Source: Candidatus Rokuibacteriota bacterium
GTDB taxonomy: Bacteria > Methylomirabilota > Methylomirabilia > Rokubacteriales > CSP1-6
NCBI GenBank assembly: GCA_003220535.1
Contig: QHSU01000065.1
Span: forward strand, 1-64,000
Length of the DNA stretch: 64,000 nt
Reading direction: 5' to 3'
Position numbers and translations under genes: made by a program. The notes beneath the pieces were generated by a model, which ran no database searches, was not told the DNA's origin, and saw nothing but the letters and a program-made list of their open reading frames with translations. The first letter of the stretch is position 1. Each line of letters starts with the position of its first letter. Shown piece after piece: positions 1-64,000 of the stretch.

Positions 1-22
1 CCCGCCGCTTGCGTTTGGCCAT
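1..22 (-). CDS. First codons of a divergent gene, product unknown (MAKRKRR...)
   Basis: Read on the minus strand, an ATG whose first base is at position 22 opens MAKRKRR and runs off the window edge. A strong Shine-Dalgarno sequence, TAGGAG, lies six bases upstream (plus-strand positions 29-34). Only seven codons are visible, so no function can be given; the basic N-terminus would suit a small nucleic-acid-binding protein, but that is a guess. Confidence 0.45.
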
Positions 23-631
23 GACACACTCCTACCGCACTTCCGTGCGATCTGGGGTGTCCACCAAATCGGGGCAGGTTCAAACCACGCCTATCTCGAC
101 TGCGCGCTAGCCCTGCGCCGCGAGCACGCGATCGAGCCCCACTCGATCGAGCGCATCGAGTGCCGGGTGCCCGCCGGCGAGGTTCCCATCGTCTGCGAGC
201 CGCGCGAGGCCAAGCTGCGCCCCCGCACCCCCTACGACGCCCAGTTCAGCCTGGCGTACTCGGTGGCGGCGGCCCTGCTGGACGGCCGGGTGAGCCTCGA
301 CACCTACACCAAGGACCGGATCAGGGACGAGCGGGTCCTCGGGCTCGCATCCCGGGTCGAGCACACCGTGGATCCCGCGTCACGCTTCCCCGACGGCTTC
401 CCGGGATGGGTCCGGGTACGACTCCGCGACGGCCGCCTCGTCGAGGCGCGGGAGCCCGACGGTCGCGGAGGCGCCGCGCGGCCGCTCGAGCCGGCGGCGA
501 TCGTCGCCAAGTTTCGCGACAATGCCGGGCGCGCGCTCCCCTCGGCGCGTGTGGAGGCGATCGAGCGCGCTGCGGCTGCGCTCGATACTCTCCCCAACGT
601 CGCCGCCCTCATGGTCGCGTGCCGCGCGTGA
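2..631 (+). CDS. MmgE/PrpD family protein (2-methylcitrate dehydratase-like), 5'-incomplete
   Basis: The reading frame is open from the window edge to the stop at 631. From about position 83 (NHAYLDCALALRREH) onward it matches my memory of the C-terminal part of MmgE/PrpD proteins, including the conserved region RIECRVPAGEVPIVCEP and the closing stretch PAAIVAKFRDNAGRALP. Family members have about 450 residues and contain 2-methylcitrate dehydratase and cis-aconitate decarboxylase, but many are uncharacterised. The first 25 or so codons do not look like PrpD, and a well-formed start of an opposite-strand gene lies at 22. The gene may therefore be a 5'-truncated remnant rather than one simply cut by the window. 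An internal GTG at 167 could also be taken as a start. Confidence 0.7.
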   Translation, partial: PPLAFGHDTLLPHFRAIWGVHQIGAGSNHAYLDCALALRREHAIEPHSIERIECRVPAGEVPIVCEPREAKLRPRTPYDAQFSLAYSVAAALLDGRVSLDTYTKDRIRDERVLGLASRVEHTVDPASRFPDGFPGWVRVRLRDGRLVEAREPDGRGGAARPLEPAAIVAKFRDNAGRALPSARVEAIERAAAALDTLPNVAALMVACRA

Positions 632-673
632 GCTTCCGGATATTCCGGGCGCTCGCCTCGCGCGTGAGCAATG

Positions 674-748
674 TGGCGCCGGCGATAGACAATATCGCGC
701 CAGCAATACCTGGTTGCGGTCTCGACCGAAGCGGTACAATAGATTGTA
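674..748 (+). promoter_or_regulatory. Promoter with inverted repeats ahead of the small secreted protein
   Basis: A -10-like TACAAT (735-740) lies seven bases before the ATG at 748, with TTGCGG (714-719) as a weak -35 at 15-bp spacing. TACAAT is itself the left half of a perfect inverted repeat (TACAAT-AG-ATTGTA, 735-748) that reaches the start codon. A second nested inverted repeat lies upstream: TGGCGC/GCGCCA (674-679 and 697-702) around GATA/TATC (684-687 and 693-696). No Shine-Dalgarno sequence precedes the ATG, so transcription may begin at the start codon. The repeats could be operators. Confidence 0.4.
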
Positions 749-1146
749 TGAAATACGCGGTCGTGATCGCGCTCGCGATGCTGTTCGCGACCCCCGCTTG
801 GGCCCAGCAGGTCGAGATCAAGAAGCCGTCGCCGCCGCCGGCGCGCGAGGAGCGCGACGTGATCCCGCCCGGGCTCCAGGACGAGACGCGCCCTGGCGAC
901 GCGGATCACTATCCGCGAGGCGGCCAGGTCCAGCACGACCCCGCATTCATCGGACCGATGTCCAAGCGGCGTGAGACGGCGACCTCCACCGGGCGTTTTG
1001 GCGTGGCGGGCTGGGTATCGCCGAACACGCCCGTGGGCTCTCCGAACTCCGGGTGGAACGAGGTCAGCGGCTATTTCGCCCTGGGCTTCTCGATCACCTG
1101 GGACGGTCCTCCGCCCGTTCGGCGTACGGCTCCCGCTGCGCCCTGA
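748..1146 (+). CDS. Small secreted hypothetical protein
   Basis: This 132-residue protein is not recognised. It opens with a clear Sec signal peptide (MKYAVVIALAMLFATPAWA, cleavage expected before QQ). A Pro- and charge-rich stretch follows, then a Gly/Ser/Trp-rich C-terminal half (residues about 80-115) with an alternating pattern that could form beta strands, and a Pro/Ala tail. It is probably periplasmic or cell-surface. I chose ATG 748 because the signal peptide starts there and a -10 box sits directly upstream; the same frame stays open upstream only by chance in GC-rich DNA. It stands alone between the PrpD remnant and the PHP gene. Confidence 0.65.
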   Translation: MKYAVVIALAMLFATPAWAQQVEIKKPSPPPAREERDVIPPGLQDETRPGDADHYPRGGQVQHDPAFIGPMSKRRETATSTGRFGVAGWVSPNTPVGSPNSGWNEVSGYFALGFSITWDGPPPVRRTAPAAP

Positions 1147-1197
1147 GTCCGTGACCGTGGCCGGCCGACCCGGCGCCCCCCGCAAGGCGCCCTGCTG

Positions 1198-1749
1198 ATG
1201 CCCTGGCTCCGCGGCAACCTCCACGCGCACACGACTTTCTCGGACGGCGTCAAGGAGCCCGCCCAGCTCATCGCCGAGTACGAGGCGCTCGGCTACGACT
1301 TCCTCGCCATCACCGACCACGAGAACTGGATCGACGACAGCTACTGGCGGTCGCTTCCCAAGCTGTCGTCGAAGCTTCTCCTGTTCCACGGCGTCGAGCT
1401 GAACTGGCCGCGATTCGACCAACACATCGGCAAGGTCGTCGGTGACCGCGAGACGCTCCACGTCCTGAACCATCCGGCGCGCTACCAGCTCACGGTCGCC
1501 CAGACGCTCGAGCGCATCCGACGCATCGTCGCCGGTGGCATCGCCCTCGACGCCATCGAGGTGACGGACACCGGCCAGCGCCGTCCGCTCTACGAATCCC
1601 CGGAGATCCCGCTCGTGAAGGTCGCGACCGACGACGCGCATGGTCCCATCCACTTCGGCCGAGCGTGGGTCGAGGTCGACGCCTCGCGGAGCCGCGACGC
1701 GATCATCCGCGCGATCCGCGCGGGCGACTTCCGGCTGGGCTTCGCTTAG
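1198..1749 (+). CDS. PHP domain phosphoesterase-like protein
   Basis: The 183-residue protein starts with the first PHP metal-binding motif, NLHAHTTFSDG (HxH), near residue 7. The second motif, AITDHENW, follows near residue 38, and later candidate ligands are HGVELNW and the closing TDDAH (residues about 144-148). PHP proteins are trinuclear metal phosphoesterases; short stand-alone members include RNase AM-like and histidinol-phosphatase-like enzymes. At 183 residues it is shorter than many PHP proteins, so the barrel may be minimal. The substrate cannot be inferred. It lies just upstream of mqnD with no obvious functional link. Confidence 0.85.
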   Translation: MPWLRGNLHAHTTFSDGVKEPAQLIAEYEALGYDFLAITDHENWIDDSYWRSLPKLSSKLLLFHGVELNWPRFDQHIGKVVGDRETLHVLNHPARYQLTVAQTLERIRRIVAGGIALDAIEVTDTGQRRPLYESPEIPLVKVATDDAHGPIHFGRAWVEVDASRSRDAIIRAIRAGDFRLGFA

Positions 1750-1821
1750 GTAGCCACTCCTCGACTTCTCGAGTAACGCGTGCAGCGTGTGGCCGGTGAT
1801 ACGTTCCCGGGCGAGCGAAGG

Positions 1822-2649
1822 ATGAAGATCGTGCGCATCGGCGTGAGCCCGGATCCGGACGACGCCTTCATGGTTTGCGCCCTCGCCGCCGGCAAGGTGA
1901 CGATCCCCGGCGTCGGCGTCGAGCTCGTCTTCGAGGACCTCGAGTCGCTGAATCGTCGCGCGCGCGACGCCGAGTTCGAGGTGACGGCGGTGTCCTTCGC
2001 GACCTACCTGCTCATCGCCGACCGGTACCGCCTGATGGATGCGGGCGCGGCGATGGGAACGACCGCCGGGCCGATCCTCGTGGCGCGCGAGCCGATTCCG
2101 ACGGCTGCGCTCGAAGACCGGGTCGTCGCGATCCCGGGCAAGCACACCACCGCCGCCTTGCTCCTGCGACTCTACGTGGGCGATCCGCCGCTGATCGAGG
2201 TCGCCTTCGATAGGATCGCCGGGGTCGTGCTCGAAGGTCAGGCCGACGTGGGCCTGCTCATCCACGAGGGCCCCATCACTCACGCGAAGCTCGGCCTGAC
2301 GAACGTTCTCGACCTCGGCGAGGCCTGGCGACGCGACACGGGGCTGCCGCTGCCGCTCGGCGTCAACGTGATGCGGCGGGACCTCGGCGACGAGCTTCAC
2401 CGCAACCTCTCGCAGGGGCTCCGCGACTCCATCGCCTGGGCCCACGACCACGTCGACGAAGCGCTCGACTACGCGATGCAGTACGGGCGGGGGATGGACC
2501 GGGAGACGTGCCGGCGCTTCGTCTTCACGTTCGTCAACGACCACGCGCTGACGCTCGGCGGCGGCGGTCGCGCGGCGATCGAGCGGCTGGTCGAGATGGC
2601 TCGCGCCAAGGGGCTCATCGCCGAGAACCCGCCGATCGATCCGATCTGA
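1822..2649 (+). CDS. mqnD: 1,4-dihydroxy-6-naphthoate synthase (MqnD)
   Basis: MqnD converts cyclic dehypoxanthinyl futalosine to 1,4-dihydroxy-6-naphthoate in the futalosine route to menaquinone. The protein (275 residues from ATG 1822) has the family start IGVSPDPDDAFMVCAL, the conserved IPGKHTTAALLLRLY near the middle, then LLIHEGPITHAKLGL and the closing GLPLPLGVN. These resemble MqnD more than MqnA. A GTG at 1780 would add 14 residues, but the IGVSPD motif normally sits at the very N-terminus. The other mqn genes are not in this window. Its presence implies a menaquinone-using respiratory chain. Confidence 0.88.
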   Translation: MKIVRIGVSPDPDDAFMVCALAAGKVTIPGVGVELVFEDLESLNRRARDAEFEVTAVSFATYLLIADRYRLMDAGAAMGTTAGPILVAREPIPTAALEDRVVAIPGKHTTAALLLRLYVGDPPLIEVAFDRIAGVVLEGQADVGLLIHEGPITHAKLGLTNVLDLGEAWRRDTGLPLPLGVNVMRRDLGDELHRNLSQGLRDSIAWAHDHVDEALDYAMQYGRGMDRETCRRFVFTFVNDHALTLGGGGRAAIERLVEMARAKGLIAENPPIDPI

Positions 2650-2757
2650 TCGCCGCGGGGCTTCGCCGGAGCCTCCGCGCGATTCCTGGCCACTGCAGAC
2701 GGTGTGCTATTCTCGCGACGAGCCACGACCGATCTCACTCTGTCGACGGGAGGACCT

Positions 2758-3852
2758 ATGGAGCGACGCAGATTTCTGGTGAAGGCCGGTGGCGTGCTGG
2801 CGGCGGCCGGCCCGACGGTGGCGATCGACGCGCCGAACGTCATCGCGCAGCCGAAGTTCCAGTGGCGCATGTCGACGACCTGGACACCGGCGCTCGACGT
2901 CTTGCAGGGCGCGGCCCAGCGCCTCGGCAAGATCATCGACGAGATGAGCGGCGGGCGGCTCAAGATCCAGGTGTTCGCGGGCGGGGAGCTGATGCCGGCG
3001 TTCGGCTGCTTCGACGCCGCGTCCCAGGGCACGATCGAGTCCTTCATGGGCGCCCCGTACTACTGGGCGGGCAAGGAGCCGGGCATGCAGTGGTTCTCGG
3101 CCGTGCCTTTCGGCCTGAACCCCCAGGGCATGATGGCCTGGTACCTCCACGGCGACGGCCTCAAGCTGTGGGAAGAGACCTACGCCACCTTCAATCTCGT
3201 CCCGCGCCCCGGCCCGTCCACGGGCGTGCAGATGGCGGGCTGGTTCAGGAAGAAGATCAACAGCATCGCCGACTACAAAGGGCTCAAGATGCGCATCCCG
3301 GGCCTCGGCGGCAAGATCGTCGCGGCGGCCGGCGGCACGGTCGTGCTGACGCCCGGCGGAGAGATCTACACGGCCCTCGAGCGGGGCGTCATCGACTCGA
3401 CCGAATGGGTCGGGCCCCACGACGACATGAAGCTCGGCCTCCACAATGCGGCCCGCTATTACTACTACCCCGGATGGCACGAGCCCGGGACGACTGCGGA
3501 GTTCGGCTTCAACAAGAAGGCGTACGAGTCCCTACCGGCCGACCTCAAGGCGGTGGTGGACCACGCCTGCCAGGCGACCCAGGTCCACACGCTCATGGAG
3601 TACGAGTACAAGAACACCGTGGCCCTGCAGAAGCTCAAGACCGAGTTCAAGAGCAAGGTCGAGATCCTGCAGCTCTCGCAGCCGACTTTGAAGGAGCTGA
3701 AGAAGCTCGCCGACACGGTCGTCAAGGAAGAGTCCGAGAAGAGCCCGCAGGCCAAGAAGGCCTACGCCTCGGTCAAGAAGTTCGAAGCGACGGTGAACGA
3801 CTGGCGGCTGATCTCCGAAGCCGCCTACCACGCCCAGATCGCGGCCGCCTAG
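2758..3852 (+). CDS. dctP: TRAP transporter solute-binding protein, DctP type
   Basis: The protein (364 residues) starts MERRRFLVKAGGVLAAA, a twin-arginine signal, and then has the DctP core: FQWRMSTTWTPALD, ADYKGLKMRIPGLGGKI near the middle, and GVIDSTEWVGPHDD. The WVGPHDD pattern and overall length fit the subgroup associated with 2-oxo acids or mannitol-like acids, but the ligand is not certain. GGGAGGACCT just before ATG 2758 is a good ribosome-binding site; the frame upstream is non-homologous. It converges on dctQM, which is unusual because TRAP genes are normally co-directional, but it most likely serves that permease. Confidence 0.92.
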   Translation: MERRRFLVKAGGVLAAAGPTVAIDAPNVIAQPKFQWRMSTTWTPALDVLQGAAQRLGKIIDEMSGGRLKIQVFAGGELMPAFGCFDAASQGTIESFMGAPYYWAGKEPGMQWFSAVPFGLNPQGMMAWYLHGDGLKLWEETYATFNLVPRPGPSTGVQMAGWFRKKINSIADYKGLKMRIPGLGGKIVAAAGGTVVLTPGGEIYTALERGVIDSTEWVGPHDDMKLGLHNAARYYYYPGWHEPGTTAEFGFNKKAYESLPADLKAVVDHACQATQVHTLMEYEYKNTVALQKLKTEFKSKVEILQLSQPTLKELKKLADTVVKEESEKSPQAKKAYASVKKFEATVNDWRLISEAAYHAQIAAA

Positions 3853-3874
3853 CGGCCGGGCGGGGCGAATCCCG

Positions 3875-3904
3875 ACGGGGCGAAGCGACCAGGCTTCGCC
3901 CCGT
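3875..3904. terminator. Bidirectional hairpin terminator between dctP and dctM
   Basis: A perfect 12-bp stem (ACGGGGCGAAGC at 3875-3886 with its complement at 3893-3904) encloses the six-base loop GACCAG. It sits exactly between two convergent stop codons (3852 and 3923). The T-tract is weak, so it may work as a hairpin terminator or an mRNA 3'-end stabiliser for both transcripts. Confidence 0.65.
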
Positions 3905-3922
3905 TCGCTTTCTCGGGGGCGC

Positions 3923-5260
3923 TCAGCGTAGAGCGCGGATGAGCCAGTTGGAGAGATCGGGGAAGGCGATGACGAGCGTGAGACCGATGAGTTGCAGCGC
4001 GACGAACGGCGCGACTCCGCGGTAGATGTGCGGCGTCGTGATCTCGGGCGGCGCCACGCCCCGCAGATAAAAGAGCGCGAACCCGAAGGGCGGTGTCAGG
4101 AACGACGTCTGGAGGTTCACCCCGATCACCACTCCGAGCCAGACGGGATCGAAGCCGAAGTGCGTCACGAGGACCGGCGTCAAGATCGGCACGTGAATGA
4201 AGCAGATCTCGAAGAAGTCGATGAAGAAGCCCAGCAGGAAGATCACGAACATGACGACGGCCAGGACCCCGTAGGCTCCGAAGGGCAGGCCCTTGAGAAA
4301 GTCCTGGATGAGGTGGTCGCCGTTGAGGCCGCGGAAGACCAGCCCGAAGCAGTTGGCGCCTACCAGGATGATGAAGGCCAGGCTCGTGATCCGGGTCGTC
4401 GCCTGCATGACGGAGCGGAGCATCGCCATCGAGAAGCGACCCTTGAGCATCGTGAGGATCAGCCCGCCCGCCGCGCCGACGGATGCGGCCTCGGTAGGAG
4501 AGGCGATGCCGACGAAGATGGACCCCAGCACGCCCACGATCAGCACGAACGCCGGGATGAGGGCGAGGATGACCCGCTTGACGGCGTCGCCGCGGAAAGC
4601 CGCCAGCTCCTGGGCCGGGATCGGTGGCGCCAGGTGCGGCTTCCAGTGGGCGAGGATCAGGAGGTAGACGATGTAGAGCGCCACCAGCACGAGGCCCGGG
4701 ATGACGGCGCCGATGTAGAGGTCGCCCACCGAGACGCCCATGATGTCGCCGAGCAGGATGAGGATCACGCTGGGCGGGATGATCTGTCCCAGGGTGCCGG
4801 AGGCGCAGATGGTGCCGCAGATGAGCTCCTTGTTGTAGCTGCGGCGGAGCATGGTCGGCAGCGAGATGAGCCCCATCGTGATGACGCTCGCGCCCACGAT
4901 GCCCGTGGACGCGGCGAGGATCGCGCCGACCACGACCACGGAGATGGCGATCCCGCCCTTGAGCTTGCCGAAGAGGAGCGCCATGGTCTCGAGCAGCTCC
5001 TCCGCGAGCCCCGATTTCTCCAGCGCGACCCCCATGAAGACGAAGAGAGGCACGGCTAGCAACGTGAAGTTCGTCATCGTGCCCCAGATCCGCAAGGGGA
5101 GGATGTCGAAGAAGTTGGCGTTGAGATACCCGAGGCCGACGCCGAGCAGGCCGAAGAAGAGGCCCGTGAAGATCAGGCTGAACGCCACCGGGAAGCCGAA
5201 GAAGAGGAAGGCTATCATCCCGGCGAACATGAGAGCGGCGATGATCTGTTCGGGCGGCAT
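3923..5260 (-). CDS. dctM: TRAP transporter large permease subunit DctM
   Basis: This 445-residue protein is almost wholly hydrophobic with about 12 membrane segments. It carries the DctM landmarks ALEKSGLAEELLETM, GILAASTGIVGASVITMG-like spacing in the first half, SGTLGQIIPPS, IASPTEAASVGA, and the late TPPFGFALFYLRG. It forms the sodium-dependent ion and solute channel of the TRAP system. Its ATG overlaps the stop codon of dctQ by one base (TGATG), so the two are translationally coupled. The open frame continues upstream but only antisense to other genes, so ATG 5260 is the true start. Confidence 0.95.
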   Translation of the reverse strand: MPPEQIIAALMFAGMIAFLFFGFPVAFSLIFTGLFFGLLGVGLGYLNANFFDILPLRIWGTMTNFTLLAVPLFVFMGVALEKSGLAEELLETMALLFGKLKGGIAISVVVVGAILAASTGIVGASVITMGLISLPTMLRRSYNKELICGTICASGTLGQIIPPSVILILLGDIMGVSVGDLYIGAVIPGLVLVALYIVYLLILAHWKPHLAPPIPAQELAAFRGDAVKRVILALIPAFVLIVGVLGSIFVGIASPTEAASVGAAGGLILTMLKGRFSMAMLRSVMQATTRITSLAFIILVGANCFGLVFRGLNGDHLIQDFLKGLPFGAYGVLAVVMFVIFLLGFFIDFFEICFIHVPILTPVLVTHFGFDPVWLGVVIGVNLQTSFLTPPFGFALFYLRGVAPPEITTPHIYRGVAPFVALQLIGLTLVIAFPDLSNWLIRALR

Positions 5261-5793
5261 CAGTGGATCTCGGTCGCCCGGACTTCGCGCGGTTCCCAAC
5301 CCATCGCCCAGTAGAAATTTTTGATGCTCTGCGAGAAGGCCTGCAGCGTGAGGAGCGCGAACCCGACGATAATCACCGACTTGAGCAGGAAGCGTAGCGG
5401 GATGCCGCCCGGGTCGGGCGAGCCCTCGAGGGCCACGTAGGAGTTCCTGACGAACGGCCAGCTCGTGATCATGACCATGGCGGCCGACGGGTAGTAGAAG
5501 ATCAGGTAGCAGAAGAAGTCGAACCACGCCTTCCTGCGTGGAGACCAGCGCGAGTACAGAATATCCACGCGCACGTGCTCGTCGTAGAGCATCGTGTAGC
5601 CGGCTCCGAGCAGGTAGACGAGCCCGAACAGATGCCACTCGAGCTCCTGCGCGAACACGCTGCTCTTGTTGAACACGTACCGCATGACGACGTCGGAGAA
5701 GACGACGAGGACCATGAGCAGCATGATCCAGGACACGCCCCGGCCGAACCGATCCTGAAATGCGTCGATCTTCCGGGCAAGCTCTCGGAGCAT
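5260..5793 (-). CDS. dctQ: TRAP transporter small permease subunit DctQ
   Basis: The 177-residue protein has four predicted membrane helices and the DctQ signature region VVMRYVFNKSSVFAQELEWH (residues about 35-54), where small TRAP permeases contain an R-Y-x-F-x-R/K motif followed by W/E residues. DctQ is the obligatory partner of DctM in the inner membrane. It is the first gene of the minus-strand dctQM pair. A -10-like TATAGC (minus strand, 5830-5835, preceded by TG) lies about 36 bases upstream in the divergent region shared with the MetE-like gene. Confidence 0.93.
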   Translation of the reverse strand: MLRELARKIDAFQDRFGRGVSWIMLLMVLVVFSDVVMRYVFNKSSVFAQELEWHLFGLVYLLGAGYTMLYDEHVRVDILYSRWSPRRKAWFDFFCYLIFYYPSAAMVMITSWPFVRNSYVALEGSPDPGGIPLRFLLKSVIIVGFALLTLQAFSQSIKNFYWAMGWEPREVRATEIH

Positions 5794-5882
5794 GGGTCCC
5801 TGGACTGAGGAGATAGCGACGGCGACGAGCTATAACACGTGATTCCGGAGGGGTCAAACGAGCACCGTGGACAACGAGCGCG

Positions 5883-5911
5883 TGGACACGGGGACGCCCT
5901 TCTGCTAGAAA
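5883..5911 (+). promoter_or_regulatory. Promoter of the MetE-like gene, apparently leaderless
   Basis: A good -35 (TGGACA, 5883-5888) is followed at 17 bp by a -10 TAGAAA (5906-5911). Only six bases separate the -10 from GTG 5918, so the transcript should begin at or next to the start codon. No Shine-Dalgarno sequence is present. Confidence 0.5.
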
Positions 5912-5917
5912 CGCCCT

Positions 5918-6946
5918 GTGCTCCTGACGACGATCGCCGGCAGCCTTCCCAAACCCTCGTGGCTCGCGAAGCCCGGCGTCTTGTGGGCGCCGTGGAGTCT
6001 TTCGGGCGCGGCGCTCGCCGAGGGCAAGCGCGACGCGGTCCGGCTCGCCTTGCAGGAGCAAGAGGCGGCGGGGATCGACATCGTGACCGACGGCGAGCAG
6101 TCGCGGCAGCATTTCGTCCACGGGTTCCTGGAGGCGATCGAGGGTGTCGACTTCACCCGGCGCGTGACGATCGGCATCCGCGCCGACCGCTACAAGGCCG
6201 AGGTGCCGACGGTGACGGGGCCGCTCGCGCGTCGAAGGTCCGTGCACGCGGAGGACGTCCGCTTCGCCCGCGCCCATACGACGAAGAAGCTCAAGTTCAC
6301 GATTCCGGGGCCGATGACGATCGTGGACACGCTCGCCGACGAGTACTATCGCGACCGCCCCCGGCTGGCGATGGAGTTCGCCCGGGTCATCAACGAGGAG
6401 GCCCGCGAGCTCGCCGCGCTCGGCCTCGACGTCCTGCAGCTCGACGAGCCCGCCTTCAACGTTTATATGGACGACGTGCGGACGTGGGGGATCCAGGCGC
6501 TCGACTGCGCCATCCAGGGCCTCCGTTGCCGGACGGCCGTGCACATCTGCTACGGGTACGGGATCAAGGCGAACGTCGATTGGAAGGGGACGCTGGGCGG
6601 CGAGTGGCGGCAATACGAGCAGACGTTCCCCGTGCTGGCGGCGAGCCGGATCGACCAGGTCTCGATCGAGTGCGCCAACTCGCGCGTCCCCGTCTCGCTT
6701 CTCGGCCTGCTCGCGGGCAAGGACGTGCTGGTCGGCGCAGTCGACGTCGCGACGGACGCGATCGAGACGCCGGCGCAGGTCGCCGCGACCATCCGGAGCG
6801 TCCTGCCCTTCGTTCCGCCCGAGCGGCTCTATCCGTGCACGAACTGCGGCATGGTGCCGCTCGATCGCGGTGTCGCCCGAGGCAAGCTCCGGGCGCTGGC
6901 CGCCGGCGCCGCGCTGGTCCGGGGCGAGCTCGGCGCGCGCGCGTGA
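5918..6946 (+). CDS. MetE C-terminal-domain-like methyltransferase (cobalamin-independent methionine synthase family)
   Basis: The 342-residue protein corresponds to the catalytic UROD/MetE-like barrel without the N-terminal MetE domain. It has GSLPKP at the start, DGEQSR near residue 56, PGPMTIVDTL, LQLDEPAF near residue 177, the zinc-binding HxC (VHICYGYG) and the second zinc cysteine in YPCTNCGM near the end. Short MetE-like proteins of this kind (core-MetE) transfer methyl groups to thiols such as homocysteine; some relatives act on coenzyme M adducts. The methyl donor cannot be told from sequence. The start is GTG 5918, directly after a -10 box. Confidence 0.85.
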   Translation: MLLTTIAGSLPKPSWLAKPGVLWAPWSLSGAALAEGKRDAVRLALQEQEAAGIDIVTDGEQSRQHFVHGFLEAIEGVDFTRRVTIGIRADRYKAEVPTVTGPLARRRSVHAEDVRFARAHTTKKLKFTIPGPMTIVDTLADEYYRDRPRLAMEFARVINEEARELAALGLDVLQLDEPAFNVYMDDVRTWGIQALDCAIQGLRCRTAVHICYGYGIKANVDWKGTLGGEWRQYEQTFPVLAASRIDQVSIECANSRVPVSLLGLLAGKDVLVGAVDVATDAIETPAQVAATIRSVLPFVPPERLYPCTNCGMVPLDRGVARGKLRALAAGAALVRGELGARA

Positions 6947-7025
6947 TATCCTCGGTTCATAGTCGCGCGTCGGTCGGTGGGACCCCAGCCCCGCGACGGC
7001 CTGCGGCGCGCACCTCAACGAGGCG

Positions 7026-7472
7026 ATGACCGAGCAGCGACGGTACTTCGACGAGATCGCCCTGGGCGAGGAGTACGAGTCACCCGGGCGCACGGTGACC
7101 GAGGCCGACATCGTGATGTTCGCCGGGCTCTCCGGCGACTACAACGTCCTCCACACGGACGCCGAGTTCATGAAGCAGTCGATCTTCGGCGAGCGCATCG
7201 CCCACGGATTGCTCTGCCTCGCGATCCAGTCCGGGCTCTTCAGCCGCGCCACCGCGCCGTACGCGACGCTCGCGTTCGGCGGGCTGCGCTGGAAGTTCAA
7301 GGTGCCGGTCAAGATCGGCGACACGATCAGGCTCAAGGCGAAAGTGACCGGGAAGAAGGATCTCTCGAAGCCCGACCGTGGACTGATCACGCTCCAGCGC
7401 ACCGTGCTGAACCAGCGCGACGAGGTCGTCCAGCAAGGCGAGACGGACCTGATCGTGGAGAAGCGCCCGTGA
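7026..7472 (+). CDS. MaoC-family (R)-specific enoyl-CoA hydratase-like protein
   Basis: The 148-residue single hot-dog protein has the hydratase-2 motif SGDYNVLHTDAEF, with Asp and His of the D-x-N-x-x-H catalytic pair near residues 38-43, followed by IAHGLLCLA. MaoC proteins hydrate trans-2-enoyl-CoA or act in related steps on CoA thioesters. GAGGCG precedes ATG 7026. Its stop overlaps the GTG of the next gene, a second hot-dog protein, so the two may form a heteromer. Confidence 0.9.
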   Translation: MTEQRRYFDEIALGEEYESPGRTVTEADIVMFAGLSGDYNVLHTDAEFMKQSIFGERIAHGLLCLAIQSGLFSRATAPYATLAFGGLRWKFKVPVKIGDTIRLKAKVTGKKDLSKPDRGLITLQRTVLNQRDEVVQQGETDLIVEKRP

Positions 7473-7897
7473 CCGGCACCTACTTCGAGGACGTCGTCGT
7501 CGACAATATCCAGGTGACGCCGGCCATCACCGTCACCGAGACGCACGTCGCGCTGTACCTCGGCATGACGCGCGAGGCCCCGCTCGGGTCCGGCGCGGTC
7601 CCCGACGTCTTGCCCCTGTGCATGGTGATCGGGCTCGGCTGGCGCGTCAAGGACCCACCGCTGGTGGTGCTCGCGTTCGTCGGGCTCGACTGGCAGATCA
7701 TGCGAGAGCTCCGCGTGGGCGACACGGTGCACAGCCGGTCGCGGATTCTCTCCAAGCGGCCGATGCGCGACGGTGGGCTCGTCGTCGACGAGCGCACGAT
7801 CATCGATCAGCACGGCGAGGTCGTCCAGCAGGGTAGGTTCACGTTCCTCGTCGCCAAGCGACACGTCGCCAAGCGACACAAGGAGGTGTCCGCATGA
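7469..7897 (+). CDS. MaoC-like hot-dog protein, probably non-catalytic partner
   Basis: The 142-residue protein has the same architecture as its upstream neighbour: an opening YFEDVVVDNIQVTPAITVTE, a central LAFVGLDWQIMRELRVGDTV strand-helix block, and a shared QHGEVVQQGRF tail. The region where the D-x-N-x-x-H motif should be (TREAPLGSGAVPDVLPL) lacks both catalytic residues. Paired catalytic and non-catalytic MaoC subunits are known, for example in actinobacterial steroid side-chain hydratases. GTG 7469 overlaps the previous stop (GTGA) and its own stop overlaps ilvD (ATGA). A short duplication, AKRHVAKRH, ends the protein. Confidence 0.8.
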   Translation: MTGTYFEDVVVDNIQVTPAITVTETHVALYLGMTREAPLGSGAVPDVLPLCMVIGLGWRVKDPPLVVLAFVGLDWQIMRELRVGDTVHSRSRILSKRPMRDGGLVVDERTIIDQHGEVVQQGRFTFLVAKRHVAKRHKEVSA

Positions 7898-9567
7898 CTT
7901 TCGACCCCAGGCACCAGAGCCGGGTCCTCCTGGACGGCGCCGACCGCGCGGCCGCGCGGTCCTACTTCAAGGCGATCGGCTTCACCGACGATGACCTCAA
8001 GCGCCCCCTGGTCGGCGTCGCCCACTGCTGGATCGAGGTCACGCCCTGTAACTGGAACCACCGGAAGTTGGCCGAGAAGGTCAAGGAAGGGATCCGCGCC
8101 GCCGGCGGCACGCCGATCGAGTTCAACTCGATCAGCATCACCGATGGGATCGCCATGGGCACCGAAGGCATGAAGGCCTCGCTCGTCAGCCGCGAGACCA
8201 TCGCCGACTCCGTCGAGCTGGTGGTCCGCGGCCATCTCTTCGACGGCTTCGTGGGCATCTCCGGCTGCGACAAGACCATTCCCGCGATGGTCATGGCGAT
8301 GGCGCGGCTGAACCTCCCGAGCGTCATGCTCTACGGCGGCTCGATCGCCTTCGGCGAGTACAAGGGCCGCAAACTCACCATCCAGGAAGTCTTCGAGGCG
8401 ATCGGCGCCTTCAACGCCGGCAAGATCGACGCCCGCGAGCTCAACGAAGTCGAGAGTCGCGCCTGCCCGGGCGCCGGTGCCTGCGGCGGGCAGTTCACGG
8501 CCAACACGATGTCGACGGCCTTCGAGATGCTCGGCGTGTCGCCCATGGGGTTCAACGGCGTGCCGGCCGTCGACCCCCGCAAGGAAGAGGTGGCCTTCGA
8601 GACGGGCCGGCTGGTGATGGACCTGCTCAAGAAGGGCGTCCTGCCGCGCCGGATCATCACGAAGAAAGCCCTCCACAACGCGATCGCCGGCGTGATGGCG
8701 ACGGGCGGCTCGACCAACGCGGTCCTGCACCTGCTCGCCGTCGCCAAGGAGGCGGGCGTCAAGCTGGCGATCGACGAGTTCGACAAGATCTCGCGCAAGA
8801 CGCCCGTGCTCGCCGACATGAGGCCCTGGGGCAACTACACGGCGCCCGAGATGCACGAGGCCGGCGGCATGGGGGTCGTCGCCAAGCGTCTGCTCGAAGC
8901 GGGGCTGTTGTACGCCGACGAGCCGACCGTCACCGGTCGGACGATCGGCGACGAGGCGCGCGCCGCGCGCGAGGCGCCGGGCCAAAAGGTCATCCGGCCG
9001 CTCTCGGATCCGCTCAAGCCCGAGGGGGGCCTCGTCATCCTCCGGGGTAATCTCGCGCCTGAGGGGTGTGTCGCCAAGGTCTCGGGACAGAAGCGGGATT
9101 TCCACCGCGGCCCCGCCAAGGTGTTCGACCGCGAAGAGGACTCATTCCAGGCCGTGAAAGCGAGGAAGATCAAGCCCAACGACGTGATCGTCATCCGCTG
9201 GGAGGGTCCCAAGGGCGGGCCAGGCATGCGCGAGATGCTCCACGTGACGGGCGCGCTCCAGGGGGCCGGCCTCGGCGACACCGTTGCGCTCATGACCGAC
9301 GGGCGCTTCTCCGGAGCGACCCACGGATTCATGATCGGCCACATCGCGCCCGAGGCTGCCGAAGGCGGCGCGATCGCGGCGCTTCGCAACGGTGACACCA
9401 TCGTGATCGACATCAAAAAGCGCAAGCTTGACGTCGAGCTGTCCGCCGCCGAGCTGAAGAAGCGTCTCAAGAGCGTGAAGCCACCGAAGCCGCGCTATAC
9501 CTGGGGCGTCCTGGCGAAGTACGCGCGCCTCGTCTCGAGCGCGTCCGATGGCGCCGTCACGGGCTAA
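7894..9567 (+). CDS. ilvD: Dihydroxy-acid dehydratase
   Basis: This enzyme dehydrates 2,3-dihydroxy-3-methyl acids to 2-oxo acids in valine, leucine and isoleucine synthesis; some relatives act on sugar acids. The 557-residue protein has the three cluster cysteines in the expected places: VGVAHCWIEVTPCNWN, SGCDKTIPAMVMAM and GACGGQFTANTMSTA. It also has MREMLHVTGAL and the late TDGRFSGATHGFMIGHI. AAGGAGGTGTCCGC before ATG 7894 is a near-consensus ribosome-binding site. Length and motifs favour true IlvD. It sits in a chain of overlapping genes rather than with ilvC or ilvBN. Confidence 0.94.
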   Translation: MTFDPRHQSRVLLDGADRAAARSYFKAIGFTDDDLKRPLVGVAHCWIEVTPCNWNHRKLAEKVKEGIRAAGGTPIEFNSISITDGIAMGTEGMKASLVSRETIADSVELVVRGHLFDGFVGISGCDKTIPAMVMAMARLNLPSVMLYGGSIAFGEYKGRKLTIQEVFEAIGAFNAGKIDARELNEVESRACPGAGACGGQFTANTMSTAFEMLGVSPMGFNGVPAVDPRKEEVAFETGRLVMDLLKKGVLPRRIITKKALHNAIAGVMATGGSTNAVLHLLAVAKEAGVKLAIDEFDKISRKTPVLADMRPWGNYTAPEMHEAGGMGVVAKRLLEAGLLYADEPTVTGRTIGDEARAAREAPGQKVIRPLSDPLKPEGGLVILRGNLAPEGCVAKVSGQKRDFHRGPAKVFDREEDSFQAVKARKIKPNDVIVIRWEGPKGGPGMREMLHVTGALQGAGLGDTVALMTDGRFSGATHGFMIGHIAPEAAEGGAIAALRNGDTIVIDIKKRKLDVELSAAELKKRLKSVKPPKPRYTWGVLAKYARLVSSASDGAVTG

Positions 9568-10219
9568 CACGCGCCCGGCCGACCTCCCCGACGAGCTGAG
9601 CCCGGTCTTCCTCGAGCGTCTCAAGGCCGAGCCGCTGGCCGAGCTCACCCTGCTGGACGCCGGGACGGGCGCGGGTCGGGTCGCGCTGGCGCTGGCGCCC
9701 CTCTGTCGCGCCGTCGTCGGCGTCGACCGCGACGCGAAGGAGATCGACGAGGCCCGCCGACGCGCCGCCGCCGCGAAGCTCTCGAACGTCCGGTTCGTCG
9801 TCGGCGACGTGGAGGTCGAAGAGTACGCGCCGTTCAAGCCCGACATGGTCGTGGCCTACCTCTGCATGTCCGACGCGATCGCCGAACGGGCCGGGCGGGC
9901 GCTCCGGCCGGGCCAGGTCTTCGCCTTCGTCGCGTTTCACACTGACCAGTGGAAGGAGACGGGCCGGCCCTCGCGCTTCGCGTACGGCGAGACCGGCGTG
10001 CGGCGGCTCCTCAAGCGGACCGGCTTCACGGTCGATCACCTCGAGGTCGAGCGCGAGGTCAAGGCGTTTGCCTCGGTGGAGGAGGGGCTCGCGGCGGCGG
10101 TCGGGCTCCAGGAGAAGTGGAAGGTCGACGGGCGCTGGTTCCGGTACGTGAAATTTCTCGAAGACGGCGGGCGGACGCTGACGCGGGCCCACCTCGTCGT
10201 GAAGGCGCGCAAGGCGTGA
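9548..10219 (+). CDS. Class I SAM-dependent methyltransferase
   Basis: The 223-residue protein contains motif I, LLDAGTGAGRVALAL (residues about 34-48), the acidic motif II residue in VVGVDRDAKEID, and a motif II/III-like VRFVVGDVE. These mark a Rossmann-fold S-adenosylmethionine methyltransferase. The C-terminal half holds a GVRRLLKRTGFTVDHLEVER block seen in small-molecule methyltransferases. The substrate is unknown. It starts 20 bases inside the end of ilvD and overlaps queG, so it belongs to the same transcription unit. Confidence 0.82.
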   Translation: MAPSRANTRPADLPDELSPVFLERLKAEPLAELTLLDAGTGAGRVALALAPLCRAVVGVDRDAKEIDEARRRAAAAKLSNVRFVVGDVEVEEYAPFKPDMVVAYLCMSDAIAERAGRALRPGQVFAFVAFHTDQWKETGRPSRFAYGETGVRRLLKRTGFTVDHLEVEREVKAFASVEEGLAAAVGLQEKWKVDGRWFRYVKFLEDGGRTLTRAHLVVKARKA

Positions 10220-11259
10220 CGCTGGTCGGCCTCGCGCTGAGCGGCGCGGTGAAGGCGCAGGCACTCGAGCTGGGCTTCGACCGGGTCGCGATCGGCCCGG
10301 CGGAGCCTCCAGAGCACGGCCCCGAGCTCGAGACGTGGCTCGACGCCGGCTACGCCGGGACGATGGCCTACCTCGACCGCGGGCGCGCCGACCGCCTGGA
10401 CCCCGCTCGCCTCCTGCCGGGGTGTCGTTCCGTCGTGGCGGTGGCGGTGAGCTACGCGCGGGAGGACGACGACCCGACCTGGCGGCCCGTCTCGCGCTAC
10501 GCGCGCGGGCGGGACTACCACGACGTGATGCGACCCCGTCTCCAGGCGCTGGGCGAGTTCATCCGCGCGGCGGCGGGCGCCGGGGTGGCGAGCCGGGCCG
10601 CGGTCGACTCGAGCGCTGTGCTCGAGCGAGATCTCGCCGCGCGGGCGGGGCTCGGCTGGATCGGCAAGAACACGAATCTGCTCACGCCGTCGCTCGGCTC
10701 CTACTTCTTCATCGGTGTCGTCCTCACGACCGCCGCGCTCGACTTCGATCGTCGCCAGCCCGATCGCTGCGGCACCTGCACCGCCTGTCTCGACGCCTGC
10801 CCGACGCGCGCGTTCGTCGGCCCCTACGTCCTCGACGCGCGCCGCTGCATCTCGTACCTGACGATCGAGCACCGCGGCGACATCCCGGGAGAGCTCGCCG
10901 GCCAGCTGGGGGAGTGGCTGTTCGGCTGCGACGTGTGTCAGGAGGTTTGCCCGTGGAACCGCAAGGCCGAGGCCGCGCGTGAGCCCGCGCTGGCACCGTC
11001 CGGGTCGCTGGGCCCGCTCGAGACCCTGCTCGAGCTCGATCAGGACGCGTTCCGGGCCCGCTTCCGCGGCACGGCCCTCACCAGAACCAAGCGCTCCGGG
11101 CTCCTCAGAAACGCGGCCGTCGTCCTGGCCAACCGCGGTGAGCGCGGGGCCGTCGGCTCGCTCGCCCGGGCGCTCGGCGACGAGGATCCGGTGGTGCGCC
11201 GCGCCGCGGCGTGGGCGCTCGCGAAGCTCGACGCCGGCGGCCGGACGTCGTCGTCGTGA
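10216..11259 (+). CDS. queG: Epoxyqueuosine reductase QueG
   Basis: QueG performs the last step of queuosine tRNA modification, reducing epoxyqueuosine with cobalamin and two [4Fe-4S] clusters. The 347-residue protein has DSSAVLERDLAARAGLGWIG (residues about 130-149), two ferredoxin-like cysteine sets, CGTCTACLDACPT near residue 183 and CDVCQEVCPW near residue 239, and a short HEAT-like tail (VVLANRGERGAVGSLARAL). The GTG start at 10216 overlaps the preceding stop. The frame is open further upstream, but only antisense-like, non-homologous sequence is read there. Confidence 0.95.
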   Translation: MTLVGLALSGAVKAQALELGFDRVAIGPAEPPEHGPELETWLDAGYAGTMAYLDRGRADRLDPARLLPGCRSVVAVAVSYAREDDDPTWRPVSRYARGRDYHDVMRPRLQALGEFIRAAAGAGVASRAAVDSSAVLERDLAARAGLGWIGKNTNLLTPSLGSYFFIGVVLTTAALDFDRRQPDRCGTCTACLDACPTRAFVGPYVLDARRCISYLTIEHRGDIPGELAGQLGEWLFGCDVCQEVCPWNRKAEAAREPALAPSGSLGPLETLLELDQDAFRARFRGTALTRTKRSGLLRNAAVVLANRGERGAVGSLARALGDEDPVVRRAAAWALAKLDAGGRTSSS

Positions 11260-11648
11260 AAGTCAAGCGCCTCGATCACTTCGGCGCCGACGTCGCCGAC
11301 CTCGGGCGTGCCGAGCGCTTTTACGCCGAGGTGCTCGGGATGTCGGTCCAGCTGCGTCTCGCCGATCAGGTGCTCATGCGCGGGGGCGAGACGATCTGCG
11401 CGCTGTTCCTCAAGCCGGATCGCGCACCCTCCGATCCCGAGCACGTGCGGAATCCGCTCGGCAAGAGCCACCACGCTTTCGAGGTCGCGTGGGAGGACCT
11501 GAAGGCCGCCCAGGCGCTGTTCGCCGCACGCGGGGTGCCCCATCACGCGCCGATCGACTGGGGCGACCACGACTGCCTCTACTTCCTCGATCCCGACGGC
11601 AACCTGCTGGAGCTCGTCGGCTACCGATCGAACGGCACGCGAACGTGA
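11256..11648 (+). CDS. VOC superfamily (glyoxalase/dioxygenase-fold) protein
   Basis: The 130-residue protein shows the paired beta-alpha-beta modules of the vicinal oxygen chelate fold: LDHFGADVADLGRAERFYAEVLGM at the start and SHHAFEVAWEDLKAAQALF followed by FLDPDGNLLELVGY at the end. Candidate metal ligands are the first His, the His in HHAFEV and the Glu in LLELV. Family members include lyases, extradiol dioxygenases and resistance proteins, so a function cannot be fixed. GTG 11256 overlaps the queG stop, and the gene's own stop overlaps tctB. Confidence 0.85.
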   Translation: MKVKRLDHFGADVADLGRAERFYAEVLGMSVQLRLADQVLMRGGETICALFLKPDRAPSDPEHVRNPLGKSHHAFEVAWEDLKAAQALFAARGVPHHAPIDWGDHDCLYFLDPDGNLLELVGYRSNGTRT

Positions 11649-12091
11649 CGCTGACGACCGATCGGGTCGCCGGCGGGGCGCTCGTCCTGCTCTCGCTCGT
11701 CGTCCTCTGGGAGAGCCGGCGCCTGCCGCTGGGCAGTCTGCGCAATCCCGGTCCGGCCTACATGCCCGTCGTGCTCGCCGTCGTGCTGCTGGGCTTCGGC
11801 GCCCTCCTGGTCGCGCTCGCGGGCAAGGCGCCGGCGCTGTCGAGCGTCGGCTGGACGGAGTGGCGCCACGCGGTCGCGATCTTCGTCGTCTGCGCGTTCG
11901 CCGCGCTGGCCCTCGAGCGGCTCGGCTTCCGGGCGACCATCGCCCTGTCGCTCGCGTTCCTCCTGCGCGGCGTCGAGCGCAAGGGGTCGGTCTTCACCGC
12001 CGTGCTCGCCATCGCCTTCGCCGTCGCCACGTTCTTCCTCTTCGACACACTCCTGAGAGTGCCGCTCCCGCGCGGGCCGTTCGGTCTCTGA
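11645..12091 (+). CDS. tctB: Tripartite tricarboxylate transporter small membrane subunit TctB
   Basis: The 148-residue protein has four hydrophobic segments, as expected for TctB, and contains LGSLRNPGPAYMPVVLAVVL, which matches the conserved G-x-G-x-x-P/F region of the first loop. TctB pairs with TctA in the inner membrane. Position directly before tctA and tctC, with GTGA and TGATG overlaps on either side, supports the call. Confidence 0.9.
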   Translation: MTLTTDRVAGGALVLLSLVVLWESRRLPLGSLRNPGPAYMPVVLAVVLLGFGALLVALAGKAPALSSVGWTEWRHAVAIFVVCAFAALALERLGFRATIALSLAFLLRGVERKGSVFTAVLAIAFAVATFFLFDTLLRVPLPRGPFGL

Positions 12092-13623
12092 TGGCCGAGA
12101 CCCTGCACAACCTCGCCCTCGGCTTCTCGATCGCGCTCTCGCCCGTCATCCTCCTCTACGCCGTCGTCGGCTGCGTCGTGGGGACGCTCGTCGGCGTGCT
12201 CCCCGGCGTCGGGCCGCTGGCCGGCATCAGCTTGCTGCTGCCGGCGACGTTCGGCCTCGATGCGACGCGGGCGATCGTCATGCTCGCCGGCATCTACTAC
12301 GGCGCCATGTACGGGGGCTCGACGACGTCGATTCTCATGCGGATTCCGGGCGAGGCCGCCTCGGTCATGACGTGCATCGACGGCTATGCGATGGCTCGCA
12401 AGGGCCGGGCCGGGGCCGCTCTCGCCATCGCGGCGGTCGGGTCGTACGTCGCCGGCACGGTGAGCGTGATCGGGCTGATGCTCCTGGCGCCGCCGCTCGC
12501 CTCGTTCGCGCTCCGCTTCGGGCCGCCCGAGTACTTCGCGCTGCTCGTTCTGGGCCTGCTTGTGCTCGCCTACATGAGCAGCGGCTCGATGCTCAAGGCT
12601 CTCGCGATGGCCGCCCTCGGCCTCCTCCTCGGCATGATCGGCATCGACCAGATGACCGGCTATTTCCGCTTCGCCTACGGCGTGGTCGAGCTGGGCGACG
12701 GCATCGGCGTGGTGCCGGTGGCGGTGGGGCTCTTCGGCCTCGCCGAGATCCTCGCCACGGCCGGGTTGCCCGCGCCGCCGCGGGTCATCAAGCCGAAGCT
12801 CCGCGAGCTCCTGCCGACGCGCCGCGAGTGGCGCGAGTCGGCGTGGCCTATCGGCCGGGGCACGGTGCTCGGCTTCCTGATCGGCATCGTCCCCGGCTCG
12901 GCCCACATCATCTCGAGCTTCGTGTCGTACGCCGTCGAGCGGAAGCTCTCGAAGCGGCCCGAGGAGTTCGGTCAGGGAGCGGTGGCGGGAGTGGCGGGAC
13001 CGGAATCGGCGAACAACTCGGCGACCTCGGGCGCGTTCGTGCCGATGCTCGCGCTGGGGGTGCCGTCGGGGCCGATTCCCGCGGTGATGCTCGCGGCGAT
13101 GATGGTCCACGGCGTCTCGCCGGGCCCGCTCCTGATCAAGCAACAGCCCGAGCTCTTCTGGGGATTCATCGCCTCGATGTACGTCGGCAACGTCGTCTTG
13201 CTGGTCTTGAACCTGCCGCTGGTGGGCGTGTTCGTGAACATCTTGCGGGTGCCGTACCCGATCCTCTACCCGTCCATCCTGGCGTTCTGCATTCTCGGCG
13301 TCTACGCGGTGAACGGCAGCGTCGTGGACGTGTGGATCATGCTCCTGATGGGCGCGCTCGGCTATCTCCTCCGGAAGCTCGACTTCGAGACCGCGCCGAT
13401 CGTGCTGGGCGTCGTCCTGGCACCGATGATCGAGATGGCGTTGCGCCAGTCGCTCGCGATGTCGGACGGCCAGTACTCGATCTTTCTGGGGCGGCCGATC
13501 TCGGCCACGCTGCTCGGCGTCGGCCTCTTGCTGCTGCTGCTGGGGCTCCGACCGCTCGTGACGCGGGGGCTGGACTGGCGCGCCCGGCTCGCGCTCGCCG
13601 AAAAGGGGGAAGAGCATCCATGA
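12091..13623 (+). CDS. tctA: Tripartite tricarboxylate transporter large permease TctA
   Basis: The 510-residue membrane protein carries the TctA hallmarks: GVLPGVGPLAGISLLLP (near residue 38), YYGAMYGGSTTSIL, IPGEAASVMTCIDGY, then EFGQGAVAGVAGPESANNSA and GVPSGPIPAVMLAAM. About 11-12 helices are visible. With TctB it forms the channel that takes up the ligand delivered by TctC, using an ion gradient. ATG 12091 overlaps the tctB stop by one base; a longer in-frame extension reads into tctB and is not homologous. Confidence 0.95.
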   Translation: MAETLHNLALGFSIALSPVILLYAVVGCVVGTLVGVLPGVGPLAGISLLLPATFGLDATRAIVMLAGIYYGAMYGGSTTSILMRIPGEAASVMTCIDGYAMARKGRAGAALAIAAVGSYVAGTVSVIGLMLLAPPLASFALRFGPPEYFALLVLGLLVLAYMSSGSMLKALAMAALGLLLGMIGIDQMTGYFRFAYGVVELGDGIGVVPVAVGLFGLAEILATAGLPAPPRVIKPKLRELLPTRREWRESAWPIGRGTVLGFLIGIVPGSAHIISSFVSYAVERKLSKRPEEFGQGAVAGVAGPESANNSATSGAFVPMLALGVPSGPIPAVMLAAMMVHGVSPGPLLIKQQPELFWGFIASMYVGNVVLLVLNLPLVGVFVNILRVPYPILYPSILAFCILGVYAVNGSVVDVWIMLLMGALGYLLRKLDFETAPIVLGVVLAPMIEMALRQSLAMSDGQYSIFLGRPISATLLGVGLLLLLLGLRPLVTRGLDWRARLALAEKGEEHP

Positions 13624-14603
13624 GGCTCGCTCGAGTGTGCAGGCTCGCGTCGGTCGCGGTGCTCGCCATCGCGGCGATGGCGTCGGCCCAGGAGCCGTAT
13701 CCGGCGCGCCCGATCACGATCGTCGCGCCGTTCCCGCCGGGCGGCGTCGCCGACCTCACGGCACGGCCCGTAGCCGCGGCCATGGAGAAGGCGCTGAAGA
13801 ACCCGGTGGGGGTCGTGAACAAGACCGGCGCGGCCGGCGCCGTCGGGATGCAGTTCGTGGCGACGAGCAAGCCGGACGGCTATACGCTGCTCCTGGCGCT
13901 TTCCTCGATCTCGATCATTCCGGAAGCCGACAAGCTCTTCGGGCGACCCCCGGCGTTCACCGTCGATCAGTTCGCCTCGATCGCGCTGATCTCCGCCGAC
14001 CCGACGATCCTCGTCGTGCCGGCCGACAAGCCCTGGAAGACGGCGGCCGACTTCATCGAGGACGCGAAGCGGCGGCCCGGGCAGATCTCGTACAGCTCAT
14101 CGGGAGTGTACGGCACGCTCCACATGGCGATGGAGCTCCTGTCGCACGCGGCCGGCATCAAGCTGCGCCACGTGCCGTACGCCGGCGCTGGACCGGCGCT
14201 CACGGCCATCCTCGGTGGTCACGTGGACGCCCTCGCCTCGGGCCCGGCGGTGGTTCTGCCGCACATCAAGGCGAGCAAGCTTCGGCCGCTCGCCGGGTGG
14301 GGGGACAAGCGTGTCGCCGCGCTCCCGGAAGTGCCGACGTTCCAGGAGCTGGGCCTGGCCGAAGCGGAGTTCTACATCTGGGCCGGCGTCTTCGCGCCCA
14401 GGGGCACTCCCGAGCCCGTGCTGGCGAAGCTCCGGGACACCATGCGCGCCGCCGTCAACGACGCCGACTTCAAAGGGGCGATGGACAAGCTCGAGACGCC
14501 GATCGTGTTCAAGCAGGGAGAGGAGTTCGCGAGGTTCTTCGAGGCCGACGCCCGTCGATTGGCCGAGGGCGTCCGCAAAGTCGGGAGGATCGAGACCAAG
14601 TGA
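13620..14603 (+). CDS. tctC: Tripartite tricarboxylate transporter substrate-binding protein TctC
   Basis: The 327-residue periplasmic protein has a Sec signal (cleavage after AAMASA) followed by the Bug/TctC opening YPARPITIVAPFPPGG. Further landmarks are VVNKTGAAGAVGMQFVA, PDGYTLLL, HVPYAGAGPALTAILGGHVD and the C-terminal APRGTPEPVLAKL. Ligands of this family are mainly carboxylates such as citrate, but binding is diverse. ATG 13620 overlaps the tctA stop (ATGA). It is the last gene of the overlapping chain that starts at 7026. Confidence 0.95.
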   Translation: MRLARVCRLASVAVLAIAAMASAQEPYPARPITIVAPFPPGGVADLTARPVAAAMEKALKNPVGVVNKTGAAGAVGMQFVATSKPDGYTLLLALSSISIIPEADKLFGRPPAFTVDQFASIALISADPTILVVPADKPWKTAADFIEDAKRRPGQISYSSSGVYGTLHMAMELLSHAAGIKLRHVPYAGAGPALTAILGGHVDALASGPAVVLPHIKASKLRPLAGWGDKRVAALPEVPTFQELGLAEAEFYIWAGVFAPRGTPEPVLAKLRDTMRAAVNDADFKGAMDKLETPIVFKQGEEFARFFEADARRLAEGVRKVGRIETK

Positions 14604-14609
14604 CGCGCA

Positions 14610-14618
14610 TGATAAGAT
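14610..14618 (+). promoter_or_regulatory. Candidate extended -10 for def
   Basis: TGATAAGAT (TG 14610-14611, hexamer TAAGAT 14613-14618) lies ten bases before ATG 14629, and no Shine-Dalgarno sequence is seen. The transcript leader would be only a few bases long. The spacing is slightly longer than at the other probable leaderless starts in this window. Confidence 0.3.
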
Positions 14619-14628
14619 TCACCGTGTT

Positions 14629-15177
14629 ATGGCGATCCTGAAGGTCGCGCGCCTGGGTCATCCCGTGCTTCGGCAGGTGGCCGAGCCGGTCGATCCCGCC
14701 GCGATCCGATCACCCGCGGTCCAGCGGCTCATCGACGACATGATCGAGACGATGCGCGAATACGACGGCGCCGGCCTGGCGGCGACCCAGGTGCACACCC
14801 TCAAGCAGATCGCCGTCATCGAGGTGCTCGCCAATCCGCGCTACCCTGACGCGCCGGCCGTGCCCCTGATGGTGCTCATCAATCCCGTCGTCACGCCGCT
14901 CACGGACGAGATGGAGGAGGGGTGGGAGGGCTGTCTCTCGGTCCCCGACATGCGCGGCATGGTGCCCCGCCACACGGCGGTGCGTCTGCAGTGTCTCGAC
15001 CGGGAAGGCCAGGTCGTCGATCTGGTCGCCAAGGATTTCTTCGCACGGGTGAGCCAGCACGAGACCGACCATCTCAACGGCATCGTCTATCTCGACCGGA
15101 TGCGCAATCTCTCCACGCTCTCCCACGTCGCCGAGTGGAACAAGCACTGGCTCGGCAACCGTGAACAGGCTGACTGA
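14629..15177 (+). CDS. def: Peptide deformylase
   Basis: Peptide deformylase removes the formyl group from the N-terminal methionine of new proteins. All three family motifs are present: GAGLAATQV (residues about 46-54), EGCLSVP (about 102-108) and QHETDHLNG (about 144-152), giving the Cys and two His metal ligands and the catalytic Glu. At 182 residues the length is typical. ATG 14629 follows tctC by 25 bases with a candidate -10 between. The end of the gene runs into a large hairpin. Confidence 0.96.
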   Translation: MAILKVARLGHPVLRQVAEPVDPAAIRSPAVQRLIDDMIETMREYDGAGLAATQVHTLKQIAVIEVLANPRYPDAPAVPLMVLINPVVTPLTDEMEEGWEGCLSVPDMRGMVPRHTAVRLQCLDREGQVVDLVAKDFFARVSQHETDHLNGIVYLDRMRNLSTLSHVAEWNKHWLGNREQAD

Positions 15178-15300
15178 GGACGGCGAGCACGGGGGCGTCG
15201 GGGCCGGGCGGGGGCATTCCCCCCGCGCTCAGAAAACCCCACTTCGCGCGGAGGGAACGCCCCCGCCCGGCCCCGACGCCCCCGTGCTCGCGGTCGTCAG
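15172..15300. repeat. Large inverted repeat (hairpin A)
   Basis: A 32-bp perfect arm at 15184-15215 pairs with 15259-15290. Weaker pairing continues on both sides, so the arms reach about 57 nt around a loop of roughly 17 nt. The left arm is G-rich and the right arm C-rich. It begins at the last codons of def and covers the start region of the receiver-like gene. It is far longer than a normal terminator and has no T-tract. Three other hairpins of the same build occur in the window (B, C, D). Confidence 0.85.
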
Positions 15301-15619
15301 CGACCTGTTTTTTGTCGCTCGTATCAGGGAGACGGGCCGGCTCGCCGGCGTGCCGGTCGAGTTCGCGAGGACGCCCGAGCAAGTCCAGGCATCACTCGAC
15401 CGGCGCCCACGGCTCGTCGTGCTCGACCTCACGGCCGGGTACGACTACGAGCGGCTGTTCGCGGTGCTCGACGGCGCGCGGCTGCCCGTGCTCGGCTTCA
15501 CCACGCACGCGCTGGCGCGGCAGACGCAGCCCTGGCATTCGCGGTGCGACCGCGTCGTGACCAAGGAGACGCTCACCCAGGAGCTTCCGCGCCTCCTGAA
15601 GGAAGGAGTTACCGCATGA
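15284..15619 (+). CDS. Receiver-like domain protein, function unknown
   Basis: From GTG 15284 the protein has about 111 residues with a CheY-like alternation of strands and helices: VLAVVSDLFFVARIRETGRL, RPRLVVLDLTAGYDYERLF and LPVLGFTTHALARQT. VVLDL holds an Asp where the phospho-acceptor would be. Acidic residues before it are incomplete, so phosphorylation is uncertain. The frame opens upstream to 15161, but that part is translated from hairpin A, so I prefer the start at the edge of the fold. Its stop overlaps the ferritin-like gene (ATGA), which suggests a shared function. Confidence 0.6.
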   Translation: MLAVVSDLFFVARIRETGRLAGVPVEFARTPEQVQASLDRRPRLVVLDLTAGYDYERLFAVLDGARLPVLGFTTHALARQTQPWHSRCDRVVTKETLTQELPRLLKEGVTA

Positions 15620-16275
15620 CGGCCGAGGAGTTCGTCGCTCAGCTCGATGGCGAGAACCAGCGGCGGCTCAGCCGACTGGCGCCGGCGGACACGCTGAAGC
15701 CGGAGGTCGAGGGGGACCTGAACGTCCTCAATCTGCTGAAGGTCGCGCTCCGGAACGAGATGGAGGCCACCGAGATCGCCGCGCGCTGGCTGGTCACCAC
15801 CGACGTGGTCGACGTCAAGCTCGCGCTGGCCCGGCAGGTCGGGGACGAGGCCAAGCACTATCGGATGATCGCGGACCGGCTCCGCGCGCTCGGCTTCGAC
15901 GCGGCGTCGTTCGATCCGCTCGGGAAGGGCTACGGCCCGCTCTTCCAGTACCTGGACACCCTCGAGACGACCGTCGAGCGCGTCGCCGCGGGCCAGTTCA
16001 CCCGCGAGGCGATCGCCGTCGTGAAGAACCGGCAGTTCATCGAGTTCTGCGAGCACGCGGGCGATCGTGAGACCGCCGCGATGTATCGCGACGTGATCGA
16101 GCCGGATGAGCGCTACCACCAGGAGCTGGGCCGGAAGCTCCTCCTCCGGCTCGCGACCACGTCGGAGGCGCAGGCGGCGGCGTCGCACGCGGCGCGGAAG
16201 ACGCTCGAGCTGGCCGACGAGCTGCAGAAGAAAGCGCTCGCGACCGCGGGCATCCATCACGCGCCGGGCTGCTGA
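15616..16275 (+). CDS. Ferritin-like di-iron domain protein
   Basis: The 219-residue helical protein shows ferritin-superfamily spacing: an NEMEATEIAARW helix (Glu near residue 52), DEAKHYRMIADRL (E-x-x-H near residue 80), a third helix with EFCEHAGDRETAAM and a final DERYHQELG (E-x-x-H type, near residue 160). This gives the two E...ExxH sets of a di-iron site. Relatives include rubrerythrin-like and MiaE-like oxidases. GGAAGGAG before ATG 15616 is a good ribosome-binding site. Co-translation with the receiver-like gene is likely. Confidence 0.75.
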   Translation: MTAEEFVAQLDGENQRRLSRLAPADTLKPEVEGDLNVLNLLKVALRNEMEATEIAARWLVTTDVVDVKLALARQVGDEAKHYRMIADRLRALGFDAASFDPLGKGYGPLFQYLDTLETTVERVAAGQFTREAIAVVKNRQFIEFCEHAGDRETAAMYRDVIEPDERYHQELGRKLLLRLATTSEAQAAASHAARKTLELADELQKKALATAGIHHAPGC

Positions 16276-16284
16276 GGCGAGTTG

Positions 16285-17109
16285 ATGGATCGAGATCGGG
16301 CGCTTCACGACTTCAGGGACCTCGTGCGGATGCCCGAGATCGATCTCGCCGCGGCCGCCCTCGCAGTCGCCCGAATCGAGTACCCGGACCTCGCGCCCGA
16401 GCGTTCCCTGGCGAAGCTCGACGATCTCGCTGCGCGCTCGCGTGTGCCGAAGCGGGGGGACGGGCGGCGCGCCGTCGCCCGGCTCCGCGACTTCCTGTTC
16501 GAAGAGCAAGGGTTTCGCGGGAACGCCGACGACTACTACGACCCTCGCAACAGCTGCCTCAACGATGTCCTCGATCGCCAGCTCGGGATCCCGATCACCC
16601 TGGCGGTGCTCACCATGGAGGTCGGGCGGCGGGTAGGGCTGGAGATTCTGGGTGTCGGCCTGCCCGGCCACTTTTGCGTGGGCGCGCCGATCGGCGGAGA
16701 GTTGGTGTTGCTCGACCCGTTCGGCGGCGGCCGCGTGCTGGAGCGTGCGGAGGCCGAAGCGGTCGCGTCGCGCGCCGTCGGGCGCCCGGTCAAGCTCACC
16801 GACGCCCACTTCGCCCCGGCGTCGAAGGCCCAGATCGTCGTGCGGATGCTCAGGAATCTCCAGGGGATCTATGCCCGGCGTGAGGACTGGGCCAAAGCGC
16901 TGGCCGTCATCGACCGGCTGCTCGTCGTCGAGGCGGACGCGCCGATGCACGTGCGCGACCGTGGCACCGTCCTGGTGAAGCTCGGCGACCTTCACCGAGG
17001 GGCGTCCGAGTGGGAGCGCTACCTGACCCGGTATCCGCAGGCCCGCGACGCCGCGGCGTTCAAGGAGGAGCTGAGGCGGGTCCGACAGACGCTGGCGGAA
17101 CGGAACTGA
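16285..17109 (+). CDS. SirB1-family protein (transglutaminase-like plus TPR region)
   Basis: The 274-residue protein has the SirB1 transglutaminase-like core: FFEEQGFRGN-like sequence followed by DDYYDPRNSCLNDVLDR, LGIPITLAVLTMEVGRRVGL and GVGLPGHFCVG (His and Cys near residues 132-134). A C-terminal tetratricopeptide-like region follows (NLQGIYARREDWAKALAVIDR). SirB1 proteins are widespread, but their biochemical role is unclear. ATG 16285 was chosen over a TTG one codon upstream. It lies ten bases after the ferritin-like gene. Confidence 0.85.
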   Translation: MDRDRALHDFRDLVRMPEIDLAAAALAVARIEYPDLAPERSLAKLDDLAARSRVPKRGDGRRAVARLRDFLFEEQGFRGNADDYYDPRNSCLNDVLDRQLGIPITLAVLTMEVGRRVGLEILGVGLPGHFCVGAPIGGELVLLDPFGGGRVLERAEAEAVASRAVGRPVKLTDAHFAPASKAQIVVRMLRNLQGIYARREDWAKALAVIDRLLVVEADAPMHVRDRGTVLVKLGDLHRGASEWERYLTRYPQARDAAAFKEELRRVRQTLAERN

Positions 17110-17126
17110 GAGATTAGACCACCGCA

Positions 17127-18431
17127 ATGATCGTGCAGGGCGCGTGGCGCGTCGCCTACCGCTCGGTCGCGTGGCTGGTCATCGTCGCCTTCCTGACCGT
17201 TTCCTGCGCCTCGCGCAGCGTGTCCCCGATCGGCGCCGGCGGCCAGCCCTTCAAGCCCGAAGCCGACGAGCTCCGACTCTGGGCCCAGGCCGAGAAGGAA
17301 GAAGAGCAGCTCCAGAAAAAGGCCAAGCCCTACGACGATCCGCTCCTCGAGGAATACCTCGCCAAGATCGGCGACAAGCTTACGTCGGACGAGGTGCGCG
17401 CGGCCGGAGGCCCGGGGTTCCGGTTCGGCGTCATGCGCGACCCGACGCTGAACGCGTTCGCGATGCCCAACGGACGGATCTACATCCACACCGGACTGCT
17501 GTCGCGCCTCGACAACGAAGCGCAGCTGGCGATGATCGTCGGCCACGAGATGACCCACGTCACCAACCGCCACGCGCTCAGCTTCACGCGCGACGCCCAG
17601 AACAAGCAGATCCTCTTCACCGTGCTGGCCATCGCCGCCTCCATCGGCGTCGCGGTCGCCGCAGGCTCGCGCGCGGGATCGGGCGACTACATCGGCGGCG
17701 CGGTCCTGAGCCAGACCGCGAACGTGGTCCTCGGCCTGGGGCTCCAGCTCGCCGCCATCGCGGCGATCAACGGCTACGGGCGCGACCTCGAGCGCGAGGC
17801 GGACGCGGGCGGGATGGAGAACCTGGTCCGTGCCGGCTACGACCCGAAGGAGGCGCCCAAGGTGTTCGACCTCCTGCGCAAAGAGTCGAAGGACCGCGGC
17901 AGCCTCGAGACCTTCTTCTTCGGCAATCACCCGCGGCTCACCGAGCGGGTCGAGACCACCACCGAGCTCGTCAACAGCAAGTACGCGACGGCGGCGGCCG
18001 CGTCGGATAGCGTGCGGAACACCGAGGACTTGGGTCTGCGGGTGCGCACCGTCGTGCGTGAGAACGCCCGCCTCGACATCCAGGCCGGCCGATTCAAGCT
18101 CGCGCAGGAGCAACTCGACCGCGTGCTCGCGATCACCCCGAAGGACCCGGTGGCGCAGCTCTACTACGGCGACCTCTACCGCCTGCAGTCGCAGCGGGCA
18201 CGTGACGCCGGGGACAAGGCCGACAAGGCCAGGAAGGCCCTCGAACGCTACGAGCGCTCGGCGGAGCTCGACCCGGCCTTCCCCGATCCGTTCCGCCAGC
18301 TCGGGTTCCTCTACTACCAGCAGAAGGAGACCGAGCGGGCGAAGGCGGCGTTCCAGAAGTACCTGGCGCTCAAGCCGGAGGCGCCCGACGCTCCGCGCAT
18401 CAAGGAATATCTCGTCGAGTTCGATCGGTAG
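17127..18431 (+). CDS. M48 family zinc metalloprotease lipoprotein with TPR repeats (BepA/YggG-like)
   Basis: This 434-residue protein begins with a lipoprotein signal (FLTVSC, lipid Cys at residue 27). The zinc motif HEMTH is near residue 140 and the third ligand lies in LEREADAGGM near residue 222. The membrane-like stretch between them (TVLAIAASIGVAVAAG) is typical for this family. The last 140 residues hold TPR units (AQLYYGDLYRL, FRQLGFLYYQQKETERAKAAFQKYLALKP). Relatives such as BepA act in outer-membrane protein quality control. The gene ends just before hairpin B. Confidence 0.92.
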   Translation: MIVQGAWRVAYRSVAWLVIVAFLTVSCASRSVSPIGAGGQPFKPEADELRLWAQAEKEEEQLQKKAKPYDDPLLEEYLAKIGDKLTSDEVRAAGGPGFRFGVMRDPTLNAFAMPNGRIYIHTGLLSRLDNEAQLAMIVGHEMTHVTNRHALSFTRDAQNKQILFTVLAIAASIGVAVAAGSRAGSGDYIGGAVLSQTANVVLGLGLQLAAIAAINGYGRDLEREADAGGMENLVRAGYDPKEAPKVFDLLRKESKDRGSLETFFFGNHPRLTERVETTTELVNSKYATAAAASDSVRNTEDLGLRVRTVVRENARLDIQAGRFKLAQEQLDRVLAITPKDPVAQLYYGDLYRLQSQRARDAGDKADKARKALERYERSAELDPAFPDPFRQLGFLYYQQKETERAKAAFQKYLALKPEAPDAPRIKEYLVEFDR

Positions 18432-18434
18432 GCA

Positions 18435-18582
18435 TCGGCGGGCCGGGGGCCGGCTGCTGCGGTCCTGGCCGAGACCCGACTGCAGTCACTCCGGCTCCTT
18501 GGTGTCATGCGCTTCTTGTCTAGTCAGTCCTGACTACACGGGTCTCGGGCAGGACCGCAGCAGCCGGCCCCCGGCCCGCCGA
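18435..18582. repeat. Large inverted repeat (hairpin B)
   Basis: A 33-bp perfect arm (18435-18467) and a further 10 bp (18469-18478, after one mismatch) pair with 18550-18582 and 18539-18548. The 60-base loop contains its own perfect 7-bp hairpin (TAGTCAG/CTGACTA, about 18521-18536). It lies between the convergent M48 protease and acyl-CoA ligase genes, so a role at 3' ends is possible. The rest of this 225-base gap holds no gene. Confidence 0.88.
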
Positions 18583-18656
18583 CGCCGTTTTCGAGCATGG
18601 AGGGCTCGAGCGCATAGGGCGGGGGCATGCGGTCTTGTTTGTGGGCAGGTACTCCT

Positions 18657-20123
18657 TCAGCGTCGGAGGTGGGATTTGAGGACTTTGCCGGTTGGGCTGC
18701 GCGGGAGGGCGTCGAGCACCGTGAGCTGTCGGGGGTACTTGAACGCAGCCAGGCGATCCCGGCAGTGGGTGACCAGCTCGTCGGGTGTGGCCGTCAGCCC
18801 AGGGCGCAGCGTCACGAAGGCGGCCACGTCTTCACCCAGCTCGGGGTGAGGCATGCCGACGACGGCAGCTTCGGCGACCGCGGGGTGCGCGAGGAGCACC
18901 GCTTCCACCTCAGGCGGGAACACCGAGTACCCGCCGCGGAGGATCCGCTCGCGCTTGCGGCCGACGATGGTGACGAGACCGTCGGCGTTCACCGTGGCGA
19001 GGTCGCCGGTGCTGAACCATCCGTCCACGAGAACCTCGCGCGTCTCCTCCGGAGCATTCACGTAGCTCTCCATCGCGGAAGGGCTCTTGATCAGGAGCTC
19101 GCCCACCGCGCCGTTCGGCAAATGGCGGCCGGTGTCGTCGACGATCCGGATCTCGACGCCCGGCACGGGTCGGCCGATCGCGTCTGGCGATTCGATCGGG
19201 TCCATCGCCTGATACGAGATCGGGCGGAAGAGCTCCGTCATCCCGTAGCCGCGGACGATCCTGATGCCGGTGCGCGCACGCCACTCCTGCGCCAGATCCC
19301 ACGGACACGGCGCCGCGCCCGAGACCCCGATGCGCACCGACGAGAGGTCTGCGGCGGCGAGGTCGGCGTCCAGGAGCCGGCGGAACATCGTCGCGACGCC
19401 TGGAAAGACCGTGACGCGATGGCGGCGGATTGCCTCGACGACCGTCTCGGGCGCGAAACGTTCCACCAGAGCCACGGTACCGCCGACGAGCAACGGAGCG
19501 AGGAGGGCGCCGTTCAGGCCGAACGAGTGGGCGAGCGGAAGCGTCGCCAGCACGACATCGGCGTGCGTCAGCGCCATCACCGGACCTGCCCACGACTCGA
19601 TCGCAAGCTCGAGCGCCGCATGTGACAGCACTGCGCCCTTCGGCCGCCCGGTGCTGCCAGACGTATACAGAATCAACCCAGCGTGAACGGGCTCGGGCGT
19701 GGCGGCGCGGGGGGACCCGGACGGCGGAGTGGGACCCCTTCGTGGGTGACGGAGCCGTCCGGGTCCCCCCGCGCCGCCACGCCCGAGCCCGCCTACGATG
19801 GCTGCATCGATGAGAAGTGTTGGTCTGAGGTCGGCGAGGATTTCGGCTCGCTCGTCGGCTTTCAAGAGTGGGTCGAGCGGAGCGACGGTGGCGCCGAGTT
19901 TCCAGCCGGCGAGCAACGCCACCGCGAACGCCCAGTGGTTTCCGATCGCGAGCGCGATGCGGTCCCCAGGCTGGACGCCCTTCGCCTCGAGGATCGCGGC
20001 GAAGGCGTCCGCCCGACGGTCCAGCTCGTCGAACGTGACCGCGCCGCCCTCCCAGACGAGGGCGGGCTTGTCCGGGGTGCGACGCGCGCTGGCCTCGAGG
20101 CGGCGAACGAAGCTCTCCGCCAC
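18657..20123 (-). CDS. AMP-dependent acyl-CoA ligase, interrupted in frame by a hairpin element
   Basis: The 488-residue protein is an ANL-superfamily ligase that activates a carboxylic acid as acyl-AMP and then CoA thioester. It has LILYTSGSTGRPKGAVLS (P-loop), RGYGMTELFRP, the hinge-region GDLATVNADGLVTIVGRKRE and the C-terminal lysine motif RSPTGKVLKSHL. Between LIDAAIV and the P-loop about 35 residues rich in Gly, Pro and Arg are encoded by hairpin C (19688-19791). The frame and all catalytic motifs survive. GTG 20123 matches the family N-terminus (VAESFVRRLEASARRTPDK). It lies eight bases after ubiD, suggesting joint action on an aromatic or unsaturated acid. Confidence 0.9.
   Translation of the reverse strand: MAESFVRRLEASARRTPDKPALVWEGGAVTFDELDRRADAFAAILEAKGVQPGDRIALAIGNHWAFAVALLAGWKLGATVAPLDPLLKADERAEILADLRPTLLIDAAIVGGLGRGGAGGPGRLRHPRRGPTPPSGSPRAATPEPVHAGLILYTSGSTGRPKGAVLSHAALELAIESWAGPVMALTHADVVLATLPLAHSFGLNGALLAPLLVGGTVALVERFAPETVVEAIRRHRVTVFPGVATMFRRLLDADLAAADLSSVRIGVSGAAPCPWDLAQEWRARTGIRIVRGYGMTELFRPISYQAMDPIESPDAIGRPVPGVEIRIVDDTGRHLPNGAVGELLIKSPSAMESYVNAPEETREVLVDGWFSTGDLATVNADGLVTIVGRKRERILRGGYSVFPPEVEAVLLAHPAVAEAAVVGMPHPELGEDVAAFVTLRPGLTATPDELVTHCRDRLAAFKYPRQLTVLDALPRSPTGKVLKSHLRR
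19688..19791. repeat. Large inverted repeat inside the acyl-CoA ligase gene (hairpin C)
   Basis: Arms of 38 bp (19688-19725 and 19754-19791) are perfectly complementary around a 28-base loop. The element lies wholly inside the ligase coding sequence and is read through without a stop on the coding strand; the opposite strand is also open because of the symmetry. It has the same build as hairpins A, B and D but a different sequence. No target duplication is obvious at its edges. Confidence 0.9.
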
Positions 20124-20131
20124 GGAGCCGG

Positions 20132-21487
20132 TCAGGCGAAGAAGTCTTTGAGGTTGATCCGCTGCCAGACGTCGGCCGGCACGCGGTGTCGGGGCGTGTA
20201 GGCCGCGAGCGAGGGCTTGGCCGTCGCGTCCACGCCCCACTTCGCGCTCATACCGTCCTCGCGGGCCGAGGGATCGAGGTCGGAGCCGCGCGCGTTCGTA
20301 ATGATCGTGATGTCACGGTCGGGTTGGCAGCGCGTCGCGATCGCCCAGTTCACCTGCCGGTCGTCGAAGACGTCCACGTCGTCGTCCACGACGACGATGC
20401 GCTTCATGTAGAGATCGGCGCCGAGCGCCGCCAGAATCGCGTTCTTGGCCTGGCCCGGGATGCGCTGCTCGATGGAGATGAAGCAGGTGAAGGGGCCCGG
20501 CACGCGCACCGCCTTGACCGACGGGACCATCGCCCGCACGGCACGGAAAAGGTTCGCCTCCATCGGGATCGTGGACAGGAGCATGTGGTCGAGGTGGGCG
20601 ACGGTGATGTCCTGGAAGATCGCGTCCCGCCGATGCGTGATCGCGTTGACGCGGACGATCTCGCGCTGGCGCTCGCCGAGGCTATAGCCCGTGAACTCGC
20701 CGAAGGGCCCCTCGGGGGTGCGCTGTCCCGGCAGGATCTCGCACTCGAGCACGATCTCGGCGTGGGCTGGCACGAGCACGTCGGAGGTCTGACACTTCAC
20801 GAGCTCGAGCGGCTCGCCCAGCAGCCCGCCCATGATCCCGCGCTCGTCCTCGTCGATGGATCCGATGGCGAGCGCGCCGAGGGCGATCGCCGGGTGCACA
20901 CCGATCACCAGCGCCAGGGGCAGGGACTCGTTCCGCGCCTCGGCGATCCGCTGGAACTCCCACAGGTGCTTGCCGGTCGTCAGGTGGATCGACGTCGTGT
21001 CGCGGCCCTTGATCTGGAGCCGATTGTAGGCGCAGTTCCAGATCTCCCGCGTTGGGTCTTTCGCGAAGGAGATCGCCGCCGTGACGTATGCGCCGGCGTC
21101 GCCCTCGTGGTGGACGATCTGGGGCAGGTCGTAGAGGTTGATCCGGTCACCCTTGAGGACAACTTCCTGCACGGGTCCGGCGGCCACGACCTTGGGCGGG
21201 AGAGGCTTCTCCATCGCCCGGAGGTAGGTCGCCTGCGTCGCCTCAGGCGCTGCGTTCATGGCGGCGGCGAGCCGCGGCCGGCTGGCGTGGAGATTGGTGA
21301 GGACCGGGAACCTGGTGCCCTTGACGTTCTCGAACAGCAGAACGGGCCGGCGCTTAGCCTCGCGCTCGAGCTTGACGACGAGCGCGGTGATCTCGTACCG
21401 CGGATCGACGGACCCCGCGACGATCTCGAACTCGCCCGCCTTCCGCCGCTTGATGAGATCGAGATAGCTCCGGAGGTCTTGCGCCAT
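20132..21487 (-). CDS. UbiD family (prenyl-FMN-dependent) decarboxylase
   Basis: UbiD enzymes reversibly decarboxylate aromatic or alpha,beta-unsaturated acids with prenylated FMN. The 451-residue protein has SYLDLIKRRKAGEFEIV at the start, NLYDLPQIVHHEGDAGAYVT, the core ECEILPGQRTPEGPFGEFTG (catalytic Arg/Glu region, residues about 250-270) and PGPFTCFISIEQRIPGQAKN. It pairs with a downstream CoA ligase. No UbiX-type prenyltransferase is seen here, so the cofactor must be made elsewhere. A -10-like TATCCT lies seven bases before ATG 21487 on the minus strand. Confidence 0.92.
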   Translation of the reverse strand: MAQDLRSYLDLIKRRKAGEFEIVAGSVDPRYEITALVVKLEREAKRRPVLLFENVKGTRFPVLTNLHASRPRLAAAMNAAPEATQATYLRAMEKPLPPKVVAAGPVQEVVLKGDRINLYDLPQIVHHEGDAGAYVTAAISFAKDPTREIWNCAYNRLQIKGRDTTSIHLTTGKHLWEFQRIAEARNESLPLALVIGVHPAIALGALAIGSIDEDERGIMGGLLGEPLELVKCQTSDVLVPAHAEIVLECEILPGQRTPEGPFGEFTGYSLGERQREIVRVNAITHRRDAIFQDITVAHLDHMLLSTIPMEANLFRAVRAMVPSVKAVRVPGPFTCFISIEQRIPGQAKNAILAALGADLYMKRIVVVDDDVDVFDDRQVNWAIATRCQPDRDITIITNARGSDLDPSAREDGMSAKWGVDATAKPSLAAYTPRHRVPADVWQRINLKDFFA

Positions 21488-21505
21488 GGCGCTTAGGATA
21501 CTGAA

Positions 21506-22201
21506 TCAGGCGTTGCCCGGCACCTTCTTTCTCCCGTTCTGGTTGTTGAGCCACCACCCCAGCGCGACGATGATCGCGGCCGGGACCAACGGCAACAGCC
21601 CGAGGCCGGGCGCCGTGTGGTCGATCCAGCGGGCGAGGCTCTGGTCCTTCAGGACCATCTCGCCCGCGACGTAGCCGAGGACGCCGCCGCCGAGCCAAAT
21701 GATCCAGACGAAGCGGTTCATCAGCGTGGCCAGGAGGCCGCTGCCCCAGACGACGATCGGCAGCGACAGCGCGATTCCAAAGACCACGAGCGTCATGTCG
21801 CCGTGGGCCGCGGCGGCGACGGCGAGCACGTTGTCGAGGCTCATGACCGCGTCGGCGAGGATGATGATCCAGACGGCCTCGCGGAGCGAGCTGCCCTGCC
21901 GCACATGTCCCTCGGCGCCAGTCTCCTTGCGGACGAGCTTGAGCGCGATCCAGAAGAGCAGCGCGCCGCCCACGAGCTGCAGGAGCGGGATCCGTAGCAG
22001 GAACGTCGCGACGGCGATGAACGCGAGCCGGAGACCCACCGCACCCGCGGTGCCCCACACGCGCCCCCAGAGCTGCTGACGCGTCGGCAGCGTCCGGACC
22101 GCGAGCGCGATGACGAGGGCGTTGTCGCCCGCGAGCGTGAGATCGATCACGATGATTCCGACGACGCGCGCCCAGAACTCAGGATCCATCAGAAAGAGCA
22201 T
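21506..22201 (-). CDS. TerC family integral membrane protein (YjbE-like)
   Basis: The 231-residue protein has seven or so hydrophobic helices and two copies of the TerC motif with membrane-embedded Asp residues: IVIDLTLAGDNALVIALAV near residue 18 and ILADAVMSLDNVLAVAAAA near residue 115. TerC and YjbE/YceF relatives are linked to manganese export and to metalation of exported proteins. ATG 22201 lies three bases after the stop of a 31-codon membrane ORF, with GGTGGAG of that ORF serving as the ribosome-binding site, so the pair is coupled. Confidence 0.88.
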   Translation of the reverse strand: MLFLMDPEFWARVVGIIVIDLTLAGDNALVIALAVRTLPTRQQLWGRVWGTAGAVGLRLAFIAVATFLLRIPLLQLVGGALLFWIALKLVRKETGAEGHVRQGSSLREAVWIIILADAVMSLDNVLAVAAAAHGDMTLVVFGIALSLPIVVWGSGLLATLMNRFVWIIWLGGGVLGYVAGEMVLKDQSLARWIDHTAPGLGLLPLVPAAIIVALGWWLNNQNGRKKVPGNA

Positions 22202-22204
22202 ACG

Positions 22205-22300
22205 TCACTCCACCAGCGCTTTCAGGAGCGCGACCAGAACGCGCCCCACCACGATGAGCGCGATGGCGATGGCCAGACCTTGATAGCGATTGACCGTCAT
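22205..22300 (-). CDS. 31-residue single-helix membrane peptide upstream of TerC
   Basis: A short frame starts at ATG (first base 22300) and encodes MTVNRYQGLAIAIALIVVG followed by RVLVALLKALVE. It has one membrane-spanning helix (residues about 8-28). GGGGAGA seven bases before the ATG is a good Shine-Dalgarno sequence. Its stop lies three bases before the TerC start, so it is the first gene of a two-gene unit. It is unlike a random frame because it is a clean hydrophobic helix with its own start signal. It could be a TerC accessory peptide or a leader; I do not recognise it. Confidence 0.6.
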   Translation of the reverse strand: MTVNRYQGLAIAIALIVVGRVLVALLKALVE

Positions 22301-22334
22301 CTCGTGTCTCCCCTGGGAGCGAACGAACGGAGTT

Positions 22335-22352
22335 CGCCGCCGATTGGCGGCG
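22335..22352. terminator. GC hairpin between the secreted ORF and the TerC unit
   Basis: A perfect 7-bp stem (CGCCGCC 22335-22341 with GGCGGCG 22346-22352) with a four-base loop lies after the minus-strand stop at 22382. A second 9-bp perfect hairpin (22420-22428 with 22434-22442) lies inside the end of that coding sequence. Neither has a T-tract, so termination is only a possibility. Confidence 0.3.
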
Positions 22353-22381
22353 TGCTTCAGGAGACGAACGGGACGACGGCG

Positions 22382-22705
22382 CTAGTGGTCTTCGGAGGAC
22401 GGGGCGTGGCTCGGGGACGGCAGGTGAGCGAGCCTCACCTGCGGGAGCCAGTCATCGGCGGTCGGCTGGCGTGCGGCCAGCGCCGGAGGCGCCACCCGAC
22501 GCGGCGACACCAGGTGCTCGGCGCGTTGCCGAGGGATCGCGCGCCGGGCGGCGATCGCCTGTCGACCGTGAGACTCCCGGCGGACATGGATGGACTCTTC
22601 GACCTCGGAGTCCTCGACGTCGAACTCGAAGGCGCCCGGCAGCGGCGTCGTGAGATCGAACGACAGCCAGGCCGTCAGCAAGAGCAGGATCCGACGCGTT
22701 CGCAT
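22382..22705 (-). CDS. Small secreted hypothetical protein
   Basis: The 107-residue protein is not recognised. It begins with a short basic stretch and a hydrophobic core (MRTRRILLLLTAWLSFDL), consistent with a signal peptide, followed by an acidic patch (FEFDVEDSEVEESI) and an Arg/Ala/Pro-rich tail. ATG 22705 is preceded, seven bases away, by a -10 box TACAAT on the minus strand (22713-22718), the same arrangement as at 748. The C-terminal two thirds are of low complexity, so the gene could be decayed or spurious. Confidence 0.45.
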   Translation of the reverse strand: MRTRRILLLLTAWLSFDLTTPLPGAFEFDVEDSEVEESIHVRRESHGRQAIAARRAIPRQRAEHLVSPRRVAPPALAARQPTADDWLPQVRLAHLPSPSHAPSSEDH

Positions 22706-22730
22706 CGGGTCTATTGTACGCGGACGCCGC

Positions 22731-23741
22731 TCAGAGCTTGTAGAGCGTGCGGCAGTTGTCGGCCAGCACCTTGCGCTTCTGGGCGTCGGTGAGGTCGCCG
22801 CGGTCCCTGATCTCGTCGATCGACTCGGGGTAGCTGTGGTCCCAGTGCGGGTAGTCGGACGCGTAGACGATCTGGTTCTCGCCGCAGAGCTTCAGCGCCT
22901 GGGGCAGGAGCCACTCGTCGGCCTCGCACGAGAAGTAGATCTTGCCCGACCGCACGTAGTCGCTCGGCTTCTTCTTGAGGGCCGGCGCCTCGATCTCCCC
23001 GCGCTTGGCGTACTCGTCGTCCATCCGCTCCATCCAGTACGGCGCCCAACCGCAGCCGGCCTCGAGAAAGGCGATGCGGACGTCGGGGAAGCGCTCGGGG
23101 ATCCCCTCGAAGACGATCGAGGTGAGCTGGCGCATCTGGCCGAAGGCATGCGAGCAGGTGTGCGCCTGGATGAACGACGGGAACAGATCGACGCCGGCGC
23201 CCCCGAGGTGCGAGCCCGAGGCGTGGATGCCGAGCATCACGTCGAGCCGCTGGGCTTCCTCGTAGACCGGCATGAAGCGCTCATCGCCCAGGACGTGGCT
23301 GCCGTCCGCCGACAGCATCGCACCGGAGTGGCCGAGCTCGCGCACCGCGCGGCGGAGCTCCTTCGCCGAGGCCTCCGGGTCCTGGATCGGCAGGAGGGCG
23401 ACCGACTTCAGGCGCGGGCTTTTCTTGATGAACTCCTCGTGCATGAAGGTGTTGTACGCCCGGCAGAACTGCACGGCCCAGGCCCGGTCCTTCAGAAAGG
23501 ACATGAAGAGCCCGAGCGTCGGGAAGAGCACGGCCGCTTCCATGCCGCCCTTGTCGAGCGCTCGCAGCCACTCGTCGGCGGTTCCGGCCGTGTCGTGGAA
23601 CTTCGTGATGAGCCGCCGGTCCCAGCCGTCGGACGGCACAAGCGGGAAGGAGAGCTGCCGATCGCGGTACGGCGCGTCCATGTACTTCACGAGCTGCTGG
23701 GCGGTCTCGGTCACGTGGCCGTCGGCATCGAGCACCGTCAT
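22731..23741 (-). CDS. Amidohydrolase family 2 protein (metal-dependent hydrolase/decarboxylase)
   Basis: The 336-residue TIM-barrel protein starts MTVLDADGHVTE, where D-G-H replaces the usual H-x-H. It has MLGIHASGSHLGGAG near residue 170, FLEAGCGWAPYWMERM near residue 230 and the closing YASDYPHWDHSYPESI near residue 285 that contains the metal-binding Asp. Such proteins are hydrolases or non-oxidative decarboxylases of aromatic and related acids. GGAGGAAACGGCG places the start at ATG 23741 rather than five codons upstream. It clusters with a ThDP enzyme and a second amidohydrolase. Confidence 0.88.
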   Translation of the reverse strand: MTVLDADGHVTETAQQLVKYMDAPYRDRQLSFPLVPSDGWDRRLITKFHDTAGTADEWLRALDKGGMEAAVLFPTLGLFMSFLKDRAWAVQFCRAYNTFMHEEFIKKSPRLKSVALLPIQDPEASAKELRRAVRELGHSGAMLSADGSHVLGDERFMPVYEEAQRLDVMLGIHASGSHLGGAGVDLFPSFIQAHTCSHAFGQMRQLTSIVFEGIPERFPDVRIAFLEAGCGWAPYWMERMDDEYAKRGEIEAPALKKKPSDYVRSGKIYFSCEADEWLLPQALKLCGENQIVYASDYPHWDHSYPESIDEIRDRGDLTDAQKRKVLADNCRTLYKL

Positions 23742-23775
23742 CGCCGTTTCCTCCATCGGGGAATCGCTTCGATCC

Positions 23776-25485
23776 TCATGGCTTCTTGCAGATCACGTTG
23801 AGCAGTGCCTGGCGCTTCTCGTCGCGCACGACCTTGAGCGCGCGGGCCAGCGCCTCGGGCAGCGCCGCCGGGTCCTCGACGCGCTCGGCGTGGCCGCCGG
23901 AGGCGCGGCACACCAGCTCGTAGTCGGGCGCCGGCTCGAGGTCCGAGAGCGGCATGGTGGCCGACTTGACGCCGGCACCCGCGGGCGCGTGGCTCTGTAC
24001 CGCGCGCTTGACCGCGTTCCAGGCGCGGTTGTTGAAGATCACGAACAGTGCCGGCAGATTGTACGCGCGGGAAACGAAGTGAGCGGCGGTCGGAGCGCCG
24101 AAGATGTAGGCGCCGTCGCCGACGCAGCAGATGACCGTCTTGTCCGGCGCGGCCAGCTTGGCCCCGAGGGCCGCGCCCAGGCCCCAGCCGAGGCCGCCGG
24201 CCGGCGACGACCCGAAGTAAGTCCCCGGCGCGCGGAAGCAGCCCTGGGTCGGATCGAAATCGTACTCGTCCACGAGGATGGTCCGGTCGTCCACGAGATC
24301 GCCGACGCACTTCGAGACCCAGACCATCTCGAGGGGTTTTTCGTTCTGCGCCTTCCGCGCCGTCGCGGCCCACGTCTCGCGGAGCCTCCGGTGCTCGGCG
24401 TGCCAGCGCTGCGTGCGCTCACCGACGGCGGCGGCGTCGACACGCGGCCGGACGGCCTCGGCGAGCGCGCTCAGGTTCAGGCTGACCGTGCCCGACAGCG
24501 CCGCGTCGGCCGGGAACCCTCTGATCGGGTAACGCGCGAAGAGCGGATCCACCGCAATCTGGACGATCTTCGTCTCGGGCCGCGGCGCCTTGAGCGCAGG
24601 AAACCACAGCACGTCGGACTCGACCGCCACGACGCAGTCGGCGTCGTCGAGATACGGCGTCGCATCGAAGCCCGCGTGGAGCGGGTGATCCTGGGGGAAG
24701 TTCACGTAGGTGTGGAACTGATCGATCACCGGCGCGCCGAGCGCTTCGGCCAGCCTGACGAGCGCGGCGACGGCGAGGGGGTCGCGGCCGGCAGCCTTGG
24801 TGAGGATGATCGGGTTGCGAGCCGCGGCCAGGAGCCGCGCCGTCTCGGCGATCGCCTCGGGTGCCGCGACCGCCGCGGCCGGACGGGGCGCCCGGCTCGC
24901 CTCGGCATACTCGAAGGTCTCCTGCTTCTCGGCCAGGACTTCACGGGGCAACGTGAGATAGACGGGCCCGCGCGGCTCGGCCTGGGCGAGCGACAGCGCG
25001 CGGTCGACGACCGTCTCGAGCTGGGTGAAGTTCCGGAGCTCGTAATCCCACTTGACGTACTCGCGGACCATCCCGGCCTGATCGAAGGATTCCTGCGCCC
25101 AGTGGATCGCGCGGTTGCGGCTGCCGTGCAGGCCGGCCTCGGTGAGCGGGTTGCGCCCGGCGCTGAAGAGGATCGGCACGTTCGAGCGCGCGGCGTTGAT
25201 GATGCCGCCGACCGCGTTGCCGGCGCCGACGATCACGTGGACCATGACGACCTGGGGTCGCCCGGTGACCATCGCGTAGCCGTGAGCCATGCTCACCGCC
25301 GGCGTCTCGTGCGGGATCGTCATCGGCCGCGGCAACGCCTGGCCCTGGGAGAGCCGCTTGGCGTAGGCGTCGATCAGCGGCGCGAAGTCCGTGCCGGAAT
25401 TCGCGAAGAAGTACTCGACGCCGCGGGCGGCCAGGAGCTCCAGGTAGGCTTCGGCGGTGCTTTCGACGCTCGCTCGCTTGGTCAT
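23776..25485 (-). CDS. Thiamine-diphosphate-dependent enzyme (acetolactate synthase/decarboxylase family)
   Basis: The 569-residue protein has the three-domain layout of the family. The N-terminal Pyr domain carries the catalytic Glu in IPHETPAVSMAHGYAM (near residue 60). A central Rossmann-like domain follows, and the C-terminal PP domain holds the ThDP motif GDGAYIFGAPTAAHF ending in NN. It is not a close match to biosynthetic IlvB, and no small subunit is nearby. Lying between two amidohydrolases, it probably decarboxylates or ligates a 2-oxo acid in a degradation pathway; the substrate is unknown. Confidence 0.88.
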   Translation of the reverse strand: MTKRASVESTAEAYLELLAARGVEYFFANSGTDFAPLIDAYAKRLSQGQALPRPMTIPHETPAVSMAHGYAMVTGRPQVVMVHVIVGAGNAVGGIINAARSNVPILFSAGRNPLTEAGLHGSRNRAIHWAQESFDQAGMVREYVKWDYELRNFTQLETVVDRALSLAQAEPRGPVYLTLPREVLAEKQETFEYAEASRAPRPAAAVAAPEAIAETARLLAAARNPIILTKAAGRDPLAVAALVRLAEALGAPVIDQFHTYVNFPQDHPLHAGFDATPYLDDADCVVAVESDVLWFPALKAPRPETKIVQIAVDPLFARYPIRGFPADAALSGTVSLNLSALAEAVRPRVDAAAVGERTQRWHAEHRRLRETWAATARKAQNEKPLEMVWVSKCVGDLVDDRTILVDEYDFDPTQGCFRAPGTYFGSSPAGGLGWGLGAALGAKLAAPDKTVICCVGDGAYIFGAPTAAHFVSRAYNLPALFVIFNNRAWNAVKRAVQSHAPAGAGVKSATMPLSDLEPAPDYELVCRASGGHAERVEDPAALPEALARALKVVRDEKRQALLNVICKKP

Positions 25486-25509
25486 CGTCTCTCTCTCCCT
25501 CGAGTTGAG

Positions 25510-26523
25510 CTATTTGAGCCGCAGCCGGAGCATCCGGCGAGCGTTGCCCTCGTAGATCTTCACCTTCTCGTCCTCGGTGGCGCGCATCCGCGTCATCGCC
25601 TCGATGGTGTCGCGGATGAAGCCCGGCCCCTTCTCGGGATCGAAGGGCATGTCGGTCCCGAAGAGGACGTGGTCGGCCCCGAAGAAGGCCAGCCCGGACT
25701 CCATGGCGTGCCAGGCGCCGAAGAGGGCGGTGTCGCCGTAGAACATCTTGAAGTACTCGATCGGCGGCTTCTGCAAACGCGCGAGCGCGGCCATGTCCTC
25801 GGCATCGTCGGTCCGGCTGCCGAGCTGATCCAGGCCGCCGCCGACGCGGCCGGCGCAGAACGGGATCATGGCGCCCATGTGGTGCGTGATGATCTTCAGC
25901 CGGGGATGGCGATCGAAGATTCCGGAGAAGACCAGGCGCCCCATCGCCACGGAGGTCTCGTACGGCCAGCCGAACGCCCACCACATGTCGTACTTCGACC
26001 GCTTCTCGCTCGCGTAGTCGGCGAATGCCGCCGGCCGCGCCGGATGCATCCAGATCGGCAGGTCGCGCTGGGCCATCCGGTCGAAGACCGGCTGGTACTC
26101 CGGCAGATCGAGCGGCCGTCCGGCGACGTTGGTGTACACCTGCACACCCGTGGCGCCGAGATCGTCGATCGTCCGATCGATCTCGCGCACCGCGGCGTCG
26201 GGATTGTTCATCGGGAGCGACGCGACGAAGCCGGGGAAGCGGTCAGGGTTCCGGGCGACCACTTCGGCCATTCCGTCGTTGGCGAGCCGCGCGAGCTCGG
26301 GGCTCACGTCGGGGCCACCCACGACCTCGATGGGCGGGTTGGCGAGCGTGAGGACCTGCGTGTAGCCCTCGTAGCGGTCCATGAGCCGCAGGCGCTCCGC
26401 GACGTCGACCAGGACGGGGATCCCCGACATCCGCTTTTGCAGCGTCATGCCCGGCGGAGCCACCTGCAGCATCCGATCGAAATAGCGGCGCGGCATGATG
26501 TGCGGAAAGATGTCGATCTTCAC
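25510..26523 (-). CDS. Amidohydrolase family 2 protein (second copy in the cluster)
   Basis: The 337-residue protein starts VKIDIFPHIMPRRYFDR and has LPIWMHPARPAAFADY near residue 150, KIITHHMGAMIPFCAGR near residue 205 and HVLFGTDMPFDPEKGPGF near residue 280. The final Asp and the two His regions form the metal site of ACMSD-like and gamma-resorcylate-decarboxylase-like enzymes. GTG 26523 is preceded by GGAGGCCTG. It reads toward the ThDP-enzyme gene with a 24-base gap, so the three genes 26523-22731 are probably one operon. Confidence 0.88.
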   Translation of the reverse strand: MKIDIFPHIMPRRYFDRMLQVAPPGMTLQKRMSGIPVLVDVAERLRLMDRYEGYTQVLTLANPPIEVVGGPDVSPELARLANDGMAEVVARNPDRFPGFVASLPMNNPDAAVREIDRTIDDLGATGVQVYTNVAGRPLDLPEYQPVFDRMAQRDLPIWMHPARPAAFADYASEKRSKYDMWWAFGWPYETSVAMGRLVFSGIFDRHPRLKIITHHMGAMIPFCAGRVGGGLDQLGSRTDDAEDMAALARLQKPPIEYFKMFYGDTALFGAWHAMESGLAFFGADHVLFGTDMPFDPEKGPGFIRDTIEAMTRMRATEDEKVKIYEGNARRMLRLRLK

Positions 26524-26564
26524 CAGGCCTCCTGGTCCCTCGGTGCTAGGCCTCGGGGATCCGT

Positions 26565-26586
26565 CGCCTGAGGATAAGCTCAGGCG
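26565..26586. promoter_or_regulatory. Perfect inverted repeat in a divergent promoter region
   Basis: CGCCTGAG (26565-26572) and CTCAGGCG (26579-26586) form an 8-bp perfect inverted repeat with a six-base spacer. It sits between two divergent genes (starts 26523 and 26623), where an operator shared by both would be expected. A -10-like TAGAGT (26609-26614) lies eight bases before ATG 26623. Confidence 0.4.
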
Positions 26587-26622
26587 GCCCCGAAAGAAAG
26601 AAGCAGGGTAGAGTAGGGGGCC

Positions 26623-27360
26623 ATGACGTCGGGGCGTGTCCGGGGCGGCGTCAACCAGTACGGGTTCAGCGTCGGCATCCTCATGCTCGACACGCGATTT
26701 CCCCGGATCCCCGGCGACATGGGCAATGCCGCGACCTTCCCGTTCCCGGTCCGCTACGAGCGCGTGAGCGGCGCCGACCCCGATCTGGTCGTGCGGCGGG
26801 GCGCGGCGGGCCTCTTGCCCGCGTTCCTCGAAGGAGCGCAGCGGCTCGAGCGCGAAGGGGTGGGCGCGATCACCACCAACTGCGGATTTCTCGTCAAGTT
26901 CCAGCGCGAGATCGCCGCCTCGGTCCGGGTGCCCGTGTTCACCTCGAGTCTCCTGCTGGTCCCCCTCGTCCACCGTCTACTTCCGCCCGGACGGCGTGTC
27001 GGCATCATGACCGTGAACGCTGGGACGCTCACGGCAGAGCATCTCGCCGGCGCGGGCATCGGCGGCGACATCCCGATCGCCGTCGCCGGGATGGAGACGG
27101 AGAAGGAGTTCACCCGCGTGCTCCTGGGCAACGAGCTGGTGCTGGACGTGGATGTCGCGCGCGAGGAGCACGTGCGAGTCGCGCGCCGGCTCGTCGCCGA
27201 GCACGGGGACATCGGCGCGGTCGTGCTGGAGTGCACCAACATGCCGCCGTATACCGCCGACATCCAGCGCGAGACCGGACTTCCCGTCTTCGACATCGTC
27301 TCGCTCGTCACCATGGTCCACGCGGCACTCGCCGCCGGCCAGCCGCCTCGACCGGCGTGA
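26623..27360 (+). CDS. Aspartate/glutamate racemase superfamily protein
   Basis: The 245-residue protein shows the two-domain racemase pattern with a catalytic cysteine in each half: ITTNCGFLVKFQ (near residue 90) and VVLECTNMPPYTAD (near residue 205). It opens with VGILMLDTRFPRIPGDMGN. Relatives include hydantoin racemase, arylmalonate decarboxylase and maleate isomerase, so racemase activity on amino acids is not assured. It starts at a probable leaderless ATG and is followed nine bases later by livG, suggesting a link to the compound imported by the Liv transporter. Confidence 0.82.
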   Translation: MTSGRVRGGVNQYGFSVGILMLDTRFPRIPGDMGNAATFPFPVRYERVSGADPDLVVRRGAAGLLPAFLEGAQRLEREGVGAITTNCGFLVKFQREIAASVRVPVFTSSLLLVPLVHRLLPPGRRVGIMTVNAGTLTAEHLAGAGIGGDIPIAVAGMETEKEFTRVLLGNELVLDVDVAREEHVRVARRLVAEHGDIGAVVLECTNMPPYTADIQRETGLPVFDIVSLVTMVHAALAAGQPPRPA

Positions 27361-27369
27361 CCGGCTGAC

Positions 27370-28128
27370 GTGACAGAGGTCGCCGGCGCGCCGAACGGAT
27401 GGCTCGTCCAGACGCGGGGCCTCACGAAGCGGTTCGGCGGGCTGGTGGCGGTGGACGATCTTCCCCTCGCGCTTCGCCCCGGCGAGGTGCGAGGGCTCAT
27501 CGGACCCAACGGCTCGGGCAAGACGACGACGGTCAATCTGCTCTCTGGCCTGTACCGCGCCGATGGGGGAGACATCCGCCTGCGCGGCGAGCGCATCGAT
27601 CGCCTGCGACCGCACCAGATCACGGCGCGGGGTGTGGCCAGGACGTTCCAGACTCCGAAGCTCTTCGGGAACATGACGGTGCTGGAAAACGTCCTGCTGC
27701 CGGCCCTGGCCGAGCTCGGCCGGGGCGGCCACCGCCCGATGCCCGAGATCATCGACCGCGCCCGCCGGCTGCTCGAGCTCGTCACCCTGGACGGCCAGCG
27801 CCACGCGCTGGCCAAGGAGCTGTCCGGCGGTCAGAGCATGCTGCTGCAAATCGCGCGCGGCCTCATGGTGAACCCGATCCATCTTTTCCTGATGGACGAG
27901 CCGTTCGCGGGGGTGCATCCCACGATCAAGGACACCATCATGGAAACGATCCTCCGGATGAACCGCGAGGAGCGTGTGACGTTCCTGATCGTGTCCCACG
28001 AGATGGCGACCTTGCGCCGGCTCTGCCCGCGGGTCTCGGTGATGCACGAGGGCAAGCTCATCGCCGAGGGGTCGTTCGAGGAGATCGCCAACCACGCCGC
28101 CGTCCTCGAAGCCTACCTGGGGCGGTAA
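27370..28128 (+). CDS. livG: Branched-chain amino-acid-type ABC transporter ATP-binding protein LivG
   Basis: The 252-residue ATPase has Walker A GPNGSGKTTTVNLLSG (near residue 45), signature LSGGQSMLLQIARGL (near residue 150), Walker B LFLMDEPFAGVHP and the H-loop IVSHEM. The GVARTFQTPKLF Q-loop region is typical of LivG. It energises uptake with LivF, LivM and LivH. GTG 27370 follows the racemase stop by nine bases, and the gene ends directly before the livF GTG. Confidence 0.93.
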   Translation: MTEVAGAPNGWLVQTRGLTKRFGGLVAVDDLPLALRPGEVRGLIGPNGSGKTTTVNLLSGLYRADGGDIRLRGERIDRLRPHQITARGVARTFQTPKLFGNMTVLENVLLPALAELGRGGHRPMPEIIDRARRLLELVTLDGQRHALAKELSGGQSMLLQIARGLMVNPIHLFLMDEPFAGVHPTIKDTIMETILRMNREERVTFLIVSHEMATLRRLCPRVSVMHEGKLIAEGSFEEIANHAAVLEAYLGR

Positions 28129-28851
28129 GTGGCGCTGCTCGAGCTCCAGGGGATCGTCGTCGGCTACGTCGAAGGCATCGACATCCTGAACGACGTCCAC
28201 CTCGGTGTCGCCCGTGGCACCGTGACCGGCGTCATCGGTCCGAACGGCGCCGGAAAATCGACGCTCCTCAAGACGATCTTTGGATTCCTCCATCCGAGCC
28301 GGGGCCGAATCGTCCTGGACGGGCGCGAGATCCATCACCTGGCGCCGCACACGCTCAAGCGGTCGGGTATCGGCTACGTGCCGCAGGGCGCGAACATCTT
28401 CCCCCAGCTCACGGTACAGGAAAATCTCGAGCTCGGGGCCTGGGTGTTCCGGCACGACCGGGCGCGTGTCGCCGGGATGCTGGAGCGCGCCTACGACGCC
28501 TTTCCGCGTCTCGGCGACAAGCGCCGGCTCCGCGCCACGGTGCTCTCCGGCGGAGAGGCGAAGATGCTCTCGGTCGCCAAGGAGCTCGTGACCGCGCCGA
28601 GCTTGCTCCTGGTCGACGAGCCATCGGCGGGCCTGGCGCCGCGAATCGCCGAGCAGGTCTACGAGCGGCTGCGCGAGGTCCAGGCCGCCGGCGTGACGAT
28701 CCTTCTCGTCGATCAGAACATCACGAAGGCCGTCGAGATCTCGGACTACCTCTACATGCTCGAGATCGGGCGCGTGCGACGGGAGGGTCCGCGCCAGGCC
28801 TTCGCCGATCAGCTCCGCGAGATCATCCGCGACTCGCTCCTCGGAGCCTGA
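28129..28851 (+). CDS. livF: Branched-chain amino-acid-type ABC transporter ATP-binding protein LivF
   Basis: The 240-residue ATPase has Walker A GPNGAGKSTLLKTIFG (near residue 40), the LivF-type Q-loop IGYVPQGANIFPQLTVQENL, a signature variant LSGGEAKMLSVAKEL and Walker B LLLVDEPSAGLAP. The ending DQNITKAVEISDYLYMLE is characteristic of LivF. GTG 28129 follows the livG TAA with no gap. Confidence 0.93.
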   Translation: MALLELQGIVVGYVEGIDILNDVHLGVARGTVTGVIGPNGAGKSTLLKTIFGFLHPSRGRIVLDGREIHHLAPHTLKRSGIGYVPQGANIFPQLTVQENLELGAWVFRHDRARVAGMLERAYDAFPRLGDKRRLRATVLSGGEAKMLSVAKELVTAPSLLLVDEPSAGLAPRIAEQVYERLREVQAAGVTILLVDQNITKAVEISDYLYMLEIGRVRREGPRQAFADQLREIIRDSLLGA

Positions 28852-28852
28852 C

Positions 28853-29827
28853 CTGCCGCGTGTCCTTCGCCGCCTCGCGTGGTGCCTGCTGGCGTACGCG
28901 GCGCTGGCATGGCTGCCGTGGGCGATGTCGGAGTACCACACCCACGTGCTGGCCACGAGCCTCTACTACGTCATCCTCGCCATCGGCTGGAACCTGCTCG
29001 CCGGCTACACCGGGCAGTTCTCGCTGGCGCACCATACGTTCGCCGGGATCGGCGCCTACACCTCGGCCCTGCTCGTCCTGTACGCGCACGTGCCGATCCT
29101 CGTGGGCATCGCGGCTGGGGTCGTCGTGGCGGCCGCGATCGGCTACGGCCTCGGCACACTGTGCCTGAGGATGCGCGCGATCTACCTGGCGCTCGCCACC
29201 TGGGCCTTCGCCGAGTCGATGCGGCTCTTCATCACGGTCGAGTACGAGATCACCCGGGGCGACCTCGGCCTGGCGACGCCGTTCCTCTTCGCGACGCCCC
29301 GTCCCACCGCGTACTACTACCTCTTCCTCGCCCTCGCGCTGGCGGCCGTCCTCGCCGCGCGCGAGATCATCGACTCTCGGGTCGGCGCGTACATGCGATC
29401 GATCCGGGATGACGAGGAGGCGGCGGCCGTCATGGGCGTGGATACCTTCAAGTGGAAGCGGTTCGTCTTCGCCGTTTCGGCCGTCTTCGCGGCGGTCGCC
29501 GGCGGGTTCCAGGGCCACTACGTCGGCCTGCTGTCGCCGACGCCGATGAAGTTCAACGAGATGGCCATGGTGGTCGTCATGGTGATCGTGGGTGGTCTCC
29601 GGACGTTCGCCGGACCGATCCTGGGTGCGGTGTTCATCGAGGTGCTGTCGGAGGCGCTGCGGGCCTGGGGCGAGATCCGCATGGTGCTCTTCGCTCTGCT
29701 CGTGATCGTCATCGCCCGCGGCTACCCGGGAGGGCTGGCGGGCATCGGTCGCGGGCTCGGCCAGCGGCTAGCGGCGCGCATCCCGGCCCTGGCGCCGGTC
29801 TTCACACCCCGCCGGCAATGGGACTGA
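28853..29827 (+). CDS. livM: Branched-chain amino-acid-type ABC transporter permease LivM
   Basis: The membrane protein carries the LivM core: LAIGWNLLAGYTGQFSLAHH, AIYLALATWAFAESM and the cytoplasmic SIRDDEEAAAVMGVDTFKWK loop. The first in-frame ATG (28925) would remove the first membrane helix (WCLLAYAALAWLPWAM). That helix is read in frame from a CTG at 28853, one base after the livF stop, with GGAG eight bases upstream, so a CTG start is likely (324 residues). Together with livH it forms the transmembrane channel. Confidence 0.88.
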   Translation: MPRVLRRLAWCLLAYAALAWLPWAMSEYHTHVLATSLYYVILAIGWNLLAGYTGQFSLAHHTFAGIGAYTSALLVLYAHVPILVGIAAGVVVAAAIGYGLGTLCLRMRAIYLALATWAFAESMRLFITVEYEITRGDLGLATPFLFATPRPTAYYYLFLALALAAVLAAREIIDSRVGAYMRSIRDDEEAAAVMGVDTFKWKRFVFAVSAVFAAVAGGFQGHYVGLLSPTPMKFNEMAMVVVMVIVGGLRTFAGPILGAVFIEVLSEALRAWGEIRMVLFALLVIVIARGYPGGLAGIGRGLGQRLAARIPALAPVFTPRRQWD

Positions 29828-29856
29828 CGGCAGTGCGAGCCGAAGCCGTTCGCCCT

Positions 29857-30060
29857 TCAGATCCGAGAATCGTCAACGAGCGCCAGCGCCTGCTTCGGGC
29901 AGCGCCGTACGGCTTCCTCCACGCGGGCCCGCAACGTCTCGGGCGGCTGCTCCGTGCGCAGATAGAGCCGGTCGTCGCCGCGCACCTCGAAAACCTCGGG
30001 CACCAGACGCATGCACACCGCGTTGCTCTCGCAGAGAGCGTAGTCGACGACCACTCGCAT
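29857..30060 (-). CDS. [3Fe-4S]-type ferredoxin, likely P450 electron donor
   Basis: The 67-residue protein has the cluster cysteines in LCESNAVCMRLVPEVFEV (C-x5-C, residues about 10-16) and RRCPKQALAL near the C-terminus. This pattern lacks the extra cysteine of 4Fe-4S ferredoxins and matches the small 3Fe-4S ferredoxins that feed cytochromes P450 in actinobacteria and others. It is divergent from the P450 gene next door (starts 30060 and 30183). No ferredoxin reductase gene is nearby. ATG 30060 matches the family start MRVVVD. Confidence 0.88.
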   Translation of the reverse strand: MRVVVDYALCESNAVCMRLVPEVFEVRGDDRLYLRTEQPPETLRARVEEAVRRCPKQALALVDDSRI

Positions 30061-30182
30061 GTCAGGCCTCCCGCCGATCTGCCGGATCTGAAGGCTCGCC
30101 TTGACCCGAGTGTAGCGAATGCGGTACTCGGAGGGGAGCCAGAGTCCGGGCGCCCGAGCTCGATCCACCGGAGGCAGACGCG

Positions 30183-31424
30183 ATGAGCGAGATCCCCGCG
30201 CCGACGACCACGCTGACCCTCGACGAGGTCAACCCGGCCAGCTTCGACTTCTGGCTTCGGGACGACATCCACGGCGCGATGGCCCGCCTGCGTCACGAGC
30301 GGCCGATCGCCTGGCACCAGCATCCTGACTCGGGCCGGGGGTTCTGGTCCCTGACCCGGTTCGACGATGTCGCCGCCGCCAGCCGCGACTGGGAGACGTT
30401 CAGCTCGGCCTACGGGATCCAGGTGATGACCGACCCGGAGGACGCCGCGCGGATCGGGATCCGGTCGATGATCTCCACGGATCCACCGAAGCACACGAAG
30501 CTCAGGGCGATCGTCAATCGAGGTTTCACCCCCCGCATGGTGGCGAAGGCCGAGGACTCGGTGCGGCGTCGGGCGCGCGAGATCGTCGACGCCGTGGCTC
30601 CCAGGGGCGAGATCGAGTTCGTCTCGGAGGTGTCGTCTGTTCTCCCGGTGGCCATCATCTGCGACATGGTGGGCGTGCCCGACGCCGATCGGCCGCGTCT
30701 GCTCGATCTCACCAACCGCCTCCTGGCCGGCGGCGACGCCGAGTACGGCGGAACGAAAGAGTCGCTCGTGCAGGCGGGCCACGAGCTCCGCGACTATGGG
30801 CTATGGCTCGGTCGCAGCCGCCTGGAGCATCCTCAGGAGGACATCGCGACGACGCTCGTCCACGCCGAGATGGACGGCGAGGCGCTGCCGCCGGAGGACC
30901 TGGGACCGTTCATCCTCTTGCTCATAGCCGCGGGCAACGAGACGACGCGCAACGCGATCAGCCACGGGCTCTGGGCGCTCACGACTTTCCCGGACGAGAA
31001 GCGCCGATGGCTCGACGACCTGGAGGGCCACGCCGCCACCGCGGCTGAGGAGATCGTCCGCTGGGCGAGCCCGCTGCTGCACATGCGGCGGACGCTGACG
31101 CGCGACGTCTCGTTCGGCGGAGTCGAGATGCGCAAAGGCGAGAAGGTCGCGATGTGGTACGTGTCCGCCAACCGCGACGAGACGCACTTCGAGGATCCGT
31201 ACCGCTTCGACATCACTCGGGAGCCGAATCACCAGGGCGGCTTCGGGACCGGCGGGCCGCACTTCTGCCTCGGCGCCCACCTCGCCCGGCGCGAAGTCGT
31301 CGTGATGATGAGGGAGCTGCTGCGGCGCCTGCCCGACATCGAAGCCACGGGCAAGCCGGAAAAGCTCCGCTCGAACTTCATACACGGCATCAAGCGGCTG
31401 CCGGCCGCGTTCAAGCCGGTCTAG
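30183..31424 (+). CDS. Cytochrome P450
   Basis: The 413-residue soluble P450 has the I-helix oxygen-binding motif LIAAGNETTRNAISHGL (near residue 245), the ExxR pair in AEEIVRWASPLLHMRR and the heme cysteine loop FGTGGPHFCLGAHLARRE (Cys near residue 361). It resembles the CYP12x-type sterol and fatty-acid hydroxylases by these motifs, but the substrate is not certain. CCGGAGG precedes ATG 30183. It sits between the two halves of a Liv transporter, divergent from its probable ferredoxin. Confidence 0.92.
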   Translation: MSEIPAPTTTLTLDEVNPASFDFWLRDDIHGAMARLRHERPIAWHQHPDSGRGFWSLTRFDDVAAASRDWETFSSAYGIQVMTDPEDAARIGIRSMISTDPPKHTKLRAIVNRGFTPRMVAKAEDSVRRRAREIVDAVAPRGEIEFVSEVSSVLPVAIICDMVGVPDADRPRLLDLTNRLLAGGDAEYGGTKESLVQAGHELRDYGLWLGRSRLEHPQEDIATTLVHAEMDGEALPPEDLGPFILLLIAAGNETTRNAISHGLWALTTFPDEKRRWLDDLEGHAATAAEEIVRWASPLLHMRRTLTRDVSFGGVEMRKGEKVAMWYVSANRDETHFEDPYRFDITREPNHQGGFGTGGPHFCLGAHLARREVVVMMRELLRRLPDIEATGKPEKLRSNFIHGIKRLPAAFKPV

Positions 31425-31427
31425 CGC

Positions 31428-32318
31428 CTACACGCTACGCTCGCGCTCGCCGAAGAGTCCGGTGGGCCGGAACACGAGCAGCGCGATCAGCAGCAGGAAG
31501 CCGTAGAGGTCCTTGTAGGCTGCCGAGAGGAACACCGAGCCCAGCGCCTCGATCACGCCGAGGAGCACGCCGCCCACGATGCTGCCAAGGACCGAGCCGA
31601 GCCCGCCGATCACGATGATCTCGAAGCCCTTGAAGGTCGAGATGGCGCCGTTCTCCGGGTAGACGAGGAAGTCGGGCGCCAGGAGCGCGCCGGCCGCGGC
31701 CGCCAGCGCCACACCGATGCCGAACGCCAGCATGTCCAGACGGAGCACATCGATCCCGGCGGTCTGGATGCCGACGCGATTCTGGGCGGCGCCGCGGAGC
31801 GCGCGGCCGAGCCAGGTCTTCTTGATCACCAGATAGAAGAGGCTGAGAAGGACGAGCGTGGCGATCAGCGCCACGAAGCGGTTGCCCGAGATGGGCAGCG
31901 TTCCGAGCGTCATCGGGCGCGCATAGTCGGGCGGCGCGTACTGGTTCGGGCCCCCCAGGACGATCGCCAGGTTCCGGAAGAAGACCATGAGAGCGATCGT
32001 GATGATCGTCGCGTACTCGTCGCGCCGCTCGATGCCGCCCACGAACATCGGTCGCAGGAGAAATCGCTGGACGACCAGCCCGAGGAGGAACACGGCGCCC
32101 ATCGACAGCGGGAGCGCGACGTACCAGAGCCGGGGGCCGAGCAGGTTCACGATCAGGGCGTACTGCACGTAGCTGCCGATCATGTAGAACTCGCCCATCC
32201 CCCAGTTGATCATCTTCATGATGCTGTAGATGAAGGTGATCCCGAGGGCCATCAGGCTGTAGATCACGCCGATGACCACGCCCGAGAGCAAGTACTGCGA
32301 GAAGAGGTGTGCGTCCAC
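31428..32318 (-). CDS. livH: Branched-chain amino-acid-type ABC transporter permease LivH
   Basis: The 296-residue membrane protein has the LivH opening YLLSGVVIGVIYSLMALGITF, MINWGMGEFYMIGSY near residue 35, RALRGAAQNRVGIQTAGID in the cytoplasmic loop and FKGFEIIVIGGLGSVLGSIVG near residue 230. It lies downstream of livK on the minus strand and ends three bases from the P450 stop. The start is GTG 32318. The missing livG, livF and livM partners lie just across the P450, in the opposite direction. Confidence 0.93.
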   Translation of the reverse strand: MDAHLFSQYLLSGVVIGVIYSLMALGITFIYSIMKMINWGMGEFYMIGSYVQYALIVNLLGPRLWYVALPLSMGAVFLLGLVVQRFLLRPMFVGGIERRDEYATIITIALMVFFRNLAIVLGGPNQYAPPDYARPMTLGTLPISGNRFVALIATLVLLSLFYLVIKKTWLGRALRGAAQNRVGIQTAGIDVLRLDMLAFGIGVALAAAAGALLAPDFLVYPENGAISTFKGFEIIVIGGLGSVLGSIVGGVLLGVIEALGSVFLSAAYKDLYGFLLLIALLVFRPTGLFGERERSV

Positions 32319-32336
32319 CGCGGAGGCGTTTCGGCC

Positions 32337-33545
32337 TCAGCGCTTCGGTCCCGCCACCCAGTCTCCTGTCTTGAGCTCCGGCGGATAGACGATCTTGACG
32401 TCGGTGAACGGCATCTCCGGCTTCGTGTACTGGGTGACGAGCATCGGCGGCGTCCACTGCTGCCAGTACGGCCCCTCGCCACGCGAGAAGCTGATCGTCC
32501 CGTTCCAGCCTTCGAACTTCCCGGCCAGGAGCGCCTTCACCAGCTCGTCGATGTTGTCGCTCTTGGCGGCGTTCAGCGCGTCGGCCAGGAGGACCACCTG
32601 GGCGTACCCGTTGAGGGCGCCGTAGATCGGATCCTCCTTGAACTCGGCCATGTACTTCTTGCGGAACGCCTCGCCGCGCGCGGTCAGCCTCATCGTCGGG
32701 TGGTAGTACACGATGAAGGCGGCCCACGTGCCCTTCTCGCCGAGGTTCTTCCAGTACTCGGGTCGCGCGGGCGCGTCGTAGGAGATGAGCATCGGCACGG
32801 CTGGGTGCAGTCCCACGTCGTACGCTTGCTTGATGATCAGGTACATCGGGGTGCCGATGCCGCCGTTGAGGAGCAGGTCGGGCTTCCAGCTCTTGATCTC
32901 GAGGAGCTGCGGGGTGAGATCGACCACCGCCCGGTCGAAGATGATCGTCTTGAGCTCGGCGCCCGGGTGCATCGCCGCGAAGGCCTTCTTGGTTTCGTCC
33001 ACCAGCCCCACGCCGTAGTCCGTGTTCTCGGTGATCAGCGCGACCCGCTTGAAGCCGCGGTCCTTGGCCCAGCGCGTCCACATCTGGCAACGGTCGGGGT
33101 CGATCACGTGCGTGCGGAAGGTGTAGTTCAGGTGCTTCTCCGTGATCTGGCGCGCCGAGGCCTGAGTGGAGAAGACCGGGACCTTGAACTGCTCGGCGAG
33201 CGCCTGCACCGCCGTCATCACCGAGCTGTGGAACTGGCCGACGACCGCGACCGCCTGGTCCTGGGTGGCGAGCTTGCGGAATCCAGCCGACCCCTTCTCC
33301 GGCGTGCCGGCGTCGTCCTCGATGACCAGCTCGATCTTTCGCCCGCCGAGGACGCCGCCACGCGCGTTGACGTCCTCGGCGCCCATCTTGGCGCCGCGGA
33401 CGATGAACTGTCCGGCGGCCGCGTCGCCGGGCGGTGAGAGCGGCGTGAGGACGCCGATCTTCACGGGCTTCTGGGCGAGGGCGGGCACGGTGAGCCCGAC
33501 GACCAGCAGCGCTGCCAGCAGAGTAATTCGAGCTCGTCCAATCAT
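32337..33545 (-). CDS. livK: Branched-chain amino-acid-type ABC transporter substrate-binding protein LivK
   Basis: The 402-residue protein has a signal peptide (cleavage after VPALA) and the periplasmic binding fold of the Leu/Ile/Val family: KIGVLTPLSPPGDAAAGQF, GRKIELVIEDDAGTPEKG, VVGQFHSSVMTAV and the middle-lobe TENTDYGVGLVDETKKAF. Ligands of the family include amino acids, amides and aromatic acids. GGTGGAGGATCACC precedes ATG 33545. It is the first gene of the minus-strand livK-livH pair. Confidence 0.93.
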   Translation of the reverse strand: MIGRARITLLAALLVVGLTVPALAQKPVKIGVLTPLSPPGDAAAGQFIVRGAKMGAEDVNARGGVLGGRKIELVIEDDAGTPEKGSAGFRKLATQDQAVAVVGQFHSSVMTAVQALAEQFKVPVFSTQASARQITEKHLNYTFRTHVIDPDRCQMWTRWAKDRGFKRVALITENTDYGVGLVDETKKAFAAMHPGAELKTIIFDRAVVDLTPQLLEIKSWKPDLLLNGGIGTPMYLIIKQAYDVGLHPAVPMLISYDAPARPEYWKNLGEKGTWAAFIVYYHPTMRLTARGEAFRKKYMAEFKEDPIYGALNGYAQVVLLADALNAAKSDNIDELVKALLAGKFEGWNGTISFSRGEGPYWQQWTPPMLVTQYTKPEMPFTDVKIVYPPELKTGDWVAGPKR

Positions 33546-33713
33546 GGTGATCCTCCACCGAGGGCATGTGTGCGGCGCCGAGCGGCCCTCATGCTATGCG
33601 GGCCCTCGCCCAGCGTCAATACGCTCGCGGTCGCCTACGTCGCGAGGCGCACGCGGTATCCGGATGGCTCGAAATCGAGGCATTCCGCACCGGCTCCGCC
33701 GACGTCGGCGTGC

Positions 33714-33719
33714 TAGAGT
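33714..33719 (+). promoter_or_regulatory. -10 box of the enoyl-CoA hydratase gene
   Basis: TAGAGT lies 34 bases before ATG 33754, leaving a short leader that contains a GGGAGG ribosome-binding site. No good -35 is seen. Confidence 0.35.
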
Positions 33720-33753
33720 TCGGGCCGCCACGACGCATGCGAGGGAGGCGTGA

Positions 33754-34512
33754 ATGTACCGAGACATCGTGTGGGAACAGACGGAGAACGTCGTCGTCAT
33801 CACGCTCAATCGACCGAGAGTCCTGAACGCGCTCAACCGCGCGCTCAAGGGCGAGCTCGGCGATGCGCTCACGCGCATCAAGGGCGACCCGGAGATCCGC
33901 GCCGTGATCCTCACCGGCGCCGGCGATCAGGCCTTCAGTGCGGGCCAGGACCTCACCGAGACGAAGGACATGAGCGGCCCGGAAGCCGAGGAGTGGGTGC
34001 GCGAGTACGAGCTTCTCTACGATCGCGTTCGGATGCTCGACGTGCCCGTGATCGCCGCGGTGAACGGTTGGGCGATGGGCGCCGGCTGCCAGCTGGCGCT
34101 TCTGGCCGACATCCGGATTTCGTCCGAGAACGCGCGGTACGGGATGCCGGAGATCCGGGACGGAATTCCGGCCGTCTTCGGCCTCGAGCTGCTCTGGAAC
34201 ACGATCGGGATGAGCCGCGGGCTCTACCTCGTCCTGAGCGGCGAGTCGCTCGACGCACGCCAGGCGCAGGAGGCGGGTTTGACGGTCAAGGTCGTCCCGC
34301 GGAGCCGGCTCCTGACCGAGGCCACCGAGCTCGCGCGGACGATGGCGGCGTACGCGCCGATCGCGATGAAGCAGAACAAGCAGTACGCGCGCCGGAGGAC
34401 CGAGGCGGATTTCCGAGCCTGCGCCAGGTTCTGCGAGAGCGCGCACCACGCGTCGTTCGCGGCCGGCGACGCCAAGCGTGGCATGGAAGCATTCCTCGCG
34501 AAACGGCGCTGA
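33754..34512 (+). CDS. Enoyl-CoA hydratase/isomerase family protein
   Basis: The 252-residue crotonase-fold protein has VIVTLNRPRVLNALN-type opening, the oxyanion-hole region GAGDQAFSAGQDLTE (residues about 56-70) and NGWAMGAGCQLALLADI (near residue 103). The positions of the two catalytic acids of enoyl-CoA hydratase are occupied by YGMPEIRDGIPAVFG, which keeps one Glu, so hydratase, isomerase or another crotonase reaction is possible. A GGGAGG ribosome-binding site precedes ATG 33754. It converges on the enolase-superfamily gene. Confidence 0.9.
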   Translation: MYRDIVWEQTENVVVITLNRPRVLNALNRALKGELGDALTRIKGDPEIRAVILTGAGDQAFSAGQDLTETKDMSGPEAEEWVREYELLYDRVRMLDVPVIAAVNGWAMGAGCQLALLADIRISSENARYGMPEIRDGIPAVFGLELLWNTIGMSRGLYLVLSGESLDARQAQEAGLTVKVVPRSRLLTEATELARTMAAYAPIAMKQNKQYARRRTEADFRACARFCESAHHASFAAGDAKRGMEAFLAKRR

Positions 34513-34528
34513 CGCCTCCCGGCAGGGC

Positions 34529-35641
34529 TCAGGGCTGTCGCGTCCACTCCTTCAAGAGTCTCTCGTCGATCTCCACGCCGAGCCCCGGACCGTCGAGAGC
34601 CAGGATCTCGCCGTGCGCGTACTGCACGGGCCGGCGTGCCACGTCTCCGGCGAGGAGCAACGGGCCGAACAGCTCGCAGCCCCACGTCACCGGCGCCGCC
34701 GCCAGCGCCACCTGGAGATAGGCGGCCGTGCCGAGCGACGTCTCGATCATGCAGCCGACGTAGCAGCTCATCCCCGCCGCTTCGGCGATGCGCGCGACGG
34801 CCATGGCGCCGAGAATGCCAGCCGACTTCGTGAGCTTGAGCGCGAGGATGCTCACGCCGCCGAGGCGTGCGATCGCCAGCGCATCGTGGGTCGAGCAGCA
34901 CGCCTCGTCGGCCATGATCGGCACCTTCACCGCCCGCGCGATCTCGGCCAAGCCCTCCCGATCCCATCGCCCGAGCGGTTGCTCGACGAAGTCTAGGCCG
35001 TAGGGCTCGAGCGCGCGGATGGCCTGGAGCGCGGTCGACCGGTCCCAGCCCTGGTTGGCGTCGACGCGGAGGGAGACGTCGGGCCCGACGGCCTCCCGCA
35101 GTCGCCTGACGCGCTCGACGTCGTGGGCGACCGGATGCGCGGCCGTCTTGATCTTGAAGATGCGATGGCCCAGCGCGACTTTCTCGCGCGCCTCGGCGAC
35201 CTCGGCGTCCGAGCTCTCGACCGCGAGCGACCACGAGAGCGGCACGCTCTCGCGCACGCGCCCGCCGAGCAGGCGGTGCACGGGAACGCCGAGCGCTTTG
35301 CCGTTGAGGTCCCAGAGCGCCATCTCGACGGCGGCGCGCGCGAAGGGATTGCCCTGGACGCGACGCGCCATCTCTCGGCTCAGCGCCTCGATCCGGGTGG
35401 CGTCACGGCCGGGGAGCCACGGCGCGATGTAGCGCTCGATCGTCACCGCCACCGATTCCGACGACTCCTCGCTCCAGGTCGGGCCCCCGAGGCACGCGGC
35501 CTCGCCCCAGCCGGTGAGGCCATCGGTCGTCTCGACGCGGACGAAGGCGAAATTCACTGCTTCCAGCGTGGTGAAGGACATCTTGTGCGGGCGCTTGACC
35601 GGGATATCGGCGAGGATCACGCGGACGTCGGCGATCTTCAC
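34529..35641 (-). CDS. Mandelate racemase/muconate lactonizing enzyme family protein
   Basis: The 370-residue enolase-superfamily enzyme has the muconate-cycloisomerase-type catalytic lysine motif FKIKTAAHP (K-x-K, near residue 163), metal ligands in RVDANQGW (near residue 193), FVEQPLG and MADEACCSTHDAL, and the second lysine in LKLTKSAGILGA. This arrangement is shared by muconate cycloisomerases, o-succinylbenzoate synthases and dipeptide epimerases. The start is GTG 35641, five bases after the stop of the FAD oxidoreductase. Both probably process one substrate. Confidence 0.88.
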   Translation of the reverse strand: MKIADVRVILADIPVKRPHKMSFTTLEAVNFAFVRVETTDGLTGWGEAACLGGPTWSEESSESVAVTIERYIAPWLPGRDATRIEALSREMARRVQGNPFARAAVEMALWDLNGKALGVPVHRLLGGRVRESVPLSWSLAVESSDAEVAEAREKVALGHRIFKIKTAAHPVAHDVERVRRLREAVGPDVSLRVDANQGWDRSTALQAIRALEPYGLDFVEQPLGRWDREGLAEIARAVKVPIMADEACCSTHDALAIARLGGVSILALKLTKSAGILGAMAVARIAEAAGMSCYVGCMIETSLGTAAYLQVALAAAPVTWGCELFGPLLLAGDVARRPVQYAHGEILALDGPGLGVEIDERLLKEWTRQP

Positions 35642-35646
35642 GGAGC

Positions 35647-36807
35647 TCACTCGGCGTCCGGGGTCGCTTCGTGAGCGGCGCCCGCGCGGTCGAACCGAGC
35701 GGGATCGAAGAGCGAAAGATCGAGAGACGGCTTGCCGTCGAGCAGCCACTCCGCGACGTAGCGGCCGGTGGCGGGCGAATGCTGGAAACCGTGGCCACCG
35801 AACCCGACCGCCAGGAAGAATCCCTCGACACCAGGCGCCCAGCCGATGATGGCGTGATCGTCTGGCGTGAGCGGCCTGAGCCCGGCCCAGCCGCCGGCGA
35901 TGCGCGCGTCGCCGATGATCGGCAGCCGCTGGATCGCTTTCTGCACCGCGTCTTCGACTTTGCCCCAGTCCATCGGGACATCGAAATCCTCGCCGATGTC
36001 CTCGACGTCTCCCGGGCTCAGCAGCACCTGCTCCATTTCCTTCCTGAAGTAGAAGCCACTGGTGACGTCGGTGGTCAGCGGCACCGGCCCGGGAATCGCC
36101 GGGAAGGGCTCGGTGAAGAAGATGTGGCGGCGTCTTGGATGCACGGGCAGCTCGACGCCCGCGAGCCTCGCGACGCGCGCCGCCGACGGCCCGGCGGCGT
36201 TGATCACCAGGGGCGCGGCGATCGCCCCGGCCGAGGTCGTCACTCCGCTCACTCGGCCCTGCGCCCGCTCGAGCGACACGACGCGGACGCCCTCGACGAT
36301 CTTCACACCGAGCTCGCGCGCGCGCCGGGCGAAGCCGGCCGTCACCTCGGCCGGACCGGCGAGCCCGTCGCCGGGCCCCCACACCGCCGCGATCAGGTCG
36401 TCCACACGGAGGGCGGGCACGAGCTTCCGAGCGTCGTCCGGAGTGATCACTCGCACGTCGGCGCCGAGCTGCCGCTGGAGCGCGATCCGCTTCTCGAATC
36501 CGCGCAGATGCTTGGCTTCGGCGATGAGAAAGAGGTAGCCGATCTTCTTGTAGCCGGGGTCGACACCGAACTCGTCCTGGAACCGCTCGAACACCCGGAT
36601 CGCCTCGAGCGAGAACCGGATCTCGGTCTCGGTGGGGAACTGAACGCGAATGCCGCCGGCCGCTTTGCTGGTGGTCCCCGAGCCTACCGTCTCGCGCTCC
36701 ACGACGACGACGTCTGCGAGGCCACGCCGCGCGAGGTGGTAGGCGATGCTGCAGCCGACCACGCCGCCGCCGATCACCACCGCGCTCGCTGTCTTCGGCA
36801 GGTCCAT
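35647..36807 (-). CDS. FAD-dependent oxidoreductase (DAO/sarcosine-oxidase-like)
   Basis: The 386-residue protein starts with the dinucleotide-binding motif VVIGGGVVGCSIAYHLARRG and the following acidic VVVVERETVGSGTTSKAAGG. The end has GWAGLRPLTPDDHAIIGWAP and GFGGHGFQHSPATG, typical of the DAO family (sarcosine, glycine and D-amino-acid oxidases, opine dehydrogenase subunits). The covalent-flavin cysteine of monomeric sarcosine oxidase is not evident. A -10-like TACAAT (minus strand, 36845-36850) and GAGAGGGCCC precede ATG 36807. Confidence 0.88.
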   Translation of the reverse strand: MDLPKTASAVVIGGGVVGCSIAYHLARRGLADVVVVERETVGSGTTSKAAGGIRVQFPTETEIRFSLEAIRVFERFQDEFGVDPGYKKIGYLFLIAEAKHLRGFEKRIALQRQLGADVRVITPDDARKLVPALRVDDLIAAVWGPGDGLAGPAEVTAGFARRARELGVKIVEGVRVVSLERAQGRVSGVTTSAGAIAAPLVINAAGPSAARVARLAGVELPVHPRRRHIFFTEPFPAIPGPVPLTTDVTSGFYFRKEMEQVLLSPGDVEDIGEDFDVPMDWGKVEDAVQKAIQRLPIIGDARIAGGWAGLRPLTPDDHAIIGWAPGVEGFFLAVGFGGHGFQHSPATGRYVAEWLLDGKPSLDLSLFDPARFDRAGAAHEATPDAE

Positions 36808-36949
36808 GGGCCCTCTCGTCTCGTGTCGGAGTGGAAGGGCTCCGATTGTACCGCGACTCGAGACGGGTGGCCGTACGAGCTCGAGATCGACAAGCGCTCC
36901 GCGCGGGCTTGTCTTCACCGCGAGCAATGCACAACGAAACGGGGTCTCC

Positions 36950-37054
36950 GCGTCGTTTTCTGAAGTGCACGTCTGGCGAATGAAGAACGGAAAGGCGACC
37001 GACTTTCGCGAGTTTCAGGGCGACGAGCAGCGGGAGGATCGGTTCTGGTCTTGA
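36950..37054 (+). pseudogene. Remnant of a SnoaL-like (ketosteroid-isomerase-fold) protein
   Basis: The frame ending at 37054 reads EVHVWRMKNGKATDFREFQ followed by GDEQREDRFW. This is the typical C-terminal strand pair of SnoaL-like proteins of about 130 residues. The sequence upstream of about 36950 is unrelated, so only the last 30 or so codons survive and no start signal is present. Confidence 0.6.
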
Positions 37055-37084
37055 GCTCTTCTGGGGAAGGGCCGCGAGAGGTGA

Positions 37085-37294
37085 CGACGCGCCGCTTGTC
37101 CGTCAAACGCGGCCGCATCGATGTTGTTCAACGCCGGTGTCGCTGCGCGGAAGGGCTCTCGCGCCTATGGCGCAACAGGCCGGTCTGCCCCGCTCGGCCA
37201 ACTGCCGAGCCTCGAGACGTGGCGGCTGTTTGCTGCTGCCAAGAAACGGTTCGATCCAGCCAACGTACTGACTCCCGTCACAGGAATATTCTGA
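37085..37294 (+). pseudogene. Remnant of an FAD-linked (glycolate-oxidase-type) oxidase C-terminus
   Basis: The frame ending at the TGA 37292-37294 reads VAARKGSRAYGATGRSAPLG, then WRLFAAAKKRFDPANVLTPV. FDPANVLTP is the C-terminal signature of PCMH-type FAD oxidases such as GlcD. It is preceded by an in-frame stop (37082-37084), and the first 85% or more of the protein is absent. With the SnoaL remnant it fills the otherwise gene-free stretch 36808-37320. Confidence 0.6.
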
Positions 37295-37320
37295 CGCTGC
37301 GACCGCCCGCGGACCCGGCC

Positions 37321-37707
37321 TCAGCGAAGGCGCGCGATCAGCTCGCGGTCGGCCGGCGGGAACTCGAACTCCCCGAGACGCTCTGCCGCCACCCACGCCA
37401 TGGTCTGAGACTCACGGGGCTCGATCGTCCCAGACTCGAGCCGGCAACGGTAGAAGTGAATCACGACCGTCCGCTCCGGGTATGCCCACCGGACCGTCTC
37501 GACCCGCTCGCCGACGATGAAGCTTGCCGCCAGCTCCTCGACGAGCTCGCGACGGAGCGCCTCTTCCAGCGACTCGCCCGGTTCGCGCTTGCCCCCCGGA
37601 AACTCCCAGAGGCCGGCGAGGTGCGAGTGGCCGTGGCGCCGGGTGATCAGGTAGCGGCCCGCCTCGTCCTGGATCAAAGCGGCCACGACCTCGACGAGAC
37701 TAGGCAC
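37321..37707 (-). CDS. NUDIX hydrolase (MutT-like)
   Basis: The 128-residue protein carries a complete NUDIX box, GGKREPGESLEEALRRELVEE (G-x5-E-x7-REL-x-EE; residues about 38-58), preceded by LAGLWEFPGG as in MutT. MutT proteins hydrolyse 8-oxo-dGTP and related damaged nucleotides. GTG 37707 overlaps the end of mutY by eight bases. MutY lacks its usual C-terminal NUDIX-like domain here, so the two proteins may share the task of handling 8-oxoguanine. Confidence 0.9.
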   Translation of the reverse strand: MPSLVEVVAALIQDEAGRYLITRRHGHSHLAGLWEFPGGKREPGESLEEALRRELVEELAASFIVGERVETVRWAYPERTVVIHFYRCRLESGTIEPRESQTMAWVAAERLGEFEFPPADRELIARLR

Positions 37708-38359
37708 GCTCGTAGCTGGCGCAGAAGCGCTTCATGGGGCAGGGAGCGCAGCGAGGCTTGCGCGGCGTGCACCACGTCGCGCCGAAATCCATGAGCGCCT
37801 GGTTGAAATCGTAGCCACGGCCGCGTGGGACGAGTGCGGCCGCGAGGTCCCAGAACGCCTTTTGTCCGCGGACGCGCGCGAGCCGGCGTGGGCCCAGAAA
37901 GACGCGACCCAGGACGCGGCGCACATTGGTGTCGAGGACCGCCGCGTCGCGACCGTAGGCGAACGAGAGAATCGCGCCCGCCGTGTAGCGCCCGACACCC
38001 GGTAGCCGCCGCAGCGCCTCCTCACGATCGGGCAGGCGGCCGCCGTAGTGGGCGACGGTCTCGCGGGCGATCGCGTGGAGACGAATCGGGCGGATGTTGT
38101 AGCCGAGCGGGTACCAGAGACGCCGCACGTGGCCGACGGGCGCTCGCGCGAGATGCGCAAGCGTCGGGTAGTGACGGAGGAACTCCCGGTACTTCGGGAT
38201 GACCCGGTCGACCTGAGTTTGCTGGAGCATGATCTCGGACACCAGCACGCGGTACGGATGCCGCGTCCGTCGCCAGGGCAGGTCGCGGCCGTGCTCCGCG
38301 TACCACGCGAGCAGACGTCGCTGGAACCGGCGGATCGTCCCCTGCGGCGGCGGTCGCAC
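37700..38359 (-). CDS. mutY: Adenine glycosylase MutY, short form
   Basis: MutY removes adenine paired with 8-oxoguanine. The 219-residue protein has SEIMLQQTQVDRVIPKY (catalytic Glu near residue 38), the helix-hairpin-helix LPGVGRYTAGAIL with the following catalytic Asp in AVLDTNVRRVLG, and the [4Fe-4S] site C-x6-C-x2-C-x5-C at the C-terminus. Typical MutY has about 350 residues with a C-terminal NUDIX-like 8-oxoG-recognition domain; this protein stops after the cluster. GTG 38359 is seven bases after a -10 box TAGACT (minus strand), so it is probably leaderless. Confidence 0.9.
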   Translation of the reverse strand: MRPPPQGTIRRFQRRLLAWYAEHGRDLPWRRTRHPYRVLVSEIMLQQTQVDRVIPKYREFLRHYPTLAHLARAPVGHVRRLWYPLGYNIRPIRLHAIARETVAHYGGRLPDREEALRRLPGVGRYTAGAILSFAYGRDAAVLDTNVRRVLGRVFLGPRRLARVRGQKAFWDLAAALVPRGRGYDFNQALMDFGATWCTPRKPRCAPCPMKRFCASYERA

Positions 38360-38366
38360 GGCGCGC

Positions 38367-38436
38367 AGTCTAGCACGCGGCGCGGATCGCTCTGGCCGAG
38401 CGACGCGCGATGAGCAGCGCGCGCGTCATGTAGAAT
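38367..38436. promoter_or_regulatory. Divergent leaderless promoters of mutY and ygfZ
   Basis: On the minus strand TAGACT (38367-38372) lies seven bases before GTG 38359. On the plus strand TAGAAT (38431-38436) lies six bases before ATG 38443. Neither gene has a Shine-Dalgarno sequence. -35 boxes are poor on both strands. Confidence 0.5.
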
Positions 38437-38442
38437 GGCGCC

Positions 38443-39513
38443 ATGGCGAACCCGCTGCCGCTCCACGAGCGTCACGTCGCCGCGGGCGCGACGTTCGAGG
38501 CCGTGTCCGACTGGGAGCTGCCCGTCGCGTACGGCGCTCCGGCCGACGAGTACAAGCGTGCGCGCCACGACGTCGGGCTCGTCGATCGGGGCCACTTCGG
38601 TATTCTCGAGCTTACCGGGCGCGATCGCGCGACGTTCCTCCACGCCCTCGTGAGCAACGAGGTCAAGGCGCTCAGCCCAGGGCAGGGGTGCGCGGCGACC
38701 TTGCTCGACGTCCACGGCAAGGTGCAGGTCGTCCTCGTCGTCTGGGTCGTCGCCGACCGGATCTTCGTCGTGACCCCGCCGGCGATGGCGCGGAAGACCG
38801 CCGAGGCGCTCGATCACTATCTCTTCTCCGAGAAGGTGGTGATTCGTGACGTCTCCGGCGAGACGGCACTCCTCGTCCTCGTCGGACCCAAGGCGCCGGA
38901 GACGAGCGAGCGATTGATGGGCGCGCGTCCGCCGGCGACCGCGTGGGCGCACGTCGAAGGAAAGCTCGGCGAGATTCCCCTGCGGCTCGTGAGCGGTGGC
39001 GGTGAGACCGGTGAAGCCGAGGTGTGGATTGCGGGCCCTGCAGCCGAGGCGCCGAAGATATGGGACGCGCTCGTCGCGGCTGGCGCGCGGCCCCTGGGGC
39101 TCGTGGCCTTCGAGTCGCTCCGGATCGAGGCGGGCACACCCGTCTTCGGCCACGACGTCGACGAATCCGTCCTTCTTCCCGAGATCCCCTTCGCGAACCT
39201 CGCCTCCGAAAGCAAGGGCTGCTACCCCGGCCAGGAGGTCGTCGTGAGGATCCGTGACCGGGGGCACGTGAACCGGGTGCTTCGCGGGCTCGTGCTCGAG
39301 GGCGACCAGGTGGCGCCGAGCGGCGCCGAGGTGATCGCCGACGGTGCTCCCGTCGGCCGGGTCACGAGCGCGACCTGGTCGTTCGGCCTCGGGCGGCCGA
39401 TCGCGCTCGCGTTCCTCCGTCGCCAGCACGCCGAGCCGGGCAGCGCCGTGTCGGTTCGCCTCGGCGAGCGCGCGGTCGCGGCGAACGTCAGCGCGTTGCC
39501 CTTCACCCGGTAA
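38443..39513 (+). CDS. ygfZ: Folate-binding protein YgfZ (GcvT-like, Fe-S cluster maintenance)
   Basis: The 356-residue protein has the GcvT/YgfZ fold: [37 protein letters not shown], and the diagnostic YgfZ motif [13 protein letters not shown] near residue 265. YgfZ binds tetrahydrofolate and supports repair or assembly of certain Fe-S enzymes. In GcvT itself the KGCYxGQE motif is absent, which favours YgfZ. The neighbour mutY encodes an Fe-S protein. The start is a probable leaderless ATG. Confidence 0.9.
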
Positions 39514-39526
39514 CCGGAGGCCCCTC

Positions 39527-41542
39527 GTGGCGGAAAACCGCCTCGCGCGCGAGACCAGCCCCTATCTCCTCCAGCACGCCGGTAACCCGGTCGACTGGTA
39601 CCCGTGGGGCGACGAGGCCTTCGCGAAGGCCCGGGCCGAGGACAAGCCGGTGCTCCTCTCCGTCGGCTACTCGGCGTGTCACTGGTGCCACGTGATGGAG
39701 CACGAGTCGTTCGAGAACCCCGAGATCGCGGAGGTGATGAACCGGCACTTCGTGAGCGTGAAGGTCGACCGCGAGGAGCGCCCGGACGTCGATCAGATCT
39801 ACATGCAGGCCGTTCAGTCGATGACCGGTCACGGCGGCTGGCCGATGACCGTGTTCCTGACGCCCGACGGCGCACCGTTCTACGGCGGCACCTACTTTCC
39901 GCCGGTGGACCGGCACGGGCTGCCCGGATTCCCGCGCCTGCTCATGTCGATTGCCGACGCCTGGGCGACGCGCCGGGGAGAGGTCGTCGAGTCGTCGCGC
40001 AAGATCAGCGAGGCGCTCGGCCAGTCGGAGCGCCTGCGAGCGGCGTCGGAGCTCCTCACCCCGTCCCTGCTCGGCGAGGCCTTCCAGGCGATCTCGGCGC
40101 AGTTCGACGACGCCGACGGGGGCCTCGGCGGCGCGCCGAAATTCCCACAGCCGATGATCTGGGAGTTCGTCCTGCGCTACTGGAAACGCACGCAGAACGC
40201 GCGCGCTCGCCAGATGGCCCACACGACCCTGACCATGATGGCGCGCGGGGGAATGTACGATCAGGTCGGCGGCGGCTTTCATCGTTACTCGGTCGACGCG
40301 CACTGGCTCGTGCCGCACTTCGAGAAGATGCTCTACGACAACGGCCAGCTGGCGTCGCTCTACCTGCACGGCTGGCTCGCGTTCGGCGATCCCGAGTGCC
40401 GCCGGATCTCGGAAGAGACGCTCGACTACATCCTGCGCGAGATGACCCACCCGGCCGGCGGATTCTATTCGTCGCAGGACGCCGACTCCGAGGGCCACGA
40501 GGGAAAGTTCTTCGTCTGGACCCCGGACGAGTTGCGCGAGGTATTGGGCGACGCCGACGCCGAGTATGCCGGGCGCTACTGGGGCGTGGACCGGGGCGCG
40601 AACTTCGAGGGGAAGAGCATCCTCTACGTCGCCGGCGAGCCCGAGCCCCAGCGGATCGCGCCGATCCGGAAGAAGCTCTACGAGGCGCGGGAGCGCCGGG
40701 TCCATCCCGGCCGCGACGACAAGGTTCTGGCGTCGTGGAACGGTCTGGCGTGCCGCGCGTTCGCGGAAGCCGGCCGCGCCCTCGGCCGGCCCGACTACGT
40801 CGCCGCCGCCGTCAAGAATGCCGAGTTCCTGCTGGAGGCGATGCGGTCCGAGGGCCGGCTGCTCCGCACCTGGAAGGGCGGCCGGGCCAAGCTCAAGGGC
40901 TATCTGGAAGACTACGCCATGGTCGCGGCGGCGCTGCTCGAGGTGTACGAGGCGACCTTCGAGCGGCGATGGCTCGACGCGGCGCGCGGCCTGGCCGACG
41001 AGATGATCAGGCTCTTCTGGGACGAGCGACTCGAGGGCTTCTACGACACCGGCGGTGACGGGGAGCAGCTCATCGTCCGGCCGCGCAATCTCTTCGACAA
41101 CGCCGTACCGTGTGGGACATCGGTCGCCACCGAGACGCTGTTTCGCCTGGCGGTGCTGACGGGCGAGTCGCGATACGAAGCGACGGCGCTGAAGGCGCTG
41201 AGACCGATGGCGGATCTCATGGCCCGCTACGCGAGCGGCTTCGGCCGGTTCCTCTGCGCGTTCGACTTCCATCTCGGGCCGGTGATCGAGATCGCGCTGG
41301 TCGCTCCGGCGGCAGGCGATGGGCTCGGCTCGCTGGTGGCCGAGGTCTTCGGGCGATACCTGCCGAACCGCGTCGTGACCGGCATGGTGACGGGGGACGG
41401 CCCCGGCGCCGCGGGCATCCCGCTCCTTGAGGGGAGGGAAGCGGTGGGCGGGAAGGCGACCGCGTACGTCTGCCGCAACTACGCCTGCGAGCTGCCGGTC
41501 ACCGATCGCGCGGCGCTGGCGCGCCAGCTCGACGGGGCCTGA
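39527..41542 (+). CDS. DUF255 thioredoxin-like protein (YyaL/spermatogenesis-associated 20 family)
   Basis: The 671-residue protein has an N-terminal thioredoxin-like domain with the family signature [19 protein letters not shown] and [15 protein letters not shown] (residues about 12-62), then [17 protein letters not shown] six-hairpin (alpha/alpha) barrel follows ([33 protein letters not shown]-like region, [14 protein letters not shown]). Biochemical function is not established for the family. Start GTG 39527 has CCGGAGG upstream. It lies 13 bases after ygfZ and just before a DUF4197 gene. Confidence 0.92.
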
Positions 41543-41546
41543 GCCG

Positions 41547-42269
41547 GTGCGTCGGGCCATCCTCTTCGTCTCGGCGCTGCTGCTCGCGAGCGCGGCGCCG
41601 GCCTCCGCCCAGCTCGACCAGATCCTCAAAGAGATCGACACCTACTCGCGCCCCGGAGTCGGTACGCCGGGCGACGCGAAGATCGGCGCCGCGCTGAAGC
41701 AAGCGCTCCAGGTCGGGACCGAGAACGCCGTGAAGCTGACGGGGAAGACCGACGGCTACCTCACGAACAAGGCGATCAAGATCCTGATGCCGGAGCGCCT
41801 GCGCACGGTCGAGCGCGGCCTGCGGACCGCCGGTTACGGATCCGAGGTCGACAAGCTCGTACTCAATATGAACCGCGCGGCCGAGCGCGCGGCGCCATCG
41901 GCCAAGAAGATCTTCTGGAACGCGATCGGAGGAATGACCATCGACGACGCTCGGCGGATCCTGGGCGGGACGCCGACCGCGGCGACCGACTATTTCAAGA
42001 GCAAGACGTCCGCCTCGCTCACGCTGGCCTTCCGTCCCATCGTGGATCAGGCGATGAACGAGGTTGGCACGACGCGGCAGTACAACGAGCTGCTCGGCCA
42101 GGCGAAGGCCATCCCGTTCTTGAAGACGGAGAACTACGACCTCGATCGCTACGTCGTCGGCAAGGCCCTCGACGGCCTGTTCCACATGGTCGGCGAGGAG
42201 GAGCGCAAGATCAGAGCCGACCCCGCCGCGCGCGTGACCGATTTGTTGAAGGAAGTCTTCGGGAAGTAG
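41547..42269 (+). CDS. DUF4197 periplasmic protein
   Basis: The 240-residue protein has a signal peptide (cleavage after ASAAPASA) and then GAALKQALQVGTENAVKLTG, LPERLRTVERGLR-type sequence and the block AKKIFWNAIGGMTIDDARRI, followed by the repeated three-helix pattern and LDGLFHMVGEEERKIRADP at the end. This matches DUF4197, a family of exported proteins with no known activity. GTG 41547 is four bases after the DUF255 stop, so the two are co-transcribed. Confidence 0.88.
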   Translation: MRRAILFVSALLLASAAPASAQLDQILKEIDTYSRPGVGTPGDAKIGAALKQALQVGTENAVKLTGKTDGYLTNKAIKILMPERLRTVERGLRTAGYGSEVDKLVLNMNRAAERAAPSAKKIFWNAIGGMTIDDARRILGGTPTAATDYFKSKTSASLTLAFRPIVDQAMNEVGTTRQYNELLGQAKAIPFLKTENYDLDRYVVGKALDGLFHMVGEEERKIRADPAARVTDLLKEVFGK

Positions 42270-42275
42270 CTCGCC

Positions 42276-44075
42276 TCACGACTCCCTGTGCCAGTAGGCG
42301 AGCCGCCACAGCGGCCCGCTGTACGGACTGAAATCGAATCCCTTCAGCGTGTTCGAGATGGCGAAGGCGCCGGCTCGGGTGACGATCGGGATGACGACGC
42401 CGTTCTGGATCACGAGATCGTTCATGCGGATGAACATCCCGGCGCGCTTGAGGGGATCGATCTCGCGCTCGGCGGCTCGCCAGAGCCGGTCGTACTCGTC
42501 GTTCCGCCACCGGGTCATGTTCGAGCCGGTCCACTTGTTGGCCTTCTGGGCCACCTCCCACGAGCAGAACGGTCGCATGAAAGCCTGCGGGTCGGGATGC
42601 CGCAGGATCTTGTTGTTGAGCTGCAGGTCCGCGTAGAAGTGGCTCTCGGTGTCGGGATTGCCGGGATCGGAGGAGAGGAATACCGAAGCGACCACGGACT
42701 TCAGCTCGCACTCGATGCCGGCCCTGGCGCACGCCTGCTTGACCATGACCTGGATCTTCTGCCGTGGTGTGTGCGTCGTGGTCTGGAAGAGGAGCTTCAG
42801 CCGCTTGCCGTCCTTGCTCCGGATGCCGTCCGAGCCGCGGCTCCACCCGCCGCCGTCGAGGAGGCGAGAGGCCTTGTCCGGGCTGAACTCCCAGCGCATG
42901 CTCGGTGACACGAAGCGGGCCGGTCCGTTGAGGAAGTTCGCCGTGGCCTCGGCCTGGCGTCCCCAGATCTCGGTCTGGACGGCGCCCCGGTCGACGAGGA
43001 GCGCCAGGGCGGACCGGACGGCCGAATCGGTCAGGAAGGGATGGACCGTCTTGACGCTCGAGCGCTCGCCATCGACCTCTCGCCACGGATCGGTCTGATT
43101 GAGCTGGATGTATTCGGGATTGGCCGTGCGGCCGATGACGACTCGCCCCTTGCCGCCCGTCTCGAGCCGGCGCAGGATCTCGTCTTCCATCGAGAGACCC
43201 CAGGCGTAGTCGTACTCTCCGGTCTGGAGCACCGCGCGAGCCGCCGAGACGGCGTCGCCACCGCCCTTGAGCTCGAGCGTGTCGAAGAAGAGACGATTGG
43301 CGACGTGATAGCCGGGATTGATCTCTGCCCGGACGATGTCGCCCGGCTTGAAGTCCACGTAGCGATAGGGACCGGTCCCGACGGGCTTCAGGTTTGCGGG
43401 CGCCTCGCGCGATCGGCCACCACGATACGGCTCGAACACGTGACGGGGCAAGATCATGCCGGACGCGCTGCAAAAAGCGTCGGCCCAGAACGGCGTGGGG
43501 TGCTTGAAGATCAGCTTCACCGCGTGATCGTCCAGCCGTTCGATGCGCTCGATCTCTCGATAGGACCCGGTAGTGGTTGCCGCCGTCGCCATGTCGGCCG
43601 CGTATTGCCAGGTGAAGATCACGTCGTCGGCGGTGAAGGGACGCCCGTCGTGCCAGGAGACACCGGGCTTGAGTCGCCAGATGACCCACGTGCCATCCCT
43701 CGCGAGGCCACCGTTGTCCAGGGTCGGGACCTCGCGGGCGAGGACCGGCACGACATTGCCCTCGGTGTCGATGTCGGCCAGCGGCTCGTAGAAGACCTCC
43801 GACGCTTCGAGGTCCTTGGGAGTCAGGGACAGGTGGGGATTCAGGATGGTCGTCGCCGCCCAGTACAACAGTCGGAGCGGACCGCCGCCGCCTCGACGCG
43901 TGGGCGTGAAGCTCGAGGGCCGGGGCTGGGCCCGCGCGACCCCCGCCCCGGCCAACATCTGAGCGGCCAGCGGTGCGATGAGCCCCAGGCCGACCATTGC
44001 TTGAACGAAGCGGCGGCGGGGGAGGTATCCGAGCTTGACCTCTTCGATCAGTTCACGAAGCTCGCGCTCGTCCAT
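42276..44075 (-). CDS. ABC transporter substrate-binding protein, family 5 (peptide/nickel/opine type)
   Basis: The 599-residue protein has a twin-arginine signal after a cytoplasmic lead (YLPRRRFVQAMVGLGLIA, residues about 17-34). The family 5 core follows: EVFYEPLADIDTEGNVVPVL, WRLKPGVSWHDGRPFTADDV, PFLTDSAVRSALALLVDR and AERKIDPLKRAGMF-like sequence. No permease or ATPase genes are adjacent, so it is an orphan binding protein. ATG 44075 has GGAGG seven bases upstream, and that ribosome-binding site is part of a threefold repeat. A perfect -35 lies 96 bases upstream. Confidence 0.9.
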   Translation of the reverse strand: MDERELRELIEEVKLGYLPRRRFVQAMVGLGLIAPLAAQMLAGAGVARAQPRPSSFTPTRRGGGGPLRLLYWAATTILNPHLSLTPKDLEASEVFYEPLADIDTEGNVVPVLAREVPTLDNGGLARDGTWVIWRLKPGVSWHDGRPFTADDVIFTWQYAADMATAATTTGSYREIERIERLDDHAVKLIFKHPTPFWADAFCSASGMILPRHVFEPYRGGRSREAPANLKPVGTGPYRYVDFKPGDIVRAEINPGYHVANRLFFDTLELKGGGDAVSAARAVLQTGEYDYAWGLSMEDEILRRLETGGKGRVVIGRTANPEYIQLNQTDPWREVDGERSSVKTVHPFLTDSAVRSALALLVDRGAVQTEIWGRQAEATANFLNGPARFVSPSMRWEFSPDKASRLLDGGGWSRGSDGIRSKDGKRLKLLFQTTTHTPRQKIQVMVKQACARAGIECELKSVVASVFLSSDPGNPDTESHFYADLQLNNKILRHPDPQAFMRPFCSWEVAQKANKWTGSNMTRWRNDEYDRLWRAAEREIDPLKRAGMFIRMNDLVIQNGVVIPIVTRAGAFAISNTLKGFDFSPYSGPLWRLAYWHRES

Positions 44076-44121
44076 AGATGGCCTCCGGCAGATGAGATGG
44101 GCTCCGACAGATGGCCTCCGG
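44076..44121 (-). repeat. Threefold repeat of a Shine-Dalgarno-bearing 13-mer
   Basis: Read on the minus strand, three copies of (C/T)CGGAG(G/C)CCATCT occur at 44109-44121, 44095-44107 and 44076-44088. The last copy provides GGAGG seven bases before ATG 44075. The first and third copies are identical; the middle one differs at two positions. Confidence 0.7.
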
Positions 44122-44146
44122 TGAGGGGCATCGGCGCGATCGCGAC

Positions 44147-44176
44147 ATCCTGCGCCGCTGATGACGACGCTGTCAA
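44147..44176 (-). promoter_or_regulatory. Promoter of the family 5 binding protein gene
   Basis: A consensus -35 TTGACA (minus strand, 44171-44176) and a weaker -10 CAGGAT (44147-44152) are 18 bp apart. The -35 overlaps the stop codon of the sigma-factor remnant. Confidence 0.4.
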
Positions 44177-44589
44177 GGGGCGCGTGACAGACCGAGGACG
44201 GTCTGAAGCATCAGCGGAGTCCGCGCTGCCTCGTCGAGGGCCGGGTGGGCGCAGACGAAGAGGAGCTTCAGCCGCTCGTCGGGGAAGACCGCCGATTCCC
44301 GCTGGGCACGCTCGGCGACGATCTCGAGCGCCGTCGCGGCCGCGGCCGAGACTTTCGCGTGCCGCGCGGCGTCGACGAGCCGCCGCCGCGCGGCGGCCAG
44401 CAGCCAGGCCTCGGGCTTGTCGGGAACTCCGACGCGTGGCCACGTCTCGAGTGCTGCCAGCAGCGCGTCGCCGAGCGCGTCCTCGGCGGCCGCGACGTCG
44501 CGCCATGACGCCGCCAGGTAGGCGAGGAGCCTGCCGTACGAAGTCCGGGCCGCCAGCTCCGCCGCGTAACGCGCGCCGATGGCGCGTGC
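44173..44589 (-). pseudogene. Broken ECF sigma factor (YCII-associated type)
   Basis: The frame reads LAYLAASWRDVAAAEDALGD, VPDKPEAWLLAAARRRLVDA and DERLKLLFVCAHPALDEAAR, followed by TPLMLQTVLGL. These are the region 2 and linker landmarks of YCII-associated RNA polymerase sigma factors of about 400 residues. It breaks off at LGLSRAP, and region 4 and the long C-terminal domain are missing. No usable ATG, GTG or TTG opens the frame: it simply continues after the stop of the YCII gene. I read it as an inactivated gene whose partner survives. Confidence 0.75.
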
Positions 44590-44949
44590 TCAGCCCACCG
44601 CCGGGGGCAGGTTGGGGCGTACCTCGACCGTGCCCGTCGCCGCCGCGGGGCAGCGCGCGGCCCAGTCGAGCGCCCGGTCGAGGTCGGGGACCTCGATGAC
44701 GTAGTAGCCGCCGAGCTGCTCCTTGGCTTCGGCGAAGGGCCCATCCTGCACGTGGCGCTTGCCGTTCTTGAGCCGGACCGTCGTGGCAAGGGGAGGCGGC
44801 TGGAGCCCGGCGCCGCCGACCATCACGCCGGCCTCGGTCAGGGCCTTAGTGTAAGCGCGGTAGGCGCCCCAGTAGGCGTCCTTTCGCTGCTCATCGGCGC
44901 GGGTGGTGAAGTCGGCCGCGGTTTCATAGATCAGGACTGTGTACTTCAT
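44590..44949 (-). CDS. YCII-related (DGPF) domain protein
   Basis: The 119-residue protein starts MKYTVLIYETAADF and has the DGPF motif in HVQDGPFAEAKEQLGGYYVI (residues about 66-85), followed by ALDWAARCPAA, which matches PhnB/YCII-like proteins. Such genes usually precede an ECF sigma factor gene and may sense or modify a signal for it; here the sigma gene is broken. GAGGGAGGGCAACCC gives a strong ribosome-binding site for ATG 44949. Confidence 0.88.
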   Translation of the reverse strand: MKYTVLIYETAADFTTRADEQRKDAYWGAYRAYTKALTEAGVMVGGAGLQPPPLATTVRLKNGKRHVQDGPFAEAKEQLGGYYVIEVPDLDRALDWAARCPAAATGTVEVRPNLPPAVG

Positions 44950-44995
44950 GGGTTGCCCTCCCTCGGTTGTCGAAGTTCCCTTCGCACATCCGCTC

Positions 44996-45574
44996 CTATG
45001 ACGTGCGACCGGGGCGCGTTTCGACAACGGCCCCGGTCTGCCGCCGGCGCCGCGGCAGGGCCAGACCGACGAGGAAGACCAGGGCCGCCGGCAACCAGAC
45101 CCAGCCGAGCTCGCTCCGCATCACGACCAGGCCATGCCGGCTGAAGAACCCGTGGATCGACAGGGGCGAGACGACGATCGGTTGCCAGGGAAGGAAATAG
45201 CGCGTGTCCGAGAACGGAGCGAAGAACGCGATCCCCAGGCCGCCGCTGGTCATGGCGTCGAGCAGTCCGTGCGACGCGGTCGCCAGAAAGAAAAACGCCC
45301 AGAGCCGCGGTGAGCTTCCACTCGCCAGTCGCGCACGGCGCACGACGGCGGTCATCACCGACGCGAGTCCGGCCGCGAAGAGGAGCGAGTGCGAGAGCCC
45401 GCGGTGACCGAGCACGTGATCGTACGGGAGGCCGAGGTAAAGCGAGATGACGTCGAGGTCGGGCACCACCGCGCACAGGGCGCCGAGCGCCCAGAGCGGC
45501 ACGCGGGCCGGCCCAGCCACCAGCACCGCTCCGATCGCCGTGCCCGCGATCGCGTGCGAGAACACGGTCGGCAT
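44996..45574 (-). CDS. YdjM-type membrane-bound metal-dependent hydrolase
   Basis: The 192-residue protein has four or five membrane helices and the conserved motif set of the YdjM/DUF457 family: SHAIAGTAIGAVL at the start, VVPDLDVISLYLG (near residue 40), HRGLSHSLLFA (near residue 57) and ATASHGLLDAMTSGG (near residue 100). The His and Asp residues are thought to bind metal. The E. coli relative is LexA-regulated; no LexA box was recognised here. Its ATG directly follows the methyltransferase stop (TGAATG). Confidence 0.85.
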   Translation of the reverse strand: MPTVFSHAIAGTAIGAVLVAGPARVPLWALGALCAVVPDLDVISLYLGLPYDHVLGHRGLSHSLLFAAGLASVMTAVVRRARLASGSSPRLWAFFFLATASHGLLDAMTSGGLGIAFFAPFSDTRYFLPWQPIVVSPLSIHGFFSRHGLVVMRSELGWVWLPAALVFLVGLALPRRRRQTGAVVETRPGRTS

Positions 45575-46399
45575 TCACTTCACTCCGACGCGGACGCGAT
45601 AGCTCACGTACCACGGCAGCCCGCGGTCCCCGAGGGTTCGCTCGGCGACCTCGCGGAGCGCCGTGACTCCGAGCTCGGCGTCGGACAGGCCGAGGTCGAG
45701 GACGGGGAGCACGAACCCGATCGTCAGGGCGAACCCGATCCAGCGCTCGGCCGTGCATAGCTCGGTGTTGTGCAGGAGGAGCTCGTTGAGATACCGGAAG
45801 AGGCCACTGCCGCGCATCCTCTCGACGTGCTCGTCCTTTCCCCACTGCTGCTGCTCGCTCCTGATCCCGTGCCCCTTCCGCAGCGCGCGGACGCGGTCCA
45901 TGAAGATCGTAAAGGCCCGCTCGGCCTCCCAGTGGATCATCGGTGGCCAGTCGTAGTCGTACGCGGCGAAGACGCCGCCGACGCGCAGGATCCGACCGAT
46001 CTCCGCCAGAGTGCTCTCGGGCTCGGTATGGTGCAGCGATTGCGCGCAGGTCACGATGTCCGCCACGCCGTCACGGAGTCCGGTCTGCTGCGCGACGCCG
46101 GCCTGGAAGTGCACGTTGGGCGACTGGTTGCCGGCTTCCGCGATCTTTCGCATCTCGTCGAGCGGCTCGATGCCGAGCACACGCTCGGCGTGGGGAGCCC
46201 AGAGCAGGGCCGAGATCCCCGTGCCGCTGCCGAGATCGACCACGAGCCGCGGGCGCCGCATCTGCGCCAGCTGCAACAGCGCTTCGACGAGGGCCGTCGG
46301 AGGCTTGGGACGATAGGCGTGATACTGGGCGCCGAATCCGCTACGCGTGTATCCCGTGCGCCGCGCGTTGAGCAAGGGATCGTGCGCCGGTTGACTCAT
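45575..46399 (-). CDS. Class I SAM-dependent methyltransferase
   Basis: The 274-residue protein has the SAM motif VVDLGSGTGISALLWAPHA (residues about 52-70), VLGIEPLDEMRKIA for motif II, and the post-motif SLHHTEPESTLAEIGRILRVGG seen in methyltransferase type 11 proteins. YHAYRPKPP near the N-terminus is also typical. The substrate is unknown. The downstream membrane hydrolase gene starts directly at its stop. Confidence 0.85.
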   Translation of the reverse strand: MSQPAHDPLLNARRTGYTRSGFGAQYHAYRPKPPTALVEALLQLAQMRRPRLVVDLGSGTGISALLWAPHAERVLGIEPLDEMRKIAEAGNQSPNVHFQAGVAQQTGLRDGVADIVTCAQSLHHTEPESTLAEIGRILRVGGVFAAYDYDWPPMIHWEAERAFTIFMDRVRALRKGHGIRSEQQQWGKDEHVERMRGSGLFRYLNELLLHNTELCTAERWIGFALTIGFVLPVLDLGLSDAELGVTALREVAERTLGDRGLPWYVSYRVRVGVK

Positions 46400-46415
46400 G
46401 CTCGGAGGGACGAGC

Positions 46416-48122
46416 TCATTTGGTGTTCAGCAGCAACACCCAGTCCTGCTGATCTGGCGCCTGGAATTGGTCCTGCGTTGCCGAGGTGGTCATCCTGCGC
46501 CCGGTCCTTGGATCGAACCACTCGGCTCGTTGCCTGTCTCTGACGACGCCCTCCTTCAACCGCATGCTGCCGCCGACGGGCAAATAGACCACTACGAGGT
46601 CGCCCTTCTCTGATCGCGATGCGGAGATGTGACGCGCCGGATCGTCTCCTGCCGGCTGTTCGGCGAGCAGCTTGGGGTCCGGTCGCAGCGTCCACCAGGC
46701 GATCGAGCCGAAAAACTCCCCGAGGTATCTCATCTGGGTGCTTCCAGGCAAGGACAGAGCTTCGCGCCAAGACTTTGCGACACCCGTGTCTGGATGGTCC
46801 GTCGGAGGGGATCCGATGGCCGTGTGCCAGCTCCAAACGCCGTGGGCTCCGTAGCTCACGCCTGCGGTCGGCGCGTTCAGGAGGCTCCAGTAAATGGCTC
46901 GGCGCGTGGAGTAGTCGCTGTGTGGGCGGCCCGACTGATATCCGAGGTGTCCCTCGTAGGGCGGTTCCAGGTTGACGATGGGCCGGGGTGGCGGATCCTG
47001 CCAATGCTGCATCGGAGGCCCGGAGTGAATCCAGCGCAGCGTGTCGGCGTCGTCGCCGTGTCCACTCTGGTAAACGATGAAGTCGAGCCAGGCCTCATCA
47101 CGGAAGCGCTCCCAGGGCCAGCGCATGCCCATAGGGTGAGTCGTGACCGGCGCGTGGGCTCGTCCGCCGAATGCCGCTCGCGCGATGCGTTTCCAGCGCT
47201 CGCCACTGAATCCTTCGTAAGGATGGTCGCCCGTGACGATCCAGACGACGTGATTGGCCCCGTAGCGCGACTCCAGGTAGCGAATCAAGCGGACCACTTC
47301 CGTCTCCGGCAGGGCGTTTCCGGAGTCTACGGGGCGCAGCCCCCAGGTGAGAACGATCGCCGCCAACAACCCGTGGGAGTTTACCGCGTCAACTCGCTCG
47401 TCCAGGCGACGGTAGAAGCGGGGATTCATCCTGACCCTGTCTTGTTTCTTGAGGCCGAGGAGCTGGAGCGGCGCGGTCGCCAGTCGGGAGAGAAGTGAGC
47501 CCGGTGGTTGAAGCTGGTCCGCCCCGGCGAACGAGACCTCCCCATTCCCGTCTGCCGGCACACCGTTGCGCGGCGCCACCGCGTTGAAGTGCACGACGCT
47601 GAATCCCTTGCGCGCGCGATCCGCCAGGTACGCGTTCCAATCCACTTTTGCGCTCAAGATCGCGCCATACCACACTGTGTCGCCCAACCAGAAGAAAGGG
47701 GTCCCGTCGGCGTGCTCGAAAAAGCGACCGTTGGCGGAGACTCGCACTGGTCCGTGCTGCAGGAAGCGCGTCCTTCCCGTCGCGTGCTCACAGACGAATT
47801 CGCCGCGCCGTCCGTCCAGGCCATCCACCGGTGGAATCGAGCGGGTCCGGTAACGCCACGTGCCGGGCTCGGCCGGCATGAAGCGCACCCGCCAGGTCGC
47901 TCCGCCATCCCAAAAGCCCGCGACCGTGACGAACCTTCCGGATGGAGAAGTGAGCTCAACTGTGAGTTCGGTATCGGGTGTCGCCGTCGCGGGGGCACGG
48001 AAACTGTGCTCCCAGCGTCCCCAGAGCTGGATCGGCTGGGCGCTGGCGTTGGCGGCGAGGGAGAGCAGGCAGAGGAGGCTGCAGAAGAGCTGGATGGGAC
48101 GCGTCGCAAGCCTTGTTCGCAC
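46416..48122 (-). CDS. Secreted DUF5060/DUF4038 glycoside hydrolase-like protein
   Basis: The 568-residue protein has a signal peptide (cleavage after AANASA). A DUF5060 beta-sandwich follows (LWGRWEHSFRAPATATPDTE, WRVRFMPAEPGTWRYRT), then a DUF4038 TIM barrel (FFWLGDTVWYGAILSAKVDW, NPRFYRRLDERVDAVNSHGL, IVLTWGLRP, VWIVTGDHPYEG) and a C-terminal collagen-binding-like domain. Apiosidase-type enzymes share this layout, so a role in plant polysaccharide breakdown is plausible. Start GTG 48122 was chosen for the signal peptide. Base composition looks lower in G+C than its neighbours, hinting at transfer. Confidence 0.82.
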   Translation of the reverse strand: MRTRLATRPIQLFCSLLCLLSLAANASAQPIQLWGRWEHSFRAPATATPDTELTVELTSPSGRFVTVAGFWDGGATWRVRFMPAEPGTWRYRTRSIPPVDGLDGRRGEFVCEHATGRTRFLQHGPVRVSANGRFFEHADGTPFFWLGDTVWYGAILSAKVDWNAYLADRARKGFSVVHFNAVAPRNGVPADGNGEVSFAGADQLQPPGSLLSRLATAPLQLLGLKKQDRVRMNPRFYRRLDERVDAVNSHGLLAAIVLTWGLRPVDSGNALPETEVVRLIRYLESRYGANHVVWIVTGDHPYEGFSGERWKRIARAAFGGRAHAPVTTHPMGMRWPWERFRDEAWLDFIVYQSGHGDDADTLRWIHSGPPMQHWQDPPPRPIVNLEPPYEGHLGYQSGRPHSDYSTRRAIYWSLLNAPTAGVSYGAHGVWSWHTAIGSPPTDHPDTGVAKSWREALSLPGSTQMRYLGEFFGSIAWWTLRPDPKLLAEQPAGDDPARHISASRSEKGDLVVVYLPVGGSMRLKEGVVRDRQRAEWFDPRTGRRMTTSATQDQFQAPDQQDWVLLLNTK

Positions 48123-48156
48123 AGTGTGAGGCGTCAGCGAGCGGAGCCGCGCCGCG

Positions 48157-48990
48157 CTAACCTCCGGAGCCGCCGGTGTCGCGCTCGGGCGCCGAGAGCG
48201 TCGTGCCGCCGTCCACCACGAGCACGTGGCCGGTGATGTAGCGCGCAAAGTCCGACAAGAGGAAGCGCACGGCGTGTCCGATGTCCCAGCCCGTCCCTTC
48301 GATCCCGAGCGCAGAGGCCTTGCGCCGGCGGTCGCGCGCGGCGGGGCTCATGCCCCGCTGATAGACCATGGGCGTGTAGACCGGGCCGGGCGCGACGCAG
48401 TTCACCCGGATCCCTTCGGGACCGTGGTCGACCGCCATCGCCCGGGTCAGCGCGATGACCGCGCCCTTGGAGACGGAGTAGGCGGTGAGGCCGCGGGGGC
48501 GGAGCGCGGAAATCGACGACACGTTGACGATGGCGCCGCCGCCCGTCCGCCGCATCGCGGGGATGGCGTGCTTGGCGGTGAGAAACATGCTGTCGACGTT
48601 GACGGTCATCAACCGGCGCCAGCTCTCTTCGCTCTCGTCGACGACGGAGCCGCGGCTGCCGATGCCGACGTTGTTGTCGAGGAAGTCGAGGCGGCCGAAG
48701 CGATCGAGCGCGGCTTCGACCATGGCCGCGCAGTCGGCGGCACGCGTGACGTCGGCTTGAAAGGCGAGCGCCTCGCCGCTGCCCGCCTCGATCATCTCGA
48801 CGGTCCGCTTCGCGAGCCCGGCGTCGCGGTCGACCACGACGACCCGCGTCCCGGCCCGACCGAGGAGGATCGCGGCGGCCCGGCCGTTGCCGATGCCGTC
48901 GCCGGCGGCGCCTCCCCCGGTCACGATCGCGACCTTCCCCGACAACCCCGGACTGTCCGGCACGTCGAAACCGATCCGCGCGTCGGCCAT
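48157..48990 (-). CDS. Short-chain dehydrogenase/reductase
   Basis: The 277-residue protein has the SDR cofactor motif IVTGGGAAGDGIGNGRAAA (residues about 23-41), FLDNNVGIGSRG in place of the usual NNAG, catalytic Ser in IVNVSSISAL, YSVSKGAVIAL (Y-x3-K near residue 166) and the C-terminal YITGHVLVVDGG. The acidic residue after the second strand (VVVDRD) favours NAD(H). The substrate is unknown. A -10-like TAGAAT on the minus strand (49036-49041) and GAGGGA upstream support ATG 48990. Confidence 0.9.
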   Translation of the reverse strand: MADARIGFDVPDSPGLSGKVAIVTGGGAAGDGIGNGRAAAILLGRAGTRVVVVDRDAGLAKRTVEMIEAGSGEALAFQADVTRAADCAAMVEAALDRFGRLDFLDNNVGIGSRGSVVDESEESWRRLMTVNVDSMFLTAKHAIPAMRRTGGGAIVNVSSISALRPRGLTAYSVSKGAVIALTRAMAVDHGPEGIRVNCVAPGPVYTPMVYQRGMSPAARDRRRKASALGIEGTGWDIGHAVRFLLSDFARYITGHVLVVDGGTTLSAPERDTGGSGG

Positions 48991-49140
48991 ATCGTCCCTC
49001 GTGCGGGCCTCGAGCGGCTCGGCCCGGCGGTTGCGGATTCTATCACCGCCGGTGCTAACCCGTCAGCCGAGCGGCACCCGCAGCACGCTGATCGAGTGCG
49101 CGGTACGGGCCCATCCTGGCCGGGGCCGTGCTGAGCGCGC

Positions 49141-49548
49141 TCAAGGGGTCGCGGTGGGGACGGTCGGCGCCCAGGGGCCGGCCACGACCATCGCTTCATC
49201 GGCGCCGGGCCAGGGGGGCATCGTGATCCCGAGCACCGTCAAGGCACCGTCCCGCAGTGCGCGGAACTGAAAGTGCGCGCCCAGCGGAACCGTCATGCAC
49301 ACGCCCGCCTCCAGCGCCACCACTTCTTCCTGCTCTCCCTGACGACGCCACATCTCGCCGCGACCGCCCAGCACGTACCAGATCTCCTCGACGGTCCGGT
49401 GCGTCACCGCCGTAGAGACCTGGCCCGCGGCCAGCTGGAATTCGGCCATGCCGCCGCCGGCTAGACCGAGCAGGACTCGGACGTCGGAGCCGTCCGGCGC
49501 GACGGCGGTACGACGGGCCGGTCGGCGCATGGTCGCGAACGGCGTCAT
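49141..49548 (-). CDS. Cupin domain protein
   Basis: The 135-residue protein contains one cupin barrel: the first motif region THRTVEEIWYVLGGRGEMW (His and Glu ligands, residues about 49-67) and the second motif VPLGAHFQFRA (His near residue 92). Small single-cupin proteins can be metal-dependent enzymes or ligand-binding regulators. It lies between the SDR and the aspartyl protease on the same strand. The 150-base gap to the SDR holds only that gene's upstream region. Confidence 0.85.
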   Translation of the reverse strand: MTPFATMRRPARRTAVAPDGSDVRVLLGLAGGGMAEFQLAAGQVSTAVTHRTVEEIWYVLGGRGEMWRRQGEQEEVVALEAGVCMTVPLGAHFQFRALRDGALTVLGITMPPWPGADEAMVVAGPWAPTVPTATP

Positions 49549-49593
49549 GGCGTCGTCACGGGCGAGACGGTGAAGGGAGTCGGTCGTGTCGGA

Positions 49594-50886
49594 TCACGGC
49601 GCCCGCCGGACGGTATAGGACACGAGCTCGTCGATGCGGTCGCCCTGGGCCGAGACGATGCGCTCGCGCACCATGCTCTTCACCTCGGGGGCGTACCACG
49701 CCTCCGAGGCGATGCGGTCTGCGCCGTCGCGACAGACGACGTACAGCGTCAGGAAGGTCCCGGCCTGGACGTTCAGCGTCGTCTCCGCGGCGACGGTGCA
49801 GCGGCGATAGAAGTCCTGGACACTCCCGTCGCCGTCCTCGCGACGGTAGCTCAGCTCCCACGACTTGCCGACCCGGAGCGGCCAGTCATACGCGATCGCC
49901 GGCGTGCGCCGGAGCACGACGGCGCCGTTCTGCTTTTCGAGATGCCAGCCGAGCGTGGCCTTCACGTAGTAGGTCTGCCGCGAGCCCGACCGGACGACGT
50001 AGTGCGTCACGTCGTCGACGTTTTCCTCGCCCTCGACGCGTCGAACGTAGGTCCCGCCGCCGGTCGGGGTCTGCCAGCGCAGCCGCCACTCGTCGCCCGG
50101 CGTCCAGACTGGCAGGGCCCACTCGCGGGCAGCGGCGCCCGGCGCCGGGAATGCCGCCGCCGTCTCCGGGGTCGGTGTCGCGCGCGACGTCGTGGGCGTC
50201 GCCCGCGACGGCTCCAGCGTGAGCCGACGGTTCTCGCGATCGATCGTCACCTTGAAGTGGTTGAGGAAGTCGCCGCCGAGGAGGCCGTCGACGCCCGGCA
50301 TGTGCGCCAGCCCATCGAAGACACCGACGTCGATGCCCTCGACCGCGGCGTCGCCGATGCTCAGCGAGCGAACCCTGACGAACGGCAACGAGAAGCGCTG
50401 TCCCCCGACGACGACCCCCACCATCTTGGGAGCGTCCGGCGCGACCTCGATCCCGGCGCGCTGGACGAGCGCCGGCCGGACGATGGTGGTGCTGGCGCCC
50501 GTGTCGAGGAGCAGCGTTGCCGCGGCACCGTTGAGGAGTGCCGGCACCAGGACCACGGCGCCGGCGACCTGGATCGGCACATTGCTCGAGCGCGCGGTCG
50601 GCGCGAGCTGTCCCGTGGCGAGCGGCCTGACCTCGAGCTCGCGCTTCACGGCGTCTTGCGCGCAGCTCCGGAACCTGGCGAGGTCGTCGATATTGCTCGG
50701 CGACACCTGCGTACGCAGCCGTCCCTGGTCGTCGAAGCCGAGCACGCGCACGCCCGGGTACTTCTTCTCGCACGGCGCGATCGCGCGCATGACGAATCGC
50801 TCGCGATCCGCCCGCGCCGGCGGCGCCGAAGCGCAGCCGGCCGCCAGGAGAACGAGGGCAAGCGGCGCCGCGAGTCTGGTCCGCAT
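49594..50886 (-). CDS. Lipoprotein with a retropepsin-like aspartyl protease domain
   Basis: The 430-residue protein starts with a lipoprotein signal (VLLAAGCAS, lipid Cys near residue 17). A clan AA aspartyl protease domain follows: ALLNGAAATLLLDTGASTTI (catalytic Asp in DTGAS near residue 127) and GVDGLLGGDFLNHFKVTIDR (near residue 200). A proline- and threonine-rich linker (residues about 220-250) leads to a C-terminal beta-rich domain of unknown type. As a single-DTG protein it should act as a dimer. Processing of envelope proteins is likely but unproven. Confidence 0.82.
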   Translation of the reverse strand: MRTRLAAPLALVLLAAGCASAPPARADRERFVMRAIAPCEKKYPGVRVLGFDDQGRLRTQVSPSNIDDLARFRSCAQDAVKRELEVRPLATGQLAPTARSSNVPIQVAGAVVLVPALLNGAAATLLLDTGASTTIVRPALVQRAGIEVAPDAPKMVGVVVGGQRFSLPFVRVRSLSIGDAAVEGIDVGVFDGLAHMPGVDGLLGGDFLNHFKVTIDRENRRLTLEPSRATPTTSRATPTPETAAAFPAPGAAAREWALPVWTPGDEWRLRWQTPTGGGTYVRRVEGEENVDDVTHYVVRSGSRQTYYVKATLGWHLEKQNGAVVLRRTPAIAYDWPLRVGKSWELSYRREDGDGSVQDFYRRCTVAAETTLNVQAGTFLTLYVVCRDGADRIASEAWYAPEVKSMVRERIVSAQGDRIDELVSYTVRRAP

Positions 50887-51001
50887 GTCGCAAGACCAGT
50901 GTAGCCCGGGGACGCGCGTCGGCACTACAGACCGCGTACGACGACTCGCCGGCCCCGATGGGAAGTGTCGCCGTGCGGCGACGCACAACCGCGTGCAATA
51001 T

Positions 51002-51031
51002 TTGACCCGACGCCGAGCGAGAACCTATGGT
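51002..51031 (+). promoter_or_regulatory. Promoter of the zinc-ribbon membrane protein gene
   Basis: TTGACC (51002-51007) and TATGGT (51026-51031) are 18 bp apart and lie about 35 bases before ATG 51067. A perfect 7-bp hairpin (GTCGCCG-TG-CGGCGAC, about 50967-50982) lies upstream in the same divergent gap. Confidence 0.45.
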
Positions 51032-51066
51032 GGATCTATCCCAGTTTCGCGCGAGGGAGGACCATC

Positions 51067-51666
51067 ATGGCCGACGTCACTCCGTCCCAGGCGACACCAG
51101 TCGCGACACGATGCGCGCGATGCCAGTCGGCGCTGAGCGAGAGCGATCGCGTCACCGCGGAGGACCGCGTCTTCTGCCGTACCTGCTACGACATCCTCAA
51201 GCTCCAGCTCCGGAGCAGCGTGACGAGCATGTCACAGGACGTCAACTATCCGATGGCGGTGGTGGGCGCCGTCCTGGGCGGCACCGTCGGGGCCCTCGCC
51301 TGGTGGGGCGTCACCGTGCTCACCAAGATCGGCTTCGGCCTCGTGGCGGTGGTCATCGGCGTGCTCGTTGGCCACGGAGCCCTGCGCTTCGCGGGCGGCA
51401 AGCGAAGCGTCGGACTGCAGGCGATCGCGGTCGTGGTCGGCGCGCTGTCCTTCCTCGTGGCCGCCTATCTGGTCAACATGACGTTCATCAACGAGGTGCT
51501 CGCCCAGCGTGGCGAGACCTGGCGGGTGACCTTTCCGCCGATGGGGCTCGGCATGTTCTACAAGGTCCTGGCGGCCAATTTCGGAATCATGAAGGTCGTC
51601 TTCCTCGGGGTGATCGTGTACGAGGCGTGGTTCATCCCACGCCCCATCAAGCTCGTGAAGTCGTGA
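51067..51666 (+). CDS. Zinc-ribbon integral membrane protein, function unknown
   Basis: The 199-residue protein has an N-terminal four-cysteine zinc ribbon, TRCARCQSALSESDRV with FCRTCYDIL (C-x2-C ... C-x2-C, residues about 16-40), followed by four membrane helices, including two Gly-rich ones (VVGAVLGGTVGALAWWGV, GLVAVVIGVLVGHGALRF). The ribbon should face the cytoplasm. I do not recognise a named family. GGGAGGACCATC gives a good ribosome-binding site for ATG 51067. Confidence 0.75.
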   Translation: MADVTPSQATPVATRCARCQSALSESDRVTAEDRVFCRTCYDILKLQLRSSVTSMSQDVNYPMAVVGAVLGGTVGALAWWGVTVLTKIGFGLVAVVIGVLVGHGALRFAGGKRSVGLQAIAVVVGALSFLVAAYLVNMTFINEVLAQRGETWRVTFPPMGLGMFYKVLAANFGIMKVVFLGVIVYEAWFIPRPIKLVKS

Positions 51667-51800
51667 CCGACACGAGCGAGACCGAGCGCCAGTCGCGCGA
51701 GATCGAAAACCTGCGCGCCTCGTCCCGGTCCCGGACTGCTGACGGAGGAGCTCGCAACCGCATAGCCGCACCGGGTCGGCGTCGCACGTTGGCCCCGTAG
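51663..51800 (+). CDS. Short ORF, possibly the remnant of a sensor gene
   Basis: A GTG overlapping the previous stop (GTGA) opens 45 codons beginning VTDTSETERQSREIENLRAS. That opening resembles the coiled-coil N-terminus of GAF-type sensor proteins, but the rest is Arg/Ala-rich and uninformative. It may be a degraded gene start or a chance frame. Confidence 0.25.
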   Translation: MTDTSETERQSREIENLRASSRSRTADGGARNRIAAPGRRRTLAP

Positions 51801-51838
51801 CCCCCCTCCGAGTACACTGCCCTGTCGGGAGGAAGGTC

Positions 51839-53788
51839 ATGACCGAGACCGGCAGGGGCGAGATCGTCTGGCGACCGACCCGGGAGTACGCGGAGCGCAC
51901 GCGCATCGCGCGGTTCATGCGCTTCCTCGGTGTCGGCTCGCTGGAGGAGCTCCAGCGGCGGAGCGTCGCCGGCCCGGACTGGTACTGGGACGCGGTGGTA
52001 CGCGACCTCGGCCTGCGCTTCACGCGTCCCTACGCCCGCGTGCGTGACGTCTCGCGCGGGGTGCAGTGGCCGCGCTGGTTCGAGGGCGGTCTGATGAACT
52101 TCAGCGACAACTGTGTCGACCGTCACATCGACGCCGGCCGGGGCGAGCAGGCGGCGCTCATCTGGGAAGGCGACGACGGCCGGAGCCGCACGCTGACCTA
52201 CCGCGAGCTGGCGCGCGAGGTGAACCAGCTCGCCAATGCGCTCAAGCGGCTGGGCGTGGGCGAAGGCGACCGCGTCGGCGTGTTCCTCCCGATGTCGCCC
52301 GAGGCGGCCATTGCGACGCTCGCCGTCGTGCGGATCGGCGCGATCTACACGCCGTGCTTCTCGGGCTACGGCGCCCAGGCCGTCGCCTCACGGCTGCAAG
52401 ACTGCGAGGCGAAGGCGCTCGTCACGGCCGACGGCTTCTACCGCCGCGGCCAGGTCGTGAGGATGAAGGAGACCGCCGACGAGGCCGTGGCCGCATCGCC
52501 TTCGATCGAGCACGTGGTCGTCTACAAGCGGCTCGGGCGCGAGATTCCGTGGACCGAGGGGCGCGATGCCTGGTGGCACGAGCTGATCGGCAGGGAGTCG
52601 GACGCCTGCCCCGCGCTGCCCGTCGAGTTTGACCGCCCGTGCCTCATCATCTACACGTCCGGCACGACGGGCCGGCCGAAGGGCGCGGTGCTCACGCAGG
52701 GCGGCTTCCTCCTCAAGTGCGCCCACGACTTCGGCTACCTGATGGACGTGGGCCCGGGCGATCGTCTCTTCTGGCTGACGGATCTCGGCTGGCTGATGGG
52801 CCCGATGCTCATCACGGCGGGGCTCTTCCACGGCGGCACGGCCGTCCTCTTCGAGGGCGTGCCCGACTATCCCAAGCCGAACCGTCTCTGGTCGCTGGTC
52901 GAGCGTCACCGGATATCCGTCATGGGGCTCTCGCCCACCGCGGTGCGGGCGCTCATGCCTCACGGCGCCGAGCACGTGCATGCTCACGAACTCGGCTCGC
53001 TCCGGGTGCTCGGCTCGACGGGCGAGCCCTGGAATCCGGAGCCCTATCGCTGGCTCTTCGAGAACGCGGGCAAGGCGCGCGTGCCGATCATCAACTACAC
53101 CGGGGGTACCGAGATCTCCGGCGGCATCCTCAGCTCGTTCCCGATAGCGCCGATCAAGCCGTGCTCGTTCACCGGGCCCATCCCGGGCATGGCGGCCGAC
53201 TGCTTCGGCGAGGACGGCCGGCCCGTGCGAGGGCAAGTCGGCGAGCTGGTGGTGACGGCGCCGTGGCCGGGGATGACGCAGGGCTTCTGGAAGGACCCCC
53301 GGCGCTACGAGGAGACGTACTGGTCACGCTGGCCGAACGTGTGGGTCCACGGCGACTGGGCCTACGTGGACGAGGACGGCTTCTGGTTCATCCAGGGGCG
53401 GTCGGACGACACGCTGAAGATCGCGGGCAAGCGCCTGGGCCCCGCGGAGGTCGAGTCGGTGCTGGTCTCGCACGACGCCGTCGCCGAGGCAGGGGTGGTC
53501 GGCGTGCCGCACGAGGTGAAAGGCGAGGCGATCGTCTGCTTCGTGGTCCTGAGGCCGAGCCGCGCGCCGTCCGAGCCCCTGCGCGCCGAGCTCTGCGAGC
53601 TGGTCGCGCATCAGATGGGCAAGGCGCTCAAGCCCGAGCGCCTGCTCTTCACGCGCGATCTGCCGAAGACCCGGAGCGCCAAGATCATGCGGCGTGTGAT
53701 CCGGGCGACCTACCTGGGCAAGGAGCCGGGCGACCTCTCGTCCCTCGAGAACCCCACGGCCGTCAAGGCCATCACGGAAGCGTCATGA
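51839..53788 (+). CDS. Acetyl-/acyl-CoA synthetase family AMP-dependent ligase
   Basis: The 649-residue protein resembles acetyl-CoA and acetoacetyl-CoA synthetases. It has an N-terminal cap (WYWDAVVRDLGLRFTRPYAR), P-loop IIYTSGTTGRPKGAVLTQGG (near residue 275), NYTGGTEISGGIL, hinge GRSDDTLKIAGKRLGPAEVE and the C-terminal lysine loop LPKTRSAKIMRRVIR. The usual G before K is replaced by A (SAK). This catalytic Lys is the acetylation site in related enzymes. GGGAGGAAGGTC precedes ATG 51839, and a -10-like TACACT lies at 51813-51818. The next gene overlaps its stop (ATGA). Confidence 0.92.
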   Translation: MTETGRGEIVWRPTREYAERTRIARFMRFLGVGSLEELQRRSVAGPDWYWDAVVRDLGLRFTRPYARVRDVSRGVQWPRWFEGGLMNFSDNCVDRHIDAGRGEQAALIWEGDDGRSRTLTYRELAREVNQLANALKRLGVGEGDRVGVFLPMSPEAAIATLAVVRIGAIYTPCFSGYGAQAVASRLQDCEAKALVTADGFYRRGQVVRMKETADEAVAASPSIEHVVVYKRLGREIPWTEGRDAWWHELIGRESDACPALPVEFDRPCLIIYTSGTTGRPKGAVLTQGGFLLKCAHDFGYLMDVGPGDRLFWLTDLGWLMGPMLITAGLFHGGTAVLFEGVPDYPKPNRLWSLVERHRISVMGLSPTAVRALMPHGAEHVHAHELGSLRVLGSTGEPWNPEPYRWLFENAGKARVPIINYTGGTEISGGILSSFPIAPIKPCSFTGPIPGMAADCFGEDGRPVRGQVGELVVTAPWPGMTQGFWKDPRRYEETYWSRWPNVWVHGDWAYVDEDGFWFIQGRSDDTLKIAGKRLGPAEVESVLVSHDAVAEAGVVGVPHEVKGEAIVCFVVLRPSRAPSEPLRAELCELVAHQMGKALKPERLLFTRDLPKTRSAKIMRRVIRATYLGKEPGDLSSLENPTAVKAITEAS

Positions 53789-54205
53789 TCAGGCGCTCCC
53801 TGGGCATCGCCGCCCCTCTCGTGCTGCTCACCGCGCTCACTGCGCTCGCGCAGCAGCCGGCGCAGCCGGTCCGGGAGATCACCAAGATCGCCGGCGAGGT
53901 CTACCGGTTCCGGAACAACAACCACTACTCGGTCTTCGCGGTGACCCCGGCCGGCGTGATCGTCACCGATCCGATCGACGCCGGCGCCGCCCAGTGGCTC
54001 AAGGACGAGATCAAGCGGCGCTTCAACCAGCCCGTCCGATCTCGGCGGCACGCTCGTGCAGCTCTCGTACGAGGGGAAGAACCACTCCGACAACTCGATC
54101 GTGGTGCGGTTTCTCAAGGAGCGAATCCTCTTCGCGGTGGACTTCATCCCGTTGAACGTCGAAGGGATGTACCGTTACATGTTGGTGTACCGCCGGCCGA
54201 ATTGA
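53785..54205 (+). pseudogene. Metallo-beta-lactamase fold hydrolase, internally deleted and frameshifted
   Basis: An intact start with signal peptide (MIRRSLGIAAPLVLLTALTA) and the N-terminal strand block VYRFRNNNHYSVFAVTPAG, IVTDPIDAGAAQWLKDEI is followed, near 54030, by a shift to another frame. That frame continues LGGTLVQLSYEGKNHSDN and IVVRFLKERILFAVDFIPLN, ending with a stop at 54203-54205. The stretch between the halves, which should hold the H-x-H-x-D-H metal motif, is missing, as is the C-terminal third. It cannot encode an active enzyme. Confidence 0.8.
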
Positions 54206-54251
54206 CCGGGCGAGCCGAAATCGTCCTGGGGGCCATGGGAGCGAGGAACTC

Positions 54252-55577
54252 ATGCTGAGCAGGGAAGACAACGAGCTCTTGACGCGGACGGGGCCGGGCA
54301 CGCCAATGGGCGCGCTCGTGAGGCAGTACTGGATTCCGGTGGTGCTATCGAGCGAGGTCGCGGCCGGCGGCCGGGTCAAGCGCGTGAAGTTGCTCGGCGA
54401 GCGCCTCATCGCGTTCCGCGCCAAGGACGGCCGGCCCGGGCTCGTCGGGGAATTTTGCCCGCACCGGCGCGCCTCGCTCTATTTCGGTCGTGTCGAGGAA
54501 GCCGGAATGCGCTGCGTGTATCACGGCTGGAAGTTCGGGATGGACGGCCAATGTCTCGAGATGCCGAACGAGCCGCCCGAGTCCGGCTTCGCCGCGAAGA
54601 TCCGCCACGTCGGCTACCCGTGCGAGGAACGGGGCGGCATGGTCTGGGCGTACATGGGGCCGACGAGCCCGCCGCCTCCGCTGCCGCATCTGGAATGGAC
54701 GCTCCTGCCCGATGCGAACTCGTTCGCGTCCAAGCGCGTGCAGGAGTGCAACTGGTTCCAGGCGATGGAGGGCGGCATCGACTCGAGCCACATCTCGTTC
54801 CTCCACGCTCCGCTCGATCACCGAGACGCCGAAATCAACCGCGCGCTGGACCAGGCGAGCTTCGGCATCGGCGTGGCGGTGCAGACGGCGGACCGGGCGC
54901 CGCGGTTCGAGGTGGTGGACACCGACTACGGCGTGCTGATCGGGGCACAGCGCACGCGCGCCGACGGGCAGCACCTCTGGCGGGTCACCCAGTTCCTGAT
55001 GCCCTTCTACACGATGCCGCCGACGGACCTCGACGAGAAGATCACGCAATCGCACATCTGGGTGCCGATGGACGACACCAACGTCGTCAACTGGATGGTC
55101 ACCTGGCACCCGGACCGGGCACTGACGCGCGAGGAGATCGCCCTGAACATCGCGGGCAAGGGCGCCCACGTCTGCGACTACCTGGCGCCGACCTCCGAGC
55201 CCTACGGTGACATCCGCACGGCGGCGAACCGCGGCAACGACTACGAGATGGACTGGGAGGCGCACCAGACGCGCATGTTCTGCGGTATCCCGGGCTTCGG
55301 CGTGCAGGATCAGGCGATCCAGGAGAGCCAAGGCGATATCGTCGATCGAGCCCTCGAGCACCTGGGCAGCAGCGACACGGCCATCATCCACGTGCGCCGG
55401 CGCCTCATGAACGCCGCCCGCGCCCTGCGCGACCAGGGAGCGCCCGCTCCGGGGCGCGATCCCCAGTCGTTTCACGTGCGCTCGGCGTCCGTCGTGCTCC
55501 CCGCGGGGGCCAGCTGGGTGGAGGGCGCGCTGTCGCGTGTGATGGCCAGGCCGGGCCGCCAGCTCACGCTCGCCTGA
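54252..55577 (+). CDS. Rieske non-heme iron oxygenase, large (alpha) subunit
   Basis: The 441-residue protein has the Rieske [2Fe-2S] motif C-P-H-x16-C-V-Y-H (FCPHRRASLYFGRVEEAGMR then CVYHGW, residues about 68-92). The mononuclear iron site lies in the EGGIDSSHISFLHAPLDH region (near residue 174), with a later Asp expected. It resembles phthalate 4,5-dioxygenase-type oxygenases by these motifs. No reductase or ferredoxin gene is adjacent. It would hydroxylate or demethylate an aromatic substrate. Confidence 0.9.
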   Translation: MLSREDNELLTRTGPGTPMGALVRQYWIPVVLSSEVAAGGRVKRVKLLGERLIAFRAKDGRPGLVGEFCPHRRASLYFGRVEEAGMRCVYHGWKFGMDGQCLEMPNEPPESGFAAKIRHVGYPCEERGGMVWAYMGPTSPPPPLPHLEWTLLPDANSFASKRVQECNWFQAMEGGIDSSHISFLHAPLDHRDAEINRALDQASFGIGVAVQTADRAPRFEVVDTDYGVLIGAQRTRADGQHLWRVTQFLMPFYTMPPTDLDEKITQSHIWVPMDDTNVVNWMVTWHPDRALTREEIALNIAGKGAHVCDYLAPTSEPYGDIRTAANRGNDYEMDWEAHQTRMFCGIPGFGVQDQAIQESQGDIVDRALEHLGSSDTAIIHVRRRLMNAARALRDQGAPAPGRDPQSFHVRSASVVLPAGASWVEGALSRVMARPGRQLTLA

Positions 55578-55601
55578 GCACGGGTCCCGCCGGCGCGGTG
55601 G

Positions 55602-55607
55602 TATACT
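55602..55607 (+). promoter_or_regulatory. -10 box of the thiamine operon
   Basis: TATACT lies about nine bases before the first pairing base of the TPP riboswitch, so the transcript should begin close to the 5' edge of the aptamer. No convincing -35 is visible. Confidence 0.5.
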
Positions 55608-55616
55608 CCGCCTTGG

Positions 55617-55704
55617 CGTCGTGGGGGGAGGATTCCTGAGAACCGGGTGCGGCCCGGGACCCCTCGAACCTGCACTGGGTAATTCCAGCGAAGGGAACAC
55701 GACG
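55617..55704 (+). ncRNA. TPP (thiamine pyrophosphate) riboswitch
   Basis: The conserved THI-box core is present: CTGAGA in the P2/P3 junction (near 55636), GAACCTG (near 55666), GGGTAATTCCAGCGAAGGGA (about 55677-55696). Helix P1 is formed by CGTCGTG (55617-55623) and CACGACG (55698-55704). The thiamine genes follow directly. High TPP should stabilise the aptamer and reduce expression of the operon. Confidence 0.95.
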
Positions 55705-55716
55705 ACGAGAATCGAG

Positions 55717-55748
55717 CGGCCGCACCCGTGAAGGGGCGCGGCCGTTTT
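55717..55748 (+). terminator. Riboswitch-controlled intrinsic terminator upstream of thiS
   Basis: A perfect 7-bp stem (CGGCCGC 55717-55723 with GCGGCCG 55738-55744), extended by an inner 3 bp, is followed at once by TTTTGTTT. It lies between the TPP aptamer and ATG 55753, where the expression platform is expected. The T-tract abuts the thiS start codon, leaving no room for a Shine-Dalgarno sequence. Confidence 0.8.
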
Positions 55749-55752
55749 GTTT

Positions 55753-55953
55753 ATGAAGATCATGGTCAACGGTAATCCGATGGTGGTGGAGGCGGGAATC
55801 ACGGTGGATGGTCTCCTCGACGTCCTCGGTGTCAACCGCCGGTTCACGGCCGTCGCGGTCAACCGCGAGGTGACGCCCAAAAGCGAGTATGCGTCGGTGA
55901 AGCTCTGGGAAGGGGACAAGGTCGAGATCGTCAGACCGATGGGTGGGGGATAG
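55753..55953 (+). CDS. thiS: Sulfur carrier protein ThiS
   Basis: ThiS carries sulfur as a C-terminal thiocarboxylate for thiazole synthesis. The 66-residue ubiquitin-like protein starts [15 protein letters not shown] and ends with the required diglycine (VRPMGGG). [19 protein letters not shown] is typical of the family. ATG 55753 gives the family N-terminus; an ATG three codons later is possible. It is the first gene of the riboswitch-controlled operon and lies four bases before thiG. Confidence 0.93.
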
Positions 55954-55957
55954 AGCC

Positions 55958-56737
55958 ATGAGCGACACGAATCTGGTCATCGGAGGCAAGGAGTTCTCGT
56001 CGCGTCTGATCGTCGGTACCGGCAAGTACGCGTCGATGGACGTCATGAAGCAGGCCCATGAGGCCTCGGGCGCCCAGATCGTCACGGTAGCCCTGCGCCG
56101 GGTCAGCCTGCCGTCGGGCGAGTCCATCCTCGATCACCTCGACACCACGCGATACACGCTCCTGCCGAACACCGCGGGCTGCTACACGGCGGACGAGGCG
56201 ATCCGCACGTGCTACCTGGCGCGCGAGGCGGGGCTGGGCGAGATGGTCAAGCTCGAGGTCATCGGCGACCCGCGCACGCTCTTTCCGGACGTCCTGGGGC
56301 TCCTCGAGGCGACGAAGACGCTCGCGCGCGAGGGGTTCACCGTCATGCCCTACACCAACGACGATCCGGTGATGGCGAAGAAGCTCGAGGATGCTGGCGC
56401 CGCCGTTGTCATGCCGCTCGGCGCCCCGATCGGCTCGGGCCTCGGGATCCGGAACCCGTACAACATCAAGATCATCCTCGAGACGGTCACCGTCCCCGTC
56501 ATCGTCGACGCCGGAGTGGGCACCGCCTCGGACGCCGCGATCGCGATGGAGATCGGCTGCGACGGCGTCCTGATGAACACGGCGATCGCGGGCGCGCAGG
56601 ATCCGGTCGACATGGCGCGCGCGATGAAGCTGGCCGTGGAGGCCGGGCGGCTCGCGTCGCGCGCGGGCCGGATCGGCAAGAAGCTCTACGCGACCGCGTC
56701 CTCGCCGCTCGAGGGCGTGCCCGATTGGACGAGCTGA
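55958..56737 (+). CDS. thiG: Thiazole synthase ThiG
   Basis: ThiG condenses 1-deoxy-D-xylulose 5-phosphate, dehydroglycine and ThiS-thiocarboxylate into the thiazole phosphate. The 259-residue barrel has [18 protein letters not shown] at the start, [16 protein letters not shown] (near residue 68), [15 protein letters not shown] with the Schiff-base Lys (near residue 97), [17 protein letters not shown] and [20 protein letters not shown]. The end of the gene overlaps the TTG start of the next one. Confidence 0.95.
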
Positions 56738-57351
56738 GGCTCTGCCTCGTCACTGACCGCACCCAGACGCGCGGCCGCGACCTCACCGCGGTCGTGGGCG
56801 ATTGCCTGGCGGCGGGCCTGCCGGCCGTGCAGGTGCGCGAAAAGGACCTCGGCGCCGCCGAGCTCGCCTTCGTGTGTCGGCGGCTGCGCGCGCTCACACT
56901 CGATCGCGAGGCGCTCCTGATCGTCAACGACCGGGTGGACGTCGCGCTGGCCGTCGGCGCCGACGCCGTCCAGCGCACCTCGACGTCGCTCCCGATCGAA
57001 GACATCCGCGCGATCGCCGACAAGCGGCTCCGGATCGGGGTGTCCGTGCATTCCCTGGAGGAAGCGGTCGAGGCCGAGCTGAAGGGCGCCGACTGGGTGG
57101 TCTTCGGTCCCGTGTACGACACGCCGTCCAAGCGCCCCTACGGCCCGCCGCAGGGCCTCGAGCGCCTCGGGCGGGTCGCGACGACGGTGCGCCTGCCCGT
57201 CATCGCGATCGGCGGTGTCACGCCGGAGCGGGTGCGTGAGGTGCTGCGGGCGGGCGCCCGCGGCGTCGCCGCCATCTCGGCGATCATCGCGGCCGAGTCT
57301 CCCGCCGACGCGACCCGCCGCTTTCTCGACGCGCTGGAGCAGGGGGCTTGA
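56725..57351 (+). CDS. Thiamine phosphate synthase/TenI family protein (ThiE-like; thiazole tautomerase TenI favoured)
   Basis: The 208-residue barrel belongs to the ThiE/TenI family: [34 protein letters not shown] and [20 protein letters not shown]. Compared with true thiamine phosphate synthase, the phosphate and pyrimidine motifs are altered: RTSTSLP replaces HLGQEDLP, and [16 protein letters not shown] replaces GPIFPTx[14 protein letters not shown] matches TenI well. With ThiO, ThiS and ThiG as the only partners, aromatisation of the thiazole (TenI) fits best. It starts at TTG 56725 inside thiG. Plain ThiE remains possible. Confidence 0.8.
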
Positions 57352-58448
57352 AGGTCCTCGTCGTCGGCGGCGGGATCATCGGCTGCGCCACCGCGTACGA
57401 GCTCGCGAAGGCGGGATGCCAGGTAACGGTGTTCGAGCGGGCCACCGCGGGCGCCGAAGCCTCGAGCGCCGCCGCCGGGCTCCTGGCGCCCCTGGGCGAC
57501 TCGACTGACACGAACTTCGCCCAGCTCGCCCTGGCGAGCTGGCGACTCTATCCCGGGGTCGTCCGTGAGCTCCAGGAGCGCACCGGCATCGACGTCGAGT
57601 ACGTCACCCGCGGGACGATCTATCCGATGTCCGCGACCCAGACGCGCCGCGACGCGGAGGCGTGGGCCGTCAACAAGGAGTTCGGCGTCGAGGTGCTGGA
57701 AGGCGGTGACGTCCAGGCACTCGAGCCGGCTCTGTCGCCGAAGATCCGCCACGCGATCTTCGTCAAAGGCGACCACTGGCTCAACAACCAGCGGCTCGTC
57801 CTCGCCTACGCCCAGGCGGCGGCCGCCGCGGGAGTCGAGCTCAACACGGGGTGCAACGTGTCCCATCTCATCCTCGAGGGGGGCAGGGTACGGGGCCTCG
57901 TGACGGAGGGCGAACGGGTCGACGGCGATGCGGTGCTCCTGGCCGCCGGAGCCTGGAGCTCGGAGCTGATGGCGCCACTCGGCTCGCCGCTTCGGATCGA
58001 GCCGCGCCGCGGCCAGATGATCGCCCTCGCCCACGTGCCGCCCGTGCTCACGTACTGCGTCCATGGCGAGGCGTACATGGCCCCGCGGCCCTCGGGGGAG
58101 CTCGTGGTCGGCGCGACGGTCGAGCGCGCAGGGTTTCAGCGGGTCGTGACCGCCGAGGGCATCGCCGGCCTGCTTCGCGCCGCCATCGAGCTCGTGCCGT
58201 CGTTGCGCGAGCTGCCGATCGCTCGGACGTGGTGCGGATTCAGACCCTGGGCGCCGGACAGCCTTCCGGTGCTCGGCCCCTGGCCGGGTGTCGACGGCTT
58301 GTTCGTCGCCACCGGGCACTTCCGCAACGGGATCCTGTTGGCGCCCATCACCGCGCGGCTCATGACGGACTGGATCACCATCGGCCAGCCGAGCATCGCG
58401 GTGAAGGACTTCCTGCCCGACCGCTTCATCCGACGGGGAGCCCGGTAG
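57348..58448 (+). CDS. thiO: Glycine oxidase ThiO
   Basis: ThiO oxidises glycine to the imine used by ThiG. The 366-residue flavoprotein has the FAD motif VLVVGGGIIGCATAYELAKAG (residues about 3-23), FERATAGAEASSAAAGLLAP, and the C-terminal TWCGFRPWAPDSLPVLGPWP and FVATGHFRNGILLAPITARL, which match ThiO. TTG 57348 overlaps the preceding stop (TTGA). It ends the riboswitch-controlled operon thiS-thiG-thiE/tenI-thiO. Confidence 0.92.
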   Translation: MKVLVVGGGIIGCATAYELAKAGCQVTVFERATAGAEASSAAAGLLAPLGDSTDTNFAQLALASWRLYPGVVRELQERTGIDVEYVTRGTIYPMSATQTRRDAEAWAVNKEFGVEVLEGGDVQALEPALSPKIRHAIFVKGDHWLNNQRLVLAYAQAAAAAGVELNTGCNVSHLILEGGRVRGLVTEGERVDGDAVLLAAGAWSSELMAPLGSPLRIEPRRGQMIALAHVPPVLTYCVHGEAYMAPRPSGELVVGATVERAGFQRVVTAEGIAGLLRAAIELVPSLRELPIARTWCGFRPWAPDSLPVLGPWPGVDGLFVATGHFRNGILLAPITARLMTDWITIGQPSIAVKDFLPDRFIRRGAR

Positions 58449-58503
58449 GGCGGCACGCTCCTCCCGGCCCCGTGCGCACGCACCTCCACGATGCACAAAG
58501 GCT

Positions 58504-58542
58504 TTGACTTGGCCGGTCGTGACATGGCTAACATAGCCATGT
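58504..58542 (+). promoter_or_regulatory. Promoter and palindromic operator of the toxin-antitoxin pair
   Basis: TTGACT (58504-58509) is a good -35; TAACAT (58529-58534) is a plausible -10 at 19-bp spacing, six bases before GTG 58541. A perfect 9-bp inverted repeat (ACATGGCTA 58522-58530, TAGCCATGT 58534-58542) overlaps the -10 and the start codon. It is placed where an autorepressing antitoxin would bind. Confidence 0.65.
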
Positions 58543-58834
58543 GAAGAAGGCCAAGATAGCTAACTTGAAGAACAACCTGTCGCGCTACCTGGCGCACGTC
58601 CGCGGAGGCGGTTCCGTGCTCGTGCTGGACCGGGACGAGCCGGTCGCTCGCCTGGTGCCGCTGCCGGCCTCGGGGGCCCGGGGCGCGTCGGAGCGGCTCG
58701 CGCGCCTCGAGCGCCAGGGGCTCATCCGGCGCGGCACCGGAGGTCGGCCCGCCGGCCTGGCGGCCCGCAAGCCCGCGCGGCTCCCCGGCGGGGTATTGAG
58801 AGGACTTCTGGAAGAGCGCGAGCGCGGCTGGTGA
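58541..58834 (+). CDS. Phd/VapB-type antitoxin
   Basis: The 97-residue protein starts MKKAKIANLKNNLSRYLAHV and continues GGGSVLVLDRDEPVARLVPL, the Phd/YefM-like DNA-binding N-domain (residues 1-40). The Arg- and Gly-rich C-terminal half would be the flexible toxin-neutralising part. GTG 58541 lies in the operator palindrome and next to the -10, so the mRNA is probably leaderless. Its stop overlaps the start of the PIN gene. Confidence 0.88.
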   Translation: MKKAKIANLKNNLSRYLAHVRGGGSVLVLDRDEPVARLVPLPASGARGASERLARLERQGLIRRGTGGRPAGLAARKPARLPGGVLRGLLEERERGW

Positions 58835-59259
58835 GGTTCTGGGACACGTCGGCCCTGGTACCGCTGTTCATCGCCGAGCGCGAGTCAGGGCCCGCCGTGC
58901 GCCGGCTCCGCGAAGACCCCGACGTGGTGGTCTGGACGCTGGCGCGACTGGAGCTGCTCGCGGCGCTGGCGCGGCGTGGTCGCGCCGAGCCCGCTTCGGT
59001 CCGGCAGCTCCGGCTCGTGCGGCGGCATTTCCTGGACGCGTGGGAGCGCTGGTCGGAGGTGACCGCCGCGGACATCGTGCGGCGGCACGCCGAGCGCATC
59101 GTTGGGACTCATCCGCTCCGGGCGTCGGACGCGCTCCACATCGGCGCCGCCCTCGTCGCCGCCGAGCACGAGCCCGGCACCCTCGAGTTCGTCACATTCG
59201 ACCCTCGCCAGGCGGCCGCCGCCGAACGCGAAGGCTTCCACGTCCTCGGCCCCGAATGA
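58831..59259 (+). CDS. PIN domain toxin, VapC type
   Basis: The 142-residue PIN protein has the four acidic active-site positions: FWDTSALVPLF (Asp near residue 5), ARLELLAALARRG (Glu near residue 40), RASDALHIGAALVAAE (Asp near residue 98) and FVTFDPRQAAAA (Asp near residue 118). VapC toxins are Mg-dependent RNases that cleave tRNA or rRNA. GTG 58831 overlaps the antitoxin stop (GTGA). The gene is followed by hairpin D. Confidence 0.9.
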   Translation: MRFWDTSALVPLFIAERESGPAVRRLREDPDVVVWTLARLELLAALARRGRAEPASVRQLRLVRRHFLDAWERWSEVTAADIVRRHAERIVGTHPLRASDALHIGAALVAAEHEPGTLEFVTFDPRQAAAAEREGFHVLGPE

Positions 59260-59342
59260 AGCGCGCCCCGCGGGGCACGGAGGCAACGTCGGCCGGGCGC
59301 GCGCCTCGTGGTCGGTCCGAAGCGACGCTCATCCCGAGGGAC

Positions 59343-59502
59343 CGGAGAAGGCGGGGCGGGGTGCGGCAGGGGTCGAAAGGACCCGTTCCCGGCAACCGGC
59401 GGCGGGCACCGCGCGTCCGGATGGAGCCCAGCCGCCGCGGGGCAGCGAACGCGTGCAGCGTGGTCCGTCGACCCCTGCCGCACCCCCGCCCCGTCTTCTC
59501 CG
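59343..59502. repeat. Large inverted repeat (hairpin D)
   Basis: Arms of about 41 nt (59343-59383 and 59462-59502) match except for a few positions and one bulge; the longest perfect block is 15 bp (59362-59376 with 59468-59482). The 78-base loop contains a smaller CGGCGG/CCGCCG pairing. It lies between the convergent vapC-type gene and the truncated sensor gene and fills most of the 260-base gap; no gene was found there. Confidence 0.82.
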
Positions 59503-59519
59503 ACTCCATCGGAGGAAGT

Positions 59520-60443
59520 CTAGCCCGATCCGCTCGACCGCCTGATGTCGAGCATCGGGGGCAGCATGCCCCGCCCCGGCACTTCCTCGATCTGCGTGAT
59601 GGCGTTCATGCGAGTGATGATGTCCTTGACGTTGTTGACGCCTTCGCGCGCGCGCGCCGCCCACTGAGCATCCTCGCTGTCCACCGGTAGCCGCCGGGCG
59701 AGGATGGCGAGCCCGCCGGCGACGACCATGAGCGCGTTGTTGATCTCGTGCGCCGCCGCACGGGCGAGGAGCGTGACCGCGCGCAGCTCGGCTGCTTCGC
59801 GTCGCGCCGCCTCCGCCGCCTGGGCGTTGGCGACGTCGGTGAAGAGCCGGGCAAAGCCTCCGATGCCGCCGACGCTGACCACCAGCAATGGCAGCCAGTC
59901 GCGGGCGAACATCTGCAGGCCCCGGGCACCCAGGACGAGGAACGAGGCGAAGGTGATCACGTACACGAGACCGCCAAGCGCGAAGGCGTGGCGCGCGCGA
60001 ACGCCGCCGCGGCGCCGGGCCCAGGCCAGTGTCAGCGTGGCCACGCCGGCAGTCGCCAGGAGCCCGAGCACGCCGGCCGAGGCGCCGGGACCGCCGAGCC
60101 AGAACACCCGATAGGCGGAGGCGACCAGCGCGGCGACGAGCCCGGCCCAGCCGCCCTCGACCAGGGTCACCAGCGCGATCGGAACCGCCCGGGCATCGAC
60201 GAACGCGCCCTGGCCCACCTCGATCCGCGAGATCATCAACGCGACCGCCAGGAGCCCGAACGCGAGACCGTTCAGCAGGGCGCGATTCGGGATGCGCTGA
60301 CGGCGATCGACCTGCCCGATCGACTCCAACCACCGTCGTGCGTAAGAGTAGAAGACGAGCCCGAGGACCACGATACCGGCTGCCTCGACGACATGGTGGG
60401 AGTCCAGAGAGAGCCTGGTGATGACGGCGTGCAGAACGTCCAT
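59520..60443 (-). CDS. Membrane sensor with LytS-type 5TM receptor and histidine H-box, lacking the kinase ATPase domain
   Basis: The 307-residue protein has five or six membrane helices with the 5TMR-LYT pattern (VEGGWAGLVAALVASAYRVF, WLGGPGASAGVLGLL). A dimerisation helix with the phospho-acceptor H-box, RAAAHEINNALMVVAGGLAI, follows near residue 220. It ends about 80 residues later with no N, G1 or G2 boxes of a HATPase domain, so it cannot autophosphorylate alone. The stop is 17 bases from hairpin D, which suggests loss of the 3' part of the gene. GAGAGGGGCAC precedes ATG 60443. No response regulator is adjacent. Confidence 0.78.
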   Translation of the reverse strand: MDVLHAVITRLSLDSHHVVEAAGIVVLGLVFYSYARRWLESIGQVDRRQRIPNRALLNGLAFGLLAVALMISRIEVGQGAFVDARAVPIALVTLVEGGWAGLVAALVASAYRVFWLGGPGASAGVLGLLATAGVATLTLAWARRRGGVRARHAFALGGLVYVITFASFLVLGARGLQMFARDWLPLLVVSVGGIGGFARLFTDVANAQAAEAARREAAELRAVTLLARAAAHEINNALMVVAGGLAILARRLPVDSEDAQWAARAREGVNNVKDIITRMNAITQIEEVPGRGMLPPMLDIRRSSGSG

Positions 60444-60558
60444 GTGCCCCTCTCGGCTCGAGCGGAATCGGTTCCCGCCAGTATGCAGGCGCGACGCGCC
60501 GAGCGGCAGTAGAATGTCGGGCGGCTTCCAGAAATTCGTGACCGACGGAGAGGATGAC

Positions 60559-61887
60559 ATGACCAGGGACGAGCTCAAGCACCGGGTCTATCAGGCGATC
60601 GATCGGCGCGGGGAGGAGATCATCGGGCTCGGCGAGCAGATCCGGCGCCATCCCGAGCTCGGCTTCAAGGAGGTCAAGACCGCTCGTCTCGTCGAGGAGA
60701 CCTTCAAGAAGCTCGGGCTGGTCCCGCGGCCGGGCCTCGCCCTGACGGGCGTCCGCGCCGATGCCAGCGGCCGTGCCGGCGACGGGCCGACGTTCGCCAT
60801 CCTCGGCGAGCTCGACGCGCTGGTCGTCGCCGGGCATCCCGAGGGGGATCCGGCGACGGGCGCCGCGCACGCCTGCGGCCACAACGCCCAGATCGCCGGC
60901 ATGCTCGGCGCGGCGATCGGACTGCTGGACGCCAAGGCCTTCGACCAGCTCGCCGGCCGTGTCGCGTTCTTCTCCGTCCCGGCCGAGGAATACGGCGATA
61001 TCGAGTGGCGCATCACCCAGGCGCGCGCCGGGAAGCTCGAATTCCTGGGCGGCAAGCCCGAGCTCCTGCGGCTCGGACACTTCGACGACGTGGACCTCGC
61101 GATGATGATCCACACGACGTCGCGCGCGGAGGATGGCAAGGCGGGCGTGCCCGCCTCGAACAACGGCTGCATCGTGAAGACGGTGCGCTACGTCGGCCGG
61201 GCGGCGCATGCGGGCGGCGCCCCCCACATGGGGGTGAACGCTCTCTACGCGGCCCAGATCGGCCTGATGGGAATCAACGCGATCCGCGAGACGTTCCGCG
61301 ACGACGATACGATCCGCGTCCATCCGATCATCACCCACGGTGGCTCGCAGGTGAACGTCATCCCGGGCGAGGTGAGGATCGAGACGTACGTGCGCGGCCG
61401 GACGATGGAGGCGATTCTCGACGCCAACCGCAAGGTCGACCGTGCGCTCCGGGCCGGCGCCCTGGCGCTCGGGGCCAAGGTCGAGATCGAGACGCTTCCG
61501 GGCTACATGCCAATGACCTGCGACCCGATCATGGCCCGCTACTTCAAGGACAACGTCGCCGGCCTCCTGGGCGAGGAGCACTACCGCCAGATCGGCCACC
61601 GGACGGGCTCGACCGACATGGGCGACCTCTCCCAGGTGATGCCCGTGCTCCATCCCTACATCGGGGGCGCCCGCGGCACCGGCCACGGCGCCGACTTCGA
61701 GATCGTCGACAAGCCGCTCGCGTACCTTGGCCCTGCCAAGGCGCTGGCCGCGATGGTGGTGGACATGCTCGGGGAGGGCGCCGCCGCTGCCCGCGAGGTG
61801 TTGGCCAAGGCCAGACCGCCCATGACGCGCGAGGGTTACCTCGCGTCCCAGCGCGGCCTGGCCAAGCGCGAGACCTACGAGGGGTAG
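60559..61887 (+). CDS. M20D family amidohydrolase (p-aminobenzoyl-glutamate hydrolase-like)
   Basis: The 442-residue protein has the M20 metal-site landmarks: LGEQIRRHPELGFKE at the start, HACGHNAQIAGMLGAA (near residue 110), VPAEEYGD (Glu pair near residue 148) and AMMIHTTSR. The dimerisation domain is marked by YVGRAAHAGGAPHMGVNALYA, and the last His region by GTGHGADFEIVD. AbgB-type enzymes cleave p-aminobenzoyl-glutamate; other M20D members act on aminoacyl and indole conjugates. ATG 60559 has GGAGAGG upstream and a -10-like TAGAAT at 60510-60515. The next gene follows after 11 bases. Confidence 0.9.
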   Translation: MTRDELKHRVYQAIDRRGEEIIGLGEQIRRHPELGFKEVKTARLVEETFKKLGLVPRPGLALTGVRADASGRAGDGPTFAILGELDALVVAGHPEGDPATGAAHACGHNAQIAGMLGAAIGLLDAKAFDQLAGRVAFFSVPAEEYGDIEWRITQARAGKLEFLGGKPELLRLGHFDDVDLAMMIHTTSRAEDGKAGVPASNNGCIVKTVRYVGRAAHAGGAPHMGVNALYAAQIGLMGINAIRETFRDDDTIRVHPIITHGGSQVNVIPGEVRIETYVRGRTMEAILDANRKVDRALRAGALALGAKVEIETLPGYMPMTCDPIMARYFKDNVAGLLGEEHYRQIGHRTGSTDMGDLSQVMPVLHPYIGGARGTGHGADFEIVDKPLAYLGPAKALAAMVVDMLGEGAAAAREVLAKARPPMTREGYLASQRGLAKRETYEG

Positions 61888-61898
61888 CTCGGCGCGCG

Positions 61899-62702
61899 AT
61901 GTACGGGGCGCGTCGCGCCGACTTTCCGCAGCGGATCGTCTGCCTCACCGCGGAGACCGCCGAGATCGCGTTTCTGGTGGGCGCCGGCGACCGAGTCGTC
62001 GGCGTCCCGGGCACGACTCGGCGGCCGGAGGCCGCGCGGGACAGGGCGCGAGTCGGCGGCTTCACGACGTTCAAGCTCGACCGGATCCTGGCGCTCGAGC
62101 CCGATCTGGTGCTGGCGTTCTCCGACCTTCAGCGTGACGTCGTCCGCGACTTGATCGGTGCCGGCGTGAGCGTGCTCTGCACGAACCAGCGCTCGTTCGA
62201 CGAGATCCTCGGAACGATTCTCCTCATCGGCGCCGCCCTCGGCTGCGAAGCGGCGGCGCGCGGGGTGATCCAGGACATCGCCGACGAGGTCCGACAGATC
62301 CGCGAGTACTCCGCGGTGTGGCCGCATCACCCGCGTGTCTACTTCGAGGAGTGGATGGATCCGCTCATCGCCGGCATCCGCTGGGTGTCGGAGATCATCG
62401 AGATCGCAGGTGGTCGCGACGTCTTCGCCGAGCTCCGCGACCGGCACGCGGCGCCGGGTCGCGTGGTGACGTCCGAGGCCGTCGTCGAGCGCGACCCCCA
62501 GATCATCCTCGCCTCCTGGTGCGGCAAGCCGGTCGATCCGGCGCTGATCGCGCGCCGGCCGGGCTGGGAGAAAATCGCGGCGATCAAGACGGGACAGGTC
62601 CACGAGATCGACGGCGCCGATATCCTGGCGCCCGGGCCATCGCTCATGCACGGTCTCCGGCGCATCCACGAGATTATTCAAGCCTTTCAAGCGACTGGCT
62701 AG
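61899..62702 (+). CDS. BtuF/FhuD-type (cobalamin or siderophore) ABC transporter binding protein
   Basis: The 267-residue protein has the type III periplasmic binding fold of BtuF: RIVCLTAETAEIAFLVGAGD, VGVPGTTRRPEA, RILALEPDLVLAFSDLQRDV and PGWEKIAAIKTGQVHEIDG. No signal peptide is apparent at the chosen ATG 61899, which is unusual; an uncharted upstream start or a cytoplasmic role is possible. No BtuCD genes are adjacent. Several enzymes here (QueG, and perhaps the MetE-like methyltransferase partner systems) make cobalamin use plausible. Confidence 0.8.
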   Translation: MYGARRADFPQRIVCLTAETAEIAFLVGAGDRVVGVPGTTRRPEAARDRARVGGFTTFKLDRILALEPDLVLAFSDLQRDVVRDLIGAGVSVLCTNQRSFDEILGTILLIGAALGCEAAARGVIQDIADEVRQIREYSAVWPHHPRVYFEEWMDPLIAGIRWVSEIIEIAGGRDVFAELRDRHAAPGRVVTSEAVVERDPQIILASWCGKPVDPALIARRPGWEKIAAIKTGQVHEIDGADILAPGPSLMHGLRRIHEIIQAFQATG

Positions 62703-62717
62703 CTTTCACCCGTCGGT

Positions 62718-62735
62718 CCGGCCTTCCCCGGCCGG
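62718..62735 (+). terminator. Hairpin after the BtuF-like gene
   Basis: CCGGCC-TTCCCC-GGCCGG forms a 6-bp stem 15 bases after the stop, followed by TTAGAAT. The stem is short and the T-tract poor, so termination is only suggested. TAGAAT at 62737-62742 may be a -10 for tldD. Confidence 0.35.
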
Positions 62736-62836
62736 TTAGAATGAATCCATAGGGAAAATCGAATCCAAAAAGCTTGGGGTGCGGCGGGGCGCACGATAGG
62801 ATTGGGCCTCCGAAGGCCCGGGAGGCCGAACGACCG

Positions 62837-64000
62837 ATGACAGATCTTGCTCCCTCTCGTCCGGAGAGCTTCTTCTCCGATCGCTTCAGCATCACGTCGG
62901 GACTCATAGAGCGCGTCCTCGGTGGCAACCTCATCGGCAAGGTCGACGACGCGGATATCTACCTCGAGTACCGTATCAACGAAGAGCTGGTACTCGAAGA
63001 AGGCACAGTCAAAAAGGCCTCCCGGCACGTGAGCCAGGGCGCCGGGGTGCGCGCCCAGTCCGGAACCCGGACCGGCTACGCCCACACCGACGAGATCTCC
63101 ATCAAGAACCTCGAGGAGGCCGCGCGTCAGGCGCGCGCGATCGCCGACCGCGGCGCGACCTCCGGCGTGCTGGCGCTCCCGACGCGCGGTCGGCCTCACG
63201 ATCTCTACACGCTGGCCGAGCCGCCGATCGTCACCGACCTCGCACGCAAGCTCGATCTCCTGAGGCGCATCGACGCCGAGACCCGCGCGGTCGACACGCG
63301 CGTCAAGCAGGTCATCGCGTCGATGACGAGCGAAGAGGTCATCATGCTCATCGCGACCGCCTCGGGCTGGACGGTCGGCGACATCCGCCCGCTCACCCGC
63401 TTGAGCGTCACGGCGATCGCGGAGGACGGCGGCAGGCGGGAGATCGGCTCGTACGGCGGCGGCGGCCGCGTGACCTTCGACTTTTTCCTGGAAGAGGGCC
63501 GGTGGCGCCGGTTCGCCGCCGAGGCGGCGCGCCAGGCGGCGCTCAAGCTCGCCGCGGTGGACGCGCCCGCGGGAGAGATGACCGTCGTGCTCGGGCCCGG
63601 CTGGCCGGGCATTCTCCTGCACGAGGCGATCGGGCACGGCCTCGAGGGCGACTTCAATCGCAAGCGGACCTCGGCCTTCGCCGGACGGATGGGGCAGAAG
63701 GTCGCCTCGGAACTGGTGACGGTGATCGATGACGGGACGATCCCGAATCGCCGAGGCTCGCTCAACGTCGACGACGAGGGCACGCCGACGGGCCGCACCG
63801 TGCTCATCGAGAACGGGATCCTCACCGGGTACATGCAGGATCGGCTCAACGCGCGGCTCATGGACATGAAGCCCACCGGCAACGGGCGGCGCGAGTCTTA
63901 CGCCCACCCGCCGATGCCACGCATGACCAACACGTTCATGCTCGCCGGAGGGGACGACCCCGAGGAAATCTTGAAATCGGTCAAGCGCGGCCTCTACGCC
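62837..64000 (+). CDS. tldD: Metalloprotease TldD, cut by the window end
   Basis: TldD works with TldE/PmbA as a zinc protease that trims unfolded peptides and, in some bacteria, ribosomal natural products. The visible 388 residues include ADIYLEYRINEELVLEEGTV, GAGVRAQSGTRTGYAHTDEI, the zinc motif ILLHEAIGHGLEGDFNRKRT (H-E-x3-H, near residue 260) and DDEGTPTGRTVLIENGIL. Family length is about 480, so roughly 90 residues lie beyond the window. GGGAGGCC before ATG 62837 is a usable ribosome-binding site. The 134-base gap upstream holds a probable promoter. Confidence 0.94.
   Translation, partial: MTDLAPSRPESFFSDRFSITSGLIERVLGGNLIGKVDDADIYLEYRINEELVLEEGTVKKASRHVSQGAGVRAQSGTRTGYAHTDEISIKNLEEAARQARAIADRGATSGVLALPTRGRPHDLYTLAEPPIVTDLARKLDLLRRIDAETRAVDTRVKQVIASMTSEEVIMLIATASGWTVGDIRPLTRLSVTAIAEDGGRREIGSYGGGGRVTFDFFLEEGRWRRFAAEAARQAALKLAAVDAPAGEMTVVLGPGWPGILLHEAIGHGLEGDFNRKRTSAFAGRMGQKVASELVTVIDDGTIPNRRGSLNVDDEGTPTGRTVLIENGILTGYMQDRLNARLMDMKPTGNGRRESYAHPPMPRMTNTFMLAGGDDPEEILKSVKRGLYA

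Follow-up and report, generated by a model that had tools for sequence, protein, structure and literature searches.

The terC gene of the window (the whole analysed stretch of DNA, 64,000 nucleotides) stands behind a gene for a 31-residue membrane peptide, a stem predicted to mask the start of that peptide, and a leader open reading frame (ORF) of 107 codons. With a probability that we put at about 0.6 from comparison of the sequences, the leader gates the translation of the peptide and TerC, as one operon, in the manner of SecM and MifM. The pairing of the peptide with TerC had been recognized correctly in the initial annotation, but the unit was incomplete, as the leader ORF and the hairpin (22301–22718) lie upstream of the region that it covered. 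A single small ORF that had been overlooked becomes part of a control cassette with three components, portable and found repeatedly, which appears to be a hitherto unknown switch of genes for cation transport. Both of its small families, the leader and the peptide, are absent from Pfam and NCBIfam.

The terC gene and the 31-residue peptide

The gene at 21506–22201 (− strand) encodes an integral membrane protein of the TerC/YjbE family, 231 aa long. The assignment was obtained with PF03741 (E 2.7e-46, 158 bits, cut-off 27.8) and TIGR03717 (E 6.5e-63, 211.6 bits, cut-off 134.8). Downstream, an ORF at 20132–21487 (−) begins 18 nt beyond the stop codon of terC and goes with this gene in near relatives as well; by eye, its product reads as a decarboxylase of the UbiD family.

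The peptide frame (22205–22300, −) runs from the ATG at 22300 to the TGA at 22205, and its product is MTVNRYQGLAIAIALIVVGRVLVALLKALVE (31 aa). As first described, it is a single-helix frame with its own strong Shine-Dalgarno (SD) sequence, GGGGAG (22308–22313, −), located 7 nt upstream of the start and predicted to be sequestered (see below). The peptide profile matched 22 of 95 genomes of the phylum at E ≤ 5.5e-13, and the next match had an E value of 0.08. All 22 strong matches were directly 5′ of a terC (Ca. Rokuibacteriota). The comparison genomes were nearly all draft metagenome assemblies. Among 14 near relatives, the median dN/dS was 0.19 for the peptide and 0.24 for TerC, and reading the peptide DNA in frames shifted by one or two bases gave 0.86 and 3.9. 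Third codon positions were variable in 27 of 30 peptide codons, second positions in 6 of 30, and the length was kept at 31–34 aa. Judged by its pattern of substitution, the 31-residue frame is a real gene; a chance ORF was rejected because dN/dS is low and the profile matches are clearly separated. The initial annotation was to be given up if the frame proved unconserved or the synonymous and non-synonymous rates equal; the frame was kept at the 22 terC loci, with the dN/dS of 0.19 given above.

TerC starts at 22201, three bases past the peptide stop, and its likely ribosome-binding site (RBS), GGTGGAG (22208–22214, −; read from the sequence), lies within the last peptide codons. Most near relatives in the alignment have GGTGGAG or GGTCGAG at this site. 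This layout agrees with the original description of the junction. Since the last codons of the peptide overlap the TerC RBS, we infer that the two genes are translationally coupled, and the coupling proposed earlier is supported to the extent that the overlapping signals imply it. In the window, the peptide and TerC are in the same frame with one sense codon between them. In several relatives the frame of the peptide relative to TerC differs, with spacings of −2, −11, −17, and +4 nt and overlap in some, and the peptide stop is present in all of them, as TGA or TAA. Conservation of both the frame and its spacing upstream of terC had been put forward for checking: the frame is conserved, but the spacing varies (−17 to +4 nt).

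The peptide-bearing proteins fall together in the TerC tree, as 22 rows with a single change and support of 72/83. The TerC paralogues encoded in these genomes have no peptide and mostly stand behind a TctA-like gene (TctA named by eye), and none of the sampled terC loci lacking the peptide has a leader match.

Relatives of the peptide

A broadened peptide profile yielded 34 matches at E ≤ 2.1e-6, comprising the 22 terC loci and 12 others. Peptides away from terC include MKIKEGYEGLVVALLMLLVSMVLILGLKLLR before NhaA and MAKSDKTGILVAVGMLAVALGIIAILKLVIG before an antiporter. When two weaker matches were included, the leader ORF was found just upstream in 35 of the 36 cases, the exception being near a contig end. 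As peptide homologues also precede unrelated antiporters, a regulator of TerC only is too narrow a reading of the peptide, by the evidence of its genomic neighbours.

An Arg or Lys is located 12 residues past the glycine at the start of the helix in 21/21 terC-linked peptides and in 0/13 others (six of the 13 computed, the rest counted on their sequences). Because the basic residue is present only in the terC-linked peptides, the conserved mid-helix position suggests a TerC-specific contact.

The window peptide had no match among the Pfam and NCBIfam profiles, and a known small-protein family was rejected for it on this ground. When members of the family were compared with the same collections, one weak match was obtained (DUF7470, E 0.0024), for one of 15 members. 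At three loci (L163, L189, and L190), the gene of a conserved protein of 114 aa (MAKVGRFVTDPKAGAYCQITLDSGEKI...), with no Pfam match, separates that of the small peptide from a Na+/H+ antiporter gene, and a relative of this protein stands directly behind the leader at another (L132).

The leader ORF

The leader ORF (22382–22705, −; 107 codons) is conserved at all peptide-bearing terC loci, being directly upstream of every one of these genes (100–111 codons), and is also present before other genes. Its product in the window has a hydrophobic N-terminus, followed by FDLTTPLPGAFEF..DSEVEE, a variable middle, and a C-terminal SEDH, and the ORF ends with TAG. Across the loci, the pattern is D-x-A-x-P..PGA..F...acidic motif behind the hydrophobic N-terminus, and [E/D]-D-H at the stop codon. 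By eye, the N-terminus consists of basic residues and then a hydrophobic run of 12–13 residues in nearly all members. The spacer from the putative N-terminal signal to the C-terminal end is approximately 75 residues long (more than 30 are expected of an arrest peptide). Most of 44 loci end with [E/D]D[H/D/A]-stop, a conserved C-terminus of the kind used to recognize arrest peptides (PMC10987492). No family for the leader ORF was found among the Pfam and NCBIfam profiles, and it is an undescribed gene.

Selection on the leader is uneven, with dN/dS of 0.41 in the N-terminal part, 0.93 in the middle, and 0.59 in the last 8 codons. The Glu codon of the leader end is GAA in 26 of 28 loci against 18% GAA among the Glu codons of neighbouring genes (p about 1e-17, overstated since the loci share ancestry), and the stop region is therefore likely to be constrained at the nucleotide or codon level. 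So strong a preference among synonymous codons, shared by paralogues that have diverged, speaks for selection at the level of the RNA or of decoding.

A −10-like box, TACAAT (22713–22718, −), is located 7 nt before the leader start. The pattern TAnnnT was present 5–10 nt before the start of 33 of 41 leader ORFs, as hexamers such as TACAAT and TAGAAT, compared with none of 46 starts of downstream genes and 1.4% of positions taken at random. Given this distance between the box and the leader start, the transcript is probably leaderless, with the mRNA beginning at the start codon.

Predicted pairing over the peptide start

The strand that follows the leader stop (22358–22381, −) is complementary to the SD and the start codon of the peptide (anti-SD and anti-AUG), as judged by fold and permutation tests, and the peptide SD is predicted to be sequestered by it. 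The inner hairpin, GCCGCC-AATC-GGCGGC (22336–22351, −), is an inverted repeat that is conserved within the genus and in neighbouring genera, and its loop varies. For the 92-nt region of the window, the minimum free energy was −46.7 kcal/mol against −31.3 ± 3.75 for shuffled sequences (z −4.1, 0/200), and RNAalifold applied to 13 relatives returned the same pairing arm. At all 22 terC loci, the post-stop strand pairs with 8–15 of the 17 nucleotides from the SD to the ATG (mean z −3.0), and the fold had z < −2 at 19 of them.

The two strands also change together: where the SD context GGAGAC is replaced by GGAGAACGG, the partner strand GTCTCC is replaced by CCGTTCTCC. Cognate duplexes of post-stop strand and SD averaged −18.5 kcal/mol, non-cognate ones −15.2 kcal/mol, and 0 of 100,000 permutations matched the cognate value (22 representative loci); for the terC representatives alone, p was 6e-5. 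This permutation test was used instead of shuffling the post-stop strand locus by locus, which is weak alone in GC-rich sequence (9/46 below 0.05). Masking of 14–26 nt past the leader stop, as a stand-in for a ribosome, resulted in a modest rise of the predicted SD accessibility, from 0.12 to 0.29–0.37. The downstream SD and start, as in an SD-sequestering attenuator, pair with sequence that a ribosome on the leader would cover, here as a predicted, covarying structure. Several hflK and response-regulator loci are without clear SD masking (z near 0), so gating of the SD is best supported at terC and at several peptide-bearing antiporter loci. Rfam was searched with gathering and relaxed thresholds, and no match, yybP-ykoY included, was obtained for this control region.

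Other genes behind the leader

Within the phylum, the leader recurs before Na_H_Exchanger antiporters (seven loci), NhaA, a CitMHS_2 transporter, a CNNM/CorC protein, and a Band_7 protein, read as HflK. It also precedes other genes, of which UPF0182 and three further HflK loci were named by eye, and is present at a PIN-domain locus. Outside the phylum, no leader was found in about 290 genomes at E ≤ 1e-5, and plasmids gave no leader match.

The genome of the window has a second leader copy (L123; G000:C117:1694-2011) before a short ORF and a PIN-domain gene, in a toxin-antitoxin-like arrangement, with the same SD masking (z −4.3). At L124 (G011:C55:68420-69770), the leader is duplicated beside the terC cassette, and another protein of 318 aa, polysaccharide deacetylase-like by eye, is fused to the initial codons of the small peptide (MTLNRYEGL), which would fit capture of the control region by recombination. 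At L018 (G028:C35), the position of the peptide is taken by a 63-aa frame with a transmembrane segment at its end and no detectable similarity to the peptide. The leader and the SD masking are conserved there despite the dissimilar frame, which is perhaps an ancestral or replaced partner.

Proposed mechanism and alternative explanations

The single operon would comprise a promoter, the leaderless leader ORF (107 codons), the 31-aa transmembrane peptide, and TerC. By default, the nucleotides past the leader stop would pair with the SD and AUG of the peptide and keep it untranslated, and TerC would be untranslated too, its RBS lying in the last codons of the peptide. A ribosome at the [E/D]DH-stop end of the leader would cover the first strand of the stem, whereby the peptide start would be freed, and the translated peptide would then deliver ribosomes to TerC. 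The regulated step would be the dwell time at the leader stop codon, tied to secretion or to the state of the membrane. Such a regulated dwell time, as in SecM, MifM, and VemP, is suggested by the hydrophobic N-terminus and the conserved last residues of the leader. By analogy with these systems, we infer that the stem is opened when the leader is translated or when its ribosome stalls, and likewise that the arrest occurs. The peptide itself is probably a real membrane product and would pack against TerC through the mid-helix Arg/Lys and the small residues A10 and A14.

The leader product could also be nothing more than a small exported protein, such as a client of TerC or a protein that binds metal, the hairpin serving simply to couple three cistrons with neither arrest nor sensing. 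Purifying selection on its N-terminal half, the hydrophobic N-terminus, and acidic and His residues at conserved places would all suit such a protein, and opening coupled to termination would account for the hairpin as well. We consider this rather unlikely, as the middle of the leader is nearly neutral, synonymous sites are constrained at its last Glu codon, and the leader precedes unrelated genes (HflK, antiporters, the PIN-domain locus), which a portable control element fits better. That the 31-aa frame only loads ribosomes for TerC, as a translational relay whose product has no function, would agree with the overlapping stop, RBS, and start at TerC and with related peptides before unrelated transporters; however, a dN/dS as low as that of TerC, the preserved length, and the basic residue confined to terC-linked peptides make it improbable.

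TerC genes are frequently under riboswitch control and the intergenic RNA is strongly structured, which would be expected if a ligand-sensing RNA (a Mn riboswitch of the yybP-ykoY kind or an alx-like pH element) controlled the SD and the leader ORF were incidental. A Mn riboswitch or other Rfam element was rejected for want of an Rfam match, what is conserved of the pairing is a long and simple arm around a variable interior, and conservation extends to the leader ORF and its end, the pairing starting right past the leader stop; a sensing RNA is accordingly very improbable. The identical frames in the window, one sense codon apart, would also allow the peptide to be an N-terminal extension of TerC made by readthrough of the TGA, or the stop to be an assembly error. 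This was rejected as having hardly any chance of being correct, because the spacing, the frame, and the stop codon used vary among relatives, some of which have overlapping genes. A stop is kept in all of them, and homologous peptides precede unrelated genes.

Gating by the leader may extend to a wider family, a tentative reading that we regard as possible though doubtful: clade-specific, exported, leaderless nascent peptides would pause at [E/D]DH-stop and switch on genes of cation transport and membrane quality control, with matched 31-aa transmembrane peptides. The genes concerned would be those of TerC, NhaA, CPA antiporters, CitMHS-type transporters, CorC, and HflK (Rokubacteria), and nascent-chain sensing, known from protein export, would then also serve ion homeostasis. 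Should the leader indeed arrest, TerC and sodium/proton antiporters would come under nascent-chain monitoring as well, hitherto described mainly for Sec/YidC genes, and the control of TerC would be tied to the same secretion pathway that TerC proteins act in.

Comparison with known systems

MgtS, KdpF, AcrZ, and CydX are small membrane proteins of about 30–50 aa with a single helix, which accompany a transporter or a membrane complex. The peptide resembles them as a small single helix going with a transporter. It differs in having no detectable sequence family and in being translated behind a putatively gating leader, and its relatives accompany several unrelated transporter folds. The yybP-ykoY Mn riboswitch and the alx pH element are found upstream of TerC genes, and post-transcriptional control before a TerC gene would be common to them and the cassette. 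Unlike them, the cassette has no Rfam match and contains a conserved ORF, the stop of which abuts the SD-masking stem.

When SecM arrests, a hairpin that covers the SD of secA is opened; with the '-stop' arrest peptides, the A site of the stalled ribosome holds the stop codon (PMC10987492). The arrest peptides of Sec/YidC genes and the leader share an unannotated upstream ORF, an N-terminal localisation signal (a probable one in the leader), a long variable spacer, a conserved C-terminus at the stop, and a hairpin over the SD of the next gene; the layout matches SecM, MifM, and VemP, and most of all the '-stop' arrest peptides (PMC10987492). The genes downstream are different, being those of TerC, cation antiporters, CorC, and HflK and not sec or yidC, the [E/D]DH-stop motif is unrelated to those of the Sec/YidC peptides, and the C-terminal motif is shorter than that of SecM. 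In addition, the leader is probably leaderless, often with the 31-aa transmembrane cistron before the transporter. The criteria for the Sec/YidC monitoring-substrate arrest peptides include being an upstream ORF of secA, secDF, or yidC (PMC10987492), and the leader was not filed among them because its downstream genes are others and its arrest is putative.

The TerC proteins MeeF and MeeY of B. subtilis metalate exported enzymes (PMC10550928). They work with the Sec translocon, and SecDF is among the secretion factors with which they co-purify (PMC10550928), which makes a secretion-linked control of terC plausible. The protein encoded in the window is likewise a TerC-family membrane protein, but of the TIGR03717 (YjbE) type. 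No leader/peptide cassette was found described in the literature on MeeF/MeeY, and the literature search turned up neither a small peptide nor an arrest peptide linked to TerC. Elsewhere in the window, a TPP riboswitch was detected at 55614–55714 (+), with a score above the Rfam gathering threshold.
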